Shown: one piece after another, positions 1 through 64,000 of the stretch | Numbering within the stretch: the stretch's first letter is position 1 | How the letters are laid out: every line of letters starts with the position of its first letter | Origin: a virus | DNA: 64,000 bases | Strand: one strand, 5' to 3' | IMG/VR virus record: IMGVR_UViG_3300029827_000121 | Span: 1-64,000 of that record | Made by a program: the position numbers and the translations under genes | Notes under the pieces: model-generated | Seen by the model: only the letters and a program-made list of their open reading frames with translations | Database searches by the model: none | What the model was told of the DNA's origin: nothing

Positions 1-241
1 CTTTGACATCCTTGATTGTTTTCGTCGGTTTATTGAATTTCAATGAATAAAAAACCTTCAATCCGAAATCCATATGTTTTATATAATAAGACCAATTGCC
101 ATAATATATGTATGTATCGGAAATCTTCGCCGCCCAAAACCCGCGAATTCCTCCGCTCTCCTTTTTCCGGTGAATACCGTCATTCGGACATTTATATCTT
201 TTTTTTGGAATTTTCTTCGCTTTACCTTTAATCGTTATCAT
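1..241 (-). CDS. Hypothetical protein, 3' end beyond the window
   Basis: An open frame starts with ATG at 241 and runs off the left edge without a stop, giving about 80 visible codons. A GGAG-type Shine-Dalgarno lies 5 nt upstream, and the start overlaps the end of the methyltransferase gene by 14 nt, as is usual in this cassette. The visible part is basic at its N-terminus (MITIKGKAKKIPKK) and then rich in Trp and Tyr. I recognise no domain. It is the furthest downstream visible member of the glycan cassette. Confidence 0.6.
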   Translation of the reverse strand, partial: MITIKGKAKKIPKKRYKCPNDGIHRKKESGGIRGFWAAKISDTYIYYGNWSYYIKHMDFGLKVFYSLKFNKPTKTIKDVK

Positions 242-830
242 TCTTCTCCGCCAATATCAAATAAATACCATTATAATCATGTTTCCCCATAAGATGCAAT
301 TTACTTTTAAACCCATGCTCATCAAGCATTTTCTTTATTCTGCTACTTTCCCATTTCGGCAGAGGATCGAATCCGATTTCATCATGCCCATATTTAAGCG
401 GATCTCCGCTTCTCGTACTGATCGCTACTTTATCACACTTATCAAAAATCGCATTAAGCTTGTTAATTTCCTTTTCATTTAAATGGTGAAGCACATAACA
501 GACAAAAAATAAATCGTAATCCAATGCATCAATATCGATATTTTCAAATTTATCTTTTATAAGTGTAACATCCATTTTCCCTTTGAGCGTATGAAGCGAT
601 TGGTTGTAATAATGTTCATCAAACTCAATACCAATATATTTTTTTATATAATGGTATAAAAGAAAAGCATACATTCCCGCGTTCGCTCCAAGTTCAAGAA
701 CTTTCGCGTTTTTAAAAAATTCAATATGTTGTTCTATCATGGGAAACCTCTTTTTTATTTTCTTCCATTTCTGATATATTTTCCCGGTCCATCTGGAAGA
801 TATTTTTTTATACTCTTTTTTGGCTATCAT
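228..830 (-). CDS. Class I SAM-dependent methyltransferase
   Basis: A 200-residue protein with the Rossmann-type SAM-binding motif I (VLELGANAG, about residues 44-52), an acidic end of strand 2 (GIEFDE) and a motif-IV-like segment (LFFVCYVLHHL). This is the usual pattern of a class I methyltransferase. The N-terminal layout, with an R/K-rich lead and then FPMIEQHIEFFKNAKVLELG, matches the first part of the protein at 9204-10331, so the two are paralogues. It abuts the sulfotransferase stop directly. The substrate is unknown; the context suggests a sugar or lipid-linked glycan. Base composition is very AT-rich. Confidence 0.75.
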   Translation of the reverse strand: MIAKKEYKKISSRWTGKIYQKWKKIKKRFPMIEQHIEFFKNAKVLELGANAGMYAFLLYHYIKKYIGIEFDEHYYNQSLHTLKGKMDVTLIKDKFENIDIDALDYDLFFVCYVLHHLNEKEINKLNAIFDKCDKVAISTRSGDPLKYGHDEIGFDPLPKWESSRIKKMLDEHGFKSKLHLMGKHDYNGIYLILAEKNDND

Positions 831-1469
831 TTATATTTTATACTTTGTGTTATAGTCTAATTTTTCCATAACGTATTTAAATTCATTACATATTAAATCC
901 GCTTCTTCTTGCATTATTTCCGTTCTAGTACTTATAAGTCGTATACCTCTATTGTAAATTTTATCCTTTTTTTTTCTATAAAAAGCACAAGATATTTTAT
1001 TTTTAATAGCATATTCCTGCATTTTTTTCATAGCTTCAGTTGATGCAAATTTATATATATCGTCTACTGGTTTTTCAATGTTTATATATGTAGAAATATT
1101 TTCAATTGATTTTTTTAGATTTTCTTCCATATCTTCATATTTTATAATAAAAGGTTTTTTATCAATCCAACTCAATACATGACTATCCCATCTTCCATAT
1201 TTGTTGTTGTAAATAAATTCATTTACATTAACATTTTTTTTATAAAATTGATTATAATATCCTTTAAACGATTTAAATACATTTACCGGATTTCTGACTA
1301 TATAAATAATTTTATCGGCTTTAATTCCCATAGAATGTGTTTTTCTTGCAACTTCTCCATCAATATATGTTTTATTTACATTTTCCAATTTATTACCATA
1401 TATTAATGATGTTACAATAAATCTTACCCACAAATTGCCCGATCTTGGAAAAGAAGCGATTAAAATCAT
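831..1469 (-). CDS. PAPS-dependent sulfotransferase family protein
   Basis: A 212-residue protein opening with the 5'-phosphosulfate-binding loop (SFPRSGNLWVR, residues 6-16). It also has the 3'-phosphate-binding segment (IIYIVRNPVNVFKS) and a typical IIKYEDM strand further on. These are the two PAPS-contact motifs of the sulfotransferase fold. Family knowledge implies transfer of sulfuryl from PAPS to a hydroxyl or amine of a carbohydrate or lipid; the acceptor is not visible. It is shorter than many sulfotransferases (usually 250-300 residues). The start is coupled by ATGA to the upstream methyltransferase. Confidence 0.7.
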   Translation of the reverse strand: MILIASFPRSGNLWVRFIVTSLIYGNKLENVNKTYIDGEVARKTHSMGIKADKIIYIVRNPVNVFKSFKGYYNQFYKKNVNVNEFIYNNKYGRWDSHVLSWIDKKPFIIKYEDMEENLKKSIENISTYINIEKPVDDIYKFASTEAMKKMQEYAIKNKISCAFYRKKKDKIYNRGIRLISTRTEIMQEEADLICNEFKYVMEKLDYNTKYKI

Positions 1470-2113
1470 GTTTTATCCTGACGTTCAATAAAACATAGTC
1501 CCTTGTAAATACTTATCGATTTTATATTTTCTTCCAACCATAATATTTTTTCTTCTATTTTATATTCTTCCGCACGATCTGTTATTTTATACGCCCAATA
1601 ATTCGGCATATCAATTATATCTTTTACAAATTCAATAAAAGTATTTTTTCTCTTATATCCACCACCGAATTTCGGCCAATAAGAAGTATGAATATCTTCT
1701 ACAATATATACACCACCAAAAACAACTCTTTGAAACATACGTAAAAATGTTATTATTTGATCTTCAACCATATGGCTTGCATCATCAATTATTACATCAA
1801 ATTCTACACCTGAATAAATTTTATTTACAACATTAATATCGGTTATATCGCCTACAGTAAATTTAATCCTTTTTTTATCAAATGTTTTTTCCCAATCAAA
1901 TTTATTTTTTATATCAATACCATAAATAGTAGCTATAGGAAAATATTGTGCCCATGCCCGTAATGCACCACCTTTATGTACACCTATTTCAAGAAAATTT
2001 CTAACATCCCATACTTTTGTTTTGAACCAATTTTCATAAATATCCGCATAATGATCATTTTCATTCTTAGCATGCTTCATTGCTTTTTCTTTTTCGAATA
2101 TTTCATCAAGCAT
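1466..2113 (-). CDS. SAM methyltransferase of the macrocin O-methyltransferase type
   Basis: A 215-residue protein. Motif I is FLEIGVHKGGALRAW, followed by IYGIDIKNK at the end of strand 2, a GDITD segment and the family-typical FDVIIDDASHMVEDQI and VYIVEDIHTSYW. The IIDD.SH and VEDIHTSYW signatures are those of demethylmacrocin-type sugar O-methyltransferases. I infer methylation of a sugar hydroxyl on a glycan made by the neighbouring transferases. The start overlaps the upstream GT4 gene by 8 nt. Confidence 0.75.
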   Translation of the reverse strand: MLDEIFEKEKAMKHAKNENDHYADIYENWFKTKVWDVRNFLEIGVHKGGALRAWAQYFPIATIYGIDIKNKFDWEKTFDKKRIKFTVGDITDINVVNKIYSGVEFDVIIDDASHMVEDQIITFLRMFQRVVFGGVYIVEDIHTSYWPKFGGGYKRKNTFIEFVKDIIDMPNYWAYKITDRAEEYKIEEKILWLEENIKSISIYKGLCFIERQDKT

Positions 2114-3029
2114 TCAATACCTCTTCGAACACATTTTTATATTGTTTTGCAATGGTTTTTATATCCAATTTCCAAACCACCTTTTTATCAAAATTATATA
2201 AAACATCCAATAATGCATCTACTACAACGTTTATATTTACTTTTGGCGGATTGTCAGTTTTCAAATATTTATATTTTGGTTCAGGATCAACAAAAACTAT
2301 ACGACTGTTATTTTCAAGTAGTTCTTTTGTGCCGCAACAATTATTACATACCACAGGTAATCCGGCACATAAACCCTCTACCACCGCATTTGGACACCAA
2401 TCGTTATAAGAAAGATTTAACATCGCATCTGAAGAAGATAAATATTTACACAATTTTTTTTCTTTTAAATGTCCAAGGAATTTTATACCTCTTTCCGATA
2501 AATCCTTATTATATCTACCAGCAACCCAAAAATACACATTTTCTCGCTTTCTTGTTTCTCTCGCGACCGCCAAACAATCTTTAAGACGTTTCCATGGCCT
2601 ATCTTTCCAACGCGCAGACATTATAACATGATATCTGCAAATTCTTTTTACATATTCAGAATTATAATCTCTAGGTTCAGCACCGTTAAAAACAACAAAT
2701 TCTTTTTTAGGTTTAACTTTCATAATTTCAGATATCATGTTTTTACAAAATTCGGATTGCCATATAACGGCATCCGATTGTTTTATCGCATTTTTTGTCA
2801 AATTATTTTTCCAAAAAGTATTTTTATTTTTCCATAAATAAACACCATCAACCCTTAAAACTTTTGGTATTTTAACCTTTCCTCGCCAATATCTAATTCC
2901 TAAAGCAATATCGGCCTTTTTCATATTAAAAGAACATTTTACACCGAGGTCTTCAAGATGAGGAATTAATTTGGTTAAAAATTTTCCCTTACCAGAATCT
3001 TTTATTTTATAATTAATATAAAGTTTCAA
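2106..3029 (-). CDS. GT4-family glycosyltransferase, TTG start
   Basis: A GT-B-fold retaining transferase of about 307 residues. The C-terminal half carries the nucleotide-sugar site with the E-x7-E pattern (PNAVVEGLCAGLPVVC then GTKELLE). An FNGAEPRDYN segment and a SARWKDRPWKR strand match the paralogue at 7884-8846. A longer ATG frame begins at 3047. I prefer TTG at 3029 because the resulting N-terminus (KLYINYK..SGKGKF) aligns with the paralogue, a GGAG site sits 8 nt upstream, and TTGA overlaps the radical SAM stop by 4 nt. Sugar donor unknown. Confidence 0.8.
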   Translation of the reverse strand: MKLYINYKIKDSGKGKFLTKLIPHLEDLGVKCSFNMKKADIALGIRYWRGKVKIPKVLRVDGVYLWKNKNTFWKNNLTKNAIKQSDAVIWQSEFCKNMISEIMKVKPKKEFVVFNGAEPRDYNSEYVKRICRYHVIMSARWKDRPWKRLKDCLAVARETRKRENVYFWVAGRYNKDLSERGIKFLGHLKEKKLCKYLSSSDAMLNLSYNDWCPNAVVEGLCAGLPVVCNNCCGTKELLENNSRIVFVDPEPKYKYLKTDNPPKVNINVVVDALLDVLYNFDKKVVWKLDIKTIAKQYKNVFEEVLNA

Positions 3030-3808
3030 AATGCACACTCCAAACAAACACCCTCTCGTTTATAATCCATTATTTTCCTTAATACTCGTTTACGCTTTAT
3101 TATTTGGCTTGCTTCATTTTTTAACAAACTACCAATATAAATAGCATCCGGATAAACACAACATGGTCCGACATATCCTTTACAATTAATATATAAATTA
3201 TCTTTTTTCATATATCGACATGAACCTTTTGTTTTATCTGCAATTTTTCCACTTGGATTTTCAATTGATCGAGGAAAAGGATGCCATGTACGAAATTCCC
3301 GCTTCCATCCTCGCGCTATCCCGTTCCACCATTTTTTACCTTTTTTTGTCTTTACTATTCCTCTCATGATATGTTTCGAATAAGGTGTAACTTTTCGAGC
3401 GTTTTCAAGAAACCAAATTAATTTTTCAAATCTAGCACCTTTTCGTATACGTTCATAATCATTTTTGTTTTCACCGTCACAACTTACCACTAATGAATCA
3501 ATATTACATTCTTTCAACTGTTTAATTGCTTTTTCGTCACATTGTCCACTTGTTGATATTTCAATCATATTTGCCTTATTCCATTGATTTATAATATTAA
3601 CCATTTTAGACAATTGTGGATGAAGTAAAGGTTCACCAAAGTTATATAATCTAAGAATATTAATTTTTATATCTATATTTTTAAGACAATTTATCAATAT
3701 TTCTGGAGTCATGAAATCAACATTTTTTTTTATAGTAGAATTAGGACAACCAATACAACGCAAATAACACCCATCCACTATATCAATACTCAATTTATCG
3801 ATTATCAT
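3026..3808 (-). CDS. Radical SAM protein with SPASM-like C-terminus
   Basis: A 260-residue protein. A CYLRCIGC motif (C-x3-C-x2-C, about residues 14-21) binds the SAM-cleaving [4Fe-4S] cluster, and NFGEPLLHP matches the GGE-type strand. The C-terminal part has further cysteines (GPCCVYP and CLEC) that could ligate an auxiliary cluster, as in SPASM/twitch enzymes. It has a 4-nt ATGA overlap with the second radical-SAM-like gene upstream. Such enzymes modify peptides or sugars, and the context here favours a carbohydrate role, but the reaction is unknown. Confidence 0.75.
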   Translation of the reverse strand: MIIDKLSIDIVDGCYLRCIGCPNSTIKKNVDFMTPEILINCLKNIDIKINILRLYNFGEPLLHPQLSKMVNIINQWNKANMIEISTSGQCDEKAIKQLKECNIDSLVVSCDGENKNDYERIRKGARFEKLIWFLENARKVTPYSKHIMRGIVKTKKGKKWWNGIARGWKREFRTWHPFPRSIENPSGKIADKTKGSCRYMKKDNLYINCKGYVGPCCVYPDAIYIGSLLKNEASQIIKRKRVLRKIMDYKREGVCLECAF

Positions 3809-4521
3809 AATTTTTCTTTATATCTTCCATCCATATAACATGCTCGACACAAATCAAAATATCTATCTCCACTGCTTAATTTTTTATAAGCATCTCTCAT
3901 TTCTTTTTTCAAAAGTATGTTTTCCAGATCTTCTTTAATAACATTGCCGAATATGTGTTTATTATCCCAATCTCGACAACATAAAACCACATCTCCGGTA
4001 CATCGAATAACTACTTCACCCAAAGGAGCATAACATTGAACATTTCTTGGCTTATCCGAACAATTATATTCATTTAATCTGTCGTCAAGATCAACAATTT
4101 TTCTTACTCTATATTTTAATTTAGATGATTTTAATTTACTCAATCTGTCATAATCATGATAACTATATGCGGAAACATATACTTTTTTAACTCCAAACAG
4201 TTCAAGTTCGTTCAATATGGTTTTATCCAACCAATGTCCATTAGTTAATATAAATATACTGGCGTTTTTACATTTATTTTTAGTATAATCAAGTAAATAA
4301 AATAAACGCGGATCTTGCAACGATTCATTATAATTATGAAATGCTATAAATTTACCATAATCATTTTTTCCAAGCCATTTAACAATATTTTTAACTGTTT
4401 TTAATGGTAAAAATATTGGCGGTTTATGTCCGTGCAAAGGACATTTCGTATGAAACAATGCCATGTCACATCGATTTGACAATTCAATCGTTACACGACC
4501 GGTACGATTTAACGCATTCAA
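3805..4521 (-). CDS. Radical-SAM-like protein with unusual cysteine motif
   Basis: A 238-residue protein resembling radical SAM/SPASM proteins in layout. It has an N-terminal strand with CDMALFHTKCPLHG, an internal HNYNESLQDP strand, an LTNG segment, and a C-terminal cysteine set (VLCCRDWD and CRACYM) typical of SPASM clusters. The canonical C-x3-C-x2-C is absent; the motif reads C-x8-C-x2-H. It either uses a non-cysteine ligand or no longer makes SAM radicals. The start appears to be TTG without a clear Shine-Dalgarno. Confidence 0.6.
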   Translation of the reverse strand: MNALNRTGRVTIELSNRCDMALFHTKCPLHGHKPPIFLPLKTVKNIVKWLGKNDYGKFIAFHNYNESLQDPRLFYLLDYTKNKCKNASIFILTNGHWLDKTILNELELFGVKKVYVSAYSYHDYDRLSKLKSSKLKYRVRKIVDLDDRLNEYNCSDKPRNVQCYAPLGEVVIRCTGDVVLCCRDWDNKHIFGNVIKEDLENILLKKEMRDAYKKLSSGDRYFDLCRACYMDGRYKEKL

Positions 4522-4546
4522 ATTGTTTTACCAATCACATACTTGT

Positions 4547-5017
4547 TTATACACATATCGCTAAAACACCACAAAACTCAACTTTTTTAAATGTTGTTTT
4601 CAATACATCACGGTATTCATGCATATCATGAATCGCTACAAAAGGAACTATTTTTCGACATTTTTTTGCCAATTTTATCGCTTCCAATCTTTTAGGACCG
4701 TCTATAATAACGGCAGTATTTGGAGTCAAATATTTTAACTTAAGATTCCCCAATTTAAATCTTATATTTTCAGCATAATTTTTTTTCGGTATTGCCGAAT
4801 ATCGTTTATTCCGTATTTCGAATGAATATATTTTATAATTAGGATAAATCAATGAAAGCCGTTTTGCGGTCACCCCTTTATATGTTCCTGATTCAACAAT
4901 TCTGTTTATTTCAAACTGTTTCATAAAATTACAAAACGCCTCTAATTCATAAGGCGCAATTGATTTATCATGAGGGCAATTGATATAATCATCTGTCAAA
5001 CAATTTAAATTATTCAT
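4547..5017 (-). CDS. Small class I methyltransferase-like protein
   Basis: A 156-residue protein with a degenerate motif I (RIVESGTYKGVTAKRL), a YSFEIRN strand-2 end, a LGNLK segment, and TAVIIDGPK followed by AIHDMHEYRD. The pattern is that of Methyltransf_24-type proteins, which are related to FkbM/CmcI methyltransferases. It is short for the family but the core strands are present. The start is coupled by ATGA to the glycosyltransferase upstream. The substrate is not deducible. Confidence 0.55.
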   Translation of the reverse strand: MNNLNCLTDDYINCPHDKSIAPYELEAFCNFMKQFEINRIVESGTYKGVTAKRLSLIYPNYKIYSFEIRNKRYSAIPKKNYAENIRFKLGNLKLKYLTPNTAVIIDGPKRLEAIKLAKKCRKIVPFVAIHDMHEYRDVLKTTFKKVEFCGVLAICV

Positions 5018-5721
5018 ATCGTTTCACCGATTTTTTCTTTTGCCATTTTAAGATATTTATTAAACTCATTTTCAAAAATACTACTTAATTGCTTTTTATA
5101 TGGATGCCATATAACATCATCTTGTAAAAATTTATTATTATTAAATTTAATTTGCAATGGAACAAGGTTTATTTCTTTTTTATATTTTAAATACGACAAA
5201 TAAAGTTGATGTTGATCTGCATACCAATAATGATGCTTTTTTAATTTATTATATAAACGATGAACTAATTTTTTAGTCGCATCCGAATATCCTAAAACAT
5301 AAACACCATCCTGAAATTTTCTATATTCTTTTTGATGCGGTCGATACAATACTTTTAACGTTGTCGGCTTAATATTTTTCCATATTTCATCAAGATTTGA
5401 ACGAACAATTATATCAGGATCACACCACATAAGAGGTTTGCTATTTTTCGATATTTCTAAATTGAGAAGTTCGCCGCGTATATGGCTTGCCGCAGCACCG
5501 TTTTTTACGGAATGCCATGGGATTATTTTTGCTTTTGAATTTATTTTTTCCAAATTCATGTCCTCAAATCCCAATAAATAAACATGAATTTCCTGTTCAG
5601 AAGAATTAATTGCCATTGACATTAACATTGCCTTTGCATAATCAGCATATGTTAATATTCCAAATTCACTTTTTTTCCTTGATATTGAATTGTTAAATCC
5701 AGTAATTGCAATACCATTCAT
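5014..5721 (-). CDS. GT-A-fold glycosyltransferase
   Basis: About 235 residues. A MWCDPDIIVRSNLDEIW segment supplies a DxD-like metal and nucleotide-sugar site followed by the hydrophobic and acidic stretch seen in GT8-like transferases. A later DQHQLYLSYL resembles their acceptor-side loop. The frame is open to 5745, but the ATG at 5721 has GGAG 5 nt upstream and forms an ATGA overlap with the preceding gene, so I chose it. Donor and acceptor unknown. Confidence 0.6.
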   Translation of the reverse strand: MNGIAITGFNNSISRKKSEFGILTYADYAKAMLMSMAINSSEQEIHVYLLGFEDMNLEKINSKAKIIPWHSVKNGAAASHIRGELLNLEISKNSKPLMWCDPDIIVRSNLDEIWKNIKPTTLKVLYRPHQKEYRKFQDGVYVLGYSDATKKLVHRLYNKLKKHHYWYADQHQLYLSYLKYKKEINLVPLQIKFNNNKFLQDDVIWHPYKKQLSSIFENEFNKYLKMAKEKIGETI

Positions 5722-6281
5722 ATTTTTCTCCATATTCCAATACATGTTTTATATTTTTTCTTGTTTATAGGGTCCGATTTAAAAATATTAAATCGTAAAC
5801 AATATAATTTATTAAAAGCATTTATTATGTTATCTTCAGTATATAAATATTTATGATTTTTGTTTAACTGTTTTTTATTCCTAAGATTTAAATGAAGAAC
5901 AAAATAACCGTTAACGTCAAGATGCGAAATTATTTGTCTTGCAGCAAAAACTAAATTGTCGCAATAATTAATACTGTCAACACATACAATTAAATCAACT
6001 TTTTCTGTATAATTGAATTTCTCAAAAGTTCCTATTACTTTTAAAATATCTTCTGGTAAATCAATATATTCTTTATATAAATCCCATAAAGGATCAATAC
6101 CAATCATTTTTGAAAATTTTATAGCAGAAAATATTCCACCATATGCACCGCATCCGATATCTATAACATTTGATATATTTTTAAATTCAGCAATCCCAAG
6201 TTTTTTAACCATTAATTTGTTGCGCTTAAAAAACCATTTTTTTTTATTTTTGAGCCAATATTTTAACATAAAATTATTCAT
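5718..6281 (-). CDS. Class I SAM-dependent methyltransferase
   Basis: A 187-residue protein. Motif I is VIDIGCGAYGGI, followed by MIGIDP at strand 2, VDLIVCVDSINY at strand 4 and GYFVLHLNLR at strand 5. The N-terminus is strongly basic (KNKKKWFFKRNK). It is the fourth methyltransferase-type gene in the first 6.3 kb. Substrate unknown; the context is glycan synthesis. Codons are very AT-rich. Confidence 0.7.
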   Translation of the reverse strand: MNNFMLKYWLKNKKKWFFKRNKLMVKKLGIAEFKNISNVIDIGCGAYGGIFSAIKFSKMIGIDPLWDLYKEYIDLPEDILKVIGTFEKFNYTEKVDLIVCVDSINYCDNLVFAARQIISHLDVNGYFVLHLNLRNKKQLNKNHKYLYTEDNIINAFNKLYCLRFNIFKSDPINKKKYKTCIGIWRKI

Positions 6282-6312
6282 AATCTATTCTTATTTTATT
6301 TATTTATATATG

Positions 6313-6573
6313 CTATTCAATTAAATATGATTTTGATAATCGTTTTCTTAAACATTTTTCACGTTCTTTACCTTCAACAGTTTCCCACCATTCTTTATCA
6401 TATTCCTTATTATATTCCAAAAGTTTATAAGACATTTTTTTTGCCATACGCTCAATTTCAGCAAGCATTTTACGAACTTTTCTATCATGTTTTGTTTTTC
6501 CTTGATGAAGATCGTTTACTTCACGAAGAACTTCGCATAATGTCCTCATTTTTGTTGCTCTTCGTAACGACAT
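6313..6573 (-). CDS. Small basic helical protein
   Basis: About 86 residues from the ATG at 6573 (MSLRRATKMRTLCEVLREV), which has an AAAGGAT site at the right distance. An upstream in-frame ATG would overlap the GT2 gene by 41 nt and is less likely. The protein is highly charged and predicted helical, with an EIERMAKKMSYKLLEYNKEY segment. I recognise no catalytic domain. Its place among glycosyltransferases suggests an accessory role, but that is only inference. Confidence 0.6.
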   Translation of the reverse strand: MSLRRATKMRTLCEVLREVNDLHQGKTKHDRKVRKMLAEIERMAKKMSYKLLEYNKEYDKEWWETVEGKEREKCLRKRLSKSYLIE

Positions 6574-6583
6574 TTTATATCCT

Positions 6584-7336
6584 TTAAATAGGAAAATTGG
6601 TATTTTCTCTCGTGATTCCCTCACGTTTTAATTGTATGATACGGTCCTTCTGAATTCGTTTCGTCTCTTTATTCCAAACCGAATTGGCTTTTCTCAATTT
6701 ATGCTTTTCATTTGGATGCTTTCGATAAAATGCCATGGGAGCTTTAAGTTTTTTTGCCTTAACTAATTTGAAAGGAGATTCCGGATGTATACCGAGACGA
6801 ATACTCATCTCTTTATCCTCCCCGGAAATAAGCCCTTCATACCAGCCACCATATTTTTCAAAAACGGTTCTGCGATACATCACCGTTTGCGGATTTACTT
6901 CTGACGGATGAATTCGAAATTTTCTTACTCTGTTTATAGCTTGGGAATATTTTATGTCCCCGCGTATTTCCAATGCTTCACCGAATACCACATCAACATT
7001 CTTATGATTATCAAGATACATTTTTTGAGCCAGTATGCTTCCCGGAACACGCATATCATCCGCATCAAGAAAGGTAATATACGTTCCTTCACTCATTCTC
7101 AATCCCGCGTTTCTCGCTATCGATACTCCCCTGTTCGATCCCAATGATATAAATCTTATAATTTTCTCCGGAAAAGCAAAAGGTCGGCTTATTTTATCTA
7201 TCACCATTTTGATATCATCGGTACTGCCATCATCAACAATGATAATTTCCATATCATTGCATTCGTTTACTACCGATAAGAAAGCCTGTAAAAGATACTG
7301 TGCGTAATTATAAACGGGTATTATAACGCTGATCAT
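6584..7336 (-). CDS. GT2-family glycosyltransferase
   Basis: A 250-residue inverting transferase with the classic N-terminal MISVIIPVYNYAQYL, IIIVDDGSTDD (nucleotide site), SIARNAGL and FLDADDM (DxD metal site), then SGEDKEMSIRLG as the ED acceptor and base motif. It is a soluble single-domain enzyme with no membrane segment. It overlaps the ParB-like gene upstream by 4 nt (ATGA). Typical role: adding a sugar to a lipid-linked or protein-linked glycan. Confidence 0.85.
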   Translation of the reverse strand: MISVIIPVYNYAQYLLQAFLSVVNECNDMEIIIVDDGSTDDIKMVIDKISRPFAFPEKIIRFISLGSNRGVSIARNAGLRMSEGTYITFLDADDMRVPGSILAQKMYLDNHKNVDVVFGEALEIRGDIKYSQAINRVRKFRIHPSEVNPQTVMYRRTVFEKYGGWYEGLISGEDKEMSIRLGIHPESPFKLVKAKKLKAPMAFYRKHPNEKHKLRKANSVWNKETKRIQKDRIIQLKREGITRENTNFPI

Positions 7337-7887
7337 AAATATTTGATTACTTTCGTTTCGAATTTTCCGCCTTTATTCGATCCGGGATATTTATCTTCTA
7401 CCCACAAAATCGATACCTTTTTATATCCAAGAGCGTACATTGCCGCGCATCTGCGTCCTCCATGATATATTTCCGGTCCCATTAACCAATCAGCCATATA
7501 ATTAAATCTCGTAGTCCAGAAAGGCGAAATAAGAATCGCTATCGGCTGCTTTCTATTTAATTTTTCATCAAATCCGTGTTTTTTTATACTCATGAGAATA
7601 TTATAACGTGAATCTAAAATATGTTTTTTTATCGCTTTTTCGGTCCATTTGGTCATTCCGCATTTATATCTATGCCGACGATCTTGCGCGAATCTGCAAT
7701 CTTTCAATTTCGACCAATCCCTTCCATATTTTAAAAGCAATTTCGCGCATTCCACTTGCGGACTATGCGGCAAACTCATATCATAATTCCAAATATCCAT
7801 ATTCGTAAACTCGGGAACGAATTGATATTTTAATTTTCTCAAATCAATTTTTTCAAATTTCTTGCTTAAATATTTGATTTCACTCAT
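7333..7887 (-). CDS. ParB/sulfiredoxin-like domain protein
   Basis: A 184-residue protein. The C-terminal half has PIAILISPF and then EIYHGGRRCAAMYALGYKKV, the same arrangement as the ParB N-terminal (ParB/Srx) fold, in which a G-x-R-R box binds nucleotide. No HTH or ParB dimerisation domain follows, so plasmid-type segregation is unlikely. It sits between GT2 and GT4 genes with 4-nt overlaps on both sides. Proteins of this fold include CTPases, kinases and nucleases; the activity here is unknown. Confidence 0.55.
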   Translation of the reverse strand: MSEIKYLSKKFEKIDLRKLKYQFVPEFTNMDIWNYDMSLPHSPQVECAKLLLKYGRDWSKLKDCRFAQDRRHRYKCGMTKWTEKAIKKHILDSRYNILMSIKKHGFDEKLNRKQPIAILISPFWTTRFNYMADWLMGPEIYHGGRRCAAMYALGYKKVSILWVEDKYPGSNKGGKFETKVIKYL

Positions 7888-8846
7888 AATATTTTTTCAA
7901 AATATTTTAAATACTGTTTTGCGATATTTTCAATATGAAGATACTTTGCATTCAATCCGAATAATTCATGAGCATATCTTTTCATCGCAACCGATAACAT
8001 CCATATCAATTCATCCGATTGCGGTGGTTTATCCAGATTAACCGGTTTATATTTGAATTTCGGATCATGCCGCAAAACAGTACAAGCATTATAAATAGTA
8101 TTATCTATTTCCAATAATTCATGCGTTCCCCCCTGATCGGTACAGATAACCGGCAATCCCGCGACAAGGGCTTCCACTACGCTGTTCGGGCATGCATCAA
8201 TCCAAGTAATATGAATCATCGCATTACATGCTTTATAAAATCCCGATAAAACTTCATCGCTTACCGGCCCGGTAAATAATATATTATTATGACCGTTATA
8301 TTTTTTATCAATCCCCAAAGTATCCCCACAAACGATTAAACGATTTTCATCGCTTTCAATTTCAAGAAAAGATTGAATAATCGTTTTAAGCCTTTTCTGT
8401 TTCAGCCATACTCTCGTACTCGCCAGAAAATTGTTTTTGAAATGACTGTCAAACGGTTCAACATCATAATCACGAGGATTGGCACCGTTGAATATTACCA
8501 TTTCCGGCTTATTTGGCTTGCAAATAAGATTATGATATACCTTCTTTGAATATCGCGATTGATAAATCACGGCATCGGCTTTCTTTACTGATTGCGCTTT
8601 CTCGTGATTTATTTTTTTCCAATTCATATTGGTATTAATACAGGCGGGACCGACACGCAATACATGCTTTTTCGCCTTTGATTCATAATTCATTCTTCCA
8701 ATATGAAGCGCGATATCGGCTTTTGCTTTCGAATCTTCAGTTACTTTAATTCCCATTTCACGCCATGAATTAACCAACCGTGCCGCGAATTTACCCTTAC
8801 CGGTTTTTCCTCTTGCGAAATAATTTTTGTTTACATGGATGAGCAT
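7884..8846 (-). CDS. GT4-family glycosyltransferase
   Basis: A 320-residue GT-B transferase paralogous to the product of 2106-3029. Shared features are the N-terminal GKTGKGKFAARL, a YQSRYSKKVYHN segment, FNGANPRDYD, and the donor-site pattern PNSVVEALVAGLPVIC followed by THELLE. First gene of the sub-cassette ending at the left edge; upstream lies a stem-closed intergenic element. Donor sugar unknown. Confidence 0.8.
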   Translation of the reverse strand: MLIHVNKNYFARGKTGKGKFAARLVNSWREMGIKVTEDSKAKADIALHIGRMNYESKAKKHVLRVGPACINTNMNWKKINHEKAQSVKKADAVIYQSRYSKKVYHNLICKPNKPEMVIFNGANPRDYDVEPFDSHFKNNFLASTRVWLKQKRLKTIIQSFLEIESDENRLIVCGDTLGIDKKYNGHNNILFTGPVSDEVLSGFYKACNAMIHITWIDACPNSVVEALVAGLPVICTDQGGTHELLEIDNTIYNACTVLRHDPKFKYKPVNLDKPPQSDELIWMLSVAMKRYAHELFGLNAKYLHIENIAKQYLKYFEKIL

Positions 8847-8880
8847 TTTATTTCCAAATTCATATTATTTATCATAAAAT

Positions 8881-8974
8881 AGCTGCCATGCCAATTAACC
8901 GTTGAACCGATACCACGGTTGCTCAACTTCTGCCACGTTCGCATACATTAAGGACGGCATAAGGCATGGCAACT
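8881..8974. other. Structured intergenic element closed by an inverted repeat
   Basis: Arms TGCCATGCC (8884-8892) and GGCATGGCA (8963-8971) are perfect complements, extended by an AG/CT pair after one mismatch. Inside, GTTG plus AACCG (8901-8909) can pair with CGGTT plus CAAC (8916-8927, with a small bulge). It fills most of the gap between the two halves of the glycan cassette. There is no T-tract beside it, so it does not look like a simple terminator. Possible RNA structure, processing site or regulatory leader for the GT4 gene on the minus strand. Confidence 0.4.
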
Positions 8975-8983
8975 TTTATATTA

Positions 8984-9583
8984 TTAATCAATATCCACCA
9001 AATACCACCGTTTTTTCGTACAACTCCACATCACATCCCCGATTTTATAACTCCCTTCGATCGAAACACCATTAGTATGCTGTTTTCTTTTCGCCCATTT
9101 TACGAATTTTAAATACCCCTCCGGTGAATGATCCGGATGATCAACCGCTTTCCAATCATACGGATAACCGCAAACATAATCCCACCATGCTTTTTCCGGC
9201 GCATCAACATGTTGCGTCTTTATCCCCAACGCCGTCGTTTTGTGGCGCGTCCTTTTGTATAACAGGTTTACTTCTACTTCCACTATTTTTTCTGGTCGTG
9301 GAGCGACGCCGAGGTCGTGGAGTTTTTTCCACTTTTTGAATATCTTTATCACGTACCGTTTCTTCTGTGCTTTCTTCCACGACAGACTGTAAAACAATTG
9401 AACGCCGACTTTCTGGCTTTTTTGGTAATACAGTTTCACTCTTCCCTTCGGAATCAACTTCTCGTTCAACAGTATCGCATGGCTCCCCTTTATCCGGTTG
9501 TTCGCTCCCACCTGATGCACTCCGTCCTTCGGGCACGGCACATGCGCTCTCTGAATGAATTCCGCTATCCCCTTTATCTCCAT
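8984..9583 (-). CDS. ORF overlapping the methyltransferase tail; possible +1-frame extension
   Basis: A 199-codon frame. Its first two thirds overlap the low-complexity tail of the upstream methyltransferase in another frame; only the part after about 9204 is free. That free part looks like a compact domain rich in Trp and Tyr (EKAWWDYVCGYPYDW, then YKIGDVMWS and RWYLVDID). It is in the +1 frame relative to the methyltransferase, so it may be a domain attached by frameshifting or separated by an indel. Against that, the ATG at 9583 has GAGGAG 7 nt upstream, so an independent overlapping gene is also possible. Confidence 0.45.
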   Translation of the reverse strand: MEIKGIAEFIQRAHVPCPKDGVHQVGANNRIKGSHAILLNEKLIPKGRVKLYYQKSQKVGVQLFYSLSWKKAQKKRYVIKIFKKWKKLHDLGVAPRPEKIVEVEVNLLYKRTRHKTTALGIKTQHVDAPEKAWWDYVCGYPYDWKAVDHPDHSPEGYLKFVKWAKRKQHTNGVSIEGSYKIGDVMWSCTKKRWYLVDID

Positions 9584-10331
9584 TAGAATTCTCCTCTATT
9601 TCCTTATACATTCCATTACTAATCAAATCCCAAGCTTTTTTATCTATTTTTGATAATAAAGTTATATCTGGATAATTATCGCCAACATAATCAAATGATT
9701 TTCTCAATATTTTTTCTTTAACACCAATTATAAAATGAAACTTCCTATCAGGTCCCCATTCCACCATTGTGCAAAATTTATTTGTATTTAAATATTTTTC
9801 AACATTCATGGGATGCCAGAAAGCATAATCATTATGTTTTTTGCGACCTTTCTTATTTCTTTCTGCAAATCTGCTTTGTACGATAATTACATCCAGTTTT
9901 GGAAGAATCACATTTTCAAACATCCGCACTTCTTTATTGCTGAAATGATAAAGTACATATGAAAGATACGCGGCATTTGTCTCATCTTTTAACTCACCGT
10001 TTTTAATACGTTTCATAAATTTTTTAATACTCATATTTAAAAACGTCGGTTCATGTTCTAATTCAGGAATGTGCTTTTTCGTTTCAAGCGCTTGCTGCCA
10101 ATATCCTTTTTCTTCTTCCACCCCTGTATAACAATTGGCAACTTGAGCGATATGATATGCGGCGAGTCCGGCATTACATCCCACTTCGAGCACGTTTTTT
10201 CCTTTGAATACATTCATATATTTCAACAACATAGGAAACCGAACCTGATATCTGTCAAATTTCTGATAAACAGTTCCATGTTTCGCCCAACTTCCCGACA
10301 ATTCCCTGTACTGATCTTTTGTCAATAACAT
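9204..10331 (-). CDS. Class I methyltransferase with long hydrophilic tail
   Basis: A 375-residue protein. The N-terminal 240 residues are a methyltransferase (motif I NVLEVGCNAGLAAYHI, TGVEEEKGYW, and AAYLSYVLYHFS as a motif-IV-like strand). This region is paralogous to the protein at 228-830. From about residue 255 the sequence becomes Ser, Glu, Arg and Pro-rich with no hydrophobic core (for example RRRSTTRKNSGSRSK) and ends just where a compact domain begins in the +1 frame. It overlaps the upstream GT4 gene by 10 nt. Confidence 0.7.
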   Translation of the reverse strand: MLLTKDQYRELSGSWAKHGTVYQKFDRYQVRFPMLLKYMNVFKGKNVLEVGCNAGLAAYHIAQVANCYTGVEEEKGYWQQALETKKHIPELEHEPTFLNMSIKKFMKRIKNGELKDETNAAYLSYVLYHFSNKEVRMFENVILPKLDVIIVQSRFAERNKKGRKKHNDYAFWHPMNVEKYLNTNKFCTMVEWGPDRKFHFIIGVKEKILRKSFDYVGDNYPDITLLSKIDKKAWDLISNGMYKEIEENSNGDKGDSGIHSESACAVPEGRSASGGSEQPDKGEPCDTVEREVDSEGKSETVLPKKPESRRSIVLQSVVEESTEETVRDKDIQKVEKTPRPRRRSTTRKNSGSRSKPVIQKDAPQNDGVGDKDATC

Positions 10332-11275
10332 TTTAACACCTCCACGAAGTTTCTCATTGCTTGTTCGCGATTACCTATTTTATTAAGGATAAGTTCACGA
10401 TGAGTTTTATATCGCGTTTTATCCGATGATTTTATCGCTTTTATCGCCGAATCAACATCAAGAGCCTTATATCGCCATGCGGTTTCACCATCAATACAAT
10501 GATCGCTGCAACCCGCTAACGGAGCATCCGGATAGACGACCGTACATCCGCACAATGCAGCTTCCATCGGCGGATTATGCAATCCCTCTTTCGTGCTGGT
10601 AACAACCCATGTATCAACGACATTATATATCCGTATCAAGCTGCTGTAATCCGCATTTTTTACAAAAGAATAAAAATTGCTTTTAACGAATCTCTTTATT
10701 TTCTTATTCAAATCGATACCATATCCATAATATCGATAAGTATCACCAAGCTTTTTAACGATCTCCATCACGAAATCAAAATGTTTTCGCGGTTTATCTG
10801 ATATTAAAAAACCGATACTGTTTTTTTCATGGATATACAAATTATGCCATCGATATGAATCAATACCCTGATAAGCAATACGTGTTTCTATTCCATGGTT
10901 CGCGTACCAATCACGCAAATTTTCACTATTTACTATTACTTTTACTTTTGATGCCCATTTGAGCACTTTCCTTTTTGACATTTGATGGTTTTCCAAAAGC
11001 CTGCACCAATAGAACAATTTCGCTTTTTTCGGTGCATACTTCAGCATCGGTTTAATATCGCTGACGGTAACGGCGATACATGCATCGGCATCTTCTGAAA
11101 TCTTATTTACCGGTTTAGGATGTTTAAACCAGCGAAATTTATCCTTTGTCGCGACAATATGAACTTTATGACCAAGACTCTTCAATGAATTCGCGGATTT
11201 TAAAATGGTCGAAGTTCCGCCATTGGAATTTAGTTGTGACCAGTAAGGATGATTGGCGTAAAAACAGATATTCAT
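10322..11275 (-). CDS. GT4-like glycosyltransferase
   Basis: A 317-residue GT-B protein starting MNICFYANHPYWSQL. The Gly-rich acceptor loop is NSNGGTSTILKSANSL, and the C-terminal donor site has a HNPPMEAALCGCTVV pattern with the first Glu of the E-x7-E motif. It ends with helical residues typical of the closing C-terminal helix. It is coupled by ATGA to a 54-codon gene upstream. Donor and acceptor unknown. Confidence 0.7.
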   Translation of the reverse strand: MNICFYANHPYWSQLNSNGGTSTILKSANSLKSLGHKVHIVATKDKFRWFKHPKPVNKISEDADACIAVTVSDIKPMLKYAPKKAKLFYWCRLLENHQMSKRKVLKWASKVKVIVNSENLRDWYANHGIETRIAYQGIDSYRWHNLYIHEKNSIGFLISDKPRKHFDFVMEIVKKLGDTYRYYGYGIDLNKKIKRFVKSNFYSFVKNADYSSLIRIYNVVDTWVVTSTKEGLHNPPMEAALCGCTVVYPDAPLAGCSDHCIDGETAWRYKALDVDSAIKAIKSSDKTRYKTHRELILNKIGNREQAMRNFVEVLKCY

Positions 11276-11436
11276 TGTCCCATCAACTTATCTATATATT
11301 GAACTGTTTCTTCTTTATTCAATTTTCTTTCCACTCCATTTTCAACTAATATGCTTCCATCTTCTGTGATTTGTATTCCATTACCAGTATACACACCACA
11401 TCCTTTCATCTTACTACAATCATCATTCTTATTCAT
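11272..11436 (-). CDS. 54-residue hypothetical protein
   Basis: A small frame, ATG at 11436 to TGA at 11272, filling the gap between two glycosyltransferase genes. It ends in an ATGA overlap with the GT4 start, which strongly supports translation. The product starts MNKNDDCSKMKGCGVYTGNG and is acidic and basic mixed, with no membrane segment. No family recognised. The nearest GGAG (in the end of the upstream gene) is about 14 nt away, so the ribosome probably reinitiates. Confidence 0.6.
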   Translation of the reverse strand: MNKNDDCSKMKGCGVYTGNGIQITEDGSILVENGVERKLNKEETVQYIDKLMGQ

Positions 11437-11438
11437 TT

Positions 11439-12209
11439 TTATAAAAATTTCTCCAAGGCTTTTACCACCGTTTTAACGGATGGTTGCCAATTATCCTCAT
11501 CAAGAACTTTGCACGGCGTATCAAACGGATTCCATATATGTTTATATCTATCCTTGTTGGTTCCTTTTATTGACTTTTGATATTTATTATCGGTCATAAT
11601 CACCTGAGGACATCCACATAAACTCGCCAAATGTCCCGGCCCGCTGGAAGGAGTAAGGAGCACTTTGCTGCTTGCCAAAATATCACATATAATGTTTAAT
11701 GAAAAATTCCGCATATCTTCCGTATTATCGATATAATGCGCTTCGGTTCCTATGCAACACACTTTTTTCGGTTTTAAAATTTCCAATAATTTTCGATATC
11801 GCGGTTTCGGCCAATTCCAACTTCTCTGCCCGTATTTATCGCACGCCCGCGCATGTATAACAAGATCGTAAGCGCATGCCTTTCGTTTAATTCCATATTT
11901 TAAATATTCTCTTTTCCATTCAGAACATATAGAGCGCGTCGGTTGAACGATATGCGTCTTCGGACAATCCCTTATGATAAGTTCTGGCATCTTTACTTTT
12001 TTACCATTCAACAACCATCTGTCCGGTAATCCTTTTTTATCGTGAAAAATATTCTCTTTCGCGAAATCACGATAAAGATACTCATGCTCTACTTTACTTA
12101 CAATAATAGTTTCATCGAATTTTCGGCTATATTTCCTGATGGCAGGAATCCATGTCATTATTTCCCATCCGAATTCTCCAAGCCATGGTCCCGCAAGAAG
12201 TGTTTTCAA
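11439..12209 (-). CDS. GT9-like glycosyltransferase
   Basis: A 256-residue protein. The N-terminal GPWLGEFGWEIMTWIPAIRK contains the Gly-rich loop of GT-B enzymes that begin with G-E-G/W. The C-terminal LLTPSSGPGHLASLCGCPQV resembles the D-x-G-x-x-H-L-A-x-x-x-G-x-P signature of heptosyltransferases (GT9). It is shorter than canonical heptosyltransferases (about 320-350). It overlaps the following small gene by 4 nt. Exact sugar unknown. Confidence 0.6.
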   Translation of the reverse strand: MKTLLAGPWLGEFGWEIMTWIPAIRKYSRKFDETIIVSKVEHEYLYRDFAKENIFHDKKGLPDRWLLNGKKVKMPELIIRDCPKTHIVQPTRSICSEWKREYLKYGIKRKACAYDLVIHARACDKYGQRSWNWPKPRYRKLLEILKPKKVCCIGTEAHYIDNTEDMRNFSLNIICDILASSKVLLTPSSGPGHLASLCGCPQVIMTDNKYQKSIKGTNKDRYKHIWNPFDTPCKVLDEDNWQPSVKTVVKALEKFL

Positions 12210-12514
12210 AAGAAATACTCCTCCGTCGAATTTTTACGATGTGACTTACCTATCACTTTAAAAAAGAATTCCGGTACTTTGCCGCGTTTTTTCATATTGG
12301 CTATTCGATTACGTTCTCCCCAATTCGGCGGTCCTATGGTGACCAGCATTTCTCCATAAAATTTTTTATCCCTATCCAATCGTTTCGTTGCTTTTACGCG
12401 AAATTCTCCACCTTCATCCATCACCGTTACATACTGAATACCGTCGGTAAGGAGACATTTTTCCACCGCCAATTTCGCCATTTCAGCGCTTTTTTTTAAA
12501 AATTCCTCATCCAT
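12206..12514 (-). CDS. Hypothetical protein
   Basis: A 102-residue soluble protein with a helical N-terminus (EEFLKKSAEMAKLAVEKCLL) and a beta-rich middle (VTVMDEGGEFRVKATKRL and YGEMLVTIGPPNWGERNRI). No known motif. It sits between the GT9-like and GT2 genes, with an ATGA overlap downstream. It is probably part of the glycan cassette. Confidence 0.6.
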   Translation of the reverse strand: MDEEFLKKSAEMAKLAVEKCLLTDGIQYVTVMDEGGEFRVKATKRLDRDKKFYGEMLVTIGPPNWGERNRIANMKKRGKVPEFFFKVIGKSHRKNSTEEYFF

Positions 12515-12515
12515 T

Positions 12516-13223
12516 TCAACTCTTTCTCAAAAGCTTTTCGCATTTCCTTTGCAACCGTTTTTTTCTTCGCGTTACATGATCGTTCCAGTAATAAATCACT
12601 TTATGAATATGCCTCACCTTTTTTAATCCCGTAATGCCGATACAACCAAATATCAAAGCCAAATCACTCGCCGCTTCGAGCCATTTTCCACCATGTTGAA
12701 ACCATTGCGGTTTTGCCTGTTTGATAATTTTCCATTTGATTGTTTTCAAATGCGATCCACGCCACGGCAATTTCCTGATATCGCCGTTTCGCGGATACGG
12801 TTTGCTGATTTTCGTTCTTCTCCCTTTTGAAATCTTTTTATAACTTCCATGAGTAATCATGGTATCAGGATATTTACGATAAACACGTTCAACGGTTGCA
12901 AGCGCTTCCTTGCTGATATAATCGTCGGCGTCAACTACCACCGCCACATCGTCATTATCAGGTTTAAAAACATGTTTCGTGAGACCTATAATCGAATACA
13001 TATTTCTGCAAAGTCCGAAATTGTTCAAATTCGTTGACAAAACAAATCTATTATCATCTTTTATCGCTGCATTCGTTACGATTACTGAATTATCCATCGG
13101 CGCATCCAGCGATATGATCGCTTTCCATCGCGAATATGTCTGTCTTCGTATCGATCTTATGCATTTTTCAACTGTTTTTTCGCAGTTTCTTCCTCTGATA
13201 AGGAAGATAAATGTAATCTCCAT
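12516..13223 (-). CDS. GT2-like glycosyltransferase
   Basis: A 235-residue protein of the GT-A fold. The N-terminal segment is ITFIFLIRGRNCEKTVEKCI, then SIRRQTYSRWKAIISLDAP at the nucleotide-binding strands and VAVVVDADDYISKEALA as the DxD metal site. The usual VDDGS is replaced by SLDAP. The C-terminus is basic. It overlaps the upstream gene by 67 nt, an unusually long overlap for this cassette, so the true end of the neighbour deserves a check. Confidence 0.7.
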   Translation of the reverse strand: MEITFIFLIRGRNCEKTVEKCIRSIRRQTYSRWKAIISLDAPMDNSVIVTNAAIKDDNRFVLSTNLNNFGLCRNMYSIIGLTKHVFKPDNDDVAVVVDADDYISKEALATVERVYRKYPDTMITHGSYKKISKGRRTKISKPYPRNGDIRKLPWRGSHLKTIKWKIIKQAKPQWFQHGGKWLEAASDLALIFGCIGITGLKKVRHIHKVIYYWNDHVTRRKKRLQRKCEKLLRKS

Positions 13224-14101
13224 TTTGTATACTTTCGAACACGTCTCAATATCTCTCTTATTTTGGCATTTTCACCCGCTTTTCTTCGTATTTGAAGCCA
13301 TAACGAATCTTTTTCGAGTTTGGCGAGTAATTTCAGATTTTCAACCGCTACCCGTCCGGCGAGTCTTTTTTTGCCGTGTTTTTTCTTTATAAAATCACCC
13401 AGATGTATATCCCTGTAAATTTTCGGCGCATGTTTTTTGTAAACGTTTTTATTTTTTCTCGTCGGAGCGGGCAATCCCGCCTTTTTAACAATTCTATAAA
13501 GCATCACTTCGTCATATTCTCTGTACGACGCGGGAATATGACTGTCGATACCGTCCGCAAGATTGTGTTTAATAAAAGAACGATACTTTTTCTGAATTTC
13601 CCGCGTTTTTTCAAACCATTCCGGATTCTTAAAAACGAAAGAACCGCCAGCGATTCTCGTAAAATCACCTTTCCATCCAATCCTATTTATATTGTAACGC
13701 CTTGGATGCCGGTAAGGACCGCGCACCCCGAAATACGGAAGATTACCCATGGCCGTTTTAAAGAATTTCAGATGAGAAATCTTGTGCGGGAATATAAGAA
13801 AATCGATATCCTTTATAAAAACATAGTCATATCCCTTATATTCCTTTTCGTTTACAAGAAATCGCAGACAATTCGTTATAAACGGCCTGTTCGGGTACGA
13901 TTTGAAACAATCTTCCTTAACTTCCCATCCGTCATACGGAATCATTTTCAAAGCTTCACGGGTATTATCCTTCAATTCTCCTTTAACAAATACTTTAACA
14001 CCGGCATCCGGATACGCTTTCTTCGTCGTATAGACGAATAAAGGTATAAAGAACTGATATGAATCATTCGTGCAAACGGATGAGAAGCAGAATTTACTCA
14101 T
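13157..14101 (-). CDS. GT-A-fold glycosyltransferase-like protein
   Basis: A 314-residue protein. A YVFIKDIDFLIFPHKIS segment supplies a DxD motif (DID) after a hydrophobic strand, and IAGGSFVFKNPEWFEKTREI looks like the following acceptor-site strand of galactosyl- or GT8-like enzymes. The last 90 residues are very basic and helical. Start is coupled by ATGA to a 44-codon gene. Confidence 0.5.
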   Translation of the reverse strand: MSKFCFSSVCTNDSYQFFIPLFVYTTKKAYPDAGVKVFVKGELKDNTREALKMIPYDGWEVKEDCFKSYPNRPFITNCLRFLVNEKEYKGYDYVFIKDIDFLIFPHKISHLKFFKTAMGNLPYFGVRGPYRHPRRYNINRIGWKGDFTRIAGGSFVFKNPEWFEKTREIQKKYRSFIKHNLADGIDSHIPASYREYDEVMLYRIVKKAGLPAPTRKNKNVYKKHAPKIYRDIHLGDFIKKKHGKKRLAGRVAVENLKLLAKLEKDSLWLQIRRKAGENAKIREILRRVRKYTKWRLHLSSLSEEETAKKQLKNA

Positions 14102-14232
14102 TTTTTCTTTCCATGCACGCCTTTGATAGTTCCCTTGTTCGCCGATGCATAGAATACGTTCTCCCCTTTTTTGGAACCGTATTCCTGTTTCATGTTCGTC
14201 ATTATTTTCTTACCCTTTTTTGTCAACGGCAT
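14098..14232 (-). CDS. Small conserved phage protein (44 residues)
   Basis: The ATG at 14232 has a perfect AAGGAG site upstream. The longer open frame starts further up but lacks such a site. The product starts MPLTKKGKKIMTNMKQEYGS and ends in a KGVHGKKK tail. Very basic Lys/Gly-rich proteins with this K-K-G-K-K-I-M beginning and FYAS-N-KG middle recur in tailed phages near packaging and portal genes. Function unknown. Confidence 0.65.
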   Translation of the reverse strand: MPLTKKGKKIMTNMKQEYGSKKGENVFYASANKGTIKGVHGKKK

Positions 14233-14233
14233 A

Positions 14234-14428
14234 TTATCTCCTTTTCGTATTTTTCCACATTGCGGCGGCGGCAACGTTTTCTCCCGCTTCCTTGCTGCCA
14301 TATGTTTTCGCGGCTTTTGCGGCTACCTTTCCGAAATTCTTTCCCGGCTTACCGATATCTTTTCCGGCACTCGCCTTTTTAGCGATTCCGCTTTTCTGTT
14401 TCTCACTCAATCCGCTTGACGGTTTCAT
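14234..14428 (-). CDS. Small Ala/Lys-rich protein
   Basis: A 64-residue basic protein (MKPSSGLSEKQKSGIAKKAS start) rich in Ala, Gly and Lys. It lies 1 nt upstream of the 44-codon gene and overlaps the GNAT-like gene by 26 nt. Its composition suggests nucleic-acid contact or a virion-associated role, but no domain is recognisable. Confidence 0.5.
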   Translation of the reverse strand: MKPSSGLSEKQKSGIAKKASAGKDIGKPGKNFGKVAAKAAKTYGSKEAGENVAAAAMWKNTKRR

Positions 14429-14846
14429 CCTGATGCTCCTTTCTCCACACGAGTAATTTATTTCCTTTTATAACTTCTTGTTTGAAACCCCATTTCAAAC
14501 ACAATTCCCTTCCGCCTTCAGTAGATATACCTGTTACAATAATATTGAAAAATCCCGAACCGGTAATAAATCCCATAATCTGATCGCCGATTCCCTCGCC
14601 GCGATCATCCGGATCGTATACAATAATATCAGTCAATATAACCGTTTCATTTATCACCGGTGCGGTACCGTTATTTCTTTTAAAATGCACGTTTTTCGTC
14701 AGTATCGCTCTGCCGAGAATCTTGTTATCCTTACCCATTATCGGTATGTTTACCAAAAAATCAACCGGCACACATTCATACTCAACAAACAAACCTTTCC
14801 CTTCAATCGCATATCTGGTTTTGATTATATTCATCTCGTACACCAT
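14403..14846 (-). CDS. GNAT-like N-acetyltransferase
   Basis: A 147-residue protein. The central segment TDIIVYDPDDRGEGIGDQIM has the R/Q-x-x-G-x-G/A acetyl-CoA loop of GNAT enzymes (here RGEGIG) after the beta-4 strand. GGRELCLKWGFKQEV then gives the typical beta-5 to alpha-4 region and a G-F ending. The substrate is unknown. It overlaps the terminase end by 16 nt. A second in-frame ATG at 14834 is an alternative start; neither has a strong Shine-Dalgarno. Confidence 0.6.
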   Translation of the reverse strand: MVYEMNIIKTRYAIEGKGLFVEYECVPVDFLVNIPIMGKDNKILGRAILTKNVHFKRNNGTAPVINETVILTDIIVYDPDDRGEGIGDQIMGFITGSGFFNIIVTGISTEGGRELCLKWGFKQEVIKGNKLLVWRKEHQDETVKRIE

Positions 14847-16885
14847 GCGGTCATACTGTGATTTTCTTCCTTCTTTATTCTTAACACCGGGGAATAATCC
14901 CTTAATTTTTTCATTTCTATTTTCTCTTTCTTTCTCCGTCTCACTTCGCTTAATATAAGTAACAAGGCTTTGACGAATCCGTTATTATCGACATCCGGAC
15001 CTTCCTTCTTCACCGACCAGAGAGCTATCGCGGTTCGCATATCCTTCAAATCGTTATGAATGATGATATTGTTTTCTCCGTACATTTTAATACCGAGCGC
15101 AATGGCTCCGAATTCATCGTATTTTTCAGCGAAAGCAATGTACAATCCCGACCGCAGAAGAATTTCTCCCAATGGTTGCCGGTCCTCATTGTTATTGAAC
15201 ATTTCATTATTTCCGATAACACGTATTTCCCGGTCATCGTCATAGCACCCTTTATGCGTACTTCTATTCACGATTCTCGCGATAACATCCGGATCGGGAT
15301 GCTCCTGTTTGAATTCTGCATAAATCCACAATTTGTCAATGAATTGCTGGTATATCGCCGCGATTCCATTAATGGAAAGATCCTTGTTAAGCACCAGGGC
15401 GGCATAGTGAAGAACATCCACCATGAAAATGCCGTCAAAAGAAGGATCGGTCAGATGATCGTAATTCCAATCTATGGTAAAATTATTCGACACACTCCGA
15501 TTATCCGGACGTTCAAATATCTTTTTACTACCCTTATAAAAACAGATTATAACCGCATCGGCCCTGTCCGGACTTCTTCCCACTCTTTTTTTATGTTCCG
15601 CTTTCGGTTCGATTTTCATTTTATTATTGGAAGCGGGACGCCACTCTCTCGTTGACATTTCCTCTATAAGATCTTCATCATCGCACAATTCTATCGATCC
15701 TATAATTTCCGCCATATAGAACCACATCTCGGAACCGGAATCCGGATACCGATCATCATCGATTTTCGTATTCGATAGACACGGCACCACTTCAATATTA
15801 TCAGTTTCATTCAACGCCAGTTCATCGCCGATGGGACCGCCCAAACCATGATCATCAATTTTAATTCTTACCTTACTTTTGATTCCGGTTTTAATCCGAT
15901 ATTCACGCAACATTTTCAAGGCATGGCCGATGGTCTCCGGTCCTTTTGTTTTCGGGAATACGCGCACTTCCAACAACTTCATTCCCTGCCGCATCGCGAT
16001 CGCGGTAAGGTCGTTTCCTTCCCTTGCCGGATCGATTCCCATTTCCAAATAATCACCCGCCGGAACATCCCGGTCCTTCGCGGCATGACAATCGGAAAGA
16101 GATATAATTGCCATGGGATTCCCAAGTGGAGGCATCCCCAGAACATACACCCGGTACATATCCGATTCTCTCGGAAACCGCTGCATGCGTTTGAACCATA
16201 TATTGTTTTTCCGTTCGGAATGTTCGGTGCTTAACCGGATACGATACCAATCATTTTTATCCTTATAATGAGAATCATAGAAGGGACCGGATGCCAAGGT
16301 GGGGTTTCCGGCCATAACGATTTTATTATCCGGATCGTTCATTCCCGCCAAGATCGCATCGATAATAACTTTTTCGACATTTGAAGCTTCATCAACCAGC
16401 CACAAAACGTGAGTGGCATGAACGCCGGAAATATTCTCCTTGTCCTTGGTAGTCATTATCTGTCCGAAGGCATGCATGGTGGGATCGACATGATAAATTT
16501 TCTCACCGGTAAGTCGTATCTCATCGGTAAGATTCGAACCGTCAAGCCACTTCCTTATCTCCGCCCAAAGCGTTGCCTTCAGGTTTTCGTATTTGGGACC
16601 GGTGGCGATTACGCGGGATTCATTCCTTGTCCATATCCACCAAAGAGCCAGAAAGGCGAGAGAGCTGGTTTTCGTACATCCTCTTCCTGAAAATATTGAC
16701 ACGTAATCATGCGTGGCCACCGCTTTCAGAATCAATTTTGTCTGCGGTTCAAGCCGTCTTCCGATCTTGTTGGCCGCGACTTCCTCCGGAGTAAGACGTA
16801 ATACCTGTTGTTCAGTGAAGGCTATGGGGCGGGGATAATAATATTCGTACTTATTGGCGGACATCGGAGGTCTTTTACGCGGCAT
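14831..16885 (-). CDS. terL: Terminase large subunit with extra C-terminal domain
   Basis: A 684-residue DNA-packaging motor. The ATPase domain has Walker A SGRGCTKT (residues 66-73), Walker B VLWLVDEAS (160-168) and a coupling MAGNP (191-195). The RNase-H-like nuclease domain has MGIDPAREGND (D285), IKIDDHG (about D344) and RSPDRADA (D443), the expected acidic triad. The protein then continues about 225 residues beyond the normal end of a two-domain TerL. The extension has another D-containing strand (FMVDVLHYAALV) and an IYAEF strand. Overlaps the HNH-like gene by 11 nt; TerS is 2.3 kb upstream on the same strand. Confidence 0.9.
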   Translation of the reverse strand: MPRKRPPMSANKYEYYYPRPIAFTEQQVLRLTPEEVAANKIGRRLEPQTKLILKAVATHDYVSIFSGRGCTKTSSLAFLALWWIWTRNESRVIATGPKYENLKATLWAEIRKWLDGSNLTDEIRLTGEKIYHVDPTMHAFGQIMTTKDKENISGVHATHVLWLVDEASNVEKVIIDAILAGMNDPDNKIVMAGNPTLASGPFYDSHYKDKNDWYRIRLSTEHSERKNNIWFKRMQRFPRESDMYRVYVLGMPPLGNPMAIISLSDCHAAKDRDVPAGDYLEMGIDPAREGNDLTAIAMRQGMKLLEVRVFPKTKGPETIGHALKMLREYRIKTGIKSKVRIKIDDHGLGGPIGDELALNETDNIEVVPCLSNTKIDDDRYPDSGSEMWFYMAEIIGSIELCDDEDLIEEMSTREWRPASNNKMKIEPKAEHKKRVGRSPDRADAVIICFYKGSKKIFERPDNRSVSNNFTIDWNYDHLTDPSFDGIFMVDVLHYAALVLNKDLSINGIAAIYQQFIDKLWIYAEFKQEHPDPDVIARIVNRSTHKGCYDDDREIRVIGNNEMFNNNEDRQPLGEILLRSGLYIAFAEKYDEFGAIALGIKMYGENNIIIHNDLKDMRTAIALWSVKKEGPDVDNNGFVKALLLILSEVRRRKKEKIEMKKLRDYSPVLRIKKEENHSMTAWCTR

Positions 16886-17372
16886 TCAAAACCTCCAGAT
16901 TCAAATCATTCAACAATAAATTCTCTTTTGAAAATTCTCTTATTTTTTTATTATACGCTTCCGCCGCATCCATTTCGGAAGCGAAATACCCTATCGGCAA
17001 ATCAAGAAGATGCGCTTTCCATAAACCGTAATACCCATCCCACTTTACCCCGGTAAACCGCGACACTCCATTGGAAGCCCACCATTTGACCGGTTCTCCC
17101 CGTGGATTGATCACCGATAAATTCGCACGTTGCAAATTAAGCGGATTATGGTCCCGGAACTTAAGCAGATAATTTTTTGATATTCCCGCGACAACTTTAT
17201 GCAGATAAATGAACTGTTGTTTATGCAACAACGGATTGATCCCGAAACGACGGGCATACCTGAAACCTTTTCTCCCATGATTAGCAATACTCCACTTCCA
17301 ATGATGCAACCAATCGTAAATATCATCGTCAGTAAGACAGTAGATATTTCGTGATAAACAAAAAGCTTTCAT
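16875..17372 (-). CDS. HNH-like protein with AP2-type DNA-binding domain
   Basis: About 165 residues from the ATG at 17372, which forms an ATGA overlap with the upstream gene. The middle (YLHKVVAG, then FRDHNPLNLQRANL) matches the degenerate HNH layout of phage homing endonucleases. The C-terminus (GVKWDGYYGLWKAHL, then YFASEMDAAEAYNKK) is an AP2-like DNA-binding domain. Some catalytic histidines look altered, so cutting activity is uncertain. It sits directly before terL, a common site for free-standing homing endonucleases. Confidence 0.65.
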   Translation of the reverse strand: MKAFCLSRNIYCLTDDDIYDWLHHWKWSIANHGRKGFRYARRFGINPLLHKQQFIYLHKVVAGISKNYLLKFRDHNPLNLQRANLSVINPRGEPVKWWASNGVSRFTGVKWDGYYGLWKAHLLDLPIGYFASEMDAAEAYNKKIREFSKENLLLNDLNLEVLNAA

Positions 17373-17623
17373 TGAATCGCCGAAAGTCGCCGACAGATAT
17401 AATCGTAACAAAGTTCAGTTATATTCAAACTATTCGGTTCAGAACGGTGAAGCCACATTTCTCGTTGAACATGCGCTTTTACTTCCTCTAATGATGGCAA
17501 GCTACGTTTATTGGCGGCATTCGTCGCAGCCTCCCAAATTTTAGAAGCCAATTCAAGGCTTATTCCAGACTCTTCCCCACCATAAAACGCAAACCACTCT
17601 CGAACATTATTCGGCGCAATCAT
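17369..17623 (-). CDS. Hypothetical protein
   Basis: An 84-residue soluble, mainly helical protein with LELASKIWEAATNAANKR and VKAHVQREMWLHR segments. No known domain. It lies in the run of short genes between TerS and TerL and is translationally coupled to the HNH-like gene by ATGA. Confidence 0.6.
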   Translation of the reverse strand: MIAPNNVREWFAFYGGEESGISLELASKIWEAATNAANKRSLPSLEEVKAHVQREMWLHRSEPNSLNITELCYDYICRRLSAIQ

Positions 17624-17641
17624 AAAAGCTCCTATTTATCT

Positions 17642-17839
17642 TTACCAAATACCGCGTACAAAATTATCAATGTACTCCTCACATGACTCCTGAAACTCCC
17701 TGATAAGCTCCACCGCCTCATTAATGCGATCGGCATCCTCCTTCGATTCGCAAATCTCCTGCGGCTTAATATTTCCACTATACGCAAGGTCATACCAGAA
17801 ATCATTCGTCGATACCTGACAATTAGACCTGATATTCAT
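17642..17839 (-). CDS. Small conserved phage protein
   Basis: A 65-residue acidic protein. A VSTNDFWYDLAYSGNIKPQE segment followed by an acidic helix (ADRINEAVELIREFQESCEE) is a pattern I associate with short hypothetical proteins of many tailed phages. Function unknown. It is 9 nt from the next gene upstream. Confidence 0.6.
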   Translation of the reverse strand: MNIRSNCQVSTNDFWYDLAYSGNIKPQEICESKEDADRINEAVELIREFQESCEEYIDNFVRGIW

Positions 17840-17848
17840 GAAAATTCC

Positions 17849-18040
17849 TCACTCCTTTTTATCAGAATCAGTCGATGCAACAACTTGAGATAAATCCTTA
17901 TTAGGATCAACTTCATCTAATCCGCATTCTTTAATTATTTTAAAAATCGATATAATCAATCCAGCAATTATTTCAGCAGTATTACCTTTTCTTGTAATAT
18001 GAACAACATCTCTCTCTTCCTTCATATGAAACTCAAACAT
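17849..18040 (-). CDS. Hypothetical protein
   Basis: About 63 residues from the ATG at 18040, which has GGAGG 4 nt upstream; the longer frame to 18055 would start before this site. The middle holds a hydrophobic stretch (IIAGLIISIFKIIKECGL) that could be one amphipathic or membrane helix, then an acidic tail. It overlaps the HNH-like gene by 8 nt. Function unknown. Confidence 0.55.
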   Translation of the reverse strand: MFEFHMKEERDVVHITRKGNTAEIIAGLIISIFKIIKECGLDEVDPNKDLSQVVASTDSDKKE

Positions 18041-18311
18041 CCAACCTCCTCCCATTCACCATTAAATTTCCCCTACAACAATTCAACGTATTCCCATCAA
18101 CAAACTCCACCCGATCCCCCCTCTGCGCTCCCGCTATAAACCGATGCAAATAAACCTTCCGCACTACCCGCCCTTCACGCTTCCCATACATCACATAATA
18201 ACCCTCATTGTATTTACCCTTGTTTAAACACCACCTCCTGTCCTTCACCCGCCACCAATCAGACTCATCCACCAATACCACCCGATTACCCACTATCAAA
18301 ACCTTCGACAT
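18033..18311 (-). CDS. HNH-endonuclease-like protein, degenerate
   Basis: A 92-residue protein that follows the layout of phage HNH proteins: LVDESDWWRVKDRRWCL (N-terminal beta strands), VYLHRFIAGAQRGDRV and then EFVDGNTLNCCRGNLMV. In active HNH enzymes the second block reads V-D-H-x-D-G-N; here the central His is Phe, so catalysis may be lost. It is immediately downstream of two stem-closed structured elements. It may be a relic or a DNA-binding regulator. Confidence 0.6.
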   Translation of the reverse strand: MSKVLIVGNRVVLVDESDWWRVKDRRWCLNKGKYNEGYYVMYGKREGRVVRKVYLHRFIAGAQRGDRVEFVDGNTLNCCRGNLMVNGRRLDV

Positions 18312-18339
18312 TAAACCATCACCATCCTATCCCACGAAT

Positions 18340-18497
18340 ATGTTGTGTGGAAATAAAGAGGCGTTCCATAGTGTCAGGCGCGATGAATAAAGCTTCGCTT
18401 GATTACAGACCATTCGAAATAACACGGGACGGTCACTTCCCGGAACTTTTTTCGCGCCATCAAACATAAAACGCCTCCATATTTCTACACAACATAC
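18340..18497. ncRNA. Long stem-closed structured element (158 nt)
   Basis: The 5' arm 18340-18366 and the 3' arm 18471-18497 pair over almost their full length: TATGTTGTGT with ACACAACATA, GAAAT with ATTTC, then GAGGCGTT with AACGCCTC, separated only by a short internal loop. Inside, GGCGCGA pairs with TCGCGCC, AAGC with GCTT, and CGGG with CCCG. This reads as a multibranched RNA rather than a terminator, since no T-tract follows. It occupies the gap between the holin candidate and the HNH-like gene. The strand cannot be decided from pairing alone. Confidence 0.5.
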
Positions 18498-18515
18498 CTC
18501 GAATACTTATAAAAA

Positions 18516-18619
18516 GGGTGCTGATGCAACCTGCCCGATACGGATAACCTCTCGGCTACGTTTTGTCCACAACTCCGCCGTCGCTCGGTCGCATGATGTG
18601 GCTTTCATTTCAGCACCCT
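18516..18619. ncRNA. Second stem-closed structured element (104 nt)
   Basis: Perfect 10-bp closing arms AGGGTGCTGA (18516-18525) and TCAGCACCCT (18610-18619). Interior pairs CCGA/TCGG and CCACA/TGTGG are possible. It begins 19 nt after the 158-nt element and its outer arm reaches the stop codon of the holin candidate. On the minus strand it would lie at the 3' end of that mRNA. Confidence 0.45.
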
Positions 18620-18827
18620 ATACATGCTTCCTCCAATTATTGTACATGCGAATCGCCGCCGATACCAAAGCCGTCCCAAGCGTTACAAGCACAACCGCCG
18701 TTTTTTCGTCTATCTCTATCCCAAGATGTTGAGCAACGAAAACTATGGCAGCTACCACCAACCCGGAAACCGTAACTCCGGTTGCCTCATTAAGACCCTT
18801 CCTCGTCGTAATCGCCAAATCCGCCAT
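18618..18827 (-). CDS. Holin-like small membrane protein
   Basis: 69 residues from the ATG at 18827, which has AAAGGAG 5 nt upstream; an in-frame GTG at 18833 is less likely. Two membrane segments are visible, VSGLVVAAIVFVAQHLGI and TAVVLVTLGTALVSAAI, separated by a short polar EIDEK turn, with a basic C-terminus (NNWRKHV). Size and topology fit a class II holin that permeabilises the inner membrane at lysis. No endolysin is evident nearby, which lowers confidence. Confidence 0.55.
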   Translation of the reverse strand: MADLAITTRKGLNEATGVTVSGLVVAAIVFVAQHLGIEIDEKTAVVLVTLGTALVSAAIRMYNNWRKHV

Positions 18828-18833
18828 AATCAC

Positions 18834-19153
18834 TCCTTTTGCTAAAACATATCATTTACATGCGGAAATCTTATTCCTCTATGTAAACCTTGTTTCCATA
18901 GATGGTAATGAAAAATTGACGCGCTGGGGGGAGAGGATATATATATAAAACAAAAGAGTCAAGCGCGTGAGCGGGAACATCCCCCCCCCTATCCTTTCCA
19001 TTTAGGGCATTTAAGCGTTAAAGGAAATCATAGTTTACATTAGGCATTAGTTTACACTTTTATCATTATGCGACATCCAATAATGGCGTTTCTGATCAAA
19101 TTTAGCCATTTTAATGCTTATCGATGTCAATAGTTGTGTTATTCTACCAATTA
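18834..19153. other. Intergenic region with inverted repeat and G/C tracts
   Basis: No gene seen. Arms ACGCGCT (18919-18925) and AGCGCGT (18962-18968) flank an AT-rich centre; a run of six G follows the first arm and a run of nine C (18981-18989) follows the second. Two copies of GTTTACA (19033-19060) form a short direct repeat. It lies directly downstream of terS, so a packaging (pac/cos) or regulatory function is possible but unproven. Confidence 0.35.
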
Positions 19154-19762
19154 CTAGCTAGTTGAATCGTTCTCTATTTGGTTGATAGGGGGAAGGGTAA
19201 CTTCCTCGAAATCAGCCATTTGCGCGTTTTGAAACGTAGTATACGCTTCCTCTCGTGCTTTAGCTGGTGCAATGGTTATATTTTGCTCAATGTCCACTTT
19301 GTCGCCGAAATCTTGCCGATTATACCTTGACATAAACCATTGACGGTGACCCCAAACACGGTCGAAACGGCGTATGCGGTTACTTGTACGTTTGTAATTA
19401 TCGTCATTTTCGACCTGATTATTGAGTATTTGAACTTCACCTTCAAATTCATCCGCGACTGCGTGCGTACGATGTCGTACGGCAGTTCGCCACGTGTTCA
19501 ACAGTTGAACAGACACCGATCTCCACAGATACACCGTCGTTTTGGCTAGTCCGTGGCGTTTAACGATATTGTCGATGGTGTCGGTAGTAGTGGCTATTTC
19601 GAGGATAATGCTTTGCATTTTTCGGGCGTCATAGTGCTGTAAACCGAAGGGCGTTTTCACTGAAGCAGGGACCAGCAATTCTTTTTCCTCAGATGATAGG
19701 TGGGATACGTTCGGTTTTTCCTCCCCTTTTATCACCTGCAAAGCATTTTTATCACTTGTCAT
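19154..19762 (-). CDS. terS: Terminase small subunit-like protein
   Basis: A 202-residue protein. Residues about 55-85 form an HTH unit (IVKRHGLAKTTVYLWRSVS), followed by long charged helices and a typical TerS ending, RRFDRVWGHRQWFMSRYNRQ, then DFGDKV. The helix plus W-x-x-x-R-x-x-x-x-x-x-G-D-K pattern is that of small terminase subunits that recognise packaging DNA. It opens the leftward late operon and is divergent from the plus-strand early genes. Start ATG has an AAAAGGAGC site. Confidence 0.7.
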   Translation of the reverse strand: MTSDKNALQVIKGEEKPNVSHLSSEEKELLVPASVKTPFGLQHYDARKMQSIILEIATTTDTIDNIVKRHGLAKTTVYLWRSVSVQLLNTWRTAVRHRTHAVADEFEGEVQILNNQVENDDNYKRTSNRIRRFDRVWGHRQWFMSRYNRQDFGDKVDIEQNITIAPAKAREEAYTTFQNAQMADFEEVTLPPINQIENDSTS

Positions 19763-19790
19763 GATGCTCCTTTTTTATCTATTTAATAAA

Positions 19791-20000
19791 TTAAATTATG
19801 AGCATGCATAATTTAACTCGTTAAATGGCTAAATTTGATCAATTTGACCATAATTAACTAAAAGTTAAATTATACACGTGTATAATTTAACACGTTAAAT
19901 TATGAGCATGCATAATTTAACACGTGTTAAATAGCGAAATTCGTTCAAAAACGCTATTTAACGAATATTAAATTATGAGCGTGTATAATTTAAACGATTA
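19791..20000. promoter_or_regulatory. Cluster of AT-rich palindromes (operator or origin candidate)
   Basis: Several closely related palindromes occur in 210 bp between divergent transcription units. One is a perfect 28-bp palindrome at 19864-19891 (half site GTTAAATTATACAC). Two have arms TTAAATTATG and CATAATTTAA around a GCATG-containing centre (about 19793-19816 and 19896-19920), and a partial copy lies near 19969-19993. A different inverted pair, TTAAATAGCG and CGCTATTTAA, lies at 19927-19961. Consistent with binding sites for a dimeric repressor or initiator. Confidence 0.55.
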
Positions 20001-20019
20001 ATAGGGTATAGGGTTTTTG

Positions 20020-20046
20020 CACGCGCCCTACGGCGCGTGTTTTGTT
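20020..20046 (+). terminator. Rho-independent terminator
   Basis: Stem CACGCGCC/GGCGCGTG with a 4-nt loop (CTAC), followed by TTTTGTT on the plus strand. The minus strand lacks a T-tract. No plus-strand gene precedes it, so it would end a short upstream transcript through the palindrome cluster or guard the early region from read-through. Confidence 0.6.
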
Positions 20047-20150
20047 CTCACTTTAAAATGCAATAAAATGCGAAAACAATGAAACCACTATGGTGAAACT
20101 AGCTAGCTAGGGTGAAATTGGTCGATATTATTGCCGTGGGGCGATTGTGG

Positions 20151-20168
20151 ATAGGCTGTACAGCCTAT
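20151..20168. promoter_or_regulatory. 18-bp perfect palindrome
   Basis: ATAGGCTGTACAGCCTAT is perfectly self-complementary. It lies in the leader upstream of the gene at 20281, about 50 bp before the structured leader. A likely site for a homodimeric DNA-binding protein. Confidence 0.4.
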
Positions 20169-20198
20169 AGTATTATATCCCCTTCCGTAGGTTTCCCC

Positions 20199-20267
20199 TA
20201 TTGGTTAATCCTGATTACTAGAGATTGTCACTAATAGGGTAATGGTGTATGGTAAAATTAACCAATA
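20199..20267 (+). promoter_or_regulatory. Stem-closed leader upstream of the gene at 20281
   Basis: Perfect 10-bp arms TATTGGTTAA (20199-20208) and TTAACCAATA (20258-20267), with an inner ATTAC/GTAAT pair. The 3' arm ends 3 nt before the GGGAGG Shine-Dalgarno of the gene at 20281, so folding could affect ribosome access. It may be an RNA switch or a protein-binding leader; no known riboswitch class is recognised. Confidence 0.4.
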
Positions 20268-20280
20268 ACCGGGAGGTATA

Positions 20281-20472
20281 ATGAGTACTCAGCAATTACA
20301 CAATGTAGATCAGCTGATCGATTCGGTTGTTAAACATGATGTTCATGACCGTATTATCAATTATTTGGTTAAAATGAATGAGGAAATAATTATTCGAGAA
20401 TTGAGAGAAAAAACAATCGAATTAATAAAAACTCTCAACGAGTTTATTGAGAATATTGATAACCCACAATAA
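20281..20472 (+). CDS. Small helical protein
   Basis: 63 residues with a GGGAGGT site 5 nt before ATG. It is acidic and almost entirely helical (LIDSVVKHDVHDRIINYLV, then EKTIELIKTLNEFIENI), suggesting a short coiled coil. First gene of the rightward early region. No family recognised; a small regulator or inhibitor is possible. Confidence 0.6.
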   Translation: MSTQQLHNVDQLIDSVVKHDVHDRIINYLVKMNEEIIIRELREKTIELIKTLNEFIENIDNPQ

Positions 20473-20618
20473 TTAAATAGATCCCTGCGGGGATAAGTAG
20501 CACCTTTAACTGTTACTAGGTTTGTAGTCTACGGTACCATTATGGGAGTATTGTCATTGCTGCCACAATGCCGTATAATAGGTATAGGTACTATATATAT
20601 CAATGAACGATATTAGCT

Positions 20619-20713
20619 GAGTGATGGAATTAAAAAAGCGGACAGGTTGTGCGCCTGTCCGCTCTGTGCGTCAATAACTATGAGTCTGGATACAATGCAT
20701 TCCATCATTACTC
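20619..20713. ncRNA. Stem-closed structured element with strong inner hairpin
   Basis: Outer arms GATGGAAT (20623-20630) and ATTCCATC (20699-20706) pair, extended by GAGT/ACTC. Inside is a 9-bp hairpin GCGGACAGG/CCTGTCCGC (20638-20662). Read on the minus strand that hairpin is followed by six T, so it also works as a minus-strand intrinsic terminator. No gene is embedded. Confidence 0.45.
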
Positions 20714-20830
20714 TATATGATAGCACATTTTCACAAACAATGCAAGTATTTTATTTCTCAACGATTTACAACACTTGATAAATAATAATCTATAGAGTAT
20801 TCAATAGGATAGTAGGGGATTTTATAGGAT

Positions 20831-20897
20831 GTATTCTAAATGAGAATACGCTTTTTTATATTATTTTATTGACATCGTCTCACAATAGCAGTATATT
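20831..20897 (+). promoter_or_regulatory. Sigma70-type promoter with upstream inverted repeat
   Basis: TTGACA at 20869-20874, a 17-bp spacer, then TATATT at 20892-20897: near-consensus -35 and -10 boxes. A GTATTC/GAATAC inverted repeat (20831-20849) lies 20 bp upstream and could be an operator. It would drive the gene at 20943, whose ATG is about 45 bp downstream with a GGGAGG site. Confidence 0.7.
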
Positions 20898-20942
20898 GGA
20901 TTGTATAATTAATTAATCAATCACCCATAACCGGGAGGATAC

Positions 20943-21371
20943 ATGGCTACATTAAAATTTTCAGTCCGTCAAACTGGTAGGCCATATGGTCCTACTGAAC
21001 GTATTACCGCAACCGATTATTCAATAGTGTCAAAACATACAACACTATCAGCAGCACAAAAAAAACACTCAAAATTATTATCAGAGATGCGGCAATGTTG
21101 CGGTCAAAATGGCTGGGACAATCATTTTGCTATCATGCCAATAGCTGATATTAAAATGATGCAATCATCCACCTGCCCTCATTGTTTTACGACAGTTAAA
21201 TTTAAATGGATTTGGGAGGCGAACCAATTAAATCCCCATTTCATTCCACCATGCGCATGCGAATACACTGACGATGCATACCACTATGATAAACCGGATA
21301 AAAAAATACTCGAACCAATAATAAATAAATGGGCAAATGAAAACAATATTGAAATAATTTCAATATCCTAA
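20943..21371 (+). CDS. Zinc-ribbon-like early protein
   Basis: A 142-residue protein. A CPHC pair near the middle and a later CACE segment could form a four-Cys zinc site (C-x2-C ... C-x-C). The N-terminus is beta-rich and basic (LKFSVRQTGRPYGP). A strong promoter lies directly upstream and an intrinsic terminator follows 80 bp after the stop, so it is probably a single-gene unit expressed early. Function unknown. Confidence 0.6.
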   Translation: MATLKFSVRQTGRPYGPTERITATDYSIVSKHTTLSAAQKKHSKLLSEMRQCCGQNGWDNHFAIMPIADIKMMQSSTCPHCFTTVKFKWIWEANQLNPHFIPPCACEYTDDAYHYDKPDKKILEPIINKWANENNIEIISIS

Positions 21372-21450
21372 TCAGGGAAAAAGGCAAGGAAAAAATAAAA
21401 TACTTTTTTTAACTCTACATTAAATTAATTTATGGAAACAGCCTAAAATA

Positions 21451-21488
21451 AAAATCCCCTATTCCCGCGTTAACGAGAATAGGGTTTT
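21451..21488 (+). terminator. Rho-independent terminator
   Basis: Stem CCCTATTC (21457-21464) with GAATAGGG (21477-21484), a 12-nt loop, then TTTT. It ends transcription after the zinc-ribbon gene; the ArdC-like gene begins 30 bp later, so partial read-through is possible. Confidence 0.6.
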
Positions 21489-21495
21489 ATCACAC

Positions 21496-21514
21496 CTAAC
21501 CGGAAAGGGGTTAG
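21496..21514 (+). promoter_or_regulatory. Hairpin presenting the Shine-Dalgarno in its loop
   Basis: CTAACC/GGTTAG stem with loop GGAAAGG, which is the ribosome-binding site; ATG follows 2 nt later. The same arrangement occurs before the gene at 24297. Confidence 0.5.
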
Positions 21515-21516
21515 AT

Positions 21517-22332
21517 ATGAATATTCAAGGAAAGGCAAAAGATCAGATTGAAAAGCTTGTAAAAGAATTTCAATCGGGGAATGTAGTCGAATCTGTGTCT
21601 AAAATAGTTATTGTTGACCGCAATATTCCATCATTTAAATGGTCAATGTTAAATCGATGGATGGCCTATGCTCAGACCGGGGATACAGATAGCAGGGGAT
21701 TCCGGCAATGGGAACAAGCGGGGAGAAGTGTAAACAAGGGCGAAAAAGCCGCATATATCCTTCGGCCTATTCATATTAAAAAGACAGTTAAAAATGAAGA
21801 AACGGGGGAAGAATCGGACACTTTTATCCTTATTGGATACGGAAGTATACCGGTATTCGGTGCATCACAAACAACCGGGACACCATTAGAATATGAAAAA
21901 GCCCCTGAAGAATTACCAGCCTTAAATGAAATTGCTTCTGATTTGGGAATATCCATCAAATATACGGTTTTTGGTGGGGCTTTTTACGGTTGTTATGATT
22001 TTAATAATAAGATTACTCTTTATACTCATGATGAACAAACTTTTTTACACGAACTTTCTCACGCTATCCATCAAAAAGTATGCGGTAATTTAAAAGGTGG
22101 GCAACATCCTAGCCAAGAAATTGTGGCGGAATTCTGTTCCTGCGTTTTGGCTAGAATGTATGGCAAAAAGACACCTAATGAAGGGAATTCTTATAAATAT
22201 ATCGAAAGATATGCCCAACAAATAAAGAAAAGTGTTCCCGATTCAATACTTTCCTTTATGTCGGATATCGTAAAAGTTTTGGATTATATCATTGAGAAAA
22301 AAGAATCTTTATCAATAGCAACAGCAGCATAA
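21517..22332 (+). CDS. ArdC-like anti-restriction protein with zincin domain
   Basis: 271 residues. The N-terminal half matches the ArdC domain: an FKWSMLNRWMAYAQTGD segment, GFRQWEQAGRSVNKGEKA and a Y-I-L-R-P strand. The C-terminal half is a zincin metallopeptidase with FLHELSHAIHQ (HExxH-type HELSH) and a downstream SQEIVAEFCSCVL carrying the third zinc-side Glu. ArdC proteins bind DNA and block type I restriction in plasmids and phages. This suits an early gene of a phage that must survive host restriction. The ribosome site lies in a hairpin loop. Confidence 0.75.
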   Translation: MNIQGKAKDQIEKLVKEFQSGNVVESVSKIVIVDRNIPSFKWSMLNRWMAYAQTGDTDSRGFRQWEQAGRSVNKGEKAAYILRPIHIKKTVKNEETGEESDTFILIGYGSIPVFGASQTTGTPLEYEKAPEELPALNEIASDLGISIKYTVFGGAFYGCYDFNNKITLYTHDEQTFLHELSHAIHQKVCGNLKGGQHPSQEIVAEFCSCVLARMYGKKTPNEGNSYKYIERYAQQIKKSVPDSILSFMSDIVKVLDYIIEKKESLSIATAA

Positions 22333-22371
22333 ACCAAGGGGGAGAAATCCCCCTTTAGAAAGAAATCAATT

Positions 22372-22773
22372 ATGAATATCATTGAATCTATCGGGAAATG
22401 GGGAGTAAAAAGCACTCCTGAACATATGTTTTATGATCGAATAAGAAAACCAAGATCAGGCGATATCGTAAAATTTACAGATAAAGAATATCCCCACCAT
22501 AACGGCGAATATGGAAGAATAGAAAGTTTTGGGGGATGGAAAGAAGGTGAATATCATATTTGTTGTGGGCTGGGGAGTGCTTTTTTATTTGAAAATGGTC
22601 ACGTTAGTATTTCAGGTGGGCCATTTGAATCGGTTATCCCCGCAAGATTAATTTCAACAGGTGAATTATATTTAGCACAATATTGGAATTGGGGAAACAA
22701 TCTACCGGGAGGTGGTCAAGGAGTATACTACTTTTTCCATCGACCGGTTTTTTTATTGGAAAGTAAAAAATAA
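22372..22773 (+). CDS. Hypothetical protein
   Basis: 133 residues, beta-rich and Gly-rich. A SGDIVKFTDKEYPHHNGEYG segment near residue 30 could be a small SH3-like or OB-like barrel, followed by GGWKEGEYHICCGLGS. Aromatic residues crowd the C-terminus (YWNWGNNLPGG, YYFFHRP). No family recognised. It lies in the rightward early block. Confidence 0.6.
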   Translation: MNIIESIGKWGVKSTPEHMFYDRIRKPRSGDIVKFTDKEYPHHNGEYGRIESFGGWKEGEYHICCGLGSAFLFENGHVSISGGPFESVIPARLISTGELYLAQYWNWGNNLPGGGQGVYYFFHRPVFLLESKK

Positions 22774-22823
22774 ACCATCTTTGACCGGCGGCAGGTCGAT
22801 AAACTCGCTGAAAGGACAGTATT

Positions 22824-23339
22824 ATGAACAGGACAATAGGTATTGATTATGGAGCAGGAAAAACGAATATTGATACTGAAAATAATATTCGTTATGGTGT
22901 AATTAATGTTAATGAAGTAGTGCAAGCTTTCTATGATAGTGCTGCACCGATAGATTCAAACGCTTGTCCCTATTGCGGGAATACTCCTAAAAGTGGGAAT
23001 AATATTCATGAAATGAAACGGTGTCCCTCATGCTATCATGCCTTGGAAGAAAGTGATTTTTGGGACAGTGAACCTATCGGCTGGAAAATAGACGATGGTG
23101 AATATATCGCAGAAATATCTTCCGACGATACTGATGTTTTTATTTTAAAATCCCCATATTTTACTTATTGTCAGTATTGTTCCCCTTGTGCTCCCGGTGC
23201 CGGATATATTATGAATACCGTTAAAGACGGAGTAAAGGCTTATTGTTTTGGCCATGATTTTTTTGACGATGAAAAAGCACCTTATCCTGTTTACTCTGTT
23301 GAAACAGGTGAATTAATTGAAAAGGGGGAAGAAAAATGA
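22824..23339 (+). CDS. Zinc-ribbon phage protein
   Basis: 171 residues with a clear zinc ribbon (ACPYCGN then RCPSCYH, C-x2-C ... C-x2-C, about residues 47-74). A further Cys-rich stretch (YCQYCSPCAPGAGYI) follows. After it come an AYCFGHDFFDDEKAPYPVYS segment and a short ending; this layout recurs in hypothetical proteins of phages and plasmids. It has an ATGA overlap with the gene at 23336. Nucleic-acid or protein binding is likely, but the role is unknown. Confidence 0.6.
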   Translation: MNRTIGIDYGAGKTNIDTENNIRYGVINVNEVVQAFYDSAAPIDSNACPYCGNTPKSGNNIHEMKRCPSCYHALEESDFWDSEPIGWKIDDGEYIAEISSDDTDVFILKSPYFTYCQYCSPCAPGAGYIMNTVKDGVKAYCFGHDFFDDEKAPYPVYSVETGELIEKGEEK

Positions 23340-24025
23340 AAACTAAAATCTTATCCATCACAGTAGAACAAAGAATAGACGATTGCCCTGACACTTCTTT
23401 TCTTGGGGAGTATACGAATAAACCATCTTTTTGGGCGATTGATCGTAAATATAATACTTTTGTATGTAAAATTGAACAAAGAGAAAGAATTATCGAACAA
23501 TTGGAAGATAGAATTTATGATTTAGAAGATCTTGATAATAAAAAAATGGCTAGAATGAAAAAAAGAAAAGTAAAAATTGAACAGTCTTTTCCTTCTGATT
23601 GTTTTCTTGATCGTAATCAATATAGATATTTTATTCCATGCAATCACCTTCCCCATAATCCTAAAAATTGGATTCATGTTCAAGGCAAAGAATTAGAAAA
23701 AGTCATAAAAGAACACGGAAGCATTAAATCCGCTGATATGCATTACGCAATTGAAGATTATAAACGGATGGAATCACTCAATAGGGGTGACTGGTGTTTT
23801 ATTGGAATCATGGCAAAGGCAACAGTGCAAACCGAAAACGGAATTACTCAGCATATTACTTCAGGGGGCTTATGGGGGATTGAAAGCGATTCCGGCAATT
23901 ATATCAAAGAAGTAGTAAAGGAACAACTATCCTCATTAAAATGTGAATTGCTTTCTTTCGGCTTTTCAGAAAGAGCTATTCACTATGCCATGAAAAAATG
24001 GGATGGTGAAATAATAGAAAAATAA
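23336..24025 (+). CDS. Conserved phage/plasmid hypothetical protein
   Basis: 229 residues. The C-terminal part carries DWCFIGIMAKATVQTENG, then SGGLWGIESDSGNYIKEV and an ending with LKCELLSFGFSE, a pattern seen in uncharacterised phage and plasmid early proteins. The N-terminal third has a Lys/Glu helix likely to be a coiled coil (EQRERIIEQLEDRIYDLEDL). Co-translated with the zinc-ribbon protein. Function unknown. Confidence 0.6.
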   Translation: MKTKILSITVEQRIDDCPDTSFLGEYTNKPSFWAIDRKYNTFVCKIEQRERIIEQLEDRIYDLEDLDNKKMARMKKRKVKIEQSFPSDCFLDRNQYRYFIPCNHLPHNPKNWIHVQGKELEKVIKEHGSIKSADMHYAIEDYKRMESLNRGDWCFIGIMAKATVQTENGITQHITSGGLWGIESDSGNYIKEVVKEQLSSLKCELLSFGFSERAIHYAMKKWDGEIIEK

Positions 24026-24050
24026 TATCCACTAAAAAAGAAAAAAAATT

Positions 24051-24263
24051 ATGAAAAAGGAAATTTCTCAAAAATTAAAAAATAAAATTGTCGGACAATC
24101 AGCGAAAATGAGAGATAAAAATGATACCGTTATTGAAGGCGTTATCATCGGACGGCTTGCTGAATTCCCGGTTTTCCGTACTCTTGACGGTCTCATTACA
24201 ATAGAATTATCATGGAATTTAGCTTATCGTGCAGTTTTTGAAAACGTCTATATAATAGGATAA
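24051..24263 (+). CDS. Small hypothetical protein
   Basis: 70 residues, basic at the N-terminus (ISQKLKNKIVGQSAKMRDKN) then a predicted beta barrel-like run (VIEGVIIGRLAEFPVFRTL). It fits between two early genes with a weak AAAG-type ribosome site. No family recognised. Confidence 0.5.
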   Translation: MKKEISQKLKNKIVGQSAKMRDKNDTVIEGVIIGRLAEFPVFRTLDGLITIELSWNLAYRAVFENVYIIG

Positions 24264-24275
24264 ACAAACCATCTT

Positions 24276-24296
24276 ATTAACCGGAAAGGGGTTAAT
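24276..24296 (+). promoter_or_regulatory. Hairpin presenting the Shine-Dalgarno in its loop
   Basis: ATTAACC/GGTTAAT stem with loop GGAAAGG, and ATG immediately after the 3' arm. It has the same design and loop sequence as the hairpin at 21496-21514 although the stem bases differ. Confidence 0.5.
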
Positions 24297-24551
24297 ATGT
24301 CAACCGAAATTAAGGCTATATATGACAATGAGGGGAAAACAATCGACCGGTATACGGTATATTTCAATTCGTATAATGAAATCATTGACGGAAACCCTGT
24401 TTATAGTTGTGTGGCAATGAATGAACGGCCATTTCATCCCTTTGGTTTCTGCAATCACAATACGGGTATATTGGGGGAACACAATGGAAAAATCATTCCC
24501 TTCAAACAATTACCGGATATTTGCCAAAAAGCTGTTTTACTTTTATTATAA
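24297..24551 (+). CDS. Small conserved phage protein
   Basis: 84 residues. The sequence around RYTVYFNSYNEI, NERPFHPFGFCNHNTG and IIPFKQLPDICQKAV matches a short conserved hypothetical protein common in phages and plasmids, with invariant HP-x-GFC-x-H and LP-x-x-CQ. No known activity. The ribosome site is in a hairpin loop. Confidence 0.65.
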   Translation: MSTEIKAIYDNEGKTIDRYTVYFNSYNEIIDGNPVYSCVAMNERPFHPFGFCNHNTGILGEHNGKIIPFKQLPDICQKAVLLLL

Positions 24552-24648
24552 CAAGATCTGAATTGAAAGAAAGAATTCATTGCCGGAATATTGCCGAAAG
24601 GTTATTATTAAAGGATTGTATTAACCAATAAAAAAGGAGCGTGACGCA

Positions 24649-25062
24649 ATGAAAAGATTTTTATTGCCGTGCATTATACTGTTTTTTGTTCCGACAATTA
24701 ATGGGCAAAATATATATGTTAATGGTCAAGCAAAAGATAATATTGGAAATAGATTAATTTATAAAGTCAAAGAGAACATCAGACAATCAAAAGGAATGAT
24801 TTTATATCCTTCGGAAACCGGTTCAGGTATTCAAATCAACATAATTACTTTAGATGCATTAGAAGATAATTTATCCACAGTATATTCTATTGTATGGACA
24901 TGGACCACTTCAAACAATTTTAAATCATTTATTACTCATCATGTTGGTATGTGCGGAAAATATAAAATAAATGATGTTGCCGAACAAATTGTTGCCGATA
25001 CGGATGAAATTATTATGGAATTAAAAAAGATAATACTTGATATTTATAACGAAAATCAATAA
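24649..25062 (+). CDS. Secreted protein, signal peptide
   Basis: 137 residues with a typical signal peptide (MKRFLLPCIILFFVPTINGQ) likely cleaved after NGQ. The mature part is beta-rich with a C-terminal helix (IIMELKKIILDIYNENQ). No lipobox. An AAAAAGGAGC site precedes the start. It is the first of three phage genes in 4 kb encoding exported proteins; a role in altering the lysogen surface is possible. Directly followed by array 1. Confidence 0.6.
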   Translation: MKRFLLPCIILFFVPTINGQNIYVNGQAKDNIGNRLIYKVKENIRQSKGMILYPSETGSGIQINIITLDALEDNLSTVYSIVWTWTTSNNFKSFITHHVGMCGKYKINDVAEQIVADTDEIIMELKKIILDIYNENQ

Positions 25063-25135
25063 TACTCTATGAAGGAAAGCAAACGCCAAAATATTTTTTT
25101 AACTCAAAAACAATAGAAAGGATGGAAAAATATAT

Positions 25136-26325
25136 TGCCATGGCGTAGTTGGGCCTTGTTACGCATTGCAAAGCAAAGGTAATGCCAAGTATAGCAATGT
25201 ATTGTGTTGTAAAGGTATAGTGTAGCTGGGCCATGTTGCGCTGTGCAAAGGCAAAGCGTAGTTAGGCAATGTAGTGTATGGCAAAGGTAATGCGAAGTTG
25301 GGCCATGTAGCGTAATGCAAAGGCATAGCTCTGCGTGGTATAGTTAAGCCATGCAAAGGCATTGCATAGTTGTGTGAGGTAATGCAAAGGCATGCCTTGA
25401 GCAAAGTAAATTTTCCCTGTCCCGATTCACTGCCTTCATTGTATCAGGCGGATGAAGGTAAGGAAAAAGGCAGGGAAAATTTATAATTATTTTCGCTAAT
25501 GCAAAGTAATGCAGCGCTTGTCACCGCAAAGGCACGGTTTAGTTTGGCCCCGTGTTTCTAAGCGAAGCAAAGGCGAAGCATTGTGAAGATAGGTGATGAT
25601 AAGCAAAAGATAAGTAATGTTTTGTAAAGTTTAGTAATGCACAGGCATAGTTCTGTATTGTATCGTATAGCACAGCAAAGGCATGGTGATGTACAGTGAA
25701 GTTCAGCAATGTACAGTAAAGACTAAGTCAGGTGTAGTACAGCAAAGCAATTGTAACGCACAGCAAAGGCATAGTTCAGTATAGTAAAGTTAAGCGAACC
25801 ATCGGCAAAGTATAGCGGAGTATAGCTTGGCAAAGACTATGTTTGGTGCAGAGGGGTGCAGCTAAGTACAGCAATGGCGATGCATAGAAAGGTGGTGGGA
25901 AACACTGCACAGGCTAGGCAAAGTGGAGCATAGCTTGGCAAAAGCAAAGCGGGGCGTCGTTTTGTGTTGTATGGCAAAGCAAAAGCAATGTGAAGCAGGG
26001 TCTTGTTTAGCACAGGTAATGCAGTGTATAGTATTGTGTGGCAATAGCACAGCGGAGCTGTGTTACGCACCGTTTGGCATAGGCATAGTTTAGTGAAGTA
26101 ATGCATAGCATAGGCAGAGTCTGGAACAGTACCGTTTGGCACAGGCATAGTTAAGCCCCGTCATATACAGTTGCGCATTGTAAAGGCTGGGCGTAGTGAT
26201 GCATAGTGAAGCACAGGCAAAGCTTGGCAATGTAATGTATAGCTCAGGCAAGGCGTGGCAAAGCATAGTACAGTCGCGCACAGGCAATGCGAGGCGCAGT
26301 ATGGTGTTGTATTGAAAAGCAAAAA
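25136..26325 (+). repeat. Pentamer array 1 (NNNGY with AAAGGY punctuation)
   Basis: Non-coding array of 5-mers ending in GY, broken by a hexamer mostly AAAGGC or AAAGGT every five to six pentamers; the first seven units before 25400 parse almost without error. A hairpin element interrupts it at 25407-25483. The part from about 25560 to 25880 is noisier, with single-base slips, and then it becomes regular again. The hexamer here is AAAGG(C/T) early and ACAGGC or AAAGGC late. Same orientation as arrays 2-4. Confidence 0.85.
25407..25483. other. Hairpin element inside array 1
   Basis: 13-bp perfect arms TAAATTTTCCCTG (25407-25419) and CAGGGAAAATTTA (25471-25483). The 50-nt inner part can form a second stem, CCTTCAT/ATGAAGG (25433-25458). 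None of it follows the NNNGY grammar, so it is an insertion or an embedded functional element. Confidence 0.5.
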
Positions 26326-26354
26326 GGTTTCGTCTCGTTTTTTGAGGCGAAACC
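26326..26354 (+). other. Hairpin at the end of array 1
   Basis: GGTTTCGTCTC pairs with GAGGCGAAACC (one mismatch), loop GTTTTTT. Only short T-runs follow, so it is a weak terminator or a leader structure 30 bp upstream of the gene at 26387. Confidence 0.4.
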
Positions 26355-26386
26355 ACTACTTTAACTTTAACAAAAGGAGTCCCATC

Positions 26387-26800
26387 ATGAGATACGCAAT
26401 TGCCGTTTTGAGACACGCAAAACAACCAGACATCAAATGTCTGGAAATGCCGCAATTTTACCGCTCTATAAAAGAGATAGCTGTTCCTCATGCTTTATTG
26501 TTTGAAGATTTATCTAAAGCTCTTCAGATAAAAAATGAATTGGATATCAGCCCTTATATTGCCGAAGGGGATGAATGGGCAAAACCCGACTTCTATGTAG
26601 TCAATCATGTCGTCGCCGATTACATCCGTACGGCACGTTTTGGTAATGAAGATGTATATGAATGGAAAAAATGTTTCTGTGAAAAGAACAACGGCGCACC
26701 TTGTCGGGAATGTTTTATATGCATGCGTTTTCGAATCCTTTCAGATCGAAGATTCATTATTACTCATCGTGAAGTTGAAAAGGAAGGAGTAAAGGCATGA
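26387..26800 (+). CDS. Hypothetical protein, early region
   Basis: 137 residues from the ATG at 26387, which has AAAGGAG 8 nt upstream; the longer frame upstream runs into array 1 and is rejected. N-terminal MRYAIAVLRHAKQPD, then an acidic middle (NELDISPYIAEGDEWAKPDF) and a Cys-rich C-terminus (CFCEKNNGAPCRECFICMRF) that could bind zinc. Overlaps the lipoprotein gene by 4 nt. Confidence 0.6.
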   Translation: MRYAIAVLRHAKQPDIKCLEMPQFYRSIKEIAVPHALLFEDLSKALQIKNELDISPYIAEGDEWAKPDFYVVNHVVADYIRTARFGNEDVYEWKKCFCEKNNGAPCRECFICMRFRILSDRRFIITHREVEKEGVKA

Positions 26801-27189
26801 AAATGTCGGTTATTCTCATACTATTATGTCTATTTTCCTGCAACAGCCTTCGAGGACCAACGGGTCCGGCAGGTCCGGCAGGTCCGCGAGGACCACAAGG
26901 AGAACAGGGAGAACCGGGAGAAATACGTCCGATTGTAAAAAGCGGTATCCTTTATTCTTCTGAAAAAGTGGAAGGAAAAGATTATTGGGAAATCATATTA
27001 CTCGGACATGAAGATTTTTTTGTCATGTTACCTGATACCATACTTATTAATTGTTATGTCCGTAAAGGAAGTGGGTATATGTGGCATTCCCCGATTTGGT
27101 ATTATGGTAACTGGTATATAAGAATCTTTGATGATGAGGAATGCGATCCCGGTGATGAGTACATAATTACCGCTATTGTTCCCGATTAA
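26797..27189 (+). CDS. Phage-encoded lipoprotein with short collagen-like segment
   Basis: 130 residues. Signal peptide MKMSVILILLCLFSC ends in a lipobox (LFSC), so it is probably lipid-anchored at Cys15. Directly after the anchor come about eight Gly-x-y triplets (GPTGPAGPAGPRGPQGEQGE), then a beta-rich domain of about 85 residues with many aromatics. The arrangement, anchor then stalk then head, suggests a surface-displayed lysogeny factor such as superinfection exclusion, but this is inference. Terminator follows. Confidence 0.65.
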   Translation: MKMSVILILLCLFSCNSLRGPTGPAGPAGPRGPQGEQGEPGEIRPIVKSGILYSSEKVEGKDYWEIILLGHEDFFVMLPDTILINCYVRKGSGYMWHSPIWYYGNWYIRIFDDEECDPGDEYIITAIVPD

Positions 27190-27208
27190 TTCTATTTAAT
27201 CTTCCATT

Positions 27209-27236
27209 AAAGCCCGTTTATACGGGCTTTTTTATT
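27209..27236 (+). terminator. Rho-independent terminator
   Basis: AAAGCCCG/CGGGCTTT stem with a 6-nt loop (TTTATA) followed by TTTTATT. It closes the unit that ends with the lipoprotein gene. Loop and T-tract are textbook. Confidence 0.8.
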
Positions 27237-27334
27237 GGTTTTATAATAAGACAATTGTTATACATAATAAATATATTGCAATCGTATAATTTATTAGATA
27301 TATTTATGGAAACAATTAATTGATCGGAGATATT

Positions 27335-28225
27335 ATGAAAAAAACAATGGTTACGCCTTGGAACAAAATCGGCATCTCAATAAGAGGTGTTTCGTCATGG
27401 TCGGCTGCGGTAAAAAGAACAAATTTGATGTGGAGCGTATCCAAGCGTCAGCTTTGTTCATTTCAAAATAATAAAAAAGTTCCTACTACGGCTTGGGGAG
27501 TCTTCCGGGATGATACAGATGATTTTCTTGAAACCGTGGAAGCGAAAACCGACATATTACAAAATTCATCGGCATTTAATTTCGTTGATGAGTTTTTAAA
27601 AAAGATCCCCGGTGCCGAATATGATACCGCCGGATCACTCTTCGAAGGTAAATGTATTTTCGTTATTCTCAAGCTTCCCTATACCATTAAACTGGCTCCC
27701 CCTCCCCATGAATTGTTACATTGTTACCTCATGTTCCAAACGACGCATGACGGTTCAATGAGGCATATGCGGCATCTGAAAAACAGTGCGAAACTGATGC
27801 TGGTATCTCTCTCAGGTGCCATATTACCACTTACCATTTCCATTAACGGTACTGGTATATCAGTTATTAAACAAATAGAATCGATACACCGCAAACTCAA
27901 TGCTTTGTTTCAAAAAAGCATCGATGATGAAATGTTTGATATCATAATGAAAAAAATTTTTGGAAAAAACTGTTATGATTCTTCCAAAAAGAAAAATCAG
28001 ATCGAATTAATAAAAAAATGGTTCGATGAAAGCAGTGAGAAAAATGCTTATACCTTGTTGGTGACCTATCTCATTTGGATAGATCAGTACCGGACCACCC
28101 GAAAAACAAAACGGATGGCCAATTTAAACGATCACCAAATACAAATACAATCCTCCATCTTTTATGATGGTGCGGTAAAAAAGGAAAAAGCGTTTTTTAA
28201 ATTAATAAAATTATTGAACAATTAA
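27335..28225 (+). CDS. DUF932 / phage-plasmid TIGR03299-like protein
   Basis: About 296 residues from the ATG at 27335 with CGGAG 5 nt upstream; a TTG frame starts 15 nt earlier. The layout follows DUF932 proteins: W-x-K-I-G near the start, AAVKRTNLMWSVSKRQL, TTAWGVFRDDTDDFLETV, ILQNSSAFNFVDEFLKK and DTAGSLFEGKCIFVILKLP. These proteins are widespread on plasmids and phages with unknown function, often next to replication and anti-restriction genes. Confidence 0.65.
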   Translation: MKKTMVTPWNKIGISIRGVSSWSAAVKRTNLMWSVSKRQLCSFQNNKKVPTTAWGVFRDDTDDFLETVEAKTDILQNSSAFNFVDEFLKKIPGAEYDTAGSLFEGKCIFVILKLPYTIKLAPPPHELLHCYLMFQTTHDGSMRHMRHLKNSAKLMLVSLSGAILPLTISINGTGISVIKQIESIHRKLNALFQKSIDDEMFDIIMKKIFGKNCYDSSKKKNQIELIKKWFDESSEKNAYTLLVTYLIWIDQYRTTRKTKRMANLNDHQIQIQSSIFYDGAVKKEKAFFKLIKLLNN

Positions 28226-28287
28226 TCTTGAAAATATTCAATAATAATTATATATTTTTAAAAAGCAACGATTAAACGAGGTTTATT

Positions 28288-28488
28288 ATGAATAAAAACC
28301 GTCCCGGACGGGGACGTATCATTCCCCCTGAACAAAGGGGATGTAAACCGACCGTGAGTGGTGATCCGAATGATCCCACTGTCAGCTATACTATAAGAAT
28401 TCCATTATCCCTTAAAAACTTCTTGTTAAAGATCGGTCCAGAAAACTTAAGAAAGATGCTGAAACGGGAAAAACTGCGATATGGTTAA
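28288..28488 (+). CDS. Small phage protein, RHH-like
   Basis: 66 residues. After a basic N-terminus, SYTIRIPLSLKNFLLKIGPE followed by NLRKMLKRE resembles the short ribbon-helix-helix-like pattern (beta strand then helices) of small phage regulators. AACGAGG site upstream, and an 8-nt overlap with the next gene. Confidence in the fold is modest. Confidence 0.5.
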   Translation: MNKNRPGRGRIIPPEQRGCKPTVSGDPNDPTVSYTIRIPLSLKNFLLKIGPENLRKMLKREKLRYG

Positions 28489-28705
28489 ATTCATCTTTCA
28501 AGGAAAAAATGGTCCTGTTTTGGGATTAGGACTAAGTGAAGAAAATATCCGTCGATTAAAAGACGGTCAACCGATCCTTGTCGAAGGTGGATCGCTAAAT
28601 TTAAATCATGATATTTTTATCATGTACGGCAAAACGGAACAATCAATTGCCATGATTCTTTCACCCTATATAGATCCCGATACCGTAATTCATAAGGAAA
28701 TGTAA
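28481..28705 (+). CDS. Hypothetical protein, paralogue of the gene at 29231
   Basis: 74 residues. LGLSEENIRRLKDGQPILVE and LNLNHDIFIMYGKTEQS match the product of 29231-29443 segment by segment (GLSEENFNQLRNGETILIA; LNRDLKIYYIKTKTE). The two copies flank a lipoprotein gene and a structured element, so the block looks like a duplication. Function unknown. Confidence 0.55.
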   Translation: MVKFIFQGKNGPVLGLGLSEENIRRLKDGQPILVEGGSLNLNHDIFIMYGKTEQSIAMILSPYIDPDTVIHKEM

Positions 28706-28710
28706 AAAAA

Positions 28711-29103
28711 ATGAAACGATTTATTTTTTTTATAATTTTTATTATTTCTTGTACTGAAAATGTACAAGTGCAAACCAATGTACAAGTGCAAACTAAAGTA
28801 TCTATATTAATTGATTATAGTAATATTAATTTCCTTTTTGTAATGGGTAAAATTTATAGTGATCTGAAAATTTATGATGGAAAAATATTACATACTCATC
28901 TTATATGTTCAATTCCTCCGACTCATTCAGGAATTATTAAAGTAGATTCTATGACAATGCTAATATCCGAATTTACTTGTTCTTATACTTTTGAAGAACA
29001 AGGATATATTGATGTTAATGATACGGATATTATTATAAGAGATACACTTATAGCATCAGAAGATTATGATTGGATATTTGAACCTTATAAACCAAATTTT
29101 TAA
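28711..29103 (+). CDS. Putative lipoprotein
   Basis: 130 residues. Signal peptide MKRFIFFIIFIISC with lipobox IISC. Directly behind it comes a tandem duplication (NVQVQT twice) encoded by two near-identical 18-nt units. The mature part is beta-rich and acidic, with no recognised domain. Third exported protein in the accessory block. AAGGAA site about 11 nt upstream. Confidence 0.6.
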   Translation: MKRFIFFIIFIISCTENVQVQTNVQVQTKVSILIDYSNINFLFVMGKIYSDLKIYDGKILHTHLICSIPPTHSGIIKVDSMTMLISEFTCSYTFEEQGYIDVNDTDIIIRDTLIASEDYDWIFEPYKPNF

Positions 29104-29111
29104 AAACCAAC

Positions 29112-29216
29112 AAATGAAATGCCAGGGTCCGCATTGATACATGTTAGCAATGAGAAGGTCCCCCTACGTCGGCAATTCCTTCCGATGTGTATCATCACCG
29201 GCTTGGCATTTCATTT
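29112..29216 (+). ncRNA. Stem-closed structured element (105 nt)
   Basis: 13-bp perfect arms AAATGAAATGCCA (29112-29124) and TGGCATTTCATTT (29204-29216). Inner pairs TGATACA/TGTATCA and a small CGG/CCG hairpin are possible. It ends 14 nt before the ATG at 29231, and that gene lacks a Shine-Dalgarno, so the structure may take part in its initiation. Confidence 0.5.
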
Positions 29217-29230
29217 ATTACAAAACCATT

Positions 29231-29443
29231 ATGCCTGAAGAAAAACATCCCCTTTTATATATTGGATTGAGTGAAGAAAATTTTAATCAATTAAGAAATG
29301 GCGAAACGATTCTTATTGCCGCCGATGAATTGAAATTGAATCGCGATCTGAAAATTTATTACATTAAAACAAAAACAGAGCGTGCCAAAAAACTCACCCC
29401 GATTGTAATTCTCTCCAATACTGTAATGACGGATAATACATGA
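29231..29443 (+). CDS. Hypothetical protein, paralogue of the gene at 28481
   Basis: 70 residues. An in-frame ATG exists at 29141 but lies inside the structured element, and the similarity to the 28481 product begins only at the MPEEKHPLLYIGLSEEN stretch, so 29231 is preferred. No ribosome site is visible upstream. It has an ATGA overlap with the gene at 29440. Confidence 0.55.
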   Translation: MPEEKHPLLYIGLSEENFNQLRNGETILIAADELKLNRDLKIYYIKTKTERAKKLTPIVILSNTVMTDNT

Positions 29444-29808
29444 TTTCCGATTGGAGATCACCCGATAAAATCTCCATTCTTCCTTCCACTTATGAAGATT
29501 GGGGAATACAGAATAGATTACAGAGAGTTTATCGCCGCCGTCGTGATGGTATGTCCGTTATCGTTACGGAAGAAAACCATGATGGAAAATGGTGGCAGCA
29601 TGTATCGTGTGCATTCAATAAAAAAGGTAAACTTCCTTCATGGAATGATCTAAAAGAGGTAAAAAATATTTTTATCGGGAGATTCAAAAAGGCGATACAG
29701 ATTTTACCCAATGAAAAAAATTATGTAAATATTCATCCTCAATGTTTGCATTTATTTCATTGTCCCGATGATGGACTGCCCGATTTTACTCATGAGGGTA
29801 TGTTGTGA
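29440..29808 (+). CDS. DUF7694-like phage protein
   Basis: 122 residues. The segments LQRVYRRRRDGMSVIVTEE, WWQHVSCAFNKKGKLPSWND and the ending with PNEKNYVNIHPQCLHLFHC match the small phage family whose members end with L-K-x-x-K-x-x-F-I-G ... YVNIH ... LHLW. Function unknown; frequent in the early regions of tailed phages. Confidence 0.6.
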   Translation: MISDWRSPDKISILPSTYEDWGIQNRLQRVYRRRRDGMSVIVTEENHDGKWWQHVSCAFNKKGKLPSWNDLKEVKNIFIGRFKKAIQILPNEKNYVNIHPQCLHLFHCPDDGLPDFTHEGML

Positions 29809-29856
29809 ATAGTTAATAGCAATTTAATTGATAATACAACAAAGGAATTTTATTAA

Positions 29857-29930
29857 GGGCGATAGATTTTTCACGACGGTGAAAAATTGACAAACAGCAG
29901 TTCCTTTCCGCTTGCTGCTTCGCCCCCTTT
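29857..29930 (+). ncRNA. Three-way-junction-like element, terminator-like tail
   Basis: GGGCG (29857-29861) pairs with CGCCC (29921-29925); between them TTTTTCAC/GTGAAAAA forms a strong hairpin and GCAG/CTGC a weaker one. Six T follow shortly after the closing arm, so the whole can terminate plus-strand transcription. The next gene starts 10 nt downstream without a Shine-Dalgarno. Confidence 0.45.
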
Positions 29931-29939
29931 TTTGCAGAA

Positions 29940-30584
29940 ATGAACATTATGATAATTCTCCCTCCTAAAGACATTTCATACCTAGATGATATTTTATTGG
30001 AGAACAATTTATTAAAGATTCTTCCGGCGCATATTTACGCGGCATTGCCGCCGGAAGATTTAATGCTGTACGGACATTTTAACGGCATTTACTGTTTCCC
30101 GACCATTGAACTGGCGGAATGGTTATCGGAGAGAATAAATATCGCTTCCACTATTGAAATCGGGGCGGGACATGGAGCGCTGGCGCGTTATCTGAAAATT
30201 CCCGCGACGGATTCAAAATGTCAGGAACGTCCCGATGTCAAGGCATATTATATTAGTACCGGTCAACCCCTAACCAAATATCCTGAGGACATTATTGCTC
30301 TTGATGCGGTTGATGCGATAAAAAAATACCAACCCGAAACGGTAATTGGTTGCTGGGTCACTCACAAGTACAAAAAGACTGAACATGATCGCGGCGGCAA
30401 TATATATGGTATCGATGAAGAATTTATATTAAAAAACGTCAAACAATATATAGTTGTCGGGAATGAAAACGTTCATGGAAATAAGAAAATCTTGAAAATT
30501 AAACATAAAGAATATCAATTTTCTTGGCTATACAGTCGTGCGACGAATCCCCGGAAAAATATCATTTATGTCTGGAATTTATAG
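29940..30584 (+). CDS. SAM methyltransferase-like phage protein
   Basis: 214 residues. STIEIGAGHGALARYL supplies motif I of a class I methyltransferase, preceded by FPTIELAEWLSERI. Later IIALDAVDAIKKY and VIGCWVTHKYK follow in place of the usual motif IV, which suggests an unusual substrate site. No ribosome-binding site precedes ATG; the T-rich end of the structured element does. Convergent with the small gene on the minus strand, overlapping its end by 19 nt. Confidence 0.55.
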   Translation: MNIMIILPPKDISYLDDILLENNLLKILPAHIYAALPPEDLMLYGHFNGIYCFPTIELAEWLSERINIASTIEIGAGHGALARYLKIPATDSKCQERPDVKAYYISTGQPLTKYPEDIIALDAVDAIKKYQPETVIGCWVTHKYKKTEHDRGGNIYGIDEEFILKNVKQYIVVGNENVHGNKKILKIKHKEYQFSWLYSRATNPRKNIIYVWNL

Positions 30585-30763
30585 ATCGGTTTTTTAATAT
30601 CCGTTATCATTCTGAATTCCCATTTTTTACGTTGACAATATTCATAGACTTGTTTATACGGCCATCCTTTCATATACTGAATAATCGGTGCGCTATCAAT
30701 AACATGATCATCTATTATTTCACCGCCAGCGCAAAAATAAGAAGCTTTAATTTGAAAAAGCAC
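30566..30763 (-). CDS. Small hypothetical protein
   Basis: 65 residues (MLFQIKASYFCAGGEIIDDH start), with an aromatic and basic end (GWPYKQVYEYCQRKKWEF). Tail to tail with the methyltransferase-like gene. It probably ends the short minus-strand unit that includes the two putative regulators. No domain recognised. Confidence 0.5.
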   Translation of the reverse strand: MLFQIKASYFCAGGEIIDDHVIDSAPIIQYMKGWPYKQVYEYCQRKKWEFRMITDIKKPIYKFQT

Positions 30764-30782
30764 TATGGCGTTGCTTTTCTGT

Positions 30783-31223
30783 TTACGTTAATAGTTTTTG
30801 TGAAATATCCGATAGCAACTGGTATTGTTTCGATCCATATAAATTAACCGATATTGGCGAGACCAACAACTTCAAATTCCGCTGATCTTCCACCGTTCTC
30901 CATCTCTTGACAATATCCTTTTCCGCTGCTTTATAAGCCATATAATCGGATACATGGTGTCCGTAACACATTCGGAGAAAGTGTACATCGTCTTTTTGTT
31001 TCGCATGAGAAGACAGAATATATCCTCCGTATACCGACATTACACCGATGCCATTATATCGCATTAATTTAATAAGGCGTCTGATACGGGAAGGCTTGCA
31101 GTGCATTTTGTTCGCCAAAACTATTGCCGATCGATAAATGGTCGGATCGGCTTGTAAAATTTTTAATAATCTTTCCATGCCTTCTTCCGTTGCCTTTCGA
31201 ACTGCCATTCGAACTTGATTCAT
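30783..31223 (-). CDS. Winged-helix-like DNA-binding protein
   Basis: 146 residues. Residues 15-65 read as a winged-helix unit: RLLKILQADPTIYRSAIVLA, then KMHCKPSRIRRLIKLMRYNG and a beta hairpin (IGVMSVYGGYIL). The C-terminal half is helical with His and Tyr residues. It lies directly downstream of the 246-residue regulator, so the pair may form the lysogeny control unit. Exact role not determinable. Confidence 0.55.
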   Translation of the reverse strand: MNQVRMAVRKATEEGMERLLKILQADPTIYRSAIVLANKMHCKPSRIRRLIKLMRYNGIGVMSVYGGYILSSHAKQKDDVHFLRMCYGHHVSDYMAYKAAEKDIVKRWRTVEDQRNLKLLVSPISVNLYGSKQYQLLSDISQKLLT

Positions 31224-31254
31224 TAGTGCTCCTTAATGAGAAGTGAATTGAATA

Positions 31255-31995
31255 TTATAAAAACAGAGTTGAATTCAGGGCGCTTGCTTCTTTGGAAGCG
31301 GTAATGAGCGCGGCGGCGCACTCTTTGTAGAATTTCGCTTTCTTTAATAAATCAATCACCTCTTTGGCATCCTGAGGCGAAAGAGATTTCAGTTGTTCAA
31401 CTAACTTTTGTGGTAAAATAATATCACTATCACTATCGGTAGCAGGATCGGAAGGGATATCAGTTATATTAGGCGATTGAAAAGTTCCGGCTGACCTTCT
31501 TTTTTTAGAAACACATTTATATATATCATCTAATAAAATAATTTCATACTGATCTTTCAATTTCTGTCGAACCGCATATATTAAAGTATAAAGCATAGAA
31601 TTGTTTTTTAATTTTAAAGCTGACATAAGAATATTTTTATTTATTCCTTCATTCGACTCCAATAAAAGATCTTTTAATATGTTTGATTTATTTATTCCGT
31701 CTTTCAGGGATCGGGCGACTCTTCTTGTCAAGTCACCATTATTTTCCTTATTGCTTGTGAATAACTCCGGTTCCGGAGAAGAATCGGTATTGTTCCGTTG
31801 CATTATATATCTTCCGTTTTTATCGGCAATGAAATCAAATTGCGGAAATTTTACCCGTGCGCGTTTAATCGTTGAATACGTACTCTGTGTACTGCTATGG
31901 CCAAAACGCGTTTTTAACTCTTCAATAGAAAATCCCGCAGGATTTTCTTTTAACAATTCAAACAGTCTATCGGTACTGCTGACTAATTCCGCCAT
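31255..31995 (-). CDS. Putative transcriptional regulator
   Basis: 246 residues with AAAGGAGG before ATG. The N-terminus (SSTDRLFELLKENPAGFSIE, then ELKTRFGHSSTQSTYSTIKR) looks like an HTH or winged helix. A second similar unit lies near residues 115-145 (NKNILMSALKLKNNSMLYTL). It then carries an acidic linker (SDPATDSDSD) and a helical C-terminal domain suited to oligomerisation. Divergent from a strong plus promoter with a palindrome between them, it is my best candidate for the phage repressor. Confidence 0.5.
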   Translation of the reverse strand: MAELVSSTDRLFELLKENPAGFSIEELKTRFGHSSTQSTYSTIKRARVKFPQFDFIADKNGRYIMQRNNTDSSPEPELFTSNKENNGDLTRRVARSLKDGINKSNILKDLLLESNEGINKNILMSALKLKNNSMLYTLIYAVRQKLKDQYEIILLDDIYKCVSKKRRSAGTFQSPNITDIPSDPATDSDSDIILPQKLVEQLKSLSPQDAKEVIDLLKKAKFYKECAAALITASKEASALNSTLFL

Positions 31996-32019
31996 AAACC
32001 CTCCTTTATTGATGATGTT

Positions 32020-32032
32020 TCCGTCCGACGGA
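32020..32032. promoter_or_regulatory. Small palindrome between divergent units
   Basis: TCCGTC and GACGGA arms around a single base, 25 bp upstream of the putative regulator start. Possible operator in its own 5' region. Confidence 0.35.
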
Positions 32033-32081
32033 CAGGGAATAAAACAAGAAATTAAAAATGGATAATTTTTTACTTTTTTTG

Positions 32082-32111
32082 TTGACTTATTTATTGTTAA
32101 AATAATATAAT
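32082..32111 (+). promoter_or_regulatory. Sigma70-type promoter for the replication module
   Basis: TTGACT at 32082-32087, an 18-bp spacer, TATAAT at 32106-32111. Rightward, upstream of the replication genes and divergent from the putative regulator. Transcription would start near 32118, just before a 9-bp hairpin. Confidence 0.7.
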
Positions 32112-32123
32112 CTAATTATTTGA

Positions 32124-32147
32124 GTGACGGTCTGGCAGGACCGTCAC
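32124..32147 (+). promoter_or_regulatory. Hairpin at the 5' end of the replication transcript
   Basis: GTGACGGTC/GACCGTCAC, 9 bp perfect with a 6-nt loop and no T-tract behind it. As DNA it is an operator candidate at the promoter; as RNA it would protect the 5' end. Confidence 0.45.
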
Positions 32148-32309
32148 CCTTGGAGAAAAAGGGCGGAACCGCGAAATTCCTAATAAGCCATGAGGCTTTT
32201 ATACCCTTTTTGTATCCTAATATATTCTTTAATTGATAGGTCAGTCAACTTTATTTTCAATTTTTTTTTCAACTTTTTTTTCAATAAAAATGGAAAGTCG
32301 GATTTTCGA

Positions 32310-32570
32310 ATGGCGGAGATAAGAACCGGCATCCCGGTACAAATAAAGCGAAAAGGACGCAAGCCCCTGTTTGACGACAAAATTAATTGTGTCGCGGGAT
32401 GTCCGGACAAATATCTCCATGAACGAAAAAAAAGTAAAACGGAAGCCATCAGGCATCGTGCGATCATGCTTGGCTTTTCCGTGCAAACATTCGCCGCGCC
32501 TGAGGGCGGATGGAATATCAGAATTTTGCAAGTCGAAGAGAAAGCAAGCGATGAAAGCAAATCGGAATAA
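32310..32570 (+). CDS. Small basic protein of the replication module
   Basis: 86 residues from the ATG at 32310 (MAEIRTGIPVQIKRKGRKPL). The frame is open upstream, but that part is AT-rich and low complexity. A CVAGCPDKYLHERKK segment and a C-terminal GFSVQTFAAPEGGWNIRIL are visible. Ribosome site weak. No family recognised. Overlaps the next gene by 20 nt. Confidence 0.5.
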   Translation: MAEIRTGIPVQIKRKGRKPLFDDKINCVAGCPDKYLHERKKSKTEAIRHRAIMLGFSVQTFAAPEGGWNIRILQVEEKASDESKSE

Positions 32571-33018
32571 ACTGGTTCGCGCATATAATCAACCGCCTCT
32601 CAGTGAGAAGACAAGTGCTTTCCGTCTTCGTGCTGATGCGCTTAACTGTTCAGGAAAACTCACCCTCATGAAACTCTTTCTTATGATTGTTCTTTGTTCA
32701 ATTGTTTATATAATAATCCTTTTTTTAATTCTATCATTATTCAACTTAAATATCAATAAAAATGTGAACCAAGAAAGGCGGCAGCGCGTGGAAGAGAAAG
32801 ACATTCTTAATCAGACTTGCAAACCGTGTGCTTATCTGCACAATGAAGGTCCGTTACCACTTTGTTTGTCTCTTGAGAGAAGTTACTATCATGCCTCAGG
32901 CCAAAGTCTCTTCCCGGAAGCGCATGAATGCGGTAAAGGCAGATGCATTCATTATAAAGAAAGTCAGCTATTATTGAGACATAACGGAAAAAGATATATG
33001 GAAAGTCTGATTGGATAA
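32551..33018 (+). CDS. Membrane protein with Cys-rich cytosolic or periplasmic domain
   Basis: 155 residues from the ATG at 32551. One strong membrane helix (MKLFLMIVLCSIVYIIILFL, about residues 40-64), followed by a charged linker and a Cys-rich domain (CKPCAYLHNEGPLPLCLSLE, later HECGKGRCIHY) that could hold metal. A shorter start at the methionine of the helix (32668) is possible. Function unknown. Confidence 0.5.
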   Translation: MKANRNKLVRAYNQPPLSEKTSAFRLRADALNCSGKLTLMKLFLMIVLCSIVYIIILFLILSLFNLNINKNVNQERRQRVEEKDILNQTCKPCAYLHNEGPLPLCLSLERSYYHASGQSLFPEAHECGKGRCIHYKESQLLLRHNGKRYMESLIG

Positions 33019-33030
33019 ACTGCATAGTGT

Positions 33031-33795
33031 ATGGCGCGTCCGAAAAAGGAAGGACTTGACGTTTTTCCGCTTGAAGTGACATTCAATGATACGGTTGAAT
33101 CAATGATTGCAATGCATAAAAATGGATTGACATGGTTAATACGATTCTGGCAAAGCGCGTATAAAACAATGACGGGAACGGTTGATCTGCGGGGACCATT
33201 TACCGAACTGTTCCGGAAAAAATGCAGTGTAACACCTGAGGAACACGAGGCGATTCTCGCGGATGCGATAAAAAACGGAATTTGTCGTGAAACGGAAAAA
33301 GGGGTATATATCTCCCCGAAGGCACAGGCAACGCTTGCCGACAAAGCGAAAAGACGTGCCGCCGCGACCAAACGGTTGAAAAAACCGACGAAACCGCTGG
33401 TCCCTATAAAGGAAAAAGAGGAAGAGAAACAGAAACCCGTACCGCGAAAAAAAAGAAAGGCCCGGATTACCGTTCAATATCTCGATACCGTCTATCTGAC
33501 CGATGAAGAGTATGAGCGATTAAAGAAAGAACTTGGCGAACGATTTCTTAAAGCATGCATAAAATATCTCGATGAATACTTGACCAATAACCCGAAGAAA
33601 CGCAAACAGTATCAGGATCACAACAAGGTTATCCGCAATTGGGTGATCGACAAAATACGGGAAAGAATGCAACCGGCACCGGAAAAGGAACCGGAGAAAC
33701 AAGTGAGCATGACCGATGATGAGAAACGAGAACAAATTGCCGCAACGGAAGACGTCGTTGCCGGAGTCCTCAGAAAAATCGGAAGAACCGTTTGA
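33031..33795 (+). CDS. Lin1244/DUF4373-like replication protein
   Basis: 254 residues. N-terminus MARPKKEGLDVFPLEVTFND is the start expected for the Lin1244/Lin1753-like (DUF4373) domain of phage replication proteins: a strand-helix unit with WLIRFWQSAYKTMTG, then a winged helix (HEAILADAIKNGICRETEKG). A long Lys/Glu linker separates a C-terminal helical region (NHNKV-like QDHNKVIRNWVIDKIRERM). By context with the ATPase and SSB-like genes it is probably an initiator or helicase-loading protein. Confidence 0.6.
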   Translation: MARPKKEGLDVFPLEVTFNDTVESMIAMHKNGLTWLIRFWQSAYKTMTGTVDLRGPFTELFRKKCSVTPEEHEAILADAIKNGICRETEKGVYISPKAQATLADKAKRRAAATKRLKKPTKPLVPIKEKEEEKQKPVPRKKRKARITVQYLDTVYLTDEEYERLKKELGERFLKACIKYLDEYLTNNPKKRKQYQDHNKVIRNWVIDKIRERMQPAPEKEPEKQVSMTDDEKREQIAATEDVVAGVLRKIGRTV

Positions 33796-33883
33796 TTATG
33801 ACGCGGCGATCGCACGGATAATGGAGCAATGGGGCGAACACCGCAGAAAACCGGTGGAAGAGCATTGGGCCAGTAGGATATGA
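33719..33883 (+). CDS. Small coupled protein (54 residues)
   Basis: Frame from ATG 33719 to TGA 33883, mostly overlapping the end of the replication gene. The unique part reads PFDYDAAIARIMEQWGEHRR then an acidic-aromatic end. It ends in an ATGA overlap with the next tiny gene, which supports translation. Alternatively it could be a frameshifted tail of the replication protein. Confidence 0.45.
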   Translation: MRNENKLPQRKTSLPESSEKSEEPFDYDAAIARIMEQWGEHRRKPVEEHWASRI

Positions 33884-34047
33884 CGCCCGTTCCGTCGCGC
33901 GACCGCCGCCGACGCAACGGCAATGACATCGTGAAAGAAACATGTCCCGAATGCGGTGCGCCGTGGGACCGGGAGCACAACCGATGTACCGCTAATTGTC
34001 AATCAATGGAGGTTTTTGATGAGCAAATTGAAAGCGAAAGATCCTGA
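33880..34047 (+). CDS. Tiny zinc-finger protein (55 residues)
   Basis: Frame from ATG 33880 (coupled ATGA) to TGA 34047. Basic N-terminus (PSRDRRRRNGND), then a CPECGAPWDREHNRCTANC zinc knuckle, four cysteines in C-x2-C ... C-x3-C spacing. The Shine-Dalgarno of the ATPase gene lies inside its coding region. Likely a nucleic-acid-binding accessory of the replication module. Confidence 0.5.
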   Translation: MTPVPSRDRRRRNGNDIVKETCPECGAPWDREHNRCTANCQSMEVFDEQIESERS

Positions 34048-34918
34048 AGAAGTCAAACAGGGTAAGGCGAAAGGACTTCTTTTCGGAGCGAGTGGAGTGG
34101 GAAAAACATGGTTTTCCCTCACATTCCCAAGGCCGTATTATATCGATACCGAAGGGGGAGCGGACGGAGTGGAATACCAGAAACGTCTCAAAGCGGCGGG
34201 AGGCGCGTACATGGGACCGGAGGAAGGAGCGCTTGACCTTTCGGCAATCGTTACCGAAATGCAATCGCTTGCCACCGAAAAACATAATTACGGTACGCTG
34301 GTGATCGATTCGATCACGAAAGTTTATCAGACTTGCATCGCCAACGAGGCGGAGCGTCTCGCCGAACGTGATGTCTTTGGCGCGTCGAAAAAACCGGCGA
34401 TCGCGCAGATGCGCCGACTTGTCAATTGGTGTATGAAACTTGACATGAACATCTGGTTCATCGCGCATGAGACGTCGGAATGGGGTACCAATCCCCGAAC
34501 CGGACAACGGGAAGAGACGGGAAAGTGTCCCGACGTATGGGAAAAACTCGTTTATGAGCTTGATCTGGGATTGCGGGTGATCAAACGCGGCACCGTCTAT
34601 CCGCCAACGGCGATCGTTTATAAAACGCGCCTCGCGGGTTTTCCCGATCAGGAAACCTTTTCCCTCGATTACGAGGAGTTTTCGAAACGGTACGGCAGGG
34701 AGAGTATTGAATCGAATGTAAATCCTATCACGATCGCGTCGGATGAGGATGTCGAGGAAATCGAACGGATGGTGGCGCTCCTTAAAATCACCCCTGAGGA
34801 AACGACGAAAGTATTGACCAAGGCGGGAGCGGACAATTGGAACGAACTTACCGCCGATCAGGCGGCGAAAACAATAGAATGGTTAAACGGCAAATTGAAA
34901 GGCGGAAAAAAGAAATGA
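34019..34918 (+). CDS. Sak4-like RecA-fold ATPase
   Basis: 299 residues from ATG 34019 with GGAGG 6 nt upstream. Walker A GASGVGKTWFSL (about residues 27-38), YYIDTEGGADGVE, and Walker B TLVIDSITK. A later IWFIAHETSEWG strand supplies a sensor-like region. The fold and neighbourhood (SSB-like gene next) match phage Sak4-type single-strand annealing and recombination ATPases (AAA_24). The C-terminus adds a helical segment. ATGA overlap with the SSB-like gene. Confidence 0.7.
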   Translation: MSKLKAKDPEEVKQGKAKGLLFGASGVGKTWFSLTFPRPYYIDTEGGADGVEYQKRLKAAGGAYMGPEEGALDLSAIVTEMQSLATEKHNYGTLVIDSITKVYQTCIANEAERLAERDVFGASKKPAIAQMRRLVNWCMKLDMNIWFIAHETSEWGTNPRTGQREETGKCPDVWEKLVYELDLGLRVIKRGTVYPPTAIVYKTRLAGFPDQETFSLDYEEFSKRYGRESIESNVNPITIASDEDVEEIERMVALLKITPEETTKVLTKAGADNWNELTADQAAKTIEWLNGKLKGGKKK

Positions 34919-35343
34919 GGTTCAAAACCTATTCGGAAAAAGATCTACCGAGAAAAATCATCGATAAAGGCGTTTACGACGTCGAAGTGATCGAAGCGAT
35001 CGATCAGGTAAGTAAAAACGACAAGGAGATGATCCGGCTTACTATTGCCGTCTGGTCGGGGGATCGCGTCGTCAACAGAATCTATGACTATCTGCTTGAT
35101 GAAATGCCCGCTAAACTCCGCCATGCGTGCGATGCTTTCGGGCTGCTGGCGAAATACGAGACGGGAAGCCTCAGAGCCTTCGATTTCGAAGGTCGTGTCG
35201 GTAAAGCGAAAATCGGCATCGAAGTGGATAAAAACGGCGTCTATCCCGACAAGAACAAGATCGATGATTACGTGTGCCGTGAAGCGAAACATCTGGCGGA
35301 CCAGAACAACGCTCCTCCAGCGGATTCCGATCTGCCATTTTAA
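34915..35343 (+). CDS. SSB-like / DUF669-type ssDNA-binding protein
   Basis: 142 residues from ATG 34915 (ATGA overlap). Beta-rich N-terminus (KGVYDVEVIEAIDQVSKND, then IRLTIAVWSGDRVVNRIYDY) as in phage OB-fold DUF669 proteins, an RHACDAFGLLA helix, and the ending PADSDLPF, which resembles the acidic C-terminal tip of bacterial SSB. The tip in SSB recruits partner proteins. Pairs naturally with the Sak4-like ATPase. The stop is immediately followed by array 2. Confidence 0.7.
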   Translation: MRFKTYSEKDLPRKIIDKGVYDVEVIEAIDQVSKNDKEMIRLTIAVWSGDRVVNRIYDYLLDEMPAKLRHACDAFGLLAKYETGSLRAFDFEGRVGKAKIGIEVDKNGVYPDKNKIDDYVCREAKHLADQNNAPPADSDLPF

Positions 35344-35344
35344 C

Positions 35345-35795
35345 GGTGTTTGGTAAGGTAATGCAAAGGCACCGTGGGGTGATGTATTGTCAAGCACAGG
35401 TACAGCACGGTTTTGTTTAGCATAGGCAACGCATTGTTATGACATGTTTTGTTAAGCACAGGCATAGTGAAGCAATGTAAAGTTTTGCACAGGCATGGTG
35501 ATGTAAGGTTTGGTAAGGTGATGCACAGGCAATGCGCGGTGGAGTTTCGTTATGCACAGGCACGGTTTGGCAAAGCACGGCTTCGTTTTGCATAGGCGGT
35601 GTGGCGTTTAGTAAGGTGAAGCTTGGTCATGCACAGGCAGTGCGCGGTGAAGTTTCGTTATGCACAGGCAAGGCAGGGTAATGTTTGGCCCAGCACAGGC
35701 TAAGCTTGGTGTTGTTTGGTAAGGCACAGGAAGAGCAAAGTGAGGTTTAGTATAGCACAGGCGAAGTAAAGCATAGTCAAGCAAAGGCAAGGAGC
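35345..35795 (+). repeat. Pentamer array 2 (NNNGY with ACAGGC punctuation)
   Basis: The cleanest array. Between its first and last hexamer I read 68 pentamers, all but one (TATGA) ending in GY, and 14 hexamers (9 ACAGGC, 2 ATAGGC, 2 variants ACAGGT and ACAGGA, plus AAAGGC at the ends). The pentamer before every hexamer ends in GC; most others end in GT. Hexamers are separated by 4-7 pentamers. Two neighbouring units share GCGGT and TTCGTTATGC, a sign of local duplication. It fills the gap between the SSB-like and excisionase genes. Confidence 0.95.
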
Positions 35796-35799
35796 GCGT

Positions 35800-36003
35800 A
35801 TGACGAAAGATTCGCTGATGACTCCCGATGAATTGAGTGAGCGATTAAACGTCAGTAAGAAGTTCATCGAAAAATACATGGCGTTACGGCGTCTGCCCGG
35901 TATGGTAAAAATCGGGGGAATTTATCGGTTCAGGCGTGCCGATATTGAAAAACGACTGACCGGCGGAGAGTTTTTATTGCCGGAGAGAGGAAGAAAAAAA
36001 TGA
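35800..36003 (+). CDS. xis: Excisionase-like HTH protein
   Basis: 67 residues. MTPDELSERLNVSKKFIEKY gives a MerR-type winged helix-turn-helix (HTH_17), followed by KIGGIYRFRRADIEKRL as wing and last helix. Proteins of this size next to an integrase are usually recombination directionality factors. Start ATG has GGAG 8 nt upstream right after the array ends. ATGA overlap with the Cys-rich gene. Confidence 0.65.
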   Translation: MTKDSLMTPDELSERLNVSKKFIEKYMALRRLPGMVKIGGIYRFRRADIEKRLTGGEFLLPERGRKK

Positions 36004-36275
36004 GCTTCTACATTTGCGGCAAAGCCGTAAAAGAGTGTGAAGGGTGTCCCTCCGCCGTCCCGCACAAATGGAGTCCTCGATGTATGCTCGGCGGCTGCCG
36101 GGAATACGCCGACCGGTGGAAAAAAGACATTCCGACCTGTGAAGAGTGTCCTTTCAAAAACACCTGCGTGAAATACGAACAGGGCAATCGATACGATATG
36201 TCGAAAACGCCTGAATTCTGTCCGATATACGCCAGCAAAATCATCTATAATGCGGTATGCGTAAAAACATTATAG
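36000..36275 (+). CDS. Cys-rich small protein
   Basis: 91 residues with many cysteines in pairs (CEGCPSA, CMLGGCREY, CEECPFKNTC), enough for two metal sites. It overlaps the excisionase by 4 nt and lies between excisionase and integrase, so a regulatory or DNA-binding role in recombination is plausible. No named family recognised. Confidence 0.55.
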   Translation: MSFYICGKAVKECEGCPSAVPHKWSPRCMLGGCREYADRWKKDIPTCEECPFKNTCVKYEQGNRYDMSKTPEFCPIYASKIIYNAVCVKTL

Positions 36276-36366
36276 CAGTATGCGTAAAAGCGTAGAAAAT
36301 ATACCCTCTCCTCCCCTACCTGATACTATATTATACTCAGATACCCTCCCTGAAAAGGGAGGAGAT

Positions 36367-37419
36367 ATGCGAGTCTGGTATAAGGATGATGCAAACGGGG
36401 TCCGGTGGTATTACGTTGACCGGGCATACCGAAACGGCGCGGGAAAGGCGCGTCACTTCCGCCGCAAGACGGATAATTTCGATCAGCATTTAAAAAATCA
36501 GATCGAAGCCCGTTCATTGACGGGAGATTGTTCTTTGACATCGTTGCGATTTTCCAAATGCGTGGAACTTTATTTGAACGAGCGCGGACGCGGGGGATTT
36601 AATCAGGCGTGTTACGACCGGTCGATTAAGGAGCTGGGTCGCCTGTTTCCCGACAAACAGATTTTCGCCGCCGGTTACAGCCGGTATGTCGGGAATCTTG
36701 AAGGGAGCGACCTTGCGGTCAATACGGTCAATAATTATAAAATTATTGTCCGGTCGATCTGCAATTTCGCTTATGAGACCGGTCGGTGCGGTCGGGCCAC
36801 GGTCAGAGATTGGAGGATCAGGAAAGGCAACGAGCGCAATCGGATTCTCTCCGACGGCGAAAAAAACGCCCTGATCAATTATTTGACCTTACATAAATCC
36901 CATATACTCGAAGCGGTAAAATTCTCCCTTATTAATCCCATCCGCAAGGGGGATCTTTTCAGTTTGCAACGAAAAGATCTTCAGATGGATGTCTCGCGAT
37001 GGGTCGTTCGTTTTCAGGCGAAGAAAACGAGAAATAAAATTCGGGTGACGATCCTGCCGAATATCGACATGGATTTTGTCCGGTACGCCCATTCGTTGCC
37101 GGGGGATTGTCCGTGGCTTTTTCCCATGTTGGAACGGAAAAACGGAAAGGTTGTCTGGAAAAAAATCAGCGATCCCCGATGGCATTTCGATACGGTTTTA
37201 AAACAGGTGGGGATTTATGATTTCAACTGGCACGATTTGAAGCATTGCGCGGAGACGTATTTATTGCGGCAGGGATTCACCTATGAGATGTTGCAGAAAA
37301 TGGGTATTCAAACGAGTCCGAAGACGCAGCATATTTACGATAACCGTCGTCAGATTGATATCATAAATGACGTATTATGTAGCCCTCAGGTAGCCTTTCC
37401 GGTACGGAAGACGGCATAG
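36367..37419 (+). CDS. int: Tyrosine recombinase integrase, catalytic HxxR altered to HxxK
   Basis: 350 residues from ATG 36367, with a strong GGGAGGAG site; an earlier in-frame ATG at 36280 lacks one. An N-terminal arm-type domain is followed by a core-binding SAM-like domain (CVELYLNERGRGGFNQACYD) and the catalytic domain: Arg I (NPIRKGDLFSL), beta Lys region (AKKTRNKIRV), WHDLKHCAETYLLRQG and the nucleophile Tyr (QHIYDNRR). The HxxR box reads HDLK, so Arg II appears replaced by Lys. Located beside attP, as expected for a temperate phage. Confidence 0.8.
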   Translation: MRVWYKDDANGVRWYYVDRAYRNGAGKARHFRRKTDNFDQHLKNQIEARSLTGDCSLTSLRFSKCVELYLNERGRGGFNQACYDRSIKELGRLFPDKQIFAAGYSRYVGNLEGSDLAVNTVNNYKIIVRSICNFAYETGRCGRATVRDWRIRKGNERNRILSDGEKNALINYLTLHKSHILEAVKFSLINPIRKGDLFSLQRKDLQMDVSRWVVRFQAKKTRNKIRVTILPNIDMDFVRYAHSLPGDCPWLFPMLERKNGKVVWKKISDPRWHFDTVLKQVGIYDFNWHDLKHCAETYLLRQGFTYEMLQKMGIQTSPKTQHIYDNRRQIDIINDVLCSPQVAFPVRKTA

Positions 37420-37460
37420 AACCATTGGTTTTATTGGGTGAAACCTACTCCGTCGTAGAG

Positions 37461-37515
37461 TTGCTAAACCTGCGTAGGGGCAACTCTACCGGAGGTTCAA
37501 ATCCTCTCCCCTCCG
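37461..37515 (+). other. attP: attP core: 3' half of tRNA-Ser(GCU)
   Basis: The sequence equals the second half of a type II tRNA: anticodon loop TTGCTAA (anticodon GCT at 37463-37465), stem 3' strand ACCTGC, variable arm GTAG/CTAC, T arm GGAGG-TTCAAAT-CCTCT, acceptor strand CCCCTCC and discriminator G at 37515. The 5' half is missing and no CCA follows. A 9-bp inverted repeat GTAGAGTTG/CAACTCTAC (37455-37463 and 37481-37489) overlaps the left boundary. It starts 42 bp after the integrase stop, so it is the phage attachment site that would restore the host tRNA on insertion. Confidence 0.8.
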
Positions 37516-37671
37516 TTTTTTTAACGAATTTGGGCACTTTTTTTAAAAACCTGCTTTCCATCATGAGTATTTTTATCCTCAAATATACTATCATCAGGGC
37601 CAATTGTAGTCTTTTTGTAGCCTCTGAGAACCAAAAAATTAATTCGGGAGGGTATCAAAAATAGAGAATCG
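37516..37671. other. Intergenic DNA between attP and array 3
   Basis: No gene seen. T-rich immediately after the tRNA half (eight T), then AT-rich; arm-type integrase sites could lie here but no repeat is clear enough to assign. Confidence 0.35.
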
Positions 37672-39235
37672 ATACAGAGGCGATGCATGGTATGGTTCAG
37701 TATTGTTATGCACAGGCAGAGCATGGTTAAGCCAAGCACAGGCAAAGCGAGGTAGAGCGAAGTCAGGTGATGCACAGGCACAGCAGAGTAAAGTTAGGTC
37801 ATGCACAGGCAGAGTGATGTCTAGTAAAGCATAGGCGTAGCGATGTGCTGTTATGTACAGGCACAACAGAGTAGAGTTTGGTATTGTTTAGCACAGGCAT
37901 GGTCTAGTTTTGTTTGGCACGGTAAAGCAAAGGCAAAGTGCTGTAAGGTGAAGCACAGGCATGGTCTGGTTTAGCTTGATATTGCGCGGCACAGGCAATG
38001 TAAAGTGAAGTAAGGTGATGCACAGGCGATGCATGGTATAGCAATGTATGGCACCGGCATGGTGCAGTGATGTTCAGTAAAGCATGGGCACGGTGCTGTG
38101 AAGTGTTGTATAGCAATGGCAAGGTGAAGTAGTGCATTGTGTGGCAAAGCCATTGCTTGGTGAAGTGCTGTAATGTCGAGCATAGGCAATGCATAGTGAA
38201 GCATTGCTCTGCAAAGGCAAAGCGTGGTTTAGTGATGCAAAGGCATAGTTTTGTGACGTGCTGTTTCGTAAAGCATAGACTATGCGTTGTGACGCTGTGT
38301 ATTGCAAATGAAAGGCGAAGTGGTGCATGTCGCTGTATGGCAAAGGCGAAGTAAGGTGAAGCACTGTGATGCATTGTGGAGCACAGGCATAGTGAAGCAT
38401 TGTGCAGCATAGGTAAGGCAAAGCGGTGTGTTGTTTCGTCATGCACAGGCATGGTATCGCGGCGTTTAGTGCGGCAAAGGAACGGCAAAGCTTGGCATGG
38501 CGATGGTAAAGCGTTGAGTAGTTTGGCACAGCACCGGCAAAGTAAGGCGAAGTAGTGTTTAGCATAGCATAGGCAAAGCATAGTGAAGATAAGGAACGCG
38601 TCGTGAAGTCAAGCACCGGCAATACATGGTAAAGCACCGTTTGGCCTTGTTAAGGCGAAGTATTGTGTGGTATGGTGTTGTGGAGCATTGCACAGGTATA
38701 GCATGGTGCTGTTATACTTTGTGTAGCGCGGGAAAGGCATGGTAAAGTAAGGTTGTGCCTCGTGTACCACAGGAATGGCAAAGTGAAGTTATGTAATGTG
38801 GGACAAAGGCTGAGTAACGTTAAGTAAAGTGATGCATAGGCATGGCAACTCGCGGTAACGTATTGCCCGACGAAGCAAAGGTAAAGCATAGCAATGTGAC
38901 GCGCAGCGGGGCGAGGGTAATGCATAGTAATGTAATGTGCAGCGGGGCAGGGGTAATGTGAAGTATAGTTTAGTCGCGCAAAAGCTTTGTATGGATTTGC
39001 GTAGTTAAGTGTTGCAAAAGCAGGTCGATGTAACGTATCGTATGGAACAGCACTGTTTTTTTTAACCATTTTGGAAAAAACCAATTGGATCAAATAGAAA
39101 GGAGATGTTCGCGATTGTAAAGTGCTGTATTGCAATGTGGGGTTTTGCAACGGCTGAGTTGAGCAAGGAATAGTTTGGCGATGCAAAGGTATAGTGTAGT
39201 ATTGCTAATCAATGCAAAGGTAAATCAACATTCAA
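37672..39235 (+). repeat. Pentamer array 3, the longest
   Basis: About 1.5 kb of NNNGY pentamers with ACAGGC punctuation, regular over the first several hundred bases (for example ACAGGC, then AGAGC ATGGT TAAGC). It becomes more variable after about 38.6 kb, where single-base shifts are more frequent. It is interrupted at 39053-39112 by a T-run/AAC segment ending AATAGAAAGGAGATG. It resumes from 39113 to about 39235, just before the gene at 39256. Pentamers before hexamers end in GC in nearly every unit read. Confidence 0.9.
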
Positions 39236-39255
39236 TTTTATCAGAAAGGTTTAGT

Positions 39256-39888
39256 ATGAAGACGCTCAAAGTAAAAATCACTTTCCAAGAAGAAGTGTTG
39301 GGAACAGCAAGTCCGTCAAAAGAAATCCACGCGGAATATATAGCCAGCAAAGCTCCCGACAAACTAACGCGGGAAGAAGAAGTGGAAGCTATCGGGATAG
39401 AAGAAGTCGTTGAAAAAGCAATGACTATCTTCCCACGCGATAAGGATAGTAATCCCATCTTTTGGGATTACCAGTGGAAGGGATTTTTCAAAGATACCTG
39501 CGCCGCTCTCATGCGCTGTGAAGGATTCGAAACGTATAAGGCATCAAAATCCGAATCGGGTAAAGGAAAGAAAGGAGAATTAAGAGCATATAAAAAGGTG
39601 ATCGATGGATGTATTTTCGTTCACCCGAGAATGATTGCCATCAAAGTAAAAGGCAAAATGGGAAACTGTCAACGTCCTCTTCGCGGAAATACCGCGCAGG
39701 GAGAGAGGATTGCTTTGGCGAACAGTGAAACCGTCCCCGCAGGAAGCACCTGCGAATTGGAGATTCAATGTTTGAGTGATTCCCATGAAAAGTTTGTGCG
39801 TGAATGGCTTGATTACGGCCAATTGCGCGGCATCGGACAATGGCGTAACTCCGGCAAAGGCCGCTTTACCGTCAATTACTTGAAATAA
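39256..39888 (+). CDS. Conserved phage protein of unknown function
   Basis: 210 residues from ATG 39256 with AAAGG upstream; the longer frame begins inside the array. Sequence landmarks are MKTLKVKITFQEEVLGTASP, then MTIFPRDKDSNPIFWDYQWK and GFFKDTCAALMRC, QRPLRGNTAQGERIALANSE and WLDYGQLRGIGQWRNSGKGR. I associate this combination with a family widespread in phages of Firmicutes and other bacteria; function unknown. It stands alone between arrays 3 and 4. Confidence 0.65.
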   Translation: MKTLKVKITFQEEVLGTASPSKEIHAEYIASKAPDKLTREEEVEAIGIEEVVEKAMTIFPRDKDSNPIFWDYQWKGFFKDTCAALMRCEGFETYKASKSESGKGKKGELRAYKKVIDGCIFVHPRMIAIKVKGKMGNCQRPLRGNTAQGERIALANSETVPAGSTCELEIQCLSDSHEKFVREWLDYGQLRGIGQWRNSGKGRFTVNYLK

Positions 39889-39892
39889 GCCA

Positions 39893-40962
39893 TGCTTTGG
39901 CAATCCAAAGTATAGGAATGCCCGGTGCGGTCAAGCATCGTTAATGCTATGTATTGCAGGGTGGTGTATGGCACAGGCATGGTATCGTTAGGCATAGTAA
40001 AGTTAAGCATAGGCAAGGTAAAGCTATGCATTGCCTAGTAATGGTTTGGTAAAGCAGGGCCGGATACGGTGGAGCAAAGCACAGGCTTGGCGAGGCGTTG
40101 TATCGTGTGGCACAGGCATAGAATAGTTAGGAGTGGCCGAGCAAAAGCCAAGTGATGTATTGTCCGGCAAAGGTAAAGCATAGTGCTATTTCGTTGCGTA
40201 GAGCAGAAGCGAGGCGAAGTATAGTAATTCGTAGTATAGCAAAGGAAGTGTACCGTTAAGTTGCGCGAAGCAAAGGCTGAGTGAAGCGTAGTTTTGCGCC
40301 GCAAAGGCAAAGCGAAGTTCCGTTCAGTACGGCAAAGGCATGGTTATGTTACATACTGTGAAGCCCTGCAAAGGCATAGTTTTGCGTGGTTTAGCGACGC
40401 AAAAGAAGTGTGAAGCCTTGTTTCGTATCGCCATGCGAAGGTATTGTACTGCGCAGTGCAGTCATGTATTGCAATGGTTGGGCGAAGCCCTGTCCAGTAT
40501 GGCAAAGCAAAAGCAGTGTATGGTGAAGCTGAGCTAGCAAAGGATCAGCATAGTTAAGTATCGCGATGCATTGAAAAGGCTATTCAATGTATAGTGTTGC
40601 AAAGGTAACGTGGAGTCAGGTGTTGTTTCGCGATGCAAAGGAAGAGCATAGTTGTGTTCCGTTCTGCAAAGGCAAAGCGAAGCGAAGTAGCGGCGTGTGA
40701 AGCATAGGCGAAACATGGTGGTGTTGAGTATAGTAATGCAAAGGCAAAGCGAAGCAAAGTAAGGTGTTGTGAAGCATAGGCAGGACATAGTGTGGTGCAG
40801 CATGGTAATGCAAAGGCGGAGTGAAGTAATGTAACGTACAGTTTCGCAGAGGCGTAGTAAAGTACCGTTGTGTTTGACAAAGCAAAGGTTCAGCAAAGCG
40901 TAGTATTTTATTGTTCAGCAAAAGCAAAGCTAAGTATCGTTCGGTCGTGCGAAGCAAAGGCG
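39893..40962 (+). repeat. Pentamer array 4
   Basis: About 1.07 kb. Early part uses ACAGGC and AAAGGT; later part prefers AAAGGC and AAAGGA. The 5-mer register is kept over most of the length, with more slips than array 2. It ends a few bases before the stop codon of the RusA-like gene, which runs the opposite way. Same plus-strand orientation as the other three arrays. Confidence 0.85.
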
Positions 40963-40964
40963 CA

Positions 40965-41345
40965 TTATACCTCTTCAATCACTATCACCGTCTGTTCTAC
41001 CGGCGATATTTCCGGTTTGTGGACCTGATAGCTTTCGATCTGGTCGGGCGAATCAGTTTCAAGTATTCCGCAATTAACGATTCCGTCGAGTGCAGCTTTT
41101 CCCGATATGTTATCAATGTCGGTCTTTTGCTTTCGGGTAGAATAAATATCGATATGAACAGGTGAATCAAATGTCTCACCCGAATACGCTGAAACGGGTT
41201 CATTTCGAGAAGCCGGTTCCATGTTGGTAACGGAATGGGGAGTATTATCTCCATTCTTTTTTTTTCGGTATGCATCAACGATCTGTTGCTTTATATGTTC
41301 CGGAATAGGATATTTATTCAATTCCGAGAGATTTCGAATTTTCAT
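40965..41345 (-). CDS. RusA-like Holliday junction resolvase
   Basis: 126 residues. The C-terminal half carries VHIDIYSTRKQKTDIDNISG followed by KAALDGIVNCGILETDSPDQ, the D-x-D-N and later D-D/D-S arrangement of RusA-family endonucleases. The first 55 residues are not part of the core. RusA enzymes resolve recombination junctions and concatemers before packaging. It is the last gene of the leftward operon. Confidence 0.65.
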   Translation of the reverse strand: MKIRNLSELNKYPIPEHIKQQIVDAYRKKKNGDNTPHSVTNMEPASRNEPVSAYSGETFDSPVHIDIYSTRKQKTDIDNISGKAALDGIVNCGILETDSPDQIESYQVHKPEISPVEQTVIVIEEV

Positions 41346-41349
41346 GCTA

Positions 41350-41439
41350 TCACTTGCAATAGTAAATCAGATACAGTAACATCCACATTACGAAAACCGT
41401 TCCTATCGCCGCGAGTATCCAACCGGGTTTATCCATCAT
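41350..41439 (-). CDS. 29-residue single-span membrane peptide
   Basis: ATG at 41439 (or 41436) to TGA at 41350, ending 4 bp before the RusA-like start. The product is MMDKPGWILAAIG followed by a hydrophobic VFVMWMLLYLIYY and a C-K end: a single transmembrane helix. GGGGGG lies directly before ATG as a possible ribosome site. Phage lysis and envelope proteins can be this short, but no function can be assigned. Confidence 0.4.
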   Translation of the reverse strand: MMDKPGWILAAIGTVFVMWMLLYLIYYCK

Positions 41440-41451
41440 CCCCCCAATATT

Positions 41452-41724
41452 TCATTTCAAAACACCATTTAATAATTCTTTATTAACCTGTTTTATGGCT
41501 TCTTTATATAAAGAAATCTGTCTTTCTTCCTTATAATGCTCTACCAATCTGTTGAGAATTTCGACAAGCTTATAATGTTCTTTGCAAAATCCATTTTTAT
41601 TTTTTCCATTTTTATTTAATTTCAACATTAAATAATCAAATCCCATTTTACCTATATGGGCAATAGACATCGCTCCCACGCCTATTAATGCACCTTGAAC
41701 TTCTGGATGTATCATGTTATTCAT
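41452..41724 (-). CDS. Small protein with N-terminal hydrophobic segment
   Basis: About 90 residues from the ATG at 41724 (MNNMIHPEVQGALIGVGAMS). A weak membrane segment precedes a charged, helical rest (YKLVEILNRLVEHYKEERQ). It overlaps the end of the 1635-residue protein by 8 nt, and its genomic position resembles that of small holin or spanin-like genes, though evidence is thin. Confidence 0.5.
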   Translation of the reverse strand: MNNMIHPEVQGALIGVGAMSIAHIGKMGFDYLMLKLNKNGKNKNGFCKEHYKLVEILNRLVEHYKEERQISLYKEAIKQVNKELLNGVLK

Positions 41725-44700
41725 TCCCCGGCATGGCACTACGCCGCTGCATTTCAGTTACGTATTTCCTCTGTCCCGTTTTAGGCACCTTTTTCATATA
41801 CTCAACCTGACTACCAGTTAATAATTCCTTTTTTCTGTCGATCAACTCTTTTCTTTTGTTTTCATCGGTCGTATTCCGCAATTCGGAATCAATTATTTTT
41901 CTCTGCGCGGTATTGTTTTTGAACCATGTATTCAATTGCAACCCTTCGAAACCGTTTTCTTTGGCGGTCTTCACCAACGCTTCAACATCATTAATCGCCC
42001 TTTGTTGTTTATCGGTTAATGCCATATTATCTTTTCGTGCTTTCAAACCCTCACTTACATTATCTCCATACTCATCCAGAATATCATAAAACTTCGTTCG
42101 ATAATATTCATTCGCCGCCTCTATCGGTCCCGCGACTTCGAAATGTTCCGATAATTTTTGAGTCAATGGATTTACTTCATAAATACCGAAAGCTCTTTTT
42201 ATATTAAACGGTCCTTCCGTTAACCAATCCAATAACGGATTTTTCGTCGGATCGCCACCTTTTTTGGTACGGGTATATTGAGCGATCGGCGTAATGAGTT
42301 TTTCCCCTAAATAACCAATAGTATATCGTTTTCCATATTTGCTGAATATCCCTTCCCTATGTACCGCATCCGGCATTATTTTTCGATGAGTAAATGGATC
42401 TTCGTTTGATTGCAACCCTTGCCACGCTTGAATCAGCGGATTCATTAAAGAACCGATATTTTCGGGTGCCCCGCCGCGTATGGCATCCCAAAATTCTCCG
42501 GCAGCCTGTTTCGACGTAATTCTTTCGGCTTTCATATCGGAAGCGATTTTATTCATTTTATCCAAACCAAGCCAACTCATCGCCATGTCAACCGGTTGTT
42601 GCGGTGCCCAAACGACTACATTGCCATCCTTGTTTTTAAATAAATTCAGATGCCACCGTTCACGAAGATAATCGGGCAATTGCATTTCCATGTCTTTTTT
42701 ATTTTCAGACAAATTATTATACGCCCATTGCGCCGCATAAGCGGCAAGGATCGGCGTTGCGGTTTTTAATGCTTTATGCGTTCCTTCATTTCTCGTGATC
42801 GCCCGTGCATAATTGCGAAAATTCCCTTCATGAAAACGTACAAACGGCATCAATCCCCGGCTAAGAAACAATTGATACGATCTTGGTACAGCCAAATAAT
42901 CAACCAATACTTCTCTCGCGACTTTCCCAGCCGCCGATTCATTATCCAACCCTTTCAAATTTAATCCGGCCAAATTTTGTACCGCTTCGCCTTTATCTAC
43001 CCTGTCCAACTGATGCGCCAATATGGAAAGCCGCATCAAGGATTCCCGATATTCCGATGCCGTTTTATATTTTTCGGACAAACTTTTTAAAATCCCATAT
43101 CTGAGTTCGGATGTCATCCCACTTCGAGCAACATCTTTTTGCAAAGCAACATCGTATAATTTCTGTTCAAAACTATTCAGAGTAATATTTTTACCGATGC
43201 CTTGAGGATAAAATATTTTCATCGCCACACGGCTGGATTGCGGCAAATAAGTATATGCATGAGGATCAAAAACCAGAGTGGATATTCCATCACCCATTAT
43301 ATTACCCATCTGATACGGTAATGCAGCCGTCGCTAATGTAAAACCTTTCCATTTCTGAGTTAAATGTCCGATATTATAAATCGCATCCATAAAAGGCGGA
43401 CTTTTTTCAATGAGATTATCAAGATCAACGGCTATTTCCTTCGGTAATAAATACAATTGAGGTTTGCCCATCGCCGTAATTTCTCTTACCGATTTTCCTC
43501 CAAACGGCCCTTTCGTTTCCAGCCAATCCTTAACAAGCATATCTTCCTGTTGCGCTTTTTCCAGCAAACCTTCACTGATTGCACGCGCCCGGTATCTCGT
43601 TTTCTTCCATTCCATCACCTTGTATCGTTTACCATCTATTACCGTTTCGTATCCTTTATAAAATTTTTGACGTTCTTCCGGCGTAACACGACTTGTTGCA
43701 TCATATTTCAATGCCTGCTTTGTAAACCAATCCTCTTGTGCGTTATCAGCTAAAACCTTTGCGATATGGGTCCATACAACGCTGTCGTCAGATGATATCA
43801 ATCGTTTCGATCCGACCGCTTTTTTCGTATACGGTCGATACGGTTCGCCGAATTTTCTATTCATCGGCGTTTTCAAACCAAGCATGAATTCAGGAGTATA
43901 ATCAAGAACTTTATGAGGAAAATAATCTACTTCAAGAGCTGCTTCCGGCAATTTACCACGCGCTACAAGTTCTTTACCAATACCCTGTAAAACCGTTCTC
44001 ATATCTTCCACGGCATCGAGAACTTCTTTGCTTGAATTTTTTTCAACCCAATCCAGATGCTTTTGCACCTGTTCAACATTTAAATCATTCTCAAGCGTCT
44101 GACCTTTTAGTCCCCGCAATTTCAAATTTCTCAATAAAAGAATATCAGTTGCTTTTCTGACTCCCCGCTTTCCTTCACTTTTAAACAATTTTGACAGAGA
44201 TGCATAGCGATATTTAGCAACCGTTTCAAACAATCCTCTTCTCATCGTATCGAATTCGGTACGCCGATCATCCCTGTATTGAGGATAGCTTTCAACATCG
44301 CTTTCATATTTGGTAAAGCTTTTTTTAATCGATCCGATCGTGGCATTAATTGATTTTTTTATTTTTTCAATGGGATTTAACGATTCATATCTTCCCGCTT
44401 CCAATGTTTCCGCAACCTTTTTTTCTCCACCTTCAACAACTTTTTTTTCTCCGGGAAGCTGTAAAAAACCTCTCTGTGCCTCCGCTCGTTCAAATTCAGA
44501 TACATCCTGTGATTTTTTATTCATTTCATTATCGGCATTTTTCATTTCATCCGATCTGAATCGAATCGTCTTTTCAACAGTTTCTTCCGGTGAAACCGGT
44601 TTCGACTCTATCTCTTTTGTCAACCTTTCTACTTCTGCTGTAACCTTTTCCGATTCAACATCTATAGTGGATTTTTTGTAATTTTCCATCTTACGAGCAA

Positions 44701-46624
44701 TATCAATAGCTTTTTCAATTTGTGATCTTGGTCCCTTTATTCCCTCCGCTCCTAACGAAAATGGAACATTAAGGCGTCTTGCTTCTTTAATAAGTTCATC
44801 CCCTGTCATTTTAGAGGTATTTTTCAATTCGGTTTCCGTCGGCGGTTTTCTGATTTTTTCAATATTTTCTATTTTAGGCTTTATTTTTGATAAATCATAT
44901 ATTTGTAAAGAAGGCTGAGACGCATCATTACCTTCCGGTCCTACTGCATTAGGATAAACAATATTATCTTTTTCATTTTTATAATCAATTTCCAAAGAAT
45001 TTTTTAAATCACCAGTAACTTCCCATGTTGTAATATTTTTTCCTCCAAAATATTCTGCCGCACTTTTAGTAGGAGCAAGCCACATTCCTCTATGTGGTTT
45101 AAAACCAGGATTTTGATCTCCATGATACCAAATTCTTTTTTTCTGTGCTTCTTTAAATTGTTCATTAGGATTTTTACTCCATATTATATTTCTTGTAATT
45201 TCAATACCACTTTTAGTTGTTGTTTCGAATTCAGCTTGTTCGGCTTCAATCACCTTTGATATTGACGGCGTTTGCGTCGCTTCAAGGGATTTCCTGATGT
45301 TTTCATCGATGCGTTGGCTTGCCTGCGGGGTAAGTTCCCATTCTTTCGTTTTTCCGGAATTGAGAAGCTTTTTTAATTCATTTCGTTGTGCTTGTTGCTG
45401 TACTTCAAATGTCTTCCCTGAAGCAACATCCCTTATGGCGAATCCGGCGGATGAAGCAAGAGTAATTATTTCATTTTTCCACCATCTTTTTGAACCGACA
45501 TCCTGTCCCCTTATTTTTCCAGAAACGATATCATATACCAAATCACCAAGAGGTTGTGCTATTAATTGTAAAGGTCCGGCAGGAACGACAATTTCGGGAA
45601 TTATCGATACCAATCCTCCCCCGCTCTGTTGCGCGACATCTCCTATAGCCTCGCCGATTTCTTTTCTTCCTATATTTTGTTCAGCGGCGATCGCACCGGC
45701 GGTAGTTAATCTCGTAATGGCATTAGTCAATAAAGGAGATTTTGAAATGATTGTTTTTCCAAGAAGCTTATTCAATGCTCCCGCGCCAATCAAAGCCTGA
45801 CTTGCCGTTCCAGCGAATTGCCCCGCACCGAATCGTATCGGAGCGGCCTGTTGCGTTTTTTCTATTTCTCTTTTGGTTTCTTTCGGAAAAAAAGTCGGTG
45901 CCAAAGTTGATTGCAATATCCCCATAGCGAAAGCATTCGCTTCTTTATCTTCTTTTAATAATTTTTCAAGCTCTCCATTCACCGCAATTTTTTGATCATC
46001 AGGCAATTTGTTAATTAAATTAATACCTATATCCAACGGCAAGGATTTCAATTCAAGCGCTTTTGCACGGGGATCTTGAATACTGTAAAATCTTGATTCG
46101 ATAGCCTTTATTTGCGGTTCAGCGCTTAATTGAGGAATGGGAATTTGTCCCGGTTCCGGCTTTTGTTCCGGTTTTTCAATTGTTTCAGAAGGTTCAAAAG
46201 ATCGCGTTGCGCCAATTGGTTTTTTCGATTCATCCATCGGCTCTTCCTGCGGAATAATTTTTTCCGCAAAACCTTTAATCGCTTCCACGCCTTTCCCAAC
46301 GAATTCTTTCCCCCGTTCAAGAAGCGAAGGCGTCTCTATATAATTTTTAATATCGGGTTTTTTTTCTATGGCTTTATCAACCAATTCCTTATCATCAATT
46401 GAAGCGTATTCCGGATGAAGTTCCTTTAATTTGGCGGCGAATTCTTTGACGGTATATTTGGTTGGAGAAGAAACAGGAGTGATTTCTTCCTTTATAATAT
46501 ATTGCTCAAGTTCAGGTTTTTTTGATAATGCCTTTTCCACCAATATATTATTATCAAGATTTTTGTATTGCGGATATTTATTTTTAAGCTCTTCCGCGAA
46601 TTCATCAACCGTATATTGCTTCAC
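41717..46624 (-). CDS. Giant internal-virion protein with ART-like domain
   Basis: 1635 residues. The N-terminus holds two repeats (TVDEFAEELKNKYPQYKNLD and TVKEFAAKLKELHPEYASID). A hydrophobic, Gly/Ala-rich region near residues 280-340 could insert in membranes. Around residue 500 lies WYHGDQNPGFKPHRGMWLAP with AEYFGG, the layout of polyvalent-protein ADP-ribosyltransferase domains. Then come long coiled helices and a C-terminal region with further hydrophobic stretches. By position after the tail genes it should be an ejection or DNA-delivery protein. Start ATGA-coupled. Confidence 0.6.
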   Translation of the reverse strand: MKQYTVDEFAEELKNKYPQYKNLDNNILVEKALSKKPELEQYIIKEEITPVSSPTKYTVKEFAAKLKELHPEYASIDDKELVDKAIEKKPDIKNYIETPSLLERGKEFVGKGVEAIKGFAEKIIPQEEPMDESKKPIGATRSFEPSETIEKPEQKPEPGQIPIPQLSAEPQIKAIESRFYSIQDPRAKALELKSLPLDIGINLINKLPDDQKIAVNGELEKLLKEDKEANAFAMGILQSTLAPTFFPKETKREIEKTQQAAPIRFGAGQFAGTASQALIGAGALNKLLGKTIISKSPLLTNAITRLTTAGAIAAEQNIGRKEIGEAIGDVAQQSGGGLVSIIPEIVVPAGPLQLIAQPLGDLVYDIVSGKIRGQDVGSKRWWKNEIITLASSAGFAIRDVASGKTFEVQQQAQRNELKKLLNSGKTKEWELTPQASQRIDENIRKSLEATQTPSISKVIEAEQAEFETTTKSGIEITRNIIWSKNPNEQFKEAQKKRIWYHGDQNPGFKPHRGMWLAPTKSAAEYFGGKNITTWEVTGDLKNSLEIDYKNEKDNIVYPNAVGPEGNDASQPSLQIYDLSKIKPKIENIEKIRKPPTETELKNTSKMTGDELIKEARRLNVPFSLGAEGIKGPRSQIEKAIDIARKMENYKKSTIDVESEKVTAEVERLTKEIESKPVSPEETVEKTIRFRSDEMKNADNEMNKKSQDVSEFERAEAQRGFLQLPGEKKVVEGGEKKVAETLEAGRYESLNPIEKIKKSINATIGSIKKSFTKYESDVESYPQYRDDRRTEFDTMRRGLFETVAKYRYASLSKLFKSEGKRGVRKATDILLLRNLKLRGLKGQTLENDLNVEQVQKHLDWVEKNSSKEVLDAVEDMRTVLQGIGKELVARGKLPEAALEVDYFPHKVLDYTPEFMLGLKTPMNRKFGEPYRPYTKKAVGSKRLISSDDSVVWTHIAKVLADNAQEDWFTKQALKYDATSRVTPEERQKFYKGYETVIDGKRYKVMEWKKTRYRARAISEGLLEKAQQEDMLVKDWLETKGPFGGKSVREITAMGKPQLYLLPKEIAVDLDNLIEKSPPFMDAIYNIGHLTQKWKGFTLATAALPYQMGNIMGDGISTLVFDPHAYTYLPQSSRVAMKIFYPQGIGKNITLNSFEQKLYDVALQKDVARSGMTSELRYGILKSLSEKYKTASEYRESLMRLSILAHQLDRVDKGEAVQNLAGLNLKGLDNESAAGKVAREVLVDYLAVPRSYQLFLSRGLMPFVRFHEGNFRNYARAITRNEGTHKALKTATPILAAYAAQWAYNNLSENKKDMEMQLPDYLRERWHLNLFKNKDGNVVVWAPQQPVDMAMSWLGLDKMNKIASDMKAERITSKQAAGEFWDAIRGGAPENIGSLMNPLIQAWQGLQSNEDPFTHRKIMPDAVHREGIFSKYGKRYTIGYLGEKLITPIAQYTRTKKGGDPTKNPLLDWLTEGPFNIKRAFGIYEVNPLTQKLSEHFEVAGPIEAANEYYRTKFYDILDEYGDNVSEGLKARKDNMALTDKQQRAINDVEALVKTAKENGFEGLQLNTWFKNNTAQRKIIDSELRNTTDENKRKELIDRKKELLTGSQVEYMKKVPKTGQRKYVTEMQRRSAMPGNE

Positions 46625-48030
46625 TGCAATCCGCCCAATCCGCTGAAAATATCCTCACTTTGCGATGAAGGCGTTTTCTCGATAACTCCATATACCTGAT
46701 TTTGTAATTGCTGCATCTCATTTAATACCGATTGAATTTCAGCATCAGATGGACGCGGCGCACCTTTCGCCCGCGCTATCGCTCCCACTTCTTCCGGAAA
46801 AGCATAAGCAAGAGCTATTCTTTTTTGCGGATCTCTTAAAATAGCCCTCGCCGCTTCAGCAATGCCGCTTGTCTGCTTAAGAACATCAATACCATATTCG
46901 CCTTCGATAACTTTAAAGAGATTAGGAAATTGCTGTTTCGCCATTTTTTCTAAAGCATTCTGCAACTCTTTACCTAATTTCCAATCGGGAGTCGGTGTCG
47001 GAGCTCCTTTTCTCCGTGCATTCATTTCTTCCCGCTTTTTCATTTCATCATAAGCGGTTTCCCAACCTTTCTGCCAATCCTCTTCTTTCGCAACGAGACG
47101 ATCGATATCCTCTTTCATACGCCCTAAAAATTCATCGTTATGCGCGAGCTGTTGCGGAATGTTAAGTTCTTGTGAAATCTGATCGATTTCCATCTCCAGA
47201 TCTTTTTGTTTTCCCTGTTCGATCTGTTTCATGGATAAACCTTCGGATTTGCTGACGGTTTTTATCAAATCTTCAAGCGTCGATTTTTTGGATTTTAATT
47301 TATCCACCGCTTTCTGACTTTCAATTATCGCCGTATGAAATCCGGCACCCTTATCGATTCCCGACATCGTTTTTATATTATTTTCCCGTTCTTTTACCGA
47401 TGCTTCTCTTTCAGTTTCGAATGTTTTTAACGGTTGTTGATAAACGGATTCAGTGGTTTTTACCCGCGCTCCGACCGATTCGGGAATCATTTTTCGCGTT
47501 TCCGGTTCCAATGCTTCATATCCCTTTTCATACTCTTCATATCTCATCGGACGCTGAATTGTTTGCTGTTCCATGGGAACTTCACCGACACGTTCGCCTT
47601 GTTGTATAGGCGGTCCTTCAGCTTGTATCTGTCTTGTTTCGGAAACAGGCTGTTCAGCAGCTTTCGTGAATTGCGTGGCTTTTGTTTTTTTCTGCAATTC
47701 TTCAATATATTTATCCGCCGATAAAGAAGCAGCCAACAGATTTTTTAAATTATCCTCGCTCGACATACCCTCCATGGGAGAAGGTAATTTCTTCATGGCG
47801 GTAATTCTGGCTTTCTCATCCGATATGGAAGGATCGGCTTCCTTCATTTCCGTTACAAATCTGTTTACCGTCTCTTTATAAAGACCGTTGATTTTTTCAT
47901 TGATACCTTTTTGTTTCGATATCTCGGCTATTTTCGAAGCGGTATCCACTACGGCTTTTTCAATACCGGAAGTCATACCGCCAATAACATTCGCTCTTGC
48001 TACTGAAAATTGATATGGATCGTAAGGCAT
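46621..48030 (-). CDS. Putative internal virion/ejection protein
   Basis: 469 residues, mostly helical and highly charged, with long coiled-coil segments and no signal peptide. MPYDPYQFSVARANVIGGMT start; middle DQISQELNIPQQLAHNDEFL. Gly-poor, Glu/Lys/Gln-rich composition fits an ejection protein of podoviruses. ATGA overlap with the giant protein downstream. Confidence 0.5.
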   Translation of the reverse strand: MPYDPYQFSVARANVIGGMTSGIEKAVVDTASKIAEISKQKGINEKINGLYKETVNRFVTEMKEADPSISDEKARITAMKKLPSPMEGMSSEDNLKNLLAASLSADKYIEELQKKTKATQFTKAAEQPVSETRQIQAEGPPIQQGERVGEVPMEQQTIQRPMRYEEYEKGYEALEPETRKMIPESVGARVKTTESVYQQPLKTFETEREASVKERENNIKTMSGIDKGAGFHTAIIESQKAVDKLKSKKSTLEDLIKTVSKSEGLSMKQIEQGKQKDLEMEIDQISQELNIPQQLAHNDEFLGRMKEDIDRLVAKEEDWQKGWETAYDEMKKREEMNARRKGAPTPTPDWKLGKELQNALEKMAKQQFPNLFKVIEGEYGIDVLKQTSGIAEAARAILRDPQKRIALAYAFPEEVGAIARAKGAPRPSDAEIQSVLNEMQQLQNQVYGVIEKTPSSQSEDIFSGLGGLQ

Positions 48031-48031
48031 A

Positions 48032-48418
48032 TTAATTCCTCAATCCTTTAAGACGGTTTATATATAAATCTTTTAATTGCTCGTTTTTATCAAGGATGCC
48101 GGTAAGATTTTTCACCTGTTCCCGAAAAGCAGCTCTCGCGTATTCATTTTTCGTCATGGCAAGTTCCGTCTGTTTCAAACCCAATGATTCATTGAACTGC
48201 CGTTTCTCTTCCGCGAGATTTTGCCGTTGCAAAGAAAGCGATTGCCGTGAAAGTCCCGCTTCAAGATTAAAACGCCGTGCGCTTTCGGCAAGTTCTCCCT
48301 GATACTGTTCCTTAGCCGCCGCTTCTCCCCGTTTAAGAGTCTTCATCTGAAGACCGCCGCCTATCAGAGTCGAAGCGATTCCCGCTATTCCCGTTATTAC
48401 CGCCGCCGCTATTGACAT
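48032..48418 (-). CDS. Small membrane-associated virion protein
   Basis: 128 residues. N-terminus MSIAAAVITGIAGIASTLIG is Gly/Ala-rich and hydrophobic, like the membrane-insertion helices of ejection proteins, followed by a long amphipathic coiled coil (RQSLSLQRQNLAEEKRQFNE). Located between two larger ejection candidates. Confidence 0.5.
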   Translation of the reverse strand: MSIAAAVITGIAGIASTLIGGGLQMKTLKRGEAAAKEQYQGELAESARRFNLEAGLSRQSLSLQRQNLAEEKRQFNESLGLKQTELAMTKNEYARAAFREQVKNLTGILDKNEQLKDLYINRLKGLRN

Positions 48419-48432
48419 AATCTCTCCCTATA

Positions 48433-51117
48433 TTAACTCGGCTTTTCAGTCATTTGTGACAATGCAGTTTCAGTTCCTTTTTGTATAATAGTAGCCAGAT
48501 CAAGATAAACATTATTCTTACTTTGTGGATCATACAATTTAATCGTATCATCGGAATTTAATCCTAAAATGATGAACGTTCCTTTACTTGTCTCAACCAT
48601 TTTCCCGGTATTATTACTTACCGCTTCCCTGATTTCCCTTGCGGCGTTTGTATACGCTTCCGTTCGAGCCGCCGCCTCATTACTGCCCTTCCTTGAATTC
48701 TTGGTATATTCACTATTGGCATTGAGAACACGGTTTAAATCCTCTTCCACCATAAAAAATTTATCGGCTCTTTTATCTCCGCTTGCTTTCGCTTCAAGTA
48801 TCTTGTTTAAATCTTCCTCGCCTATATTCGGCCTTGATCCTCCCAAACTCAAATCACCATCGGGATAACTGGTTTCAATCCTTTCCCAAAATTGGATTCC
48901 GTATCTTTTCGCGTCCCATTCATCCATTTCTTTTGTATCAAGAGGGAGTCTTCCCGTTTCATCAAAAAAAGCCTGTACATCCGCTTCCGAATAATCCGAT
49001 CCGGCCTTTTTAAATCTTGCCGCCACGGTTTGCACCGTTTCGGTCGTACCTTCACCCTCCGTCGTCGTTGTTCCCGTCTGGTTATTCACCGTTACCGTAT
49101 CGCCCGATACGATATCCTTGTAAATGTAATTTGAACTTTCATTTACGATATATCCCTTATCGGCGTTTTCACCTAAAAACTTGTTGGCGTCAACGATGTT
49201 ATCAAACGATTGTACAAATTTTCCAGTTTCATCAGTTACGTTATAAACCGGTTTGATGTCGAATTCAAGTTCTCCGGTAAGTCCTTTGGTAAATGTCTGA
49301 CTGATTAATTCAGCCGCTTCAGGATCTGTTCTTAGTAAATTCTGATAACGTTTAGATTGTTCAATGGCATCCCATTCTTTATCCAACTCATTCCATTTAA
49401 GACCTTGAAACATTCTCGCCGCATTGCCTTCGGAATCCTCCCATCCACCTCCAAGCGTTTCAATAAGATTTAATCCTTCAGCGCTGGCTTTGGCTTCCTC
49501 CCATGTATCATAAGTCGAAGCCAGTGTTGCCATATCCGTCAATGCTCCGGCGAATCTTTCCGCCCCGATATCGTTAATAAGCTGATCAACATCAAAAGTA
49601 ACGTCATAACCCATGAACGGAAAAAGTTCTTTGAGTATGCGTTGCGCCTTGACGATATTATCGGGATCTTGAGACTGAAGCAGCATATTCGAATATTGTA
49701 GATTACGTTCCCACGTTCGTTCTCCAAGCGGAGTCGCATCCAGCATCTTCATGTATTCTGAAGTTGAAATTTCTCCCATTCCATAATATCTCGCTCGATC
49801 ATTGATCGCTTCAAGCGACGATCCACCATTAATCATTTCCTGAAGCGAATTGTATATCTCATCGCCCACTCTGTTTTTCAATGACAATAGTTCGGAATCG
49901 TATCTCGCGGCGATTGAATCCCTGTCGTCATCAGTAAATTCCGTACCATATTGAGAATTAATGGTATCAACCGGAATACCACTATTTATATCCCTTACGA
50001 CGGATTGCATTTCCGCATCATTCAATCCGTATCGGGCGGCATCATTTGCGATATCACCTGCGGTAATGGTTTGTTCGCGAGTTTTCAAAACATAATCGCG
50101 ATCCTCCACGAATTGCGTATAATTGATAGTACGTCCCGTAATCTGTTTTACAAGCGCCGCATAATTGTCATAATCTCCGGCATTAAGAAATTGTTGGGCA
50201 TCATTCCATTTATCGCTTTTCTTAAGCTGATATAAATTTTCACTTGCCGTTTGATTCGCTATATCCATGCTTTGAAGTTGCCGCGCTTTATACTCCCTCG
50301 CCGTTGTATAATCCTCTTCAGTGGCATCCGGATATTTCTGCTTCCACGTTTCATATGATGTGGTTTGCGCGTCATCAGCCATACGGGCAAATGCCTGATC
50401 GCCATATTTTTGTCTTTCAAAATCCATCCCCCGCGCTGTAGCCACTTCTCCGGGCAATTGTCGTGCGGCAGTAAACGCCTGTTCCGATTCCTGCTTTCTC
50501 AAATTAGACATAAGCTCATTTTCCTGAGCACCAATCTGTCTTCCCAGCCGCGCCTCTTCCGTAGCAGCTTCCCTACCTTTTATCCCCATCTGCGCCTGTT
50601 CCTGAGCCAAAGCACCTTTCGCCGCGACCGCCTCACCGGCAAAACGTTCCCGCTCCCCTTCTCTGATAGCGGTATTCACTGGACTTTCATAATCGGCGTA
50701 CCGTTCAAGACGCTGCAATCCACGGGTAGTATATGGTTTATATGTATCATCAATGATGGTATTATCATCGGGAGATTTCCCCAACTGATAACCCTTCATA
50801 TTATTTTCACGTTCCATAGTCTGGAGATTTTCCTGTCCTCCCAATTGCGACGCGGGAATAACACCAAATTGACCATCAGATTCGATATTCACCTGTTCGC
50901 CTTCATGAACGGTTTTCGGTCCCTGATTGGTATTCAATATGCCGGTCGGTCTTTCCGGTTGCAACTGTTTGTCATTGCCATATCCCGTGAAAAAAGATTG
51001 CTTGCCGGGAAGACCGATTACTCCCAACCGGTCCCAAAGAGCATCGATATTCTCTTTCTGACGTTCCTCTTCCGTTTTCTGGTTTCTGGCCAGAAATGGA
51101 TAATTGCTCGAAGTCAT
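48433..51117 (-). CDS. Large putative internal virion protein
   Basis: 894 residues, polar and helical with few aromatics, no signal peptide. N-terminal segments GPKTVHEGEQVNIESDGQFG and LQTMERENNMKGYQLGKSPD, then a Glu/Ala/Gln-rich coil (EEARLGRQIGAQENELMSNL). The gene order after the fibres matches DNA-ejection proteins of podoviruses. No enzymatic motif found. Confidence 0.5.
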   Translation of the reverse strand: MTSSNYPFLARNQKTEEERQKENIDALWDRLGVIGLPGKQSFFTGYGNDKQLQPERPTGILNTNQGPKTVHEGEQVNIESDGQFGVIPASQLGGQENLQTMERENNMKGYQLGKSPDDNTIIDDTYKPYTTRGLQRLERYADYESPVNTAIREGERERFAGEAVAAKGALAQEQAQMGIKGREAATEEARLGRQIGAQENELMSNLRKQESEQAFTAARQLPGEVATARGMDFERQKYGDQAFARMADDAQTTSYETWKQKYPDATEEDYTTAREYKARQLQSMDIANQTASENLYQLKKSDKWNDAQQFLNAGDYDNYAALVKQITGRTINYTQFVEDRDYVLKTREQTITAGDIANDAARYGLNDAEMQSVVRDINSGIPVDTINSQYGTEFTDDDRDSIAARYDSELLSLKNRVGDEIYNSLQEMINGGSSLEAINDRARYYGMGEISTSEYMKMLDATPLGERTWERNLQYSNMLLQSQDPDNIVKAQRILKELFPFMGYDVTFDVDQLINDIGAERFAGALTDMATLASTYDTWEEAKASAEGLNLIETLGGGWEDSEGNAARMFQGLKWNELDKEWDAIEQSKRYQNLLRTDPEAAELISQTFTKGLTGELEFDIKPVYNVTDETGKFVQSFDNIVDANKFLGENADKGYIVNESSNYIYKDIVSGDTVTVNNQTGTTTTEGEGTTETVQTVAARFKKAGSDYSEADVQAFFDETGRLPLDTKEMDEWDAKRYGIQFWERIETSYPDGDLSLGGSRPNIGEEDLNKILEAKASGDKRADKFFMVEEDLNRVLNANSEYTKNSRKGSNEAAARTEAYTNAAREIREAVSNNTGKMVETSKGTFIILGLNSDDTIKLYDPQSKNNVYLDLATIIQKGTETALSQMTEKPS

Positions 51118-51132
51118 TTTACATGTCCTTTA

Positions 51133-51567
51133 TTAGCACCCCATGAACCATAATTTTTCCACGGTCGTTCCCTTGCGGTATATCCGACGATACACTTCCT
51201 CATGAAGAATGCCGCCGGTATATTCACCGACGGTAACGATATTGTTGTATTTCAATATCCCTTTGATATTATTTCCATTATCGTCATCACCCACCCGGAT
51301 TTTCGTATCGTTGAATCGCGCCGCAATAATATGATCCATTCTCGTCGGAGTGCTGCCGTCCTGCAAAGTAAATACGTTCGGATCATTCGCAAGCACCCAT
51401 GTCAAGTAAGCGCTGTTCGGATAATTCGGAGCGCCGACCAGTACATTTTCAGGTTGCCGTACATTGCCGTGCGGATCGTTTCTTATTTCATCGATATCGC
51501 AATACTCCGGCGCATTTTTGTCTTTCGTTCGCAGCCACACATCACTTACAGGGTAACATTTCAACAT
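51133..51567 (-). CDS. Hypothetical virion-region protein
   Basis: 144 residues, mixed alpha/beta, starting MLKCYPVSDVWLRTKDKNAP and ending VEKLWFMGC. A GNNIKGILKYNNIVTVGEYT segment suggests a beta-rich fold. No family recognised. Between tail fibre genes and ejection genes. Confidence 0.5.
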   Translation of the reverse strand: MLKCYPVSDVWLRTKDKNAPEYCDIDEIRNDPHGNVRQPENVLVGAPNYPNSAYLTWVLANDPNVFTLQDGSTPTRMDHIIAARFNDTKIRVGDDDNGNNIKGILKYNNIVTVGEYTGGILHEEVYRRIYRKGTTVEKLWFMGC

Positions 51568-51578
51568 CTTTCACTCCT

Positions 51579-51749
51579 TTACTGAGGATATACCCATTGA
51601 TTTAATCGATCTATCTGCCGTTGCAATTCCTTTTGTTTGGCGGAAGTCTGTTTCGCCCATTCAATCAATTGCATCAACGATTCCGGATTTTTCGGATCGA
51701 TCATATCCAATTGAATGTTTTGTGATTGAATTTCATTTCTTTGAGCCAT
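51579..51749 (-). CDS. 56-residue helical protein
   Basis: ATG 51749 to TAA 51579. The product starts MAQRNEIQSQNIQLDMIDPK and continues ESLMQLIEWAKQTSAKQKEL, an amphipathic helix with a QWVYPQ end. It overlaps the following 67-codon gene by 17 nt. Possibly a small chaperone or virion component. Confidence 0.5.
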   Translation of the reverse strand: MAQRNEIQSQNIQLDMIDPKNPESLMQLIEWAKQTSAKQKELQRQIDRLNQWVYPQ

Positions 51750-51933
51750 TTTTTATTTTCGATGTCTGTTTTTTTAACTGATCATTTTCCTGTGCCAACG
51801 CAGCATAATTTTTGCATAAAAAAGTAATTACTCCATTTAATTCATCAACTATTCTCCGTGTTCGCAATTCAATTTGTTCCAAACTGACCGGTTGTTGTTT
51901 CTGTTGAACATTCGTTTCATCGCCATTTGACAT
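51733..51933 (-). CDS. Small coiled-coil protein
   Basis: About 66 residues from ATG 51933 (MSNGDETNVQQKQQPVSLEQ); an ATG 15 nt upstream is also in frame. Strong coiled coil (IVDELNGVITFLCKNYAALA then QENDQLKKQ) and a basic tail. May be a fibre chaperone or a scaffold for a neighbouring protein; unproven. Confidence 0.45.
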   Translation of the reverse strand: MSNGDETNVQQKQQPVSLEQIELRTRRIVDELNGVITFLCKNYAALAQENDQLKKQTSKIKNGSKK

Positions 51934-51944
51934 AAAGATTCTCC

Positions 51945-52247
51945 TCACGTAATATCTTCGTTTATACCTTCGACATAAAGATCTTTTAATTTATTCGCGA
52001 GCATTGTATTAAAATTGCTGTAATTTATCAATGCCGTATATATTTCATGTGGCGTCCACGGCACATCTTTTTCAGAACCAAGATATTCTATATCCATTAT
52101 TACAGGTGCTTTCATAACGCCGTTCTTCGCTATACCGATCATCTGCATTGAACCCGCATGATATTTACCCGTTTCCGGACAATATGCGGGAATTCGCATA
52201 CGTACGGTAATCTCATCCATTTTCGTTGCCGTGTAATTTTTTGACAT
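51945..52247 (-). CDS. Hypothetical protein after the tail fibre
   Basis: 100 residues, beta-rich N-terminal part (MSKNYTATKMDEITVRMRIP, PVIMDIEYLGSEKDV) and helical C-terminus (IYTALINYSNFNTMLANKLK). Immediately follows the fibre gene with no gap. Could be a fibre assembly protein. Confidence 0.45.
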   Translation of the reverse strand: MSKNYTATKMDEITVRMRIPAYCPETGKYHAGSMQMIGIAKNGVMKAPVIMDIEYLGSEKDVPWTPHEIYTALINYSNFNTMLANKLKDLYVEGINEDIT

Positions 52248-55094
52248 TTAAGCTCCCAACATTAAAACGTGATCCGGTAATGATGCATGACCGGAAGTTT
52301 CCCAAATTTCTCCCGCCGACGCCCCGGCAGCCACTTGTGTCGCACCGGATTTGACCAGATATAAATAAACACCTCCATCGGATTCTATTCCAAGTGCAGA
52401 AGCACCGGCTCCGGCGGTTGTATTTGCGGAAGTATAGAAATATATCGCGGTCGGCGCATTCCCCGTTACCGATCCACGACTACCGATTAATAACAAATTT
52501 TGACTGACATTACATAAAGTTGCTAATATTGCCATTCCATCAGCGTCGGTATCGTATTGGGTACATTGAATATGACAACGTTTATTGGTATTATCGGTTC
52601 GTGTATTTAACCCTTCGTCAGCACCAAGAAAAATTGTTTTAGCACTTGACCAAATATCTAATATTCCGCCTAATCTATTCTGTGCCGTTCCGTCTTGGTA
52701 AATGCCGTAATCGATACCGCTGGATTCGTTCAAATACAACATATAGGACGTTCCGCCAATGGTGCCGTCAAGATCAGCAATTATCCGTACACCAAAAGCA
52801 TCCCCGGTTATTTCATTCGCCGCTTCCTGATCAATACTGAAATCTCCACAGCTCACATACCCCCATATTTTTCCACCATTTAAATCCAACAGATTATATG
52901 AGTGTATTATATTTCTTGAATTGGAGACATCTCCGATATTTCCATCTTCAAATTGAAATTCGTTATAAACCCCCCTCGTACTTCCTATTGTTCCGCCAGC
53001 CTGATTCAGATTGTTATAATTATAAAAACCGTAAAAATAATCGTCCGCATCACTGGCCCCCGCTGTCTTAATCAATCTCTGATATATACCATAAAATGTA
53101 TCTGTAAACGAAAGTGTGGCATCATCAATATTTATATACCGATTCGGGTCTGCGGTAGTGTTAATCCCAAGCCATCCAACATTGTCAAGTTCTTGGCTGT
53201 TCCAGTCGAACGATGCCGCCGCATCCCCACTCAAATCGGCAAGCAGTTCAGCCCCGGTGCGATAATCGATATTATTGCTTGCATCAAGTACAAGAATTTT
53301 ATTTGTATCAGTTCCGGCATCCGCACAAGTATTAAGTCTTACTGTGCCGGTAAATGCATGCGCTCCCGCTCCCACCAGTGTTGAATTGTAAACTAAATTG
53401 GAACCGTCGTAATAAATACCGGCATCCTGACCGTCGCCGAATATTATCATATCAGTATCGGAATCGATTTGAATATCACCGTATATTCTGGCGGTCACCG
53501 TTGAAGCATTGCCGATTACGGTGGTATTGCTGCCGATACCGTTACCTTGATATCCAATAACTATTTCATTGGTTTCGCCATTAGCAGCAGGTCGAGTATC
53601 AACTCCAATAAATATAGAATTACTTCCTGCTGTATTATTGCCTCCACCTACTATATAAGTTCCGGCATAATGTCCGATCCCTACATTATAATCTGGATCG
53701 ACTATATTATATAAAGCTCTATAACCAATTCCACAATTAGAATCTCCTCCCGCTAATGCATACAAAGCCTGGGTGGATATTCCGCAATTATATTCACCAC
53801 CATCGCAATTGTAAAGAGCCTGACGTCCAATAGCAGTATTATATCTACCTGTAGTATTTTTATATAAAGCTGAATAACCTATTCCAAGATTGCTCCCTCC
53901 GGTTGTACAAAGTGCCAGAGCATCTCTTCCTATAGCAATACAATAAGGGGCATCCGTTAAACTTGTAAGAGCCTGCGGTCCAATAGCTATATTATTATAT
54001 CCTAGAGCTACATTTAATAATGACTTCCATCCAATACCCAAATTGTATGAAGCTTCAGAGATATTCGTTGCCGCCGCACCCATAATAAAATTACCGGCAT
54101 CTTCTCCTATAAACAAATTATGTCCGACCGGAATTGCTCCCCCGCCGGTCGGATGCTTAAAATCATGTAAAAATCTGTCACCATTCTTTCTTACAACACC
54201 GGTAATCGCTGATATGGTATTTACCAAATCAATACAATTTGTCAAATCAACATAAGCACCATACAATGTCGCTACATTGGTAACATCCTGACTATTAAAA
54301 GAAAATGCCGCTCCCGCATCCCCGCTCAAATCAGCCAGTAATTCCGTACCGGTACGATAATCAATAAACCCTCCGGCATCCCTCACGAGAAATGCATTGA
54401 CATCCGCTCCCGCATCGGCGCAAACATCAAGATATACCGCGCTGTTCAAATCAATCTGCGTATCCGCTTCCAGATCAAGATGCCCGTCGTTAAGCGACGC
54501 TATATAGATAGCCGCATCCCTGAATTGCAACTGCATGGTGGAATTAATGCGTATACCGGTATCGGCGATATGGGTAAGTATTACTTCCTGATCGTCACCC
54601 AGATAAATAATTCCGCCATCCGCAAGATAAAGATCTGAAAATTCAAGAGCAGCGGTTCCAAGCGACGCTCCATCAGCCGCATTCGGCGTGAAATCAATCG
54701 TTGCCTGAATATGATCGGTAGTCAGCGTATTCGTACCGTAATTATAGGTAAATGCCGCTTCGGCGGCCATGACGCCTCCGGCATTATACTGTACCTGCGT
54801 ATCCGCTCCCGCGACTGCCGCCGCTCCCGGAGCGATCCAAGCAAGATTCCCCGCTCCATCGGTATACATGATTTCATTGGCAACGCCGTCGGCTGCGGGA
54901 AGCTGCCAAAGACTGTCTTCAACCATGGATATTTCAGAATCCCATGTAAGCAACTGGTTGTTCGTCGGTTGATTGATAGTCGCTTTTGCTGACTTCAAAT
55001 TGCGTATATCATCCGAAATGCCATTTATTTCCCTTTCCATTTTGGCAATGGCATTAAGTAGATCACGGGAATTAGTAATAATTGATTTCGTCAT
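52248..55094 (-). CDS. Tail fibre with YadA-head-like beta-roll
   Basis: 948 residues. Helical N-terminal trimerisation segment (LLNAIAKMEREINGISDDIR), then repeats of VCADAG-type beta strands. At about residues 340-480 seven N-x-x-IG motifs (YNNIAIGPQALTSL, YCIAIGRDAL, NLGIGYSALY and others) form the left-handed beta-roll typical of YadA-like heads. A block near residue 225 (DAGADVNAFLVRD and TGTELLADLSGDAG) recurs near residue 615, so there is an internal duplication. Probable receptor-binding fibre. Confidence 0.7.
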   Translation of the reverse strand: MTKSIITNSRDLLNAIAKMEREINGISDDIRNLKSAKATINQPTNNQLLTWDSEISMVEDSLWQLPAADGVANEIMYTDGAGNLAWIAPGAAAVAGADTQVQYNAGGVMAAEAAFTYNYGTNTLTTDHIQATIDFTPNAADGASLGTAALEFSDLYLADGGIIYLGDDQEVILTHIADTGIRINSTMQLQFRDAAIYIASLNDGHLDLEADTQIDLNSAVYLDVCADAGADVNAFLVRDAGGFIDYRTGTELLADLSGDAGAAFSFNSQDVTNVATLYGAYVDLTNCIDLVNTISAITGVVRKNGDRFLHDFKHPTGGGAIPVGHNLFIGEDAGNFIMGAAATNISEASYNLGIGWKSLLNVALGYNNIAIGPQALTSLTDAPYCIAIGRDALALCTTGGSNLGIGYSALYKNTTGRYNTAIGRQALYNCDGGEYNCGISTQALYALAGGDSNCGIGYRALYNIVDPDYNVGIGHYAGTYIVGGGNNTAGSNSIFIGVDTRPAANGETNEIVIGYQGNGIGSNTTVIGNASTVTARIYGDIQIDSDTDMIIFGDGQDAGIYYDGSNLVYNSTLVGAGAHAFTGTVRLNTCADAGTDTNKILVLDASNNIDYRTGAELLADLSGDAAASFDWNSQELDNVGWLGINTTADPNRYINIDDATLSFTDTFYGIYQRLIKTAGASDADDYFYGFYNYNNLNQAGGTIGSTRGVYNEFQFEDGNIGDVSNSRNIIHSYNLLDLNGGKIWGYVSCGDFSIDQEAANEITGDAFGVRIIADLDGTIGGTSYMLYLNESSGIDYGIYQDGTAQNRLGGILDIWSSAKTIFLGADEGLNTRTDNTNKRCHIQCTQYDTDADGMAILATLCNVSQNLLLIGSRGSVTGNAPTAIYFYTSANTTAGAGASALGIESDGGVYLYLVKSGATQVAAGASAGEIWETSGHASLPDHVLMLGA

Positions 55095-55100
55095 ATTCTA

Positions 55101-56561
55101 TCAATACATCGCACAGGTTGATTTTCCCTGATTTTCAATCACATCATTGTATAACCATTCGATCGCATCCGCCGTCAATATTGATCCGACAATTCGCGGT
55201 TCAAATCCGATTACCGAACCGGAATAAAATTCAATAGGACCGGCATATGATCGATTCGTTTTCAAAAGCCGTGTATTCGCGAACGATTTGTTTTCATAAA
55301 CTTCAACCGTCGTTTCATGTCGAATAATGACAATCATCGTCCATTGCGTCAGTGCCGCGCTTAACGCGACCTTCCAGTTATTCACCCCATCATCCCAATC
55401 AAGATTCCATCCATATCCGTTTTTGATCAATTTGATTGTCAAATCGGCATTGCTAATTATCGTACAGGGAGACGCCGGAGATTTTACCCATAACACGATA
55501 CTGATATCTCCTGAGGGTAAATCCGTATCCACGCTCATACTTTCGGAAGCATTAAATACGATCGCCGATCGTGTATTCCCATCAGGACCGCCAATTACTC
55601 CGGAAAAACTTCCGGTTGTCCGCTGATTGCTTCCCTTATCCCACGGCATTTTATGGGAACCATCTTCCAGATTTACAAGTTCAATACTTCTGCCGATCCA
55701 TATGATCGAATCAGCCATCAACTCAGCCCATGTCTTTTCGCTCATCTGCTTTTCGGGCGGTGCGGCGGCGGTATCGATCTGCTCATACCATTGCTGCATA
55801 TTAACCAATCGCCACGGTGCTCCGACAAGTCTCAATCCGGCCTGTATACTTTCGCTTTCTATATGCCGGTCAGAAACAATCTGCGCTTTTCTCGGGAAAT
55901 ATTTTACTACCGCCCGATCATCAGGACTCGAATCCTCACGGAAATACATGCTCGATTTGAAATTTTTCCTGAAACCGAATACATTATAATCGCCGGTATT
56001 TCTTCGATCTTTATACCATGGTTTTAAATTGGCATGACTTTCCGAATGTCGTAATTTAGCGGTCGCTTCAATGGGCGGAACATGCTCTCTAAATAGAATA
56101 TCTGATTCAATTTCACTTCCACCATAATCCTCATTTCCGCCGTCAAGCCAGTGATCTTCCTTGCCCAGCCAGTAATGTTTGAACGAATCGCAATCGGTAA
56201 CAATTATCCGCTCTTCATCATTGTTATCAAAAATTTTACAGGTTCCCACCAAACCGATCGCATTGGGATAATCACTCCCCTGATATTCACTCCAGCTTAT
56301 TCCCTGTTTCTTTTCCTGCGGAACGCCTAATCGATAAATCCGGTCTGATTTGGTAACGTTCCTTCCGCCGGGAGCATAACTGTTTTCATATACATATATG
56401 TAATTAATTTTAGTTTCAGAAAAAAGATTGCCATCATCATCCCATACTTCAAGTTTTACCGTATATACACCGGGCATCCGGTAAACATGAACCGGTTCTT
56501 TTTCATTGGACGTTTCGCCGTCACCGAACGTCCATAAATATTTAGTAATAACACCGCTCAT
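55101..56561 (-). CDS. PKD and LamG-like tail protein
   Basis: 486 residues. It opens with the second half of a PKD domain (YLWTFGDGETSNEKEPVHVY), whose first half ends the gene upstream. The C-terminal 170 residues form a LamG/concanavalin-like jelly roll (SAIVFNASESMSVDTDLPSG then IVLWVKSP). Between them is an uncharacterised beta-rich region. The start overlaps the upstream stop by 4 nt (ATGA). Carbohydrate binding at the tail tip is likely by family. Confidence 0.65.
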   Translation of the reverse strand: MSGVITKYLWTFGDGETSNEKEPVHVYRMPGVYTVKLEVWDDDGNLFSETKINYIYVYENSYAPGGRNVTKSDRIYRLGVPQEKKQGISWSEYQGSDYPNAIGLVGTCKIFDNNDEERIIVTDCDSFKHYWLGKEDHWLDGGNEDYGGSEIESDILFREHVPPIEATAKLRHSESHANLKPWYKDRRNTGDYNVFGFRKNFKSSMYFREDSSPDDRAVVKYFPRKAQIVSDRHIESESIQAGLRLVGAPWRLVNMQQWYEQIDTAAAPPEKQMSEKTWAELMADSIIWIGRSIELVNLEDGSHKMPWDKGSNQRTTGSFSGVIGGPDGNTRSAIVFNASESMSVDTDLPSGDISIVLWVKSPASPCTIISNADLTIKLIKNGYGWNLDWDDGVNNWKVALSAALTQWTMIVIIRHETTVEVYENKSFANTRLLKTNRSYAGPIEFYSGSVIGFEPRIVGSILTADAIEWLYNDVIENQGKSTCAMY

Positions 56562-57754
56562 AATTTGAATGCCACTTCGAGAGGACGAACACCACTTCGA
56601 GGCGTACCGGTAAAGTCAAGCGTTACGGTGATGTAATCCTCTTTCGTTTCGGTATACAAACCATAAGAATAGGTTGAATTCAATGTAACTGTATAAATTC
56701 CCGGCGCATCATATCGGTGCGTCGGATTCTCTTCGGTGGAAATCTTTCCGTCACCGAAATCCCAGAGATACGATATCGGCGAACCCGATGATTCATTAGT
56801 AAAATTAACGGTTAACGGATATATACCGCTTAAAGGAGAACCGCTGAATTCAGCGTACGGTTCGGCGGGTGATTCCCAAACGTCATTTAAATATGTCACT
56901 CCGGTATCCGGCGTCCCACCGAATATATAAAGCCTTTTATTGTGATGAACAAAACAAAAATCACTTCTTTCGGTATATGCGTTTATCTGTGCGATTTCAG
57001 TAAAATTAAATCCATCATCCGTTTCCCATACATCATGATATGATGTACTGGTTGCCGTATTATAGCCGCCGACAATAGCTAAATTCTCACCTTCCTCATC
57101 TATCAAACCGCAATGTTCTCTTCTGACTCCATAAGCTGCGTTTCCAAGATTTACCCAATTAGCTCCATTATCTATCGATCGATAAACTACATGTGATGAA
57201 GCGCCGTTATCTCCATAATAACAGTATAAATTGCCTCCAAATGAAAACATTACATGTTCGCGAACCGCTTGCGGTAAATTCGCAACAAGTGCCCAATTAA
57301 TCATATCCGATGTTTTGTATATATTTTGTCTATATCCTCCTCCGCCATAACCACCGGATAAATAGATTTCTCCCTTATGTAAACAGTATGCGAATTCATG
57401 GCGTACACTCCACGCGGCGGCAGCCGTTCTTTCCGTCCACGTTATACAATCGGGAGAAGACCAGACATCATTTAAAAATGCCGCTTGTTCGGAACCGCCG
57501 AAAACCCAAAAAAGTCCATTAAAATAAACGAATCCGTGCGCCGCTCTCGCCGACCATCCGGGAGTATCGGTAAGAAGTTCCCATGATATTCCATCCTTAG
57601 TTCTCCATACTTCAGCGACTCTCACTCCTGCTGCATTCGTATTCCCACCGGTCATATAGATATAATCACCGACTGAAACGGCTCTCATCAATCTGCGTTC
57701 AGACCAAGGAGCGGCGGCAAGTTTCTGAGTCCAGTCATTAAGAATAATAGGCAT
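56558..57754 (-). CDS. Kelch-propeller and PKD tail protein
   Basis: 398 residues. Six Kelch-like blades, each with a Gly-Gly pair and a W/Y at fixed spacing (for example IYMTGGN, FWVFGGSE, IYLSGGYGG and IYIFGGTPD), form a beta-propeller over residues 1-290. A complete PKD domain follows (ISYLWDFGDGKISTEENPTH), then the beginning of a second PKD that stops abruptly at PLEVAFKL. The rest of that PKD is in the next gene in another frame. Confidence 0.65.
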   Translation of the reverse strand: MPIILNDWTQKLAAAPWSERRLMRAVSVGDYIYMTGGNTNAAGVRVAEVWRTKDGISWELLTDTPGWSARAAHGFVYFNGLFWVFGGSEQAAFLNDVWSSPDCITWTERTAAAAWSVRHEFAYCLHKGEIYLSGGYGGGGYRQNIYKTSDMINWALVANLPQAVREHVMFSFGGNLYCYYGDNGASSHVVYRSIDNGANWVNLGNAAYGVRREHCGLIDEEGENLAIVGGYNTATSTSYHDVWETDDGFNFTEIAQINAYTERSDFCFVHHNKRLYIFGGTPDTGVTYLNDVWESPAEPYAEFSGSPLSGIYPLTVNFTNESSGSPISYLWDFGDGKISTEENPTHRYDAPGIYTVTLNSTYSYGLYTETKEDYITVTLDFTGTPRSGVRPLEVAFKL

Positions 57755-57757
57755 TTG

Positions 57758-60286
57758 TTATTTCCTCGTTCTCCAGAATACATGCCCGAGCGTCCTCCCA
57801 TAAGCGCTCGCGCCGATATTCCAGCACTCTTTGAAATCCTTCGCGATTATATCCTGTTCGAGTGAATTAAACGTCATGTCTTCACTATATGTTCTATTGA
57901 TAACCTGACGTACGCTCATATCATGACAGAGAAGTTCGAATGTTCCCTTGTCTATTTCCTGAATGCTTCCCCAATCAATGGCACCGAGATATTCGTCAAC
58001 CACATCGGCATGAAGAATACCGTAATATTCTCCGAAATCAGGAAGAGTTTCAATATCGGGATTATTGGTCGGAATACTCCACAAACTGTCGATACACCAG
58101 ACAAGTATATAGTTGGGAGCTTTGCGAATAAGTTGTATCGAACCTTCGATCTTGTCGATAATCTGTCTTGACATCAAATAATAACCGGCGTTATATCGCA
58201 TGTTGTTGGCAAGATCGCAATAATGAATCAACGAATCGCCGCGCTGTGACGTCACCATAAAACCGGGAACCATCCGAAGAATATTGCAATTAGGCATTGC
58301 CTCTTTATAACGCATATTCAATAAGCCGATATGCTTTTCATCCATGCGATTCCGCAGTGTTTCATCGGTGGTAATATCCGTAATTACCCGGTACATCGGA
58401 TCAAGCGTTATTCCCTGAAGTTCTTTTGACAAATTTTCATGTACTCGCACCTGATTGCTGGAAAGCACCTCCACAATAATCGATTCGTATCCGGTGGACC
58501 AGAATATTGTTTTTCGTTCATCGCATTCGGTTTTTGAAAAATAATCATCCGTATATACATTATGTAAAGTAACTATGTATCCATCCTGCGAGGCACGCAT
58601 AACCCGTCCCGCGCCGATCGCGCAAGCCTGTAACGGTTTCGTCCCGCCGTAATAATCGGTTCCCACCCTTACTTTTTTTGGAGATAAATATTCTATGATG
58701 GTTTCGGTATCGCCATCCTCCCATTTAAGCGGCGTTCCCTCATCAGCCTTTTCAAATGTACCGACTATTGCGGTAACAATACCGTGTGTTTTACTTGCGT
58801 AAAAGGCGGCAGCCACGCGAAAATCGCCGCACCATGTAAATTTAAGCGGCGTTAATTCTTCCCCGTTTTCGGTTGTTCGCGGTTCGGCTCCGTTTTCACT
58901 AATATCGGTAGTACGCCATTTTGTATAATGCGTCCAGTGCCATTCAAAATAATCCTGATCGAGCGGAATAAAAAACACTCCTACCTGATTAGGTTCGGTA
59001 TATCCCCATGAATCATTTATTTTCGCGCCATCCGCTTCAGTTCCTTTTATTATTTCCGAAATATCCGTTCCGGTAATACCGGCTCCCAGATAACCGATCG
59101 ATGCGTTTTTTTCCCGTCCTGTATCAAAAGTAAAATAACCGCCATCATTATATTTGACGATAATCCATGGAAACAACGTGTTGATGCATTTTTGCAACGA
59201 ACCGGCAACCTCATGCATACTCTGCACATTGGTTCCGGTCGTACTCATATCAACAATGAATTCAGCCTCGTATTCATTGTGGGTAAATTTAAAAGAGGCA
59301 CCGGGAGCTTCTATCGTTCGATAATAAGCGGGATCTTTATTGACATCGGACATTTCAGCGCATATAAGACGACATCCGATTTTAACGCTGCTGTCATTGT
59401 TTCCTATCGGTTTTTCTCTCCAATGCGTCGAATAATCCCTGTTAGGAATTATACCGGTATTCAATTGCGTCGTTCCGCTTTGCTGCAACAGTTTCGCATT
59501 CGTTCTATCCCTTATTCCGGCTCCGGCGATTCTCGCCATGGAATAAAGATAGTCATAACGATAATTATGCTCTTTTCTTCTTTGTCTTCCATAAAGCAGT
59601 ATATGCGGAACCGGCCCGTTCGCACGCCAAAGAATACCAACGCTTTGATCGAAACTTAATTTGAATATGCCATTCGAATTCCCGAATACTCCATCATTGT
59701 CGGAATCGTCCCAATCGGATATGACGTTCGATGGCATTCTTCTCGAAACGCAAAGACATTCACTATATCCCCTGTATTTATAACTGCTGGTATATATTCT
59801 TTTACCGAACTGCCATATTTTTTTTCTTTGTATTTTATGCCAACTATTAATATTCAACCGGCCATGGATATAACATCCATCCGATTCCCTGTCGATTCCC
59901 GACAACGCCATTCTTACCTGATTTTCGGAAATATATTCGGCTATTTCATCATGATAATATTCGCCATCGTCGGTAGGCCATGCGATATAACAACTCACAC
60001 TGTCATAATTAAAAACGTCTTGATCACAGGTAACGACGTTATTAACTTTGCTCATATAAAGATTTTTTAATTCGCTTCCGCAGCCATCCCTCCAAGGCGG
60101 AGGTTGCAAATCAGACCATAGCCACGATGCCAATCTCGGCTGTATTTCGGTGTCGAAAGAATGAGCATTGATCAATCCTGCGACCGCATTGACTGGTATG
60201 TCCTCATGCGGCGCATTCTTTACCAAACCGTCACTGAAATTGGTTTGATTCCAGTTTTCCAGATTGTCGTCTGTTTGTCTGCTCAT
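57758..60286 (-). CDS. Large tail protein, nozzle/tail-hub candidate
   Basis: 842 residues, beta-rich throughout with many aromatics and no membrane segments. Segments such as YIAWPTDDGEYYHDEIAEYI and FGKRIYTSSYKYRGYSECLC look like repeated beta sheets. Position after the adaptor and before fibres corresponds to the gp10-type tail-hub protein of P22-like phages; it is nearly twice as long as that protein, so extra domains are expected. Confidence 0.5.
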   Translation of the reverse strand: MSRQTDDNLENWNQTNFSDGLVKNAPHEDIPVNAVAGLINAHSFDTEIQPRLASWLWSDLQPPPWRDGCGSELKNLYMSKVNNVVTCDQDVFNYDSVSCYIAWPTDDGEYYHDEIAEYISENQVRMALSGIDRESDGCYIHGRLNINSWHKIQRKKIWQFGKRIYTSSYKYRGYSECLCVSRRMPSNVISDWDDSDNDGVFGNSNGIFKLSFDQSVGILWRANGPVPHILLYGRQRRKEHNYRYDYLYSMARIAGAGIRDRTNAKLLQQSGTTQLNTGIIPNRDYSTHWREKPIGNNDSSVKIGCRLICAEMSDVNKDPAYYRTIEAPGASFKFTHNEYEAEFIVDMSTTGTNVQSMHEVAGSLQKCINTLFPWIIVKYNDGGYFTFDTGREKNASIGYLGAGITGTDISEIIKGTEADGAKINDSWGYTEPNQVGVFFIPLDQDYFEWHWTHYTKWRTTDISENGAEPRTTENGEELTPLKFTWCGDFRVAAAFYASKTHGIVTAIVGTFEKADEGTPLKWEDGDTETIIEYLSPKKVRVGTDYYGGTKPLQACAIGAGRVMRASQDGYIVTLHNVYTDDYFSKTECDERKTIFWSTGYESIIVEVLSSNQVRVHENLSKELQGITLDPMYRVITDITTDETLRNRMDEKHIGLLNMRYKEAMPNCNILRMVPGFMVTSQRGDSLIHYCDLANNMRYNAGYYLMSRQIIDKIEGSIQLIRKAPNYILVWCIDSLWSIPTNNPDIETLPDFGEYYGILHADVVDEYLGAIDWGSIQEIDKGTFELLCHDMSVRQVINRTYSEDMTFNSLEQDIIAKDFKECWNIGASAYGRTLGHVFWRTRK

Positions 60287-60295
60287 ATCAAACCG

Positions 60296-60979
60296 TCAAA
60301 AAGGTCTTTTCGTGCAAAACAAAGAAATACCCTGTTCCCCATTGTCAAGTTCCGACCAGTATTTCGGCTTTAAAACTTCTTCGATATATTTCGTTACCGC
60401 CAATTGTTTTTTATGATCGTTGACGGCATCGATAAGCGACATTGTAGCCTGCATCAAAATCTGTTCCGCTTCCGGACTCGGACATTCATGCTGTATTCTC
60501 TGTGAAGTAATTTCCGTGGGTAATTTATAAGCTATGCGACGAAACAAAGAAGTGGTATTTCCGGGATTTACTCCCCGAAACATGAGAGTAGCCGGAGTAA
60601 TGTTTCCACTTCCGGCTACTCTTGCGGGTCTGGTTTTTACATTGAGAATCCGCCGGTATTCCATTCCCTCAAAATGAAGTGCTTCAACAAACCATTCATT
60701 TGTCCATGCCGACGGCAGATCGGCATCCCAATCAATTACGATATGTTTAACCTGCCAAACGGTCTCCGGACAATCATACTGAAAAGTATTATCAGCAGTG
60801 GCAATAAAAGGAAAATCACCGGTAGCGGAATCGTAAAGAAGATTCTGTTCCCGTTCAGCCGTGTTCAGTATCCGGTGTGCCTGATTATAAAGAGGAAGTA
60901 TTCCCTTCTCTGTCCCCTCCGGTTGCCACCCGTGGCACTCCAGAGCTATCCACGCCAGATGTTGACTCGTTGATGCCAT
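60296..60979 (-). CDS. Head-to-tail adaptor-like protein
   Basis: 227 residues. N-terminus MASTSQHLAWIALECHGWQP, a LYNQAHRILNTAEREQNLLY helix and a long C-terminal helix (LIDAVNDHKKQLAVTKYIEE). The size, position behind the coat gene and helical ends resemble the tail accessory or connector protein (gp4-type) of P22-like podoviruses. AAAGGA ribosome site. Overlaps the upstream gene by 95 nt. Confidence 0.5.
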   Translation of the reverse strand: MASTSQHLAWIALECHGWQPEGTEKGILPLYNQAHRILNTAEREQNLLYDSATGDFPFIATADNTFQYDCPETVWQVKHIVIDWDADLPSAWTNEWFVEALHFEGMEYRRILNVKTRPARVAGSGNITPATLMFRGVNPGNTTSLFRRIAYKLPTEITSQRIQHECPSPEAEQILMQATMSLIDAVNDHKKQLAVTKYIEEVLKPKYWSELDNGEQGISLFCTKRPF

Positions 60980-61520
60980 TCGTTACACTTCCTTTCGGCC
61001 TTCCTCTTTTTCTGTTTCCGGCTTCATTTTCCTGTTGATTTATCGATTCGAGTTCACGCACTTTTTCGGCGATGTCTCTTTCCAATTGCTCTTTTCTACT
61101 GAGTTCGGCTTTGAATGGTTTCTTGGCTTCCTCTCTGATTTCCTCTCTTAACTTATCATCCAATACCTCAAGATCGTCGGGATGCGATGCGATGTATCTT
61201 CGATTCCAACCGTCAGGATCATCCCATATGTCAGCTTCAATATCCCCGCTTGCTGTCTGGCGAAAGTATAAAACGCGAGCGCCTTTCCTCGATTTCCATT
61301 CCGTCCGTCCGGTATTTATATCCGATGATTCATATGCTTCGACATCTCTCAGTCCATGCGGCCTGATATTGTAACAGATGCCTTCATGATCGATTTCAGG
61401 AATAATCGGTCCTTTATACCGAACACGTATAAACCGTTCTCCCTTTCGCCGTAGTTGTTCGACTCTTTTTAATCGATCCCGTTCCTCCTGCGACTTAAGA
61501 ATTTCAGCCAGTTCATTCAT
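60885..61520 (-). CDS. Putative virion protein with AT-hook motif
   Basis: 211 residues, highly charged, with a long coiled helix (KAELSRKEQLERDIAEKVRE) and a C-terminal NRKRGRPKGSVTNG, an AT-hook-like G-R-P core that inserts in the DNA minor groove. The N-terminal part has a beta-rich RFIRVRYKGPIIPEIDH region. Lies between the coat gene and the adaptor gene; might contact packaged DNA. Confidence 0.5.
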   Translation of the reverse strand: MNELAEILKSQEERDRLKRVEQLRRKGERFIRVRYKGPIIPEIDHEGICYNIRPHGLRDVEAYESSDINTGRTEWKSRKGARVLYFRQTASGDIEADIWDDPDGWNRRYIASHPDDLEVLDDKLREEIREEAKKPFKAELSRKEQLERDIAEKVRELESINQQENEAGNRKRGRPKGSVTNGINESTSGVDSSGVPRVATGGDREGNTSSL

Positions 61521-61547
61521 AATTCATCCCTTTTTTAATGGATATAA

Positions 61548-61576
61548 GGGTAGTCCCGCGAAACGGGATACTACCC
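61548..61576 (-). terminator. Hairpin after the coat gene
   Basis: On the minus strand GGGTAG pairs with CTACCC and TCCCG with CGGGA, with a TA bulge; the T-tract behind it is poor. As in other phages it may lower read-through from the coat gene to the genes behind it. Confidence 0.45.
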
Positions 61577-61608
61577 TCGAAAATTTACAAACTGTTTTTA
61601 CTTCAACT

Positions 61609-62895
61609 TCATGCGTTTTCAACACGCCCAAGTACGACAAGTACCGAACCGAAATACTCTCTCGCGGCACCCGTCGGATCAACAGGAGTATTGTCAAACT
61701 GCATATGCTGATATCCCCGTACACCGGCATACCCAACACCGTTACGCACGTTATAATCCCAATCCTGAGATATCATGTGCATTTTTTCCGGTTCAAGCAG
61801 GTAAAGAGCGCCAGCCGCATGAAGAATCGATGCATCCCTTACCAGCGGGTTTTCAAGCTGCCGCTGGTCGTTGGCAATCGGCCACATATAATTGGCCTGC
61901 AACCCATACGGAGGTGCCGTACCACTCGGCAGAAGGGTGGCAAGCCTGTCATCACGAACGAGATAAATCGTCGCTCCGGCGGCACTTTCCCATTTGCCAA
62001 GCATTCCGTACCAGTTTTGTACCTTACTATCCTTGATATCATCGACACGGGTATACCGTGAACCAAGCGTATCAACGAATCGTGGATTCGAAAAACGCGC
62101 CGCCTGAAGCTGGGAAACGGTAAGAAGAAACGCCTGATTATTTTCGATCGAAAGCGGCCACAATCTGCGCATGAACGCGAACCTGACAAGTTCATCCATT
62201 ACCCGTCCGCTCAGCATTTGAGCAGCAGTTTGCGGAAAGGTTCCCGTCCCTCCGGAAGCGGCATCAATCGCCGCAACTATACGGTTGGTATACGTTGCCC
62301 AGTTCGGATGAAACTGCGGTTGCTGATAGATGGTTCCGGCATTGGCAACATAACAGTGCCGGTTCCATTGCGCCGGACAGGTATTCGCCGTAGAACCGAA
62401 TTGCAGGTTCCATCCGTTCGTCTCGATAAGCCCCATATGAATTTCAAGGTCTTCCTCCGCCGCCGCATGAGGAGCCAGATCCTTCGCATGTTGCTCATAG
62501 AGATTGAAAAACTCGGCATCGAGTTTGTGCTCTCCATATCCGGGTTTATCCTGAAAAACAACGCGGTAATTATTACGGAACAATGTACCGCTTTTCACGA
62601 CGGGAGCAACTTCAGTTCCCATCGCGACGCCATTGCCGCGAATGATATTCGCGTTCGCTTCCATTTTCAATCCGACGCGAACATTGTTCGCTCCGCCGAT
62701 TTCCTCCGGTGACAAACGTTCGATAACGGCACTCGGCATCGACAATTCCTGCCGTTTATAGATGATGCGTTCACCGGTGATATTCGCATAAATCGATTTC
62801 GGAATAGCTCTTCGACGGAGAGTATTGCTGAATTTACGTACAACAAGACTTCCGCCCGAAAGAGTATTCAAATCGGTGTAATTCCTGACACCCAT
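61609..62895 (-). CDS. Major capsid protein, N4-gp56/P22 coat-like
   Basis: 428 residues. The layout is that of a HK97-fold coat of the N4-gp56/P22 branch: an N-terminal arm (SLVVRKFSNTLRRRAIPKSI), a strand-rich region with LSMPSAVIERLSPEEIGGAN, then KLDAEFFNLYEQHAKDLAPH as spine helix, GTGTFPQTAAQMLSGRVMDE, and a C-terminal domain with LYLLEPEKMHMISQDWDYN. AAAAGGAGC lies before ATG. No protease cleavage site is evident. Scaffold upstream, adaptor downstream. Confidence 0.65.
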   Translation of the reverse strand: MGVRNYTDLNTLSGGSLVVRKFSNTLRRRAIPKSIYANITGERIIYKRQELSMPSAVIERLSPEEIGGANNVRVGLKMEANANIIRGNGVAMGTEVAPVVKSGTLFRNNYRVVFQDKPGYGEHKLDAEFFNLYEQHAKDLAPHAAAEEDLEIHMGLIETNGWNLQFGSTANTCPAQWNRHCYVANAGTIYQQPQFHPNWATYTNRIVAAIDAASGGTGTFPQTAAQMLSGRVMDELVRFAFMRRLWPLSIENNQAFLLTVSQLQAARFSNPRFVDTLGSRYTRVDDIKDSKVQNWYGMLGKWESAAGATIYLVRDDRLATLLPSGTAPPYGLQANYMWPIANDQRQLENPLVRDASILHAAGALYLLEPEKMHMISQDWDYNVRNGVGYAGVRGYQHMQFDNTPVDPTGAAREYFGSVLVVLGRVENA

Positions 62896-62929
62896 TTTTA
62901 AGCTCCTTTTAGTTTATTGCCTGATAATA

Positions 62930-64000
62930 TCAGGCAGAATTTCTCCAATACGGTTCCGGCTGCGGAATCGGCATTCCTAAAACTTCATGGGCTGCTTGCA
63001 ACGCTTTGAACATATCCCATCCGCGCTTATCACCGATCCGTAACAACCGTTCCATTTTTTCTTCGTCAACGGTCATCCGGCCCTTTCTTTCACCAATGAT
63101 TTCCAACGCCTGATTTTCAGTCAAACCCTGTCCTTCAGGCGGTAAACCGGTCGGTTCGAGCGTCGGTGGTGATGTATCGCGTTTTTTAAGAGATGCGTCA
63201 AGATTTTGCTGTCCCTTTTTTTCAGCCTCAATAATCGCCAATTCCTTTTCCGCAGTCGTTATCCCTTCACTTTCCTTCATATGTTGAAACGTGGATGCGA
63301 AGTCCGGAAACGTTACTTTCTGTCCTCTCCAATCGGTAACCGGTATACGGGAACCGGTCATAGGATCAATGCGTTCTCCCCGTTGCCTCCAGTAAACATT
63401 CATGAGTATTCCGTAATTCCGGATATCATTTGGATTAATGCCGAAATTGCCGGGGAAAATACTGTTCCTTTCACAAATTTTAATAAGTTCAGGATTTTTC
63501 GCATTAAAATCACTGACGAACCTGTTTATCTCATCAAAATTTTTCGGCTTTCTATCATATACTACTTCAGCCATTCTGACGATCGCCGATTCAAGGTCAT
63601 CCCTGTTGTCGGCATATAAAGGCTTCGTCGTCTTTAATTCGGGAAACTTTGATTGTAACTCCTCCAGATTTCTTTCCGCTGTTTTTTGCTCAAACTCCAG
63701 CTTTCTTTTTTCCTCAGCCCGTTGGGTCATTTCCGATACGTTTTTAATACTTTTTTCAAGATTGGCATATCGCGATTCGGCGGTTTTACGATAACTCGTA
63801 AATTCATCCTTTACCGAATCAAGTTCAGCCAGAGTATCTTTGAAAACTTCAACCGTACCAGACATCACGCTCTGAAGAGCATCAACATCTTCTCCGCCGT
63901 AATCCTTCAGTTTTTCTATCCGGGCGTTGATTTCATCCAATTTCGTATTAAATTCCGCTCGTTTCCCGGATGATATGAAAGGCTTTTGCTCAACGGATTT
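62930..64000 (-). CDS. Scaffold-like protein, 5' end beyond the window
   Basis: The frame is open to the right edge (at least 356 residues visible). An apparent start at 63940 would be TTG and is not needed. Coiled-coil N-terminal third (DSVKDEFTSYRKTAESRYAN, EEKRKLEFEQKTAERNLEEL), an acidic middle and a C-terminus rich in Pro and Gly. Just upstream of the coat gene, so a scaffolding protein is the natural reading. Confidence 0.6.
   Translation of the reverse strand, partial: KSVEQKPFISSGKRAEFNTKLDEINARIEKLKDYGGEDVDALQSVMSGTVEVFKDTLAELDSVKDEFTSYRKTAESRYANLEKSIKNVSEMTQRAEEKRKLEFEQKTAERNLEELQSKFPELKTTKPLYADNRDDLESAIVRMAEVVYDRKPKNFDEINRFVSDFNAKNPELIKICERNSIFPGNFGINPNDIRNYGILMNVYWRQRGERIDPMTGSRIPVTDWRGQKVTFPDFASTFQHMKESEGITTAEKELAIIEAEKKGQQNLDASLKKRDTSPPTLEPTGLPPEGQGLTENQALEIIGERKGRMTVDEEKMERLLRIGDKRGWDMFKALQAAHEVLGMPIPQPEPYWRNSA

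Follow-up and report, generated by a model that had tools for sequence, protein, structure and literature searches.

A VIPR-class phage locus with a looser repeat word and continuous punctuated arrays

The viral DNA analysed here (hereafter the window, i.e., positions 1 to 64,000 of the IMG/VR virus record IMGVR_UViG_3300029827_000121) carries a locus that belongs to the VIPR (Viral Interference Programmable Repeat) class, as far as this class is characterised in the main text of the bioRxiv preprint that first reported it in April 2026 from phage SUSP1 and a P. fulva prophage (PMC13142463). The window locus has a looser repeat word than these systems, and its arrays are continuous and punctuated. 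The assignment follows from three observations: a RAMP gene is paired with the arrays, its product is homologous to the Vipr protein of SUSP1 by profile comparison, and the grammar scan also returns tracts at the SUSP1 locus. According to the preprint, VIPR consists of a phage-encoded RAMP and guide RNAs of 9–16 YNNGG repeats, which bind double-stranded DNA via the NN positions with one base skipped, so that competing phages are repressed (PMC13142463). A preliminary description of one of the arrays had placed it in no described bacterial or phage repeat class; this claim has to be withdrawn, because the pentanucleotide GGY guide repeats described beside a RAMP gene in the preprint are such a class (PMC13142463).

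The arrays and their grammar

We re-parsed the array that had been described initially (35345–35788; Table 1) into pentamer and hexamer words by dynamic programming. Between its first and last hexamers, 67 of the 68 pentamers end in G followed by a pyrimidine (the sole exception is TATGA). All 14 hexamers, which take the form A[ACT]AGG[CTA], are preceded by a word ending in GC, and GT prevails inside the phrases (40 of the 55 other interior words). These results confirm the preliminary description. The chain score of the array is 59.5. Among 300 first-order Markov versions generated from the array, the highest score is 7.5, and none of 20 third-order Markov versions of the full window exceeds 6. 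Shuffled and Markov-generated DNA alike remain far below the array, and the grammar is not reproduced by chance. The grammar and its punctuation are therefore real, but their extent had been underestimated: the window contains four such arrays, not one.

Together, the four arrays comprise about 790 words over about 4.1 kb, all with the same grammar and all on one strand. They are continuous series of 86–268 words, in which a hexamer occurs every 5–8 elements, i.e., about every 31–36 bases; the first array (25134–26310) is broken by non-array sequence at about 25400–25490. The spacing of the hexamers is very regular (mean of 6.4 elements, with a variance of 1.7 as compared with 35 under random placement), and the mean word length is 5.15–5.16 in each of the four arrays. 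This constancy is what would be expected if the arrays were binding sites on double-stranded DNA, either iteron or chromatin-like: a spacing of 5.16 bp corresponds to half a helical turn, which would point the G-Y steps towards one or two faces of the helix, and with the regular hexamers two words average close to 10.3 bp. We nevertheless regard this explanation as extremely improbable, since the four arrays all lie on one strand and are paired with the gene of a protein of predicted RNA-binding RAMP fold, and since the same grammar occurs in the guide RNAs of SUSP1, which the preprint reports to have been identified by small-RNA sequencing and Vipr pull-down (PMC13142463).

The array has stops in all six frames and is non-coding, which rules out a coding repeat. 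Its predicted RNA fold is in no way unusual (z −0.16), and an Rfam search of the window gave no match, hence no hammerhead there; on these two results, we rejected a structured RNA or a known RNA family for the array. The source record, a virus contig of 73,743 bases, encodes an integrase, a Sak4-like protein, a terminase, and head proteins, in agreement with a phage or provirus origin of the locus, which is among the features of VIPR. A Sak4-like annealing ATPase followed by a small unannotated protein is encoded directly upstream of the array at 35345–35788 (window 33956–35343), and this array starts 2 bases past the stop codon of the gene for the small protein. Elsewhere in the window (19790–20001), we observed an AT-rich imperfect tandem repeat of period 104 with near-palindromic ATTATGAGCATGCATAAT units, which is perhaps an operator or origin element.

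Table 1. Arrays and RAMP gene of the locus (window coordinates).
Feature	Position	Strand	Content or basis
NNNGY/hexamer array	25134..26310	+	228 words; DNA similarity to the array at 35345–35788
NNNGY/hexamer array described initially	35345..35788	+	86 words, 14 hexamers
NNNGY/hexamer array upstream of the RAMP gene	37677..39056	+	268 words
vipr gene, predicted 210-aa RAMP (Csm3/Cas7 fold), homologous to SUSP1 Vipr	39256..39888	+	predicted fold and profile comparison
NNNGY/hexamer array directly after the vipr stop codon	39891..40961	+	208 words

A RAMP protein paired with the arrays

The vipr gene is closely flanked by arrays: one begins 3 bases after its stop codon, and the one upstream reaches to 200 bases before its start. 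The protein matches no known family in Pfam, PHROGs, NCBIfam, or PADLOC. The AlphaFold2 model, built from 53 homologues (mean pLDDT of 86), has as its best PDB matches the Cas7 of type VII and the Csm3 of type III-A complexes (Foldseek E 3e-7), with a VIA-align Z of 12.4 over 164 residues for the predicted model. Profile-against-sequence comparison also matched Cas7 (E 5e-5). The predicted fold is that of a Csm3/Cas7-type RAMP. Among the 2026 PDB sequences is an entry named "SUSP1 Vipr protein" (36pp), which indicates that a solved Vipr structure exists; the profile matched it weakly (E 0.056). For a profile-to-profile comparison, we took as SUSP1 Vipr the product of KT454805.2 28474–29061, a choice based on protein size and on the location of the gene between repeat tracts. 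The hhalign comparison with this protein gave an E-value of 4.7e-6; the 173 aligned columns include the C-terminal glycine-rich loop. The control with the adjacent SUSP1 protein gave 0.5. By this measure, the protein encoded at 39256–39888 is a remote homologue of SUSP1 Vipr.

The association of gene and array is found in many other loci. When IMG/VR and GTDB genomes were scanned for the grammar only, 81 and 34 stretches were returned, respectively, and the array loci among them come from many different phages and bacterial phyla. Relatives of the vipr gene, an unannotated gene of about 200 codons, were identified by tblastn in 73 of the loci found by grammar, in most of which the array begins at most 30 bases past the stop codon of the gene and on the same strand. 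The reverse search, by protein alone, identified 424 IMG/VR loci that encode a relative. Among the best 80 of these 424 loci, 77 have an array inside 900 bases (0 of 80 in Markov controls), a count that holds once G[ACT] words are allowed, as some relatives use NNNGA/C/T words. In three loci (L203, L232, and L235), the vipr flanks show such words together with hexamers of the form NNNGGA or NNNGGC, so that the grammar is looser there. Two sister phages, whose head protein is 87–89% identical, have neither the vipr gene nor any array. Arrays also occur in genome contigs of Clostridia, Saccharibacteria, Dehalococcoidia, and others. Many other pattern matches in genome contigs (Variovorax, Acidovorax, Actinoplanes, and others) have no real chain, and we rejected them as chance.

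Relation to VIPR and to CRISPR-Cas RAMPs

The grammar scan, run blind on the first 50 kb of SUSP1, returned four tracts and no others. One lies upstream of the vipr/vap gene pair and three lie downstream, in agreement with the arrangement reported in the preprint (PMC13142463). Three of the four tracts are closed by a 6-mer (GTGGGT or ATGGGT), which adds a hexamer element to the features common to the two loci. In the window, as in SUSP1 and the P. fulva prophage, a phage gene for a RAMP of about 20 kDa is flanked by non-coding tandem pentanucleotide repeats with an invariant G-Y and hypervariable bases, and the proteins are homologous by profile. The main difference concerns the third base of the word, which is hypervariable in the window (NNNGY, with G in 22% of the words) and mostly G in SUSP1 (NNGGY; 39 of 50 words, 78%), the GY remaining constant. 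A further phage locus (L084) has both styles of word, as a separate classical NNGGY tract of at least 11 clean words (1169–1250, minus strand) sits about 1.5 kb downstream of its NNNGY array.

Two further, apparent differences concern features of the VIPR systems in the preprint, namely an invariable structured 3' tail on each guide and a vap accessory gene (PMC13142463). The window has continuous arrays punctuated by hexamers instead of separate guides of 9–16 repeats with a structured tail; we saw no recognisable 3' tail between the words of its arrays, and the fold is unremarkable. A constant vap gene is also not seen with loci of the window type: we found no constant accessory or neighbour gene in 127 distinct loci, common phage genes aside. 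The preprint names seven types of VIPR, mentions a "related consensus" in some of them, and describes "staggered arrays with overlapping vrRNAs" (PMC13142463). In its main text, these two expressions may cover the NNNGY type with hexamer punctuation.

The other relatives to consider are the RAMPs of class 1 CRISPR-Cas (Cas7, Csm3), which are like the window protein in their fold as predicted, in the glycine-rich loop, and in the filament that it would be expected to form on RNA. Unlike these systems, the window locus has a register of five bases instead of six and one small protein. Its arrays have no conserved direct repeat, just the 5-base register, and none of the nine proteins scanned around the array is a Cas protein. 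With neither a repeat-spacer array nor a multi-gene cas operon seen around the array, we rejected class 1 CRISPR-Cas as an identity for the locus.

We consider it very probable that the arrays are non-coding, vrRNA-like guides of a phage VIPR system, in which RNA coated by the RAMP would pair with the DNA of rival phages and silence their genes. They would be transcribed from the + strand along with early genes, and the resulting RNA would be coated by copies of the RAMP, each subunit covering one five-base word. In every word, the invariant G-Y would be the contact with the protein, and the variable bases would be held out to pair with rival-phage DNA, the genes of which would then be silenced. 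The hexamer (NNNGGY) would probably mark a place where the protein filament or the guide is adjusted or ends. Transcription, RNA binding, DNA targeting, and repression at the window locus are steps that we infer from its homology to the relatives described in the preprint (PMC13142463).

Turnover, targets, and reading of the arrays

The comparison with a sister phage (L132/G003) shows how the arrays change. The flanking genes are 95–97% identical between the two phages, and the vipr gene is 93.5% identical (37 synonymous and 2 non-synonymous codon differences), whereas the arrays are 78–84% identical. The changes are mosaic, with near-identical blocks beside rewritten ones, and the indels often match a phrase in length (26, 31, or 36 bases). 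In the rewritten blocks, the words differ at 62% (N1), 69% (N2), and 60% (N3) of the variable positions, at 4% of the G, and at 29% of the Y. Over all pairs of related arrays, N1, N2, and N3 each differ in about 21% of the words, G in 3%, and Y in 11% (mostly C/T). These rates bear out the suggestion that the grammar is kept and the sequence is not, as would be expected of guides with hypervariable bases set in a constant scaffold for protein binding.

We searched for targets with N1N2, N2N3, N1N3, and NNN codes and 0–3 skipped bases, in all the loci collected here and in the sister phages. Neither about 2.3 Mb of phage DNA nor four pattern scans of IMG/VR yielded a target, whichever reading rule was applied; in the IMG/VR scans, the decoded guides gave chance-level matches alone, none of them extending. 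In the collected loci and the sister phages, forward counts were no higher than those of reversed or word-shuffled controls. Early high scores were due to low complexity, and a period-5 excess for the NNN code came most likely from unmasked arrays. The search for guides convergently common to unrelated phages gave no convincing case.

The lack of a match in these searches, the widely varying lengths of the arrays, and the resemblance of the protein to CRISPR Cas7/Csm3 could also be explained if the array RNA were a decoy, a sponge, or a structural scaffold for the RAMP (e.g., an anti-CRISPR RNA that occupies RAMP subunits), in which the variable bases would hold no target information. We judge this very unlikely: entire blocks of words have been replaced at N1, N2, and N3 between sister phages whose genes remain almost identical, and the relatives are reported in the preprint to target DNA (PMC13142463).

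If the arrays are guides, the number of bases read per word can be approached from the dependencies between positions. N3 matches N1 and N2 in its hypervariability. It shares excess information with the N1 of the next word, across the G-Y gap (z 7–8), in a pattern that resembles genomic adjacent dinucleotides (r 0.66–0.77), and its association with the next N2 resembles genomic pairs at distance 2 (r 0.78). The dependence between N2 and the next N1, which a three-letter code predicts, is weak. In an independent GH-type set, the information between N3 and the next N1 was kept (z 3.2), and the match to the genomic pattern was not significant. The codon-position composition of N1N2 did not separate the hypotheses. 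The dependencies hint at three consecutive target bases per word, short of proof. Hence, we put forward only tentatively, as a possibility with somewhat less than even chances, that this clade reads three contiguous bases per word with no skip; the third base, an unread G in SUSP1, would then be variable and paired, and the hexamers would interrupt a single long polycistronic guide array at regular intervals.

The window locus is an independent example of VIPR, the proposed ancestor of CRISPR RAMP systems, and it comes from a widespread clade. It has very long and densely punctuated arrays of putative guides, the blocks of which turn over from one sister phage to another. Should each word be read as three bases, the clade would show how the skipped code of VIPR relates to the nearly continuous code of CRISPR.
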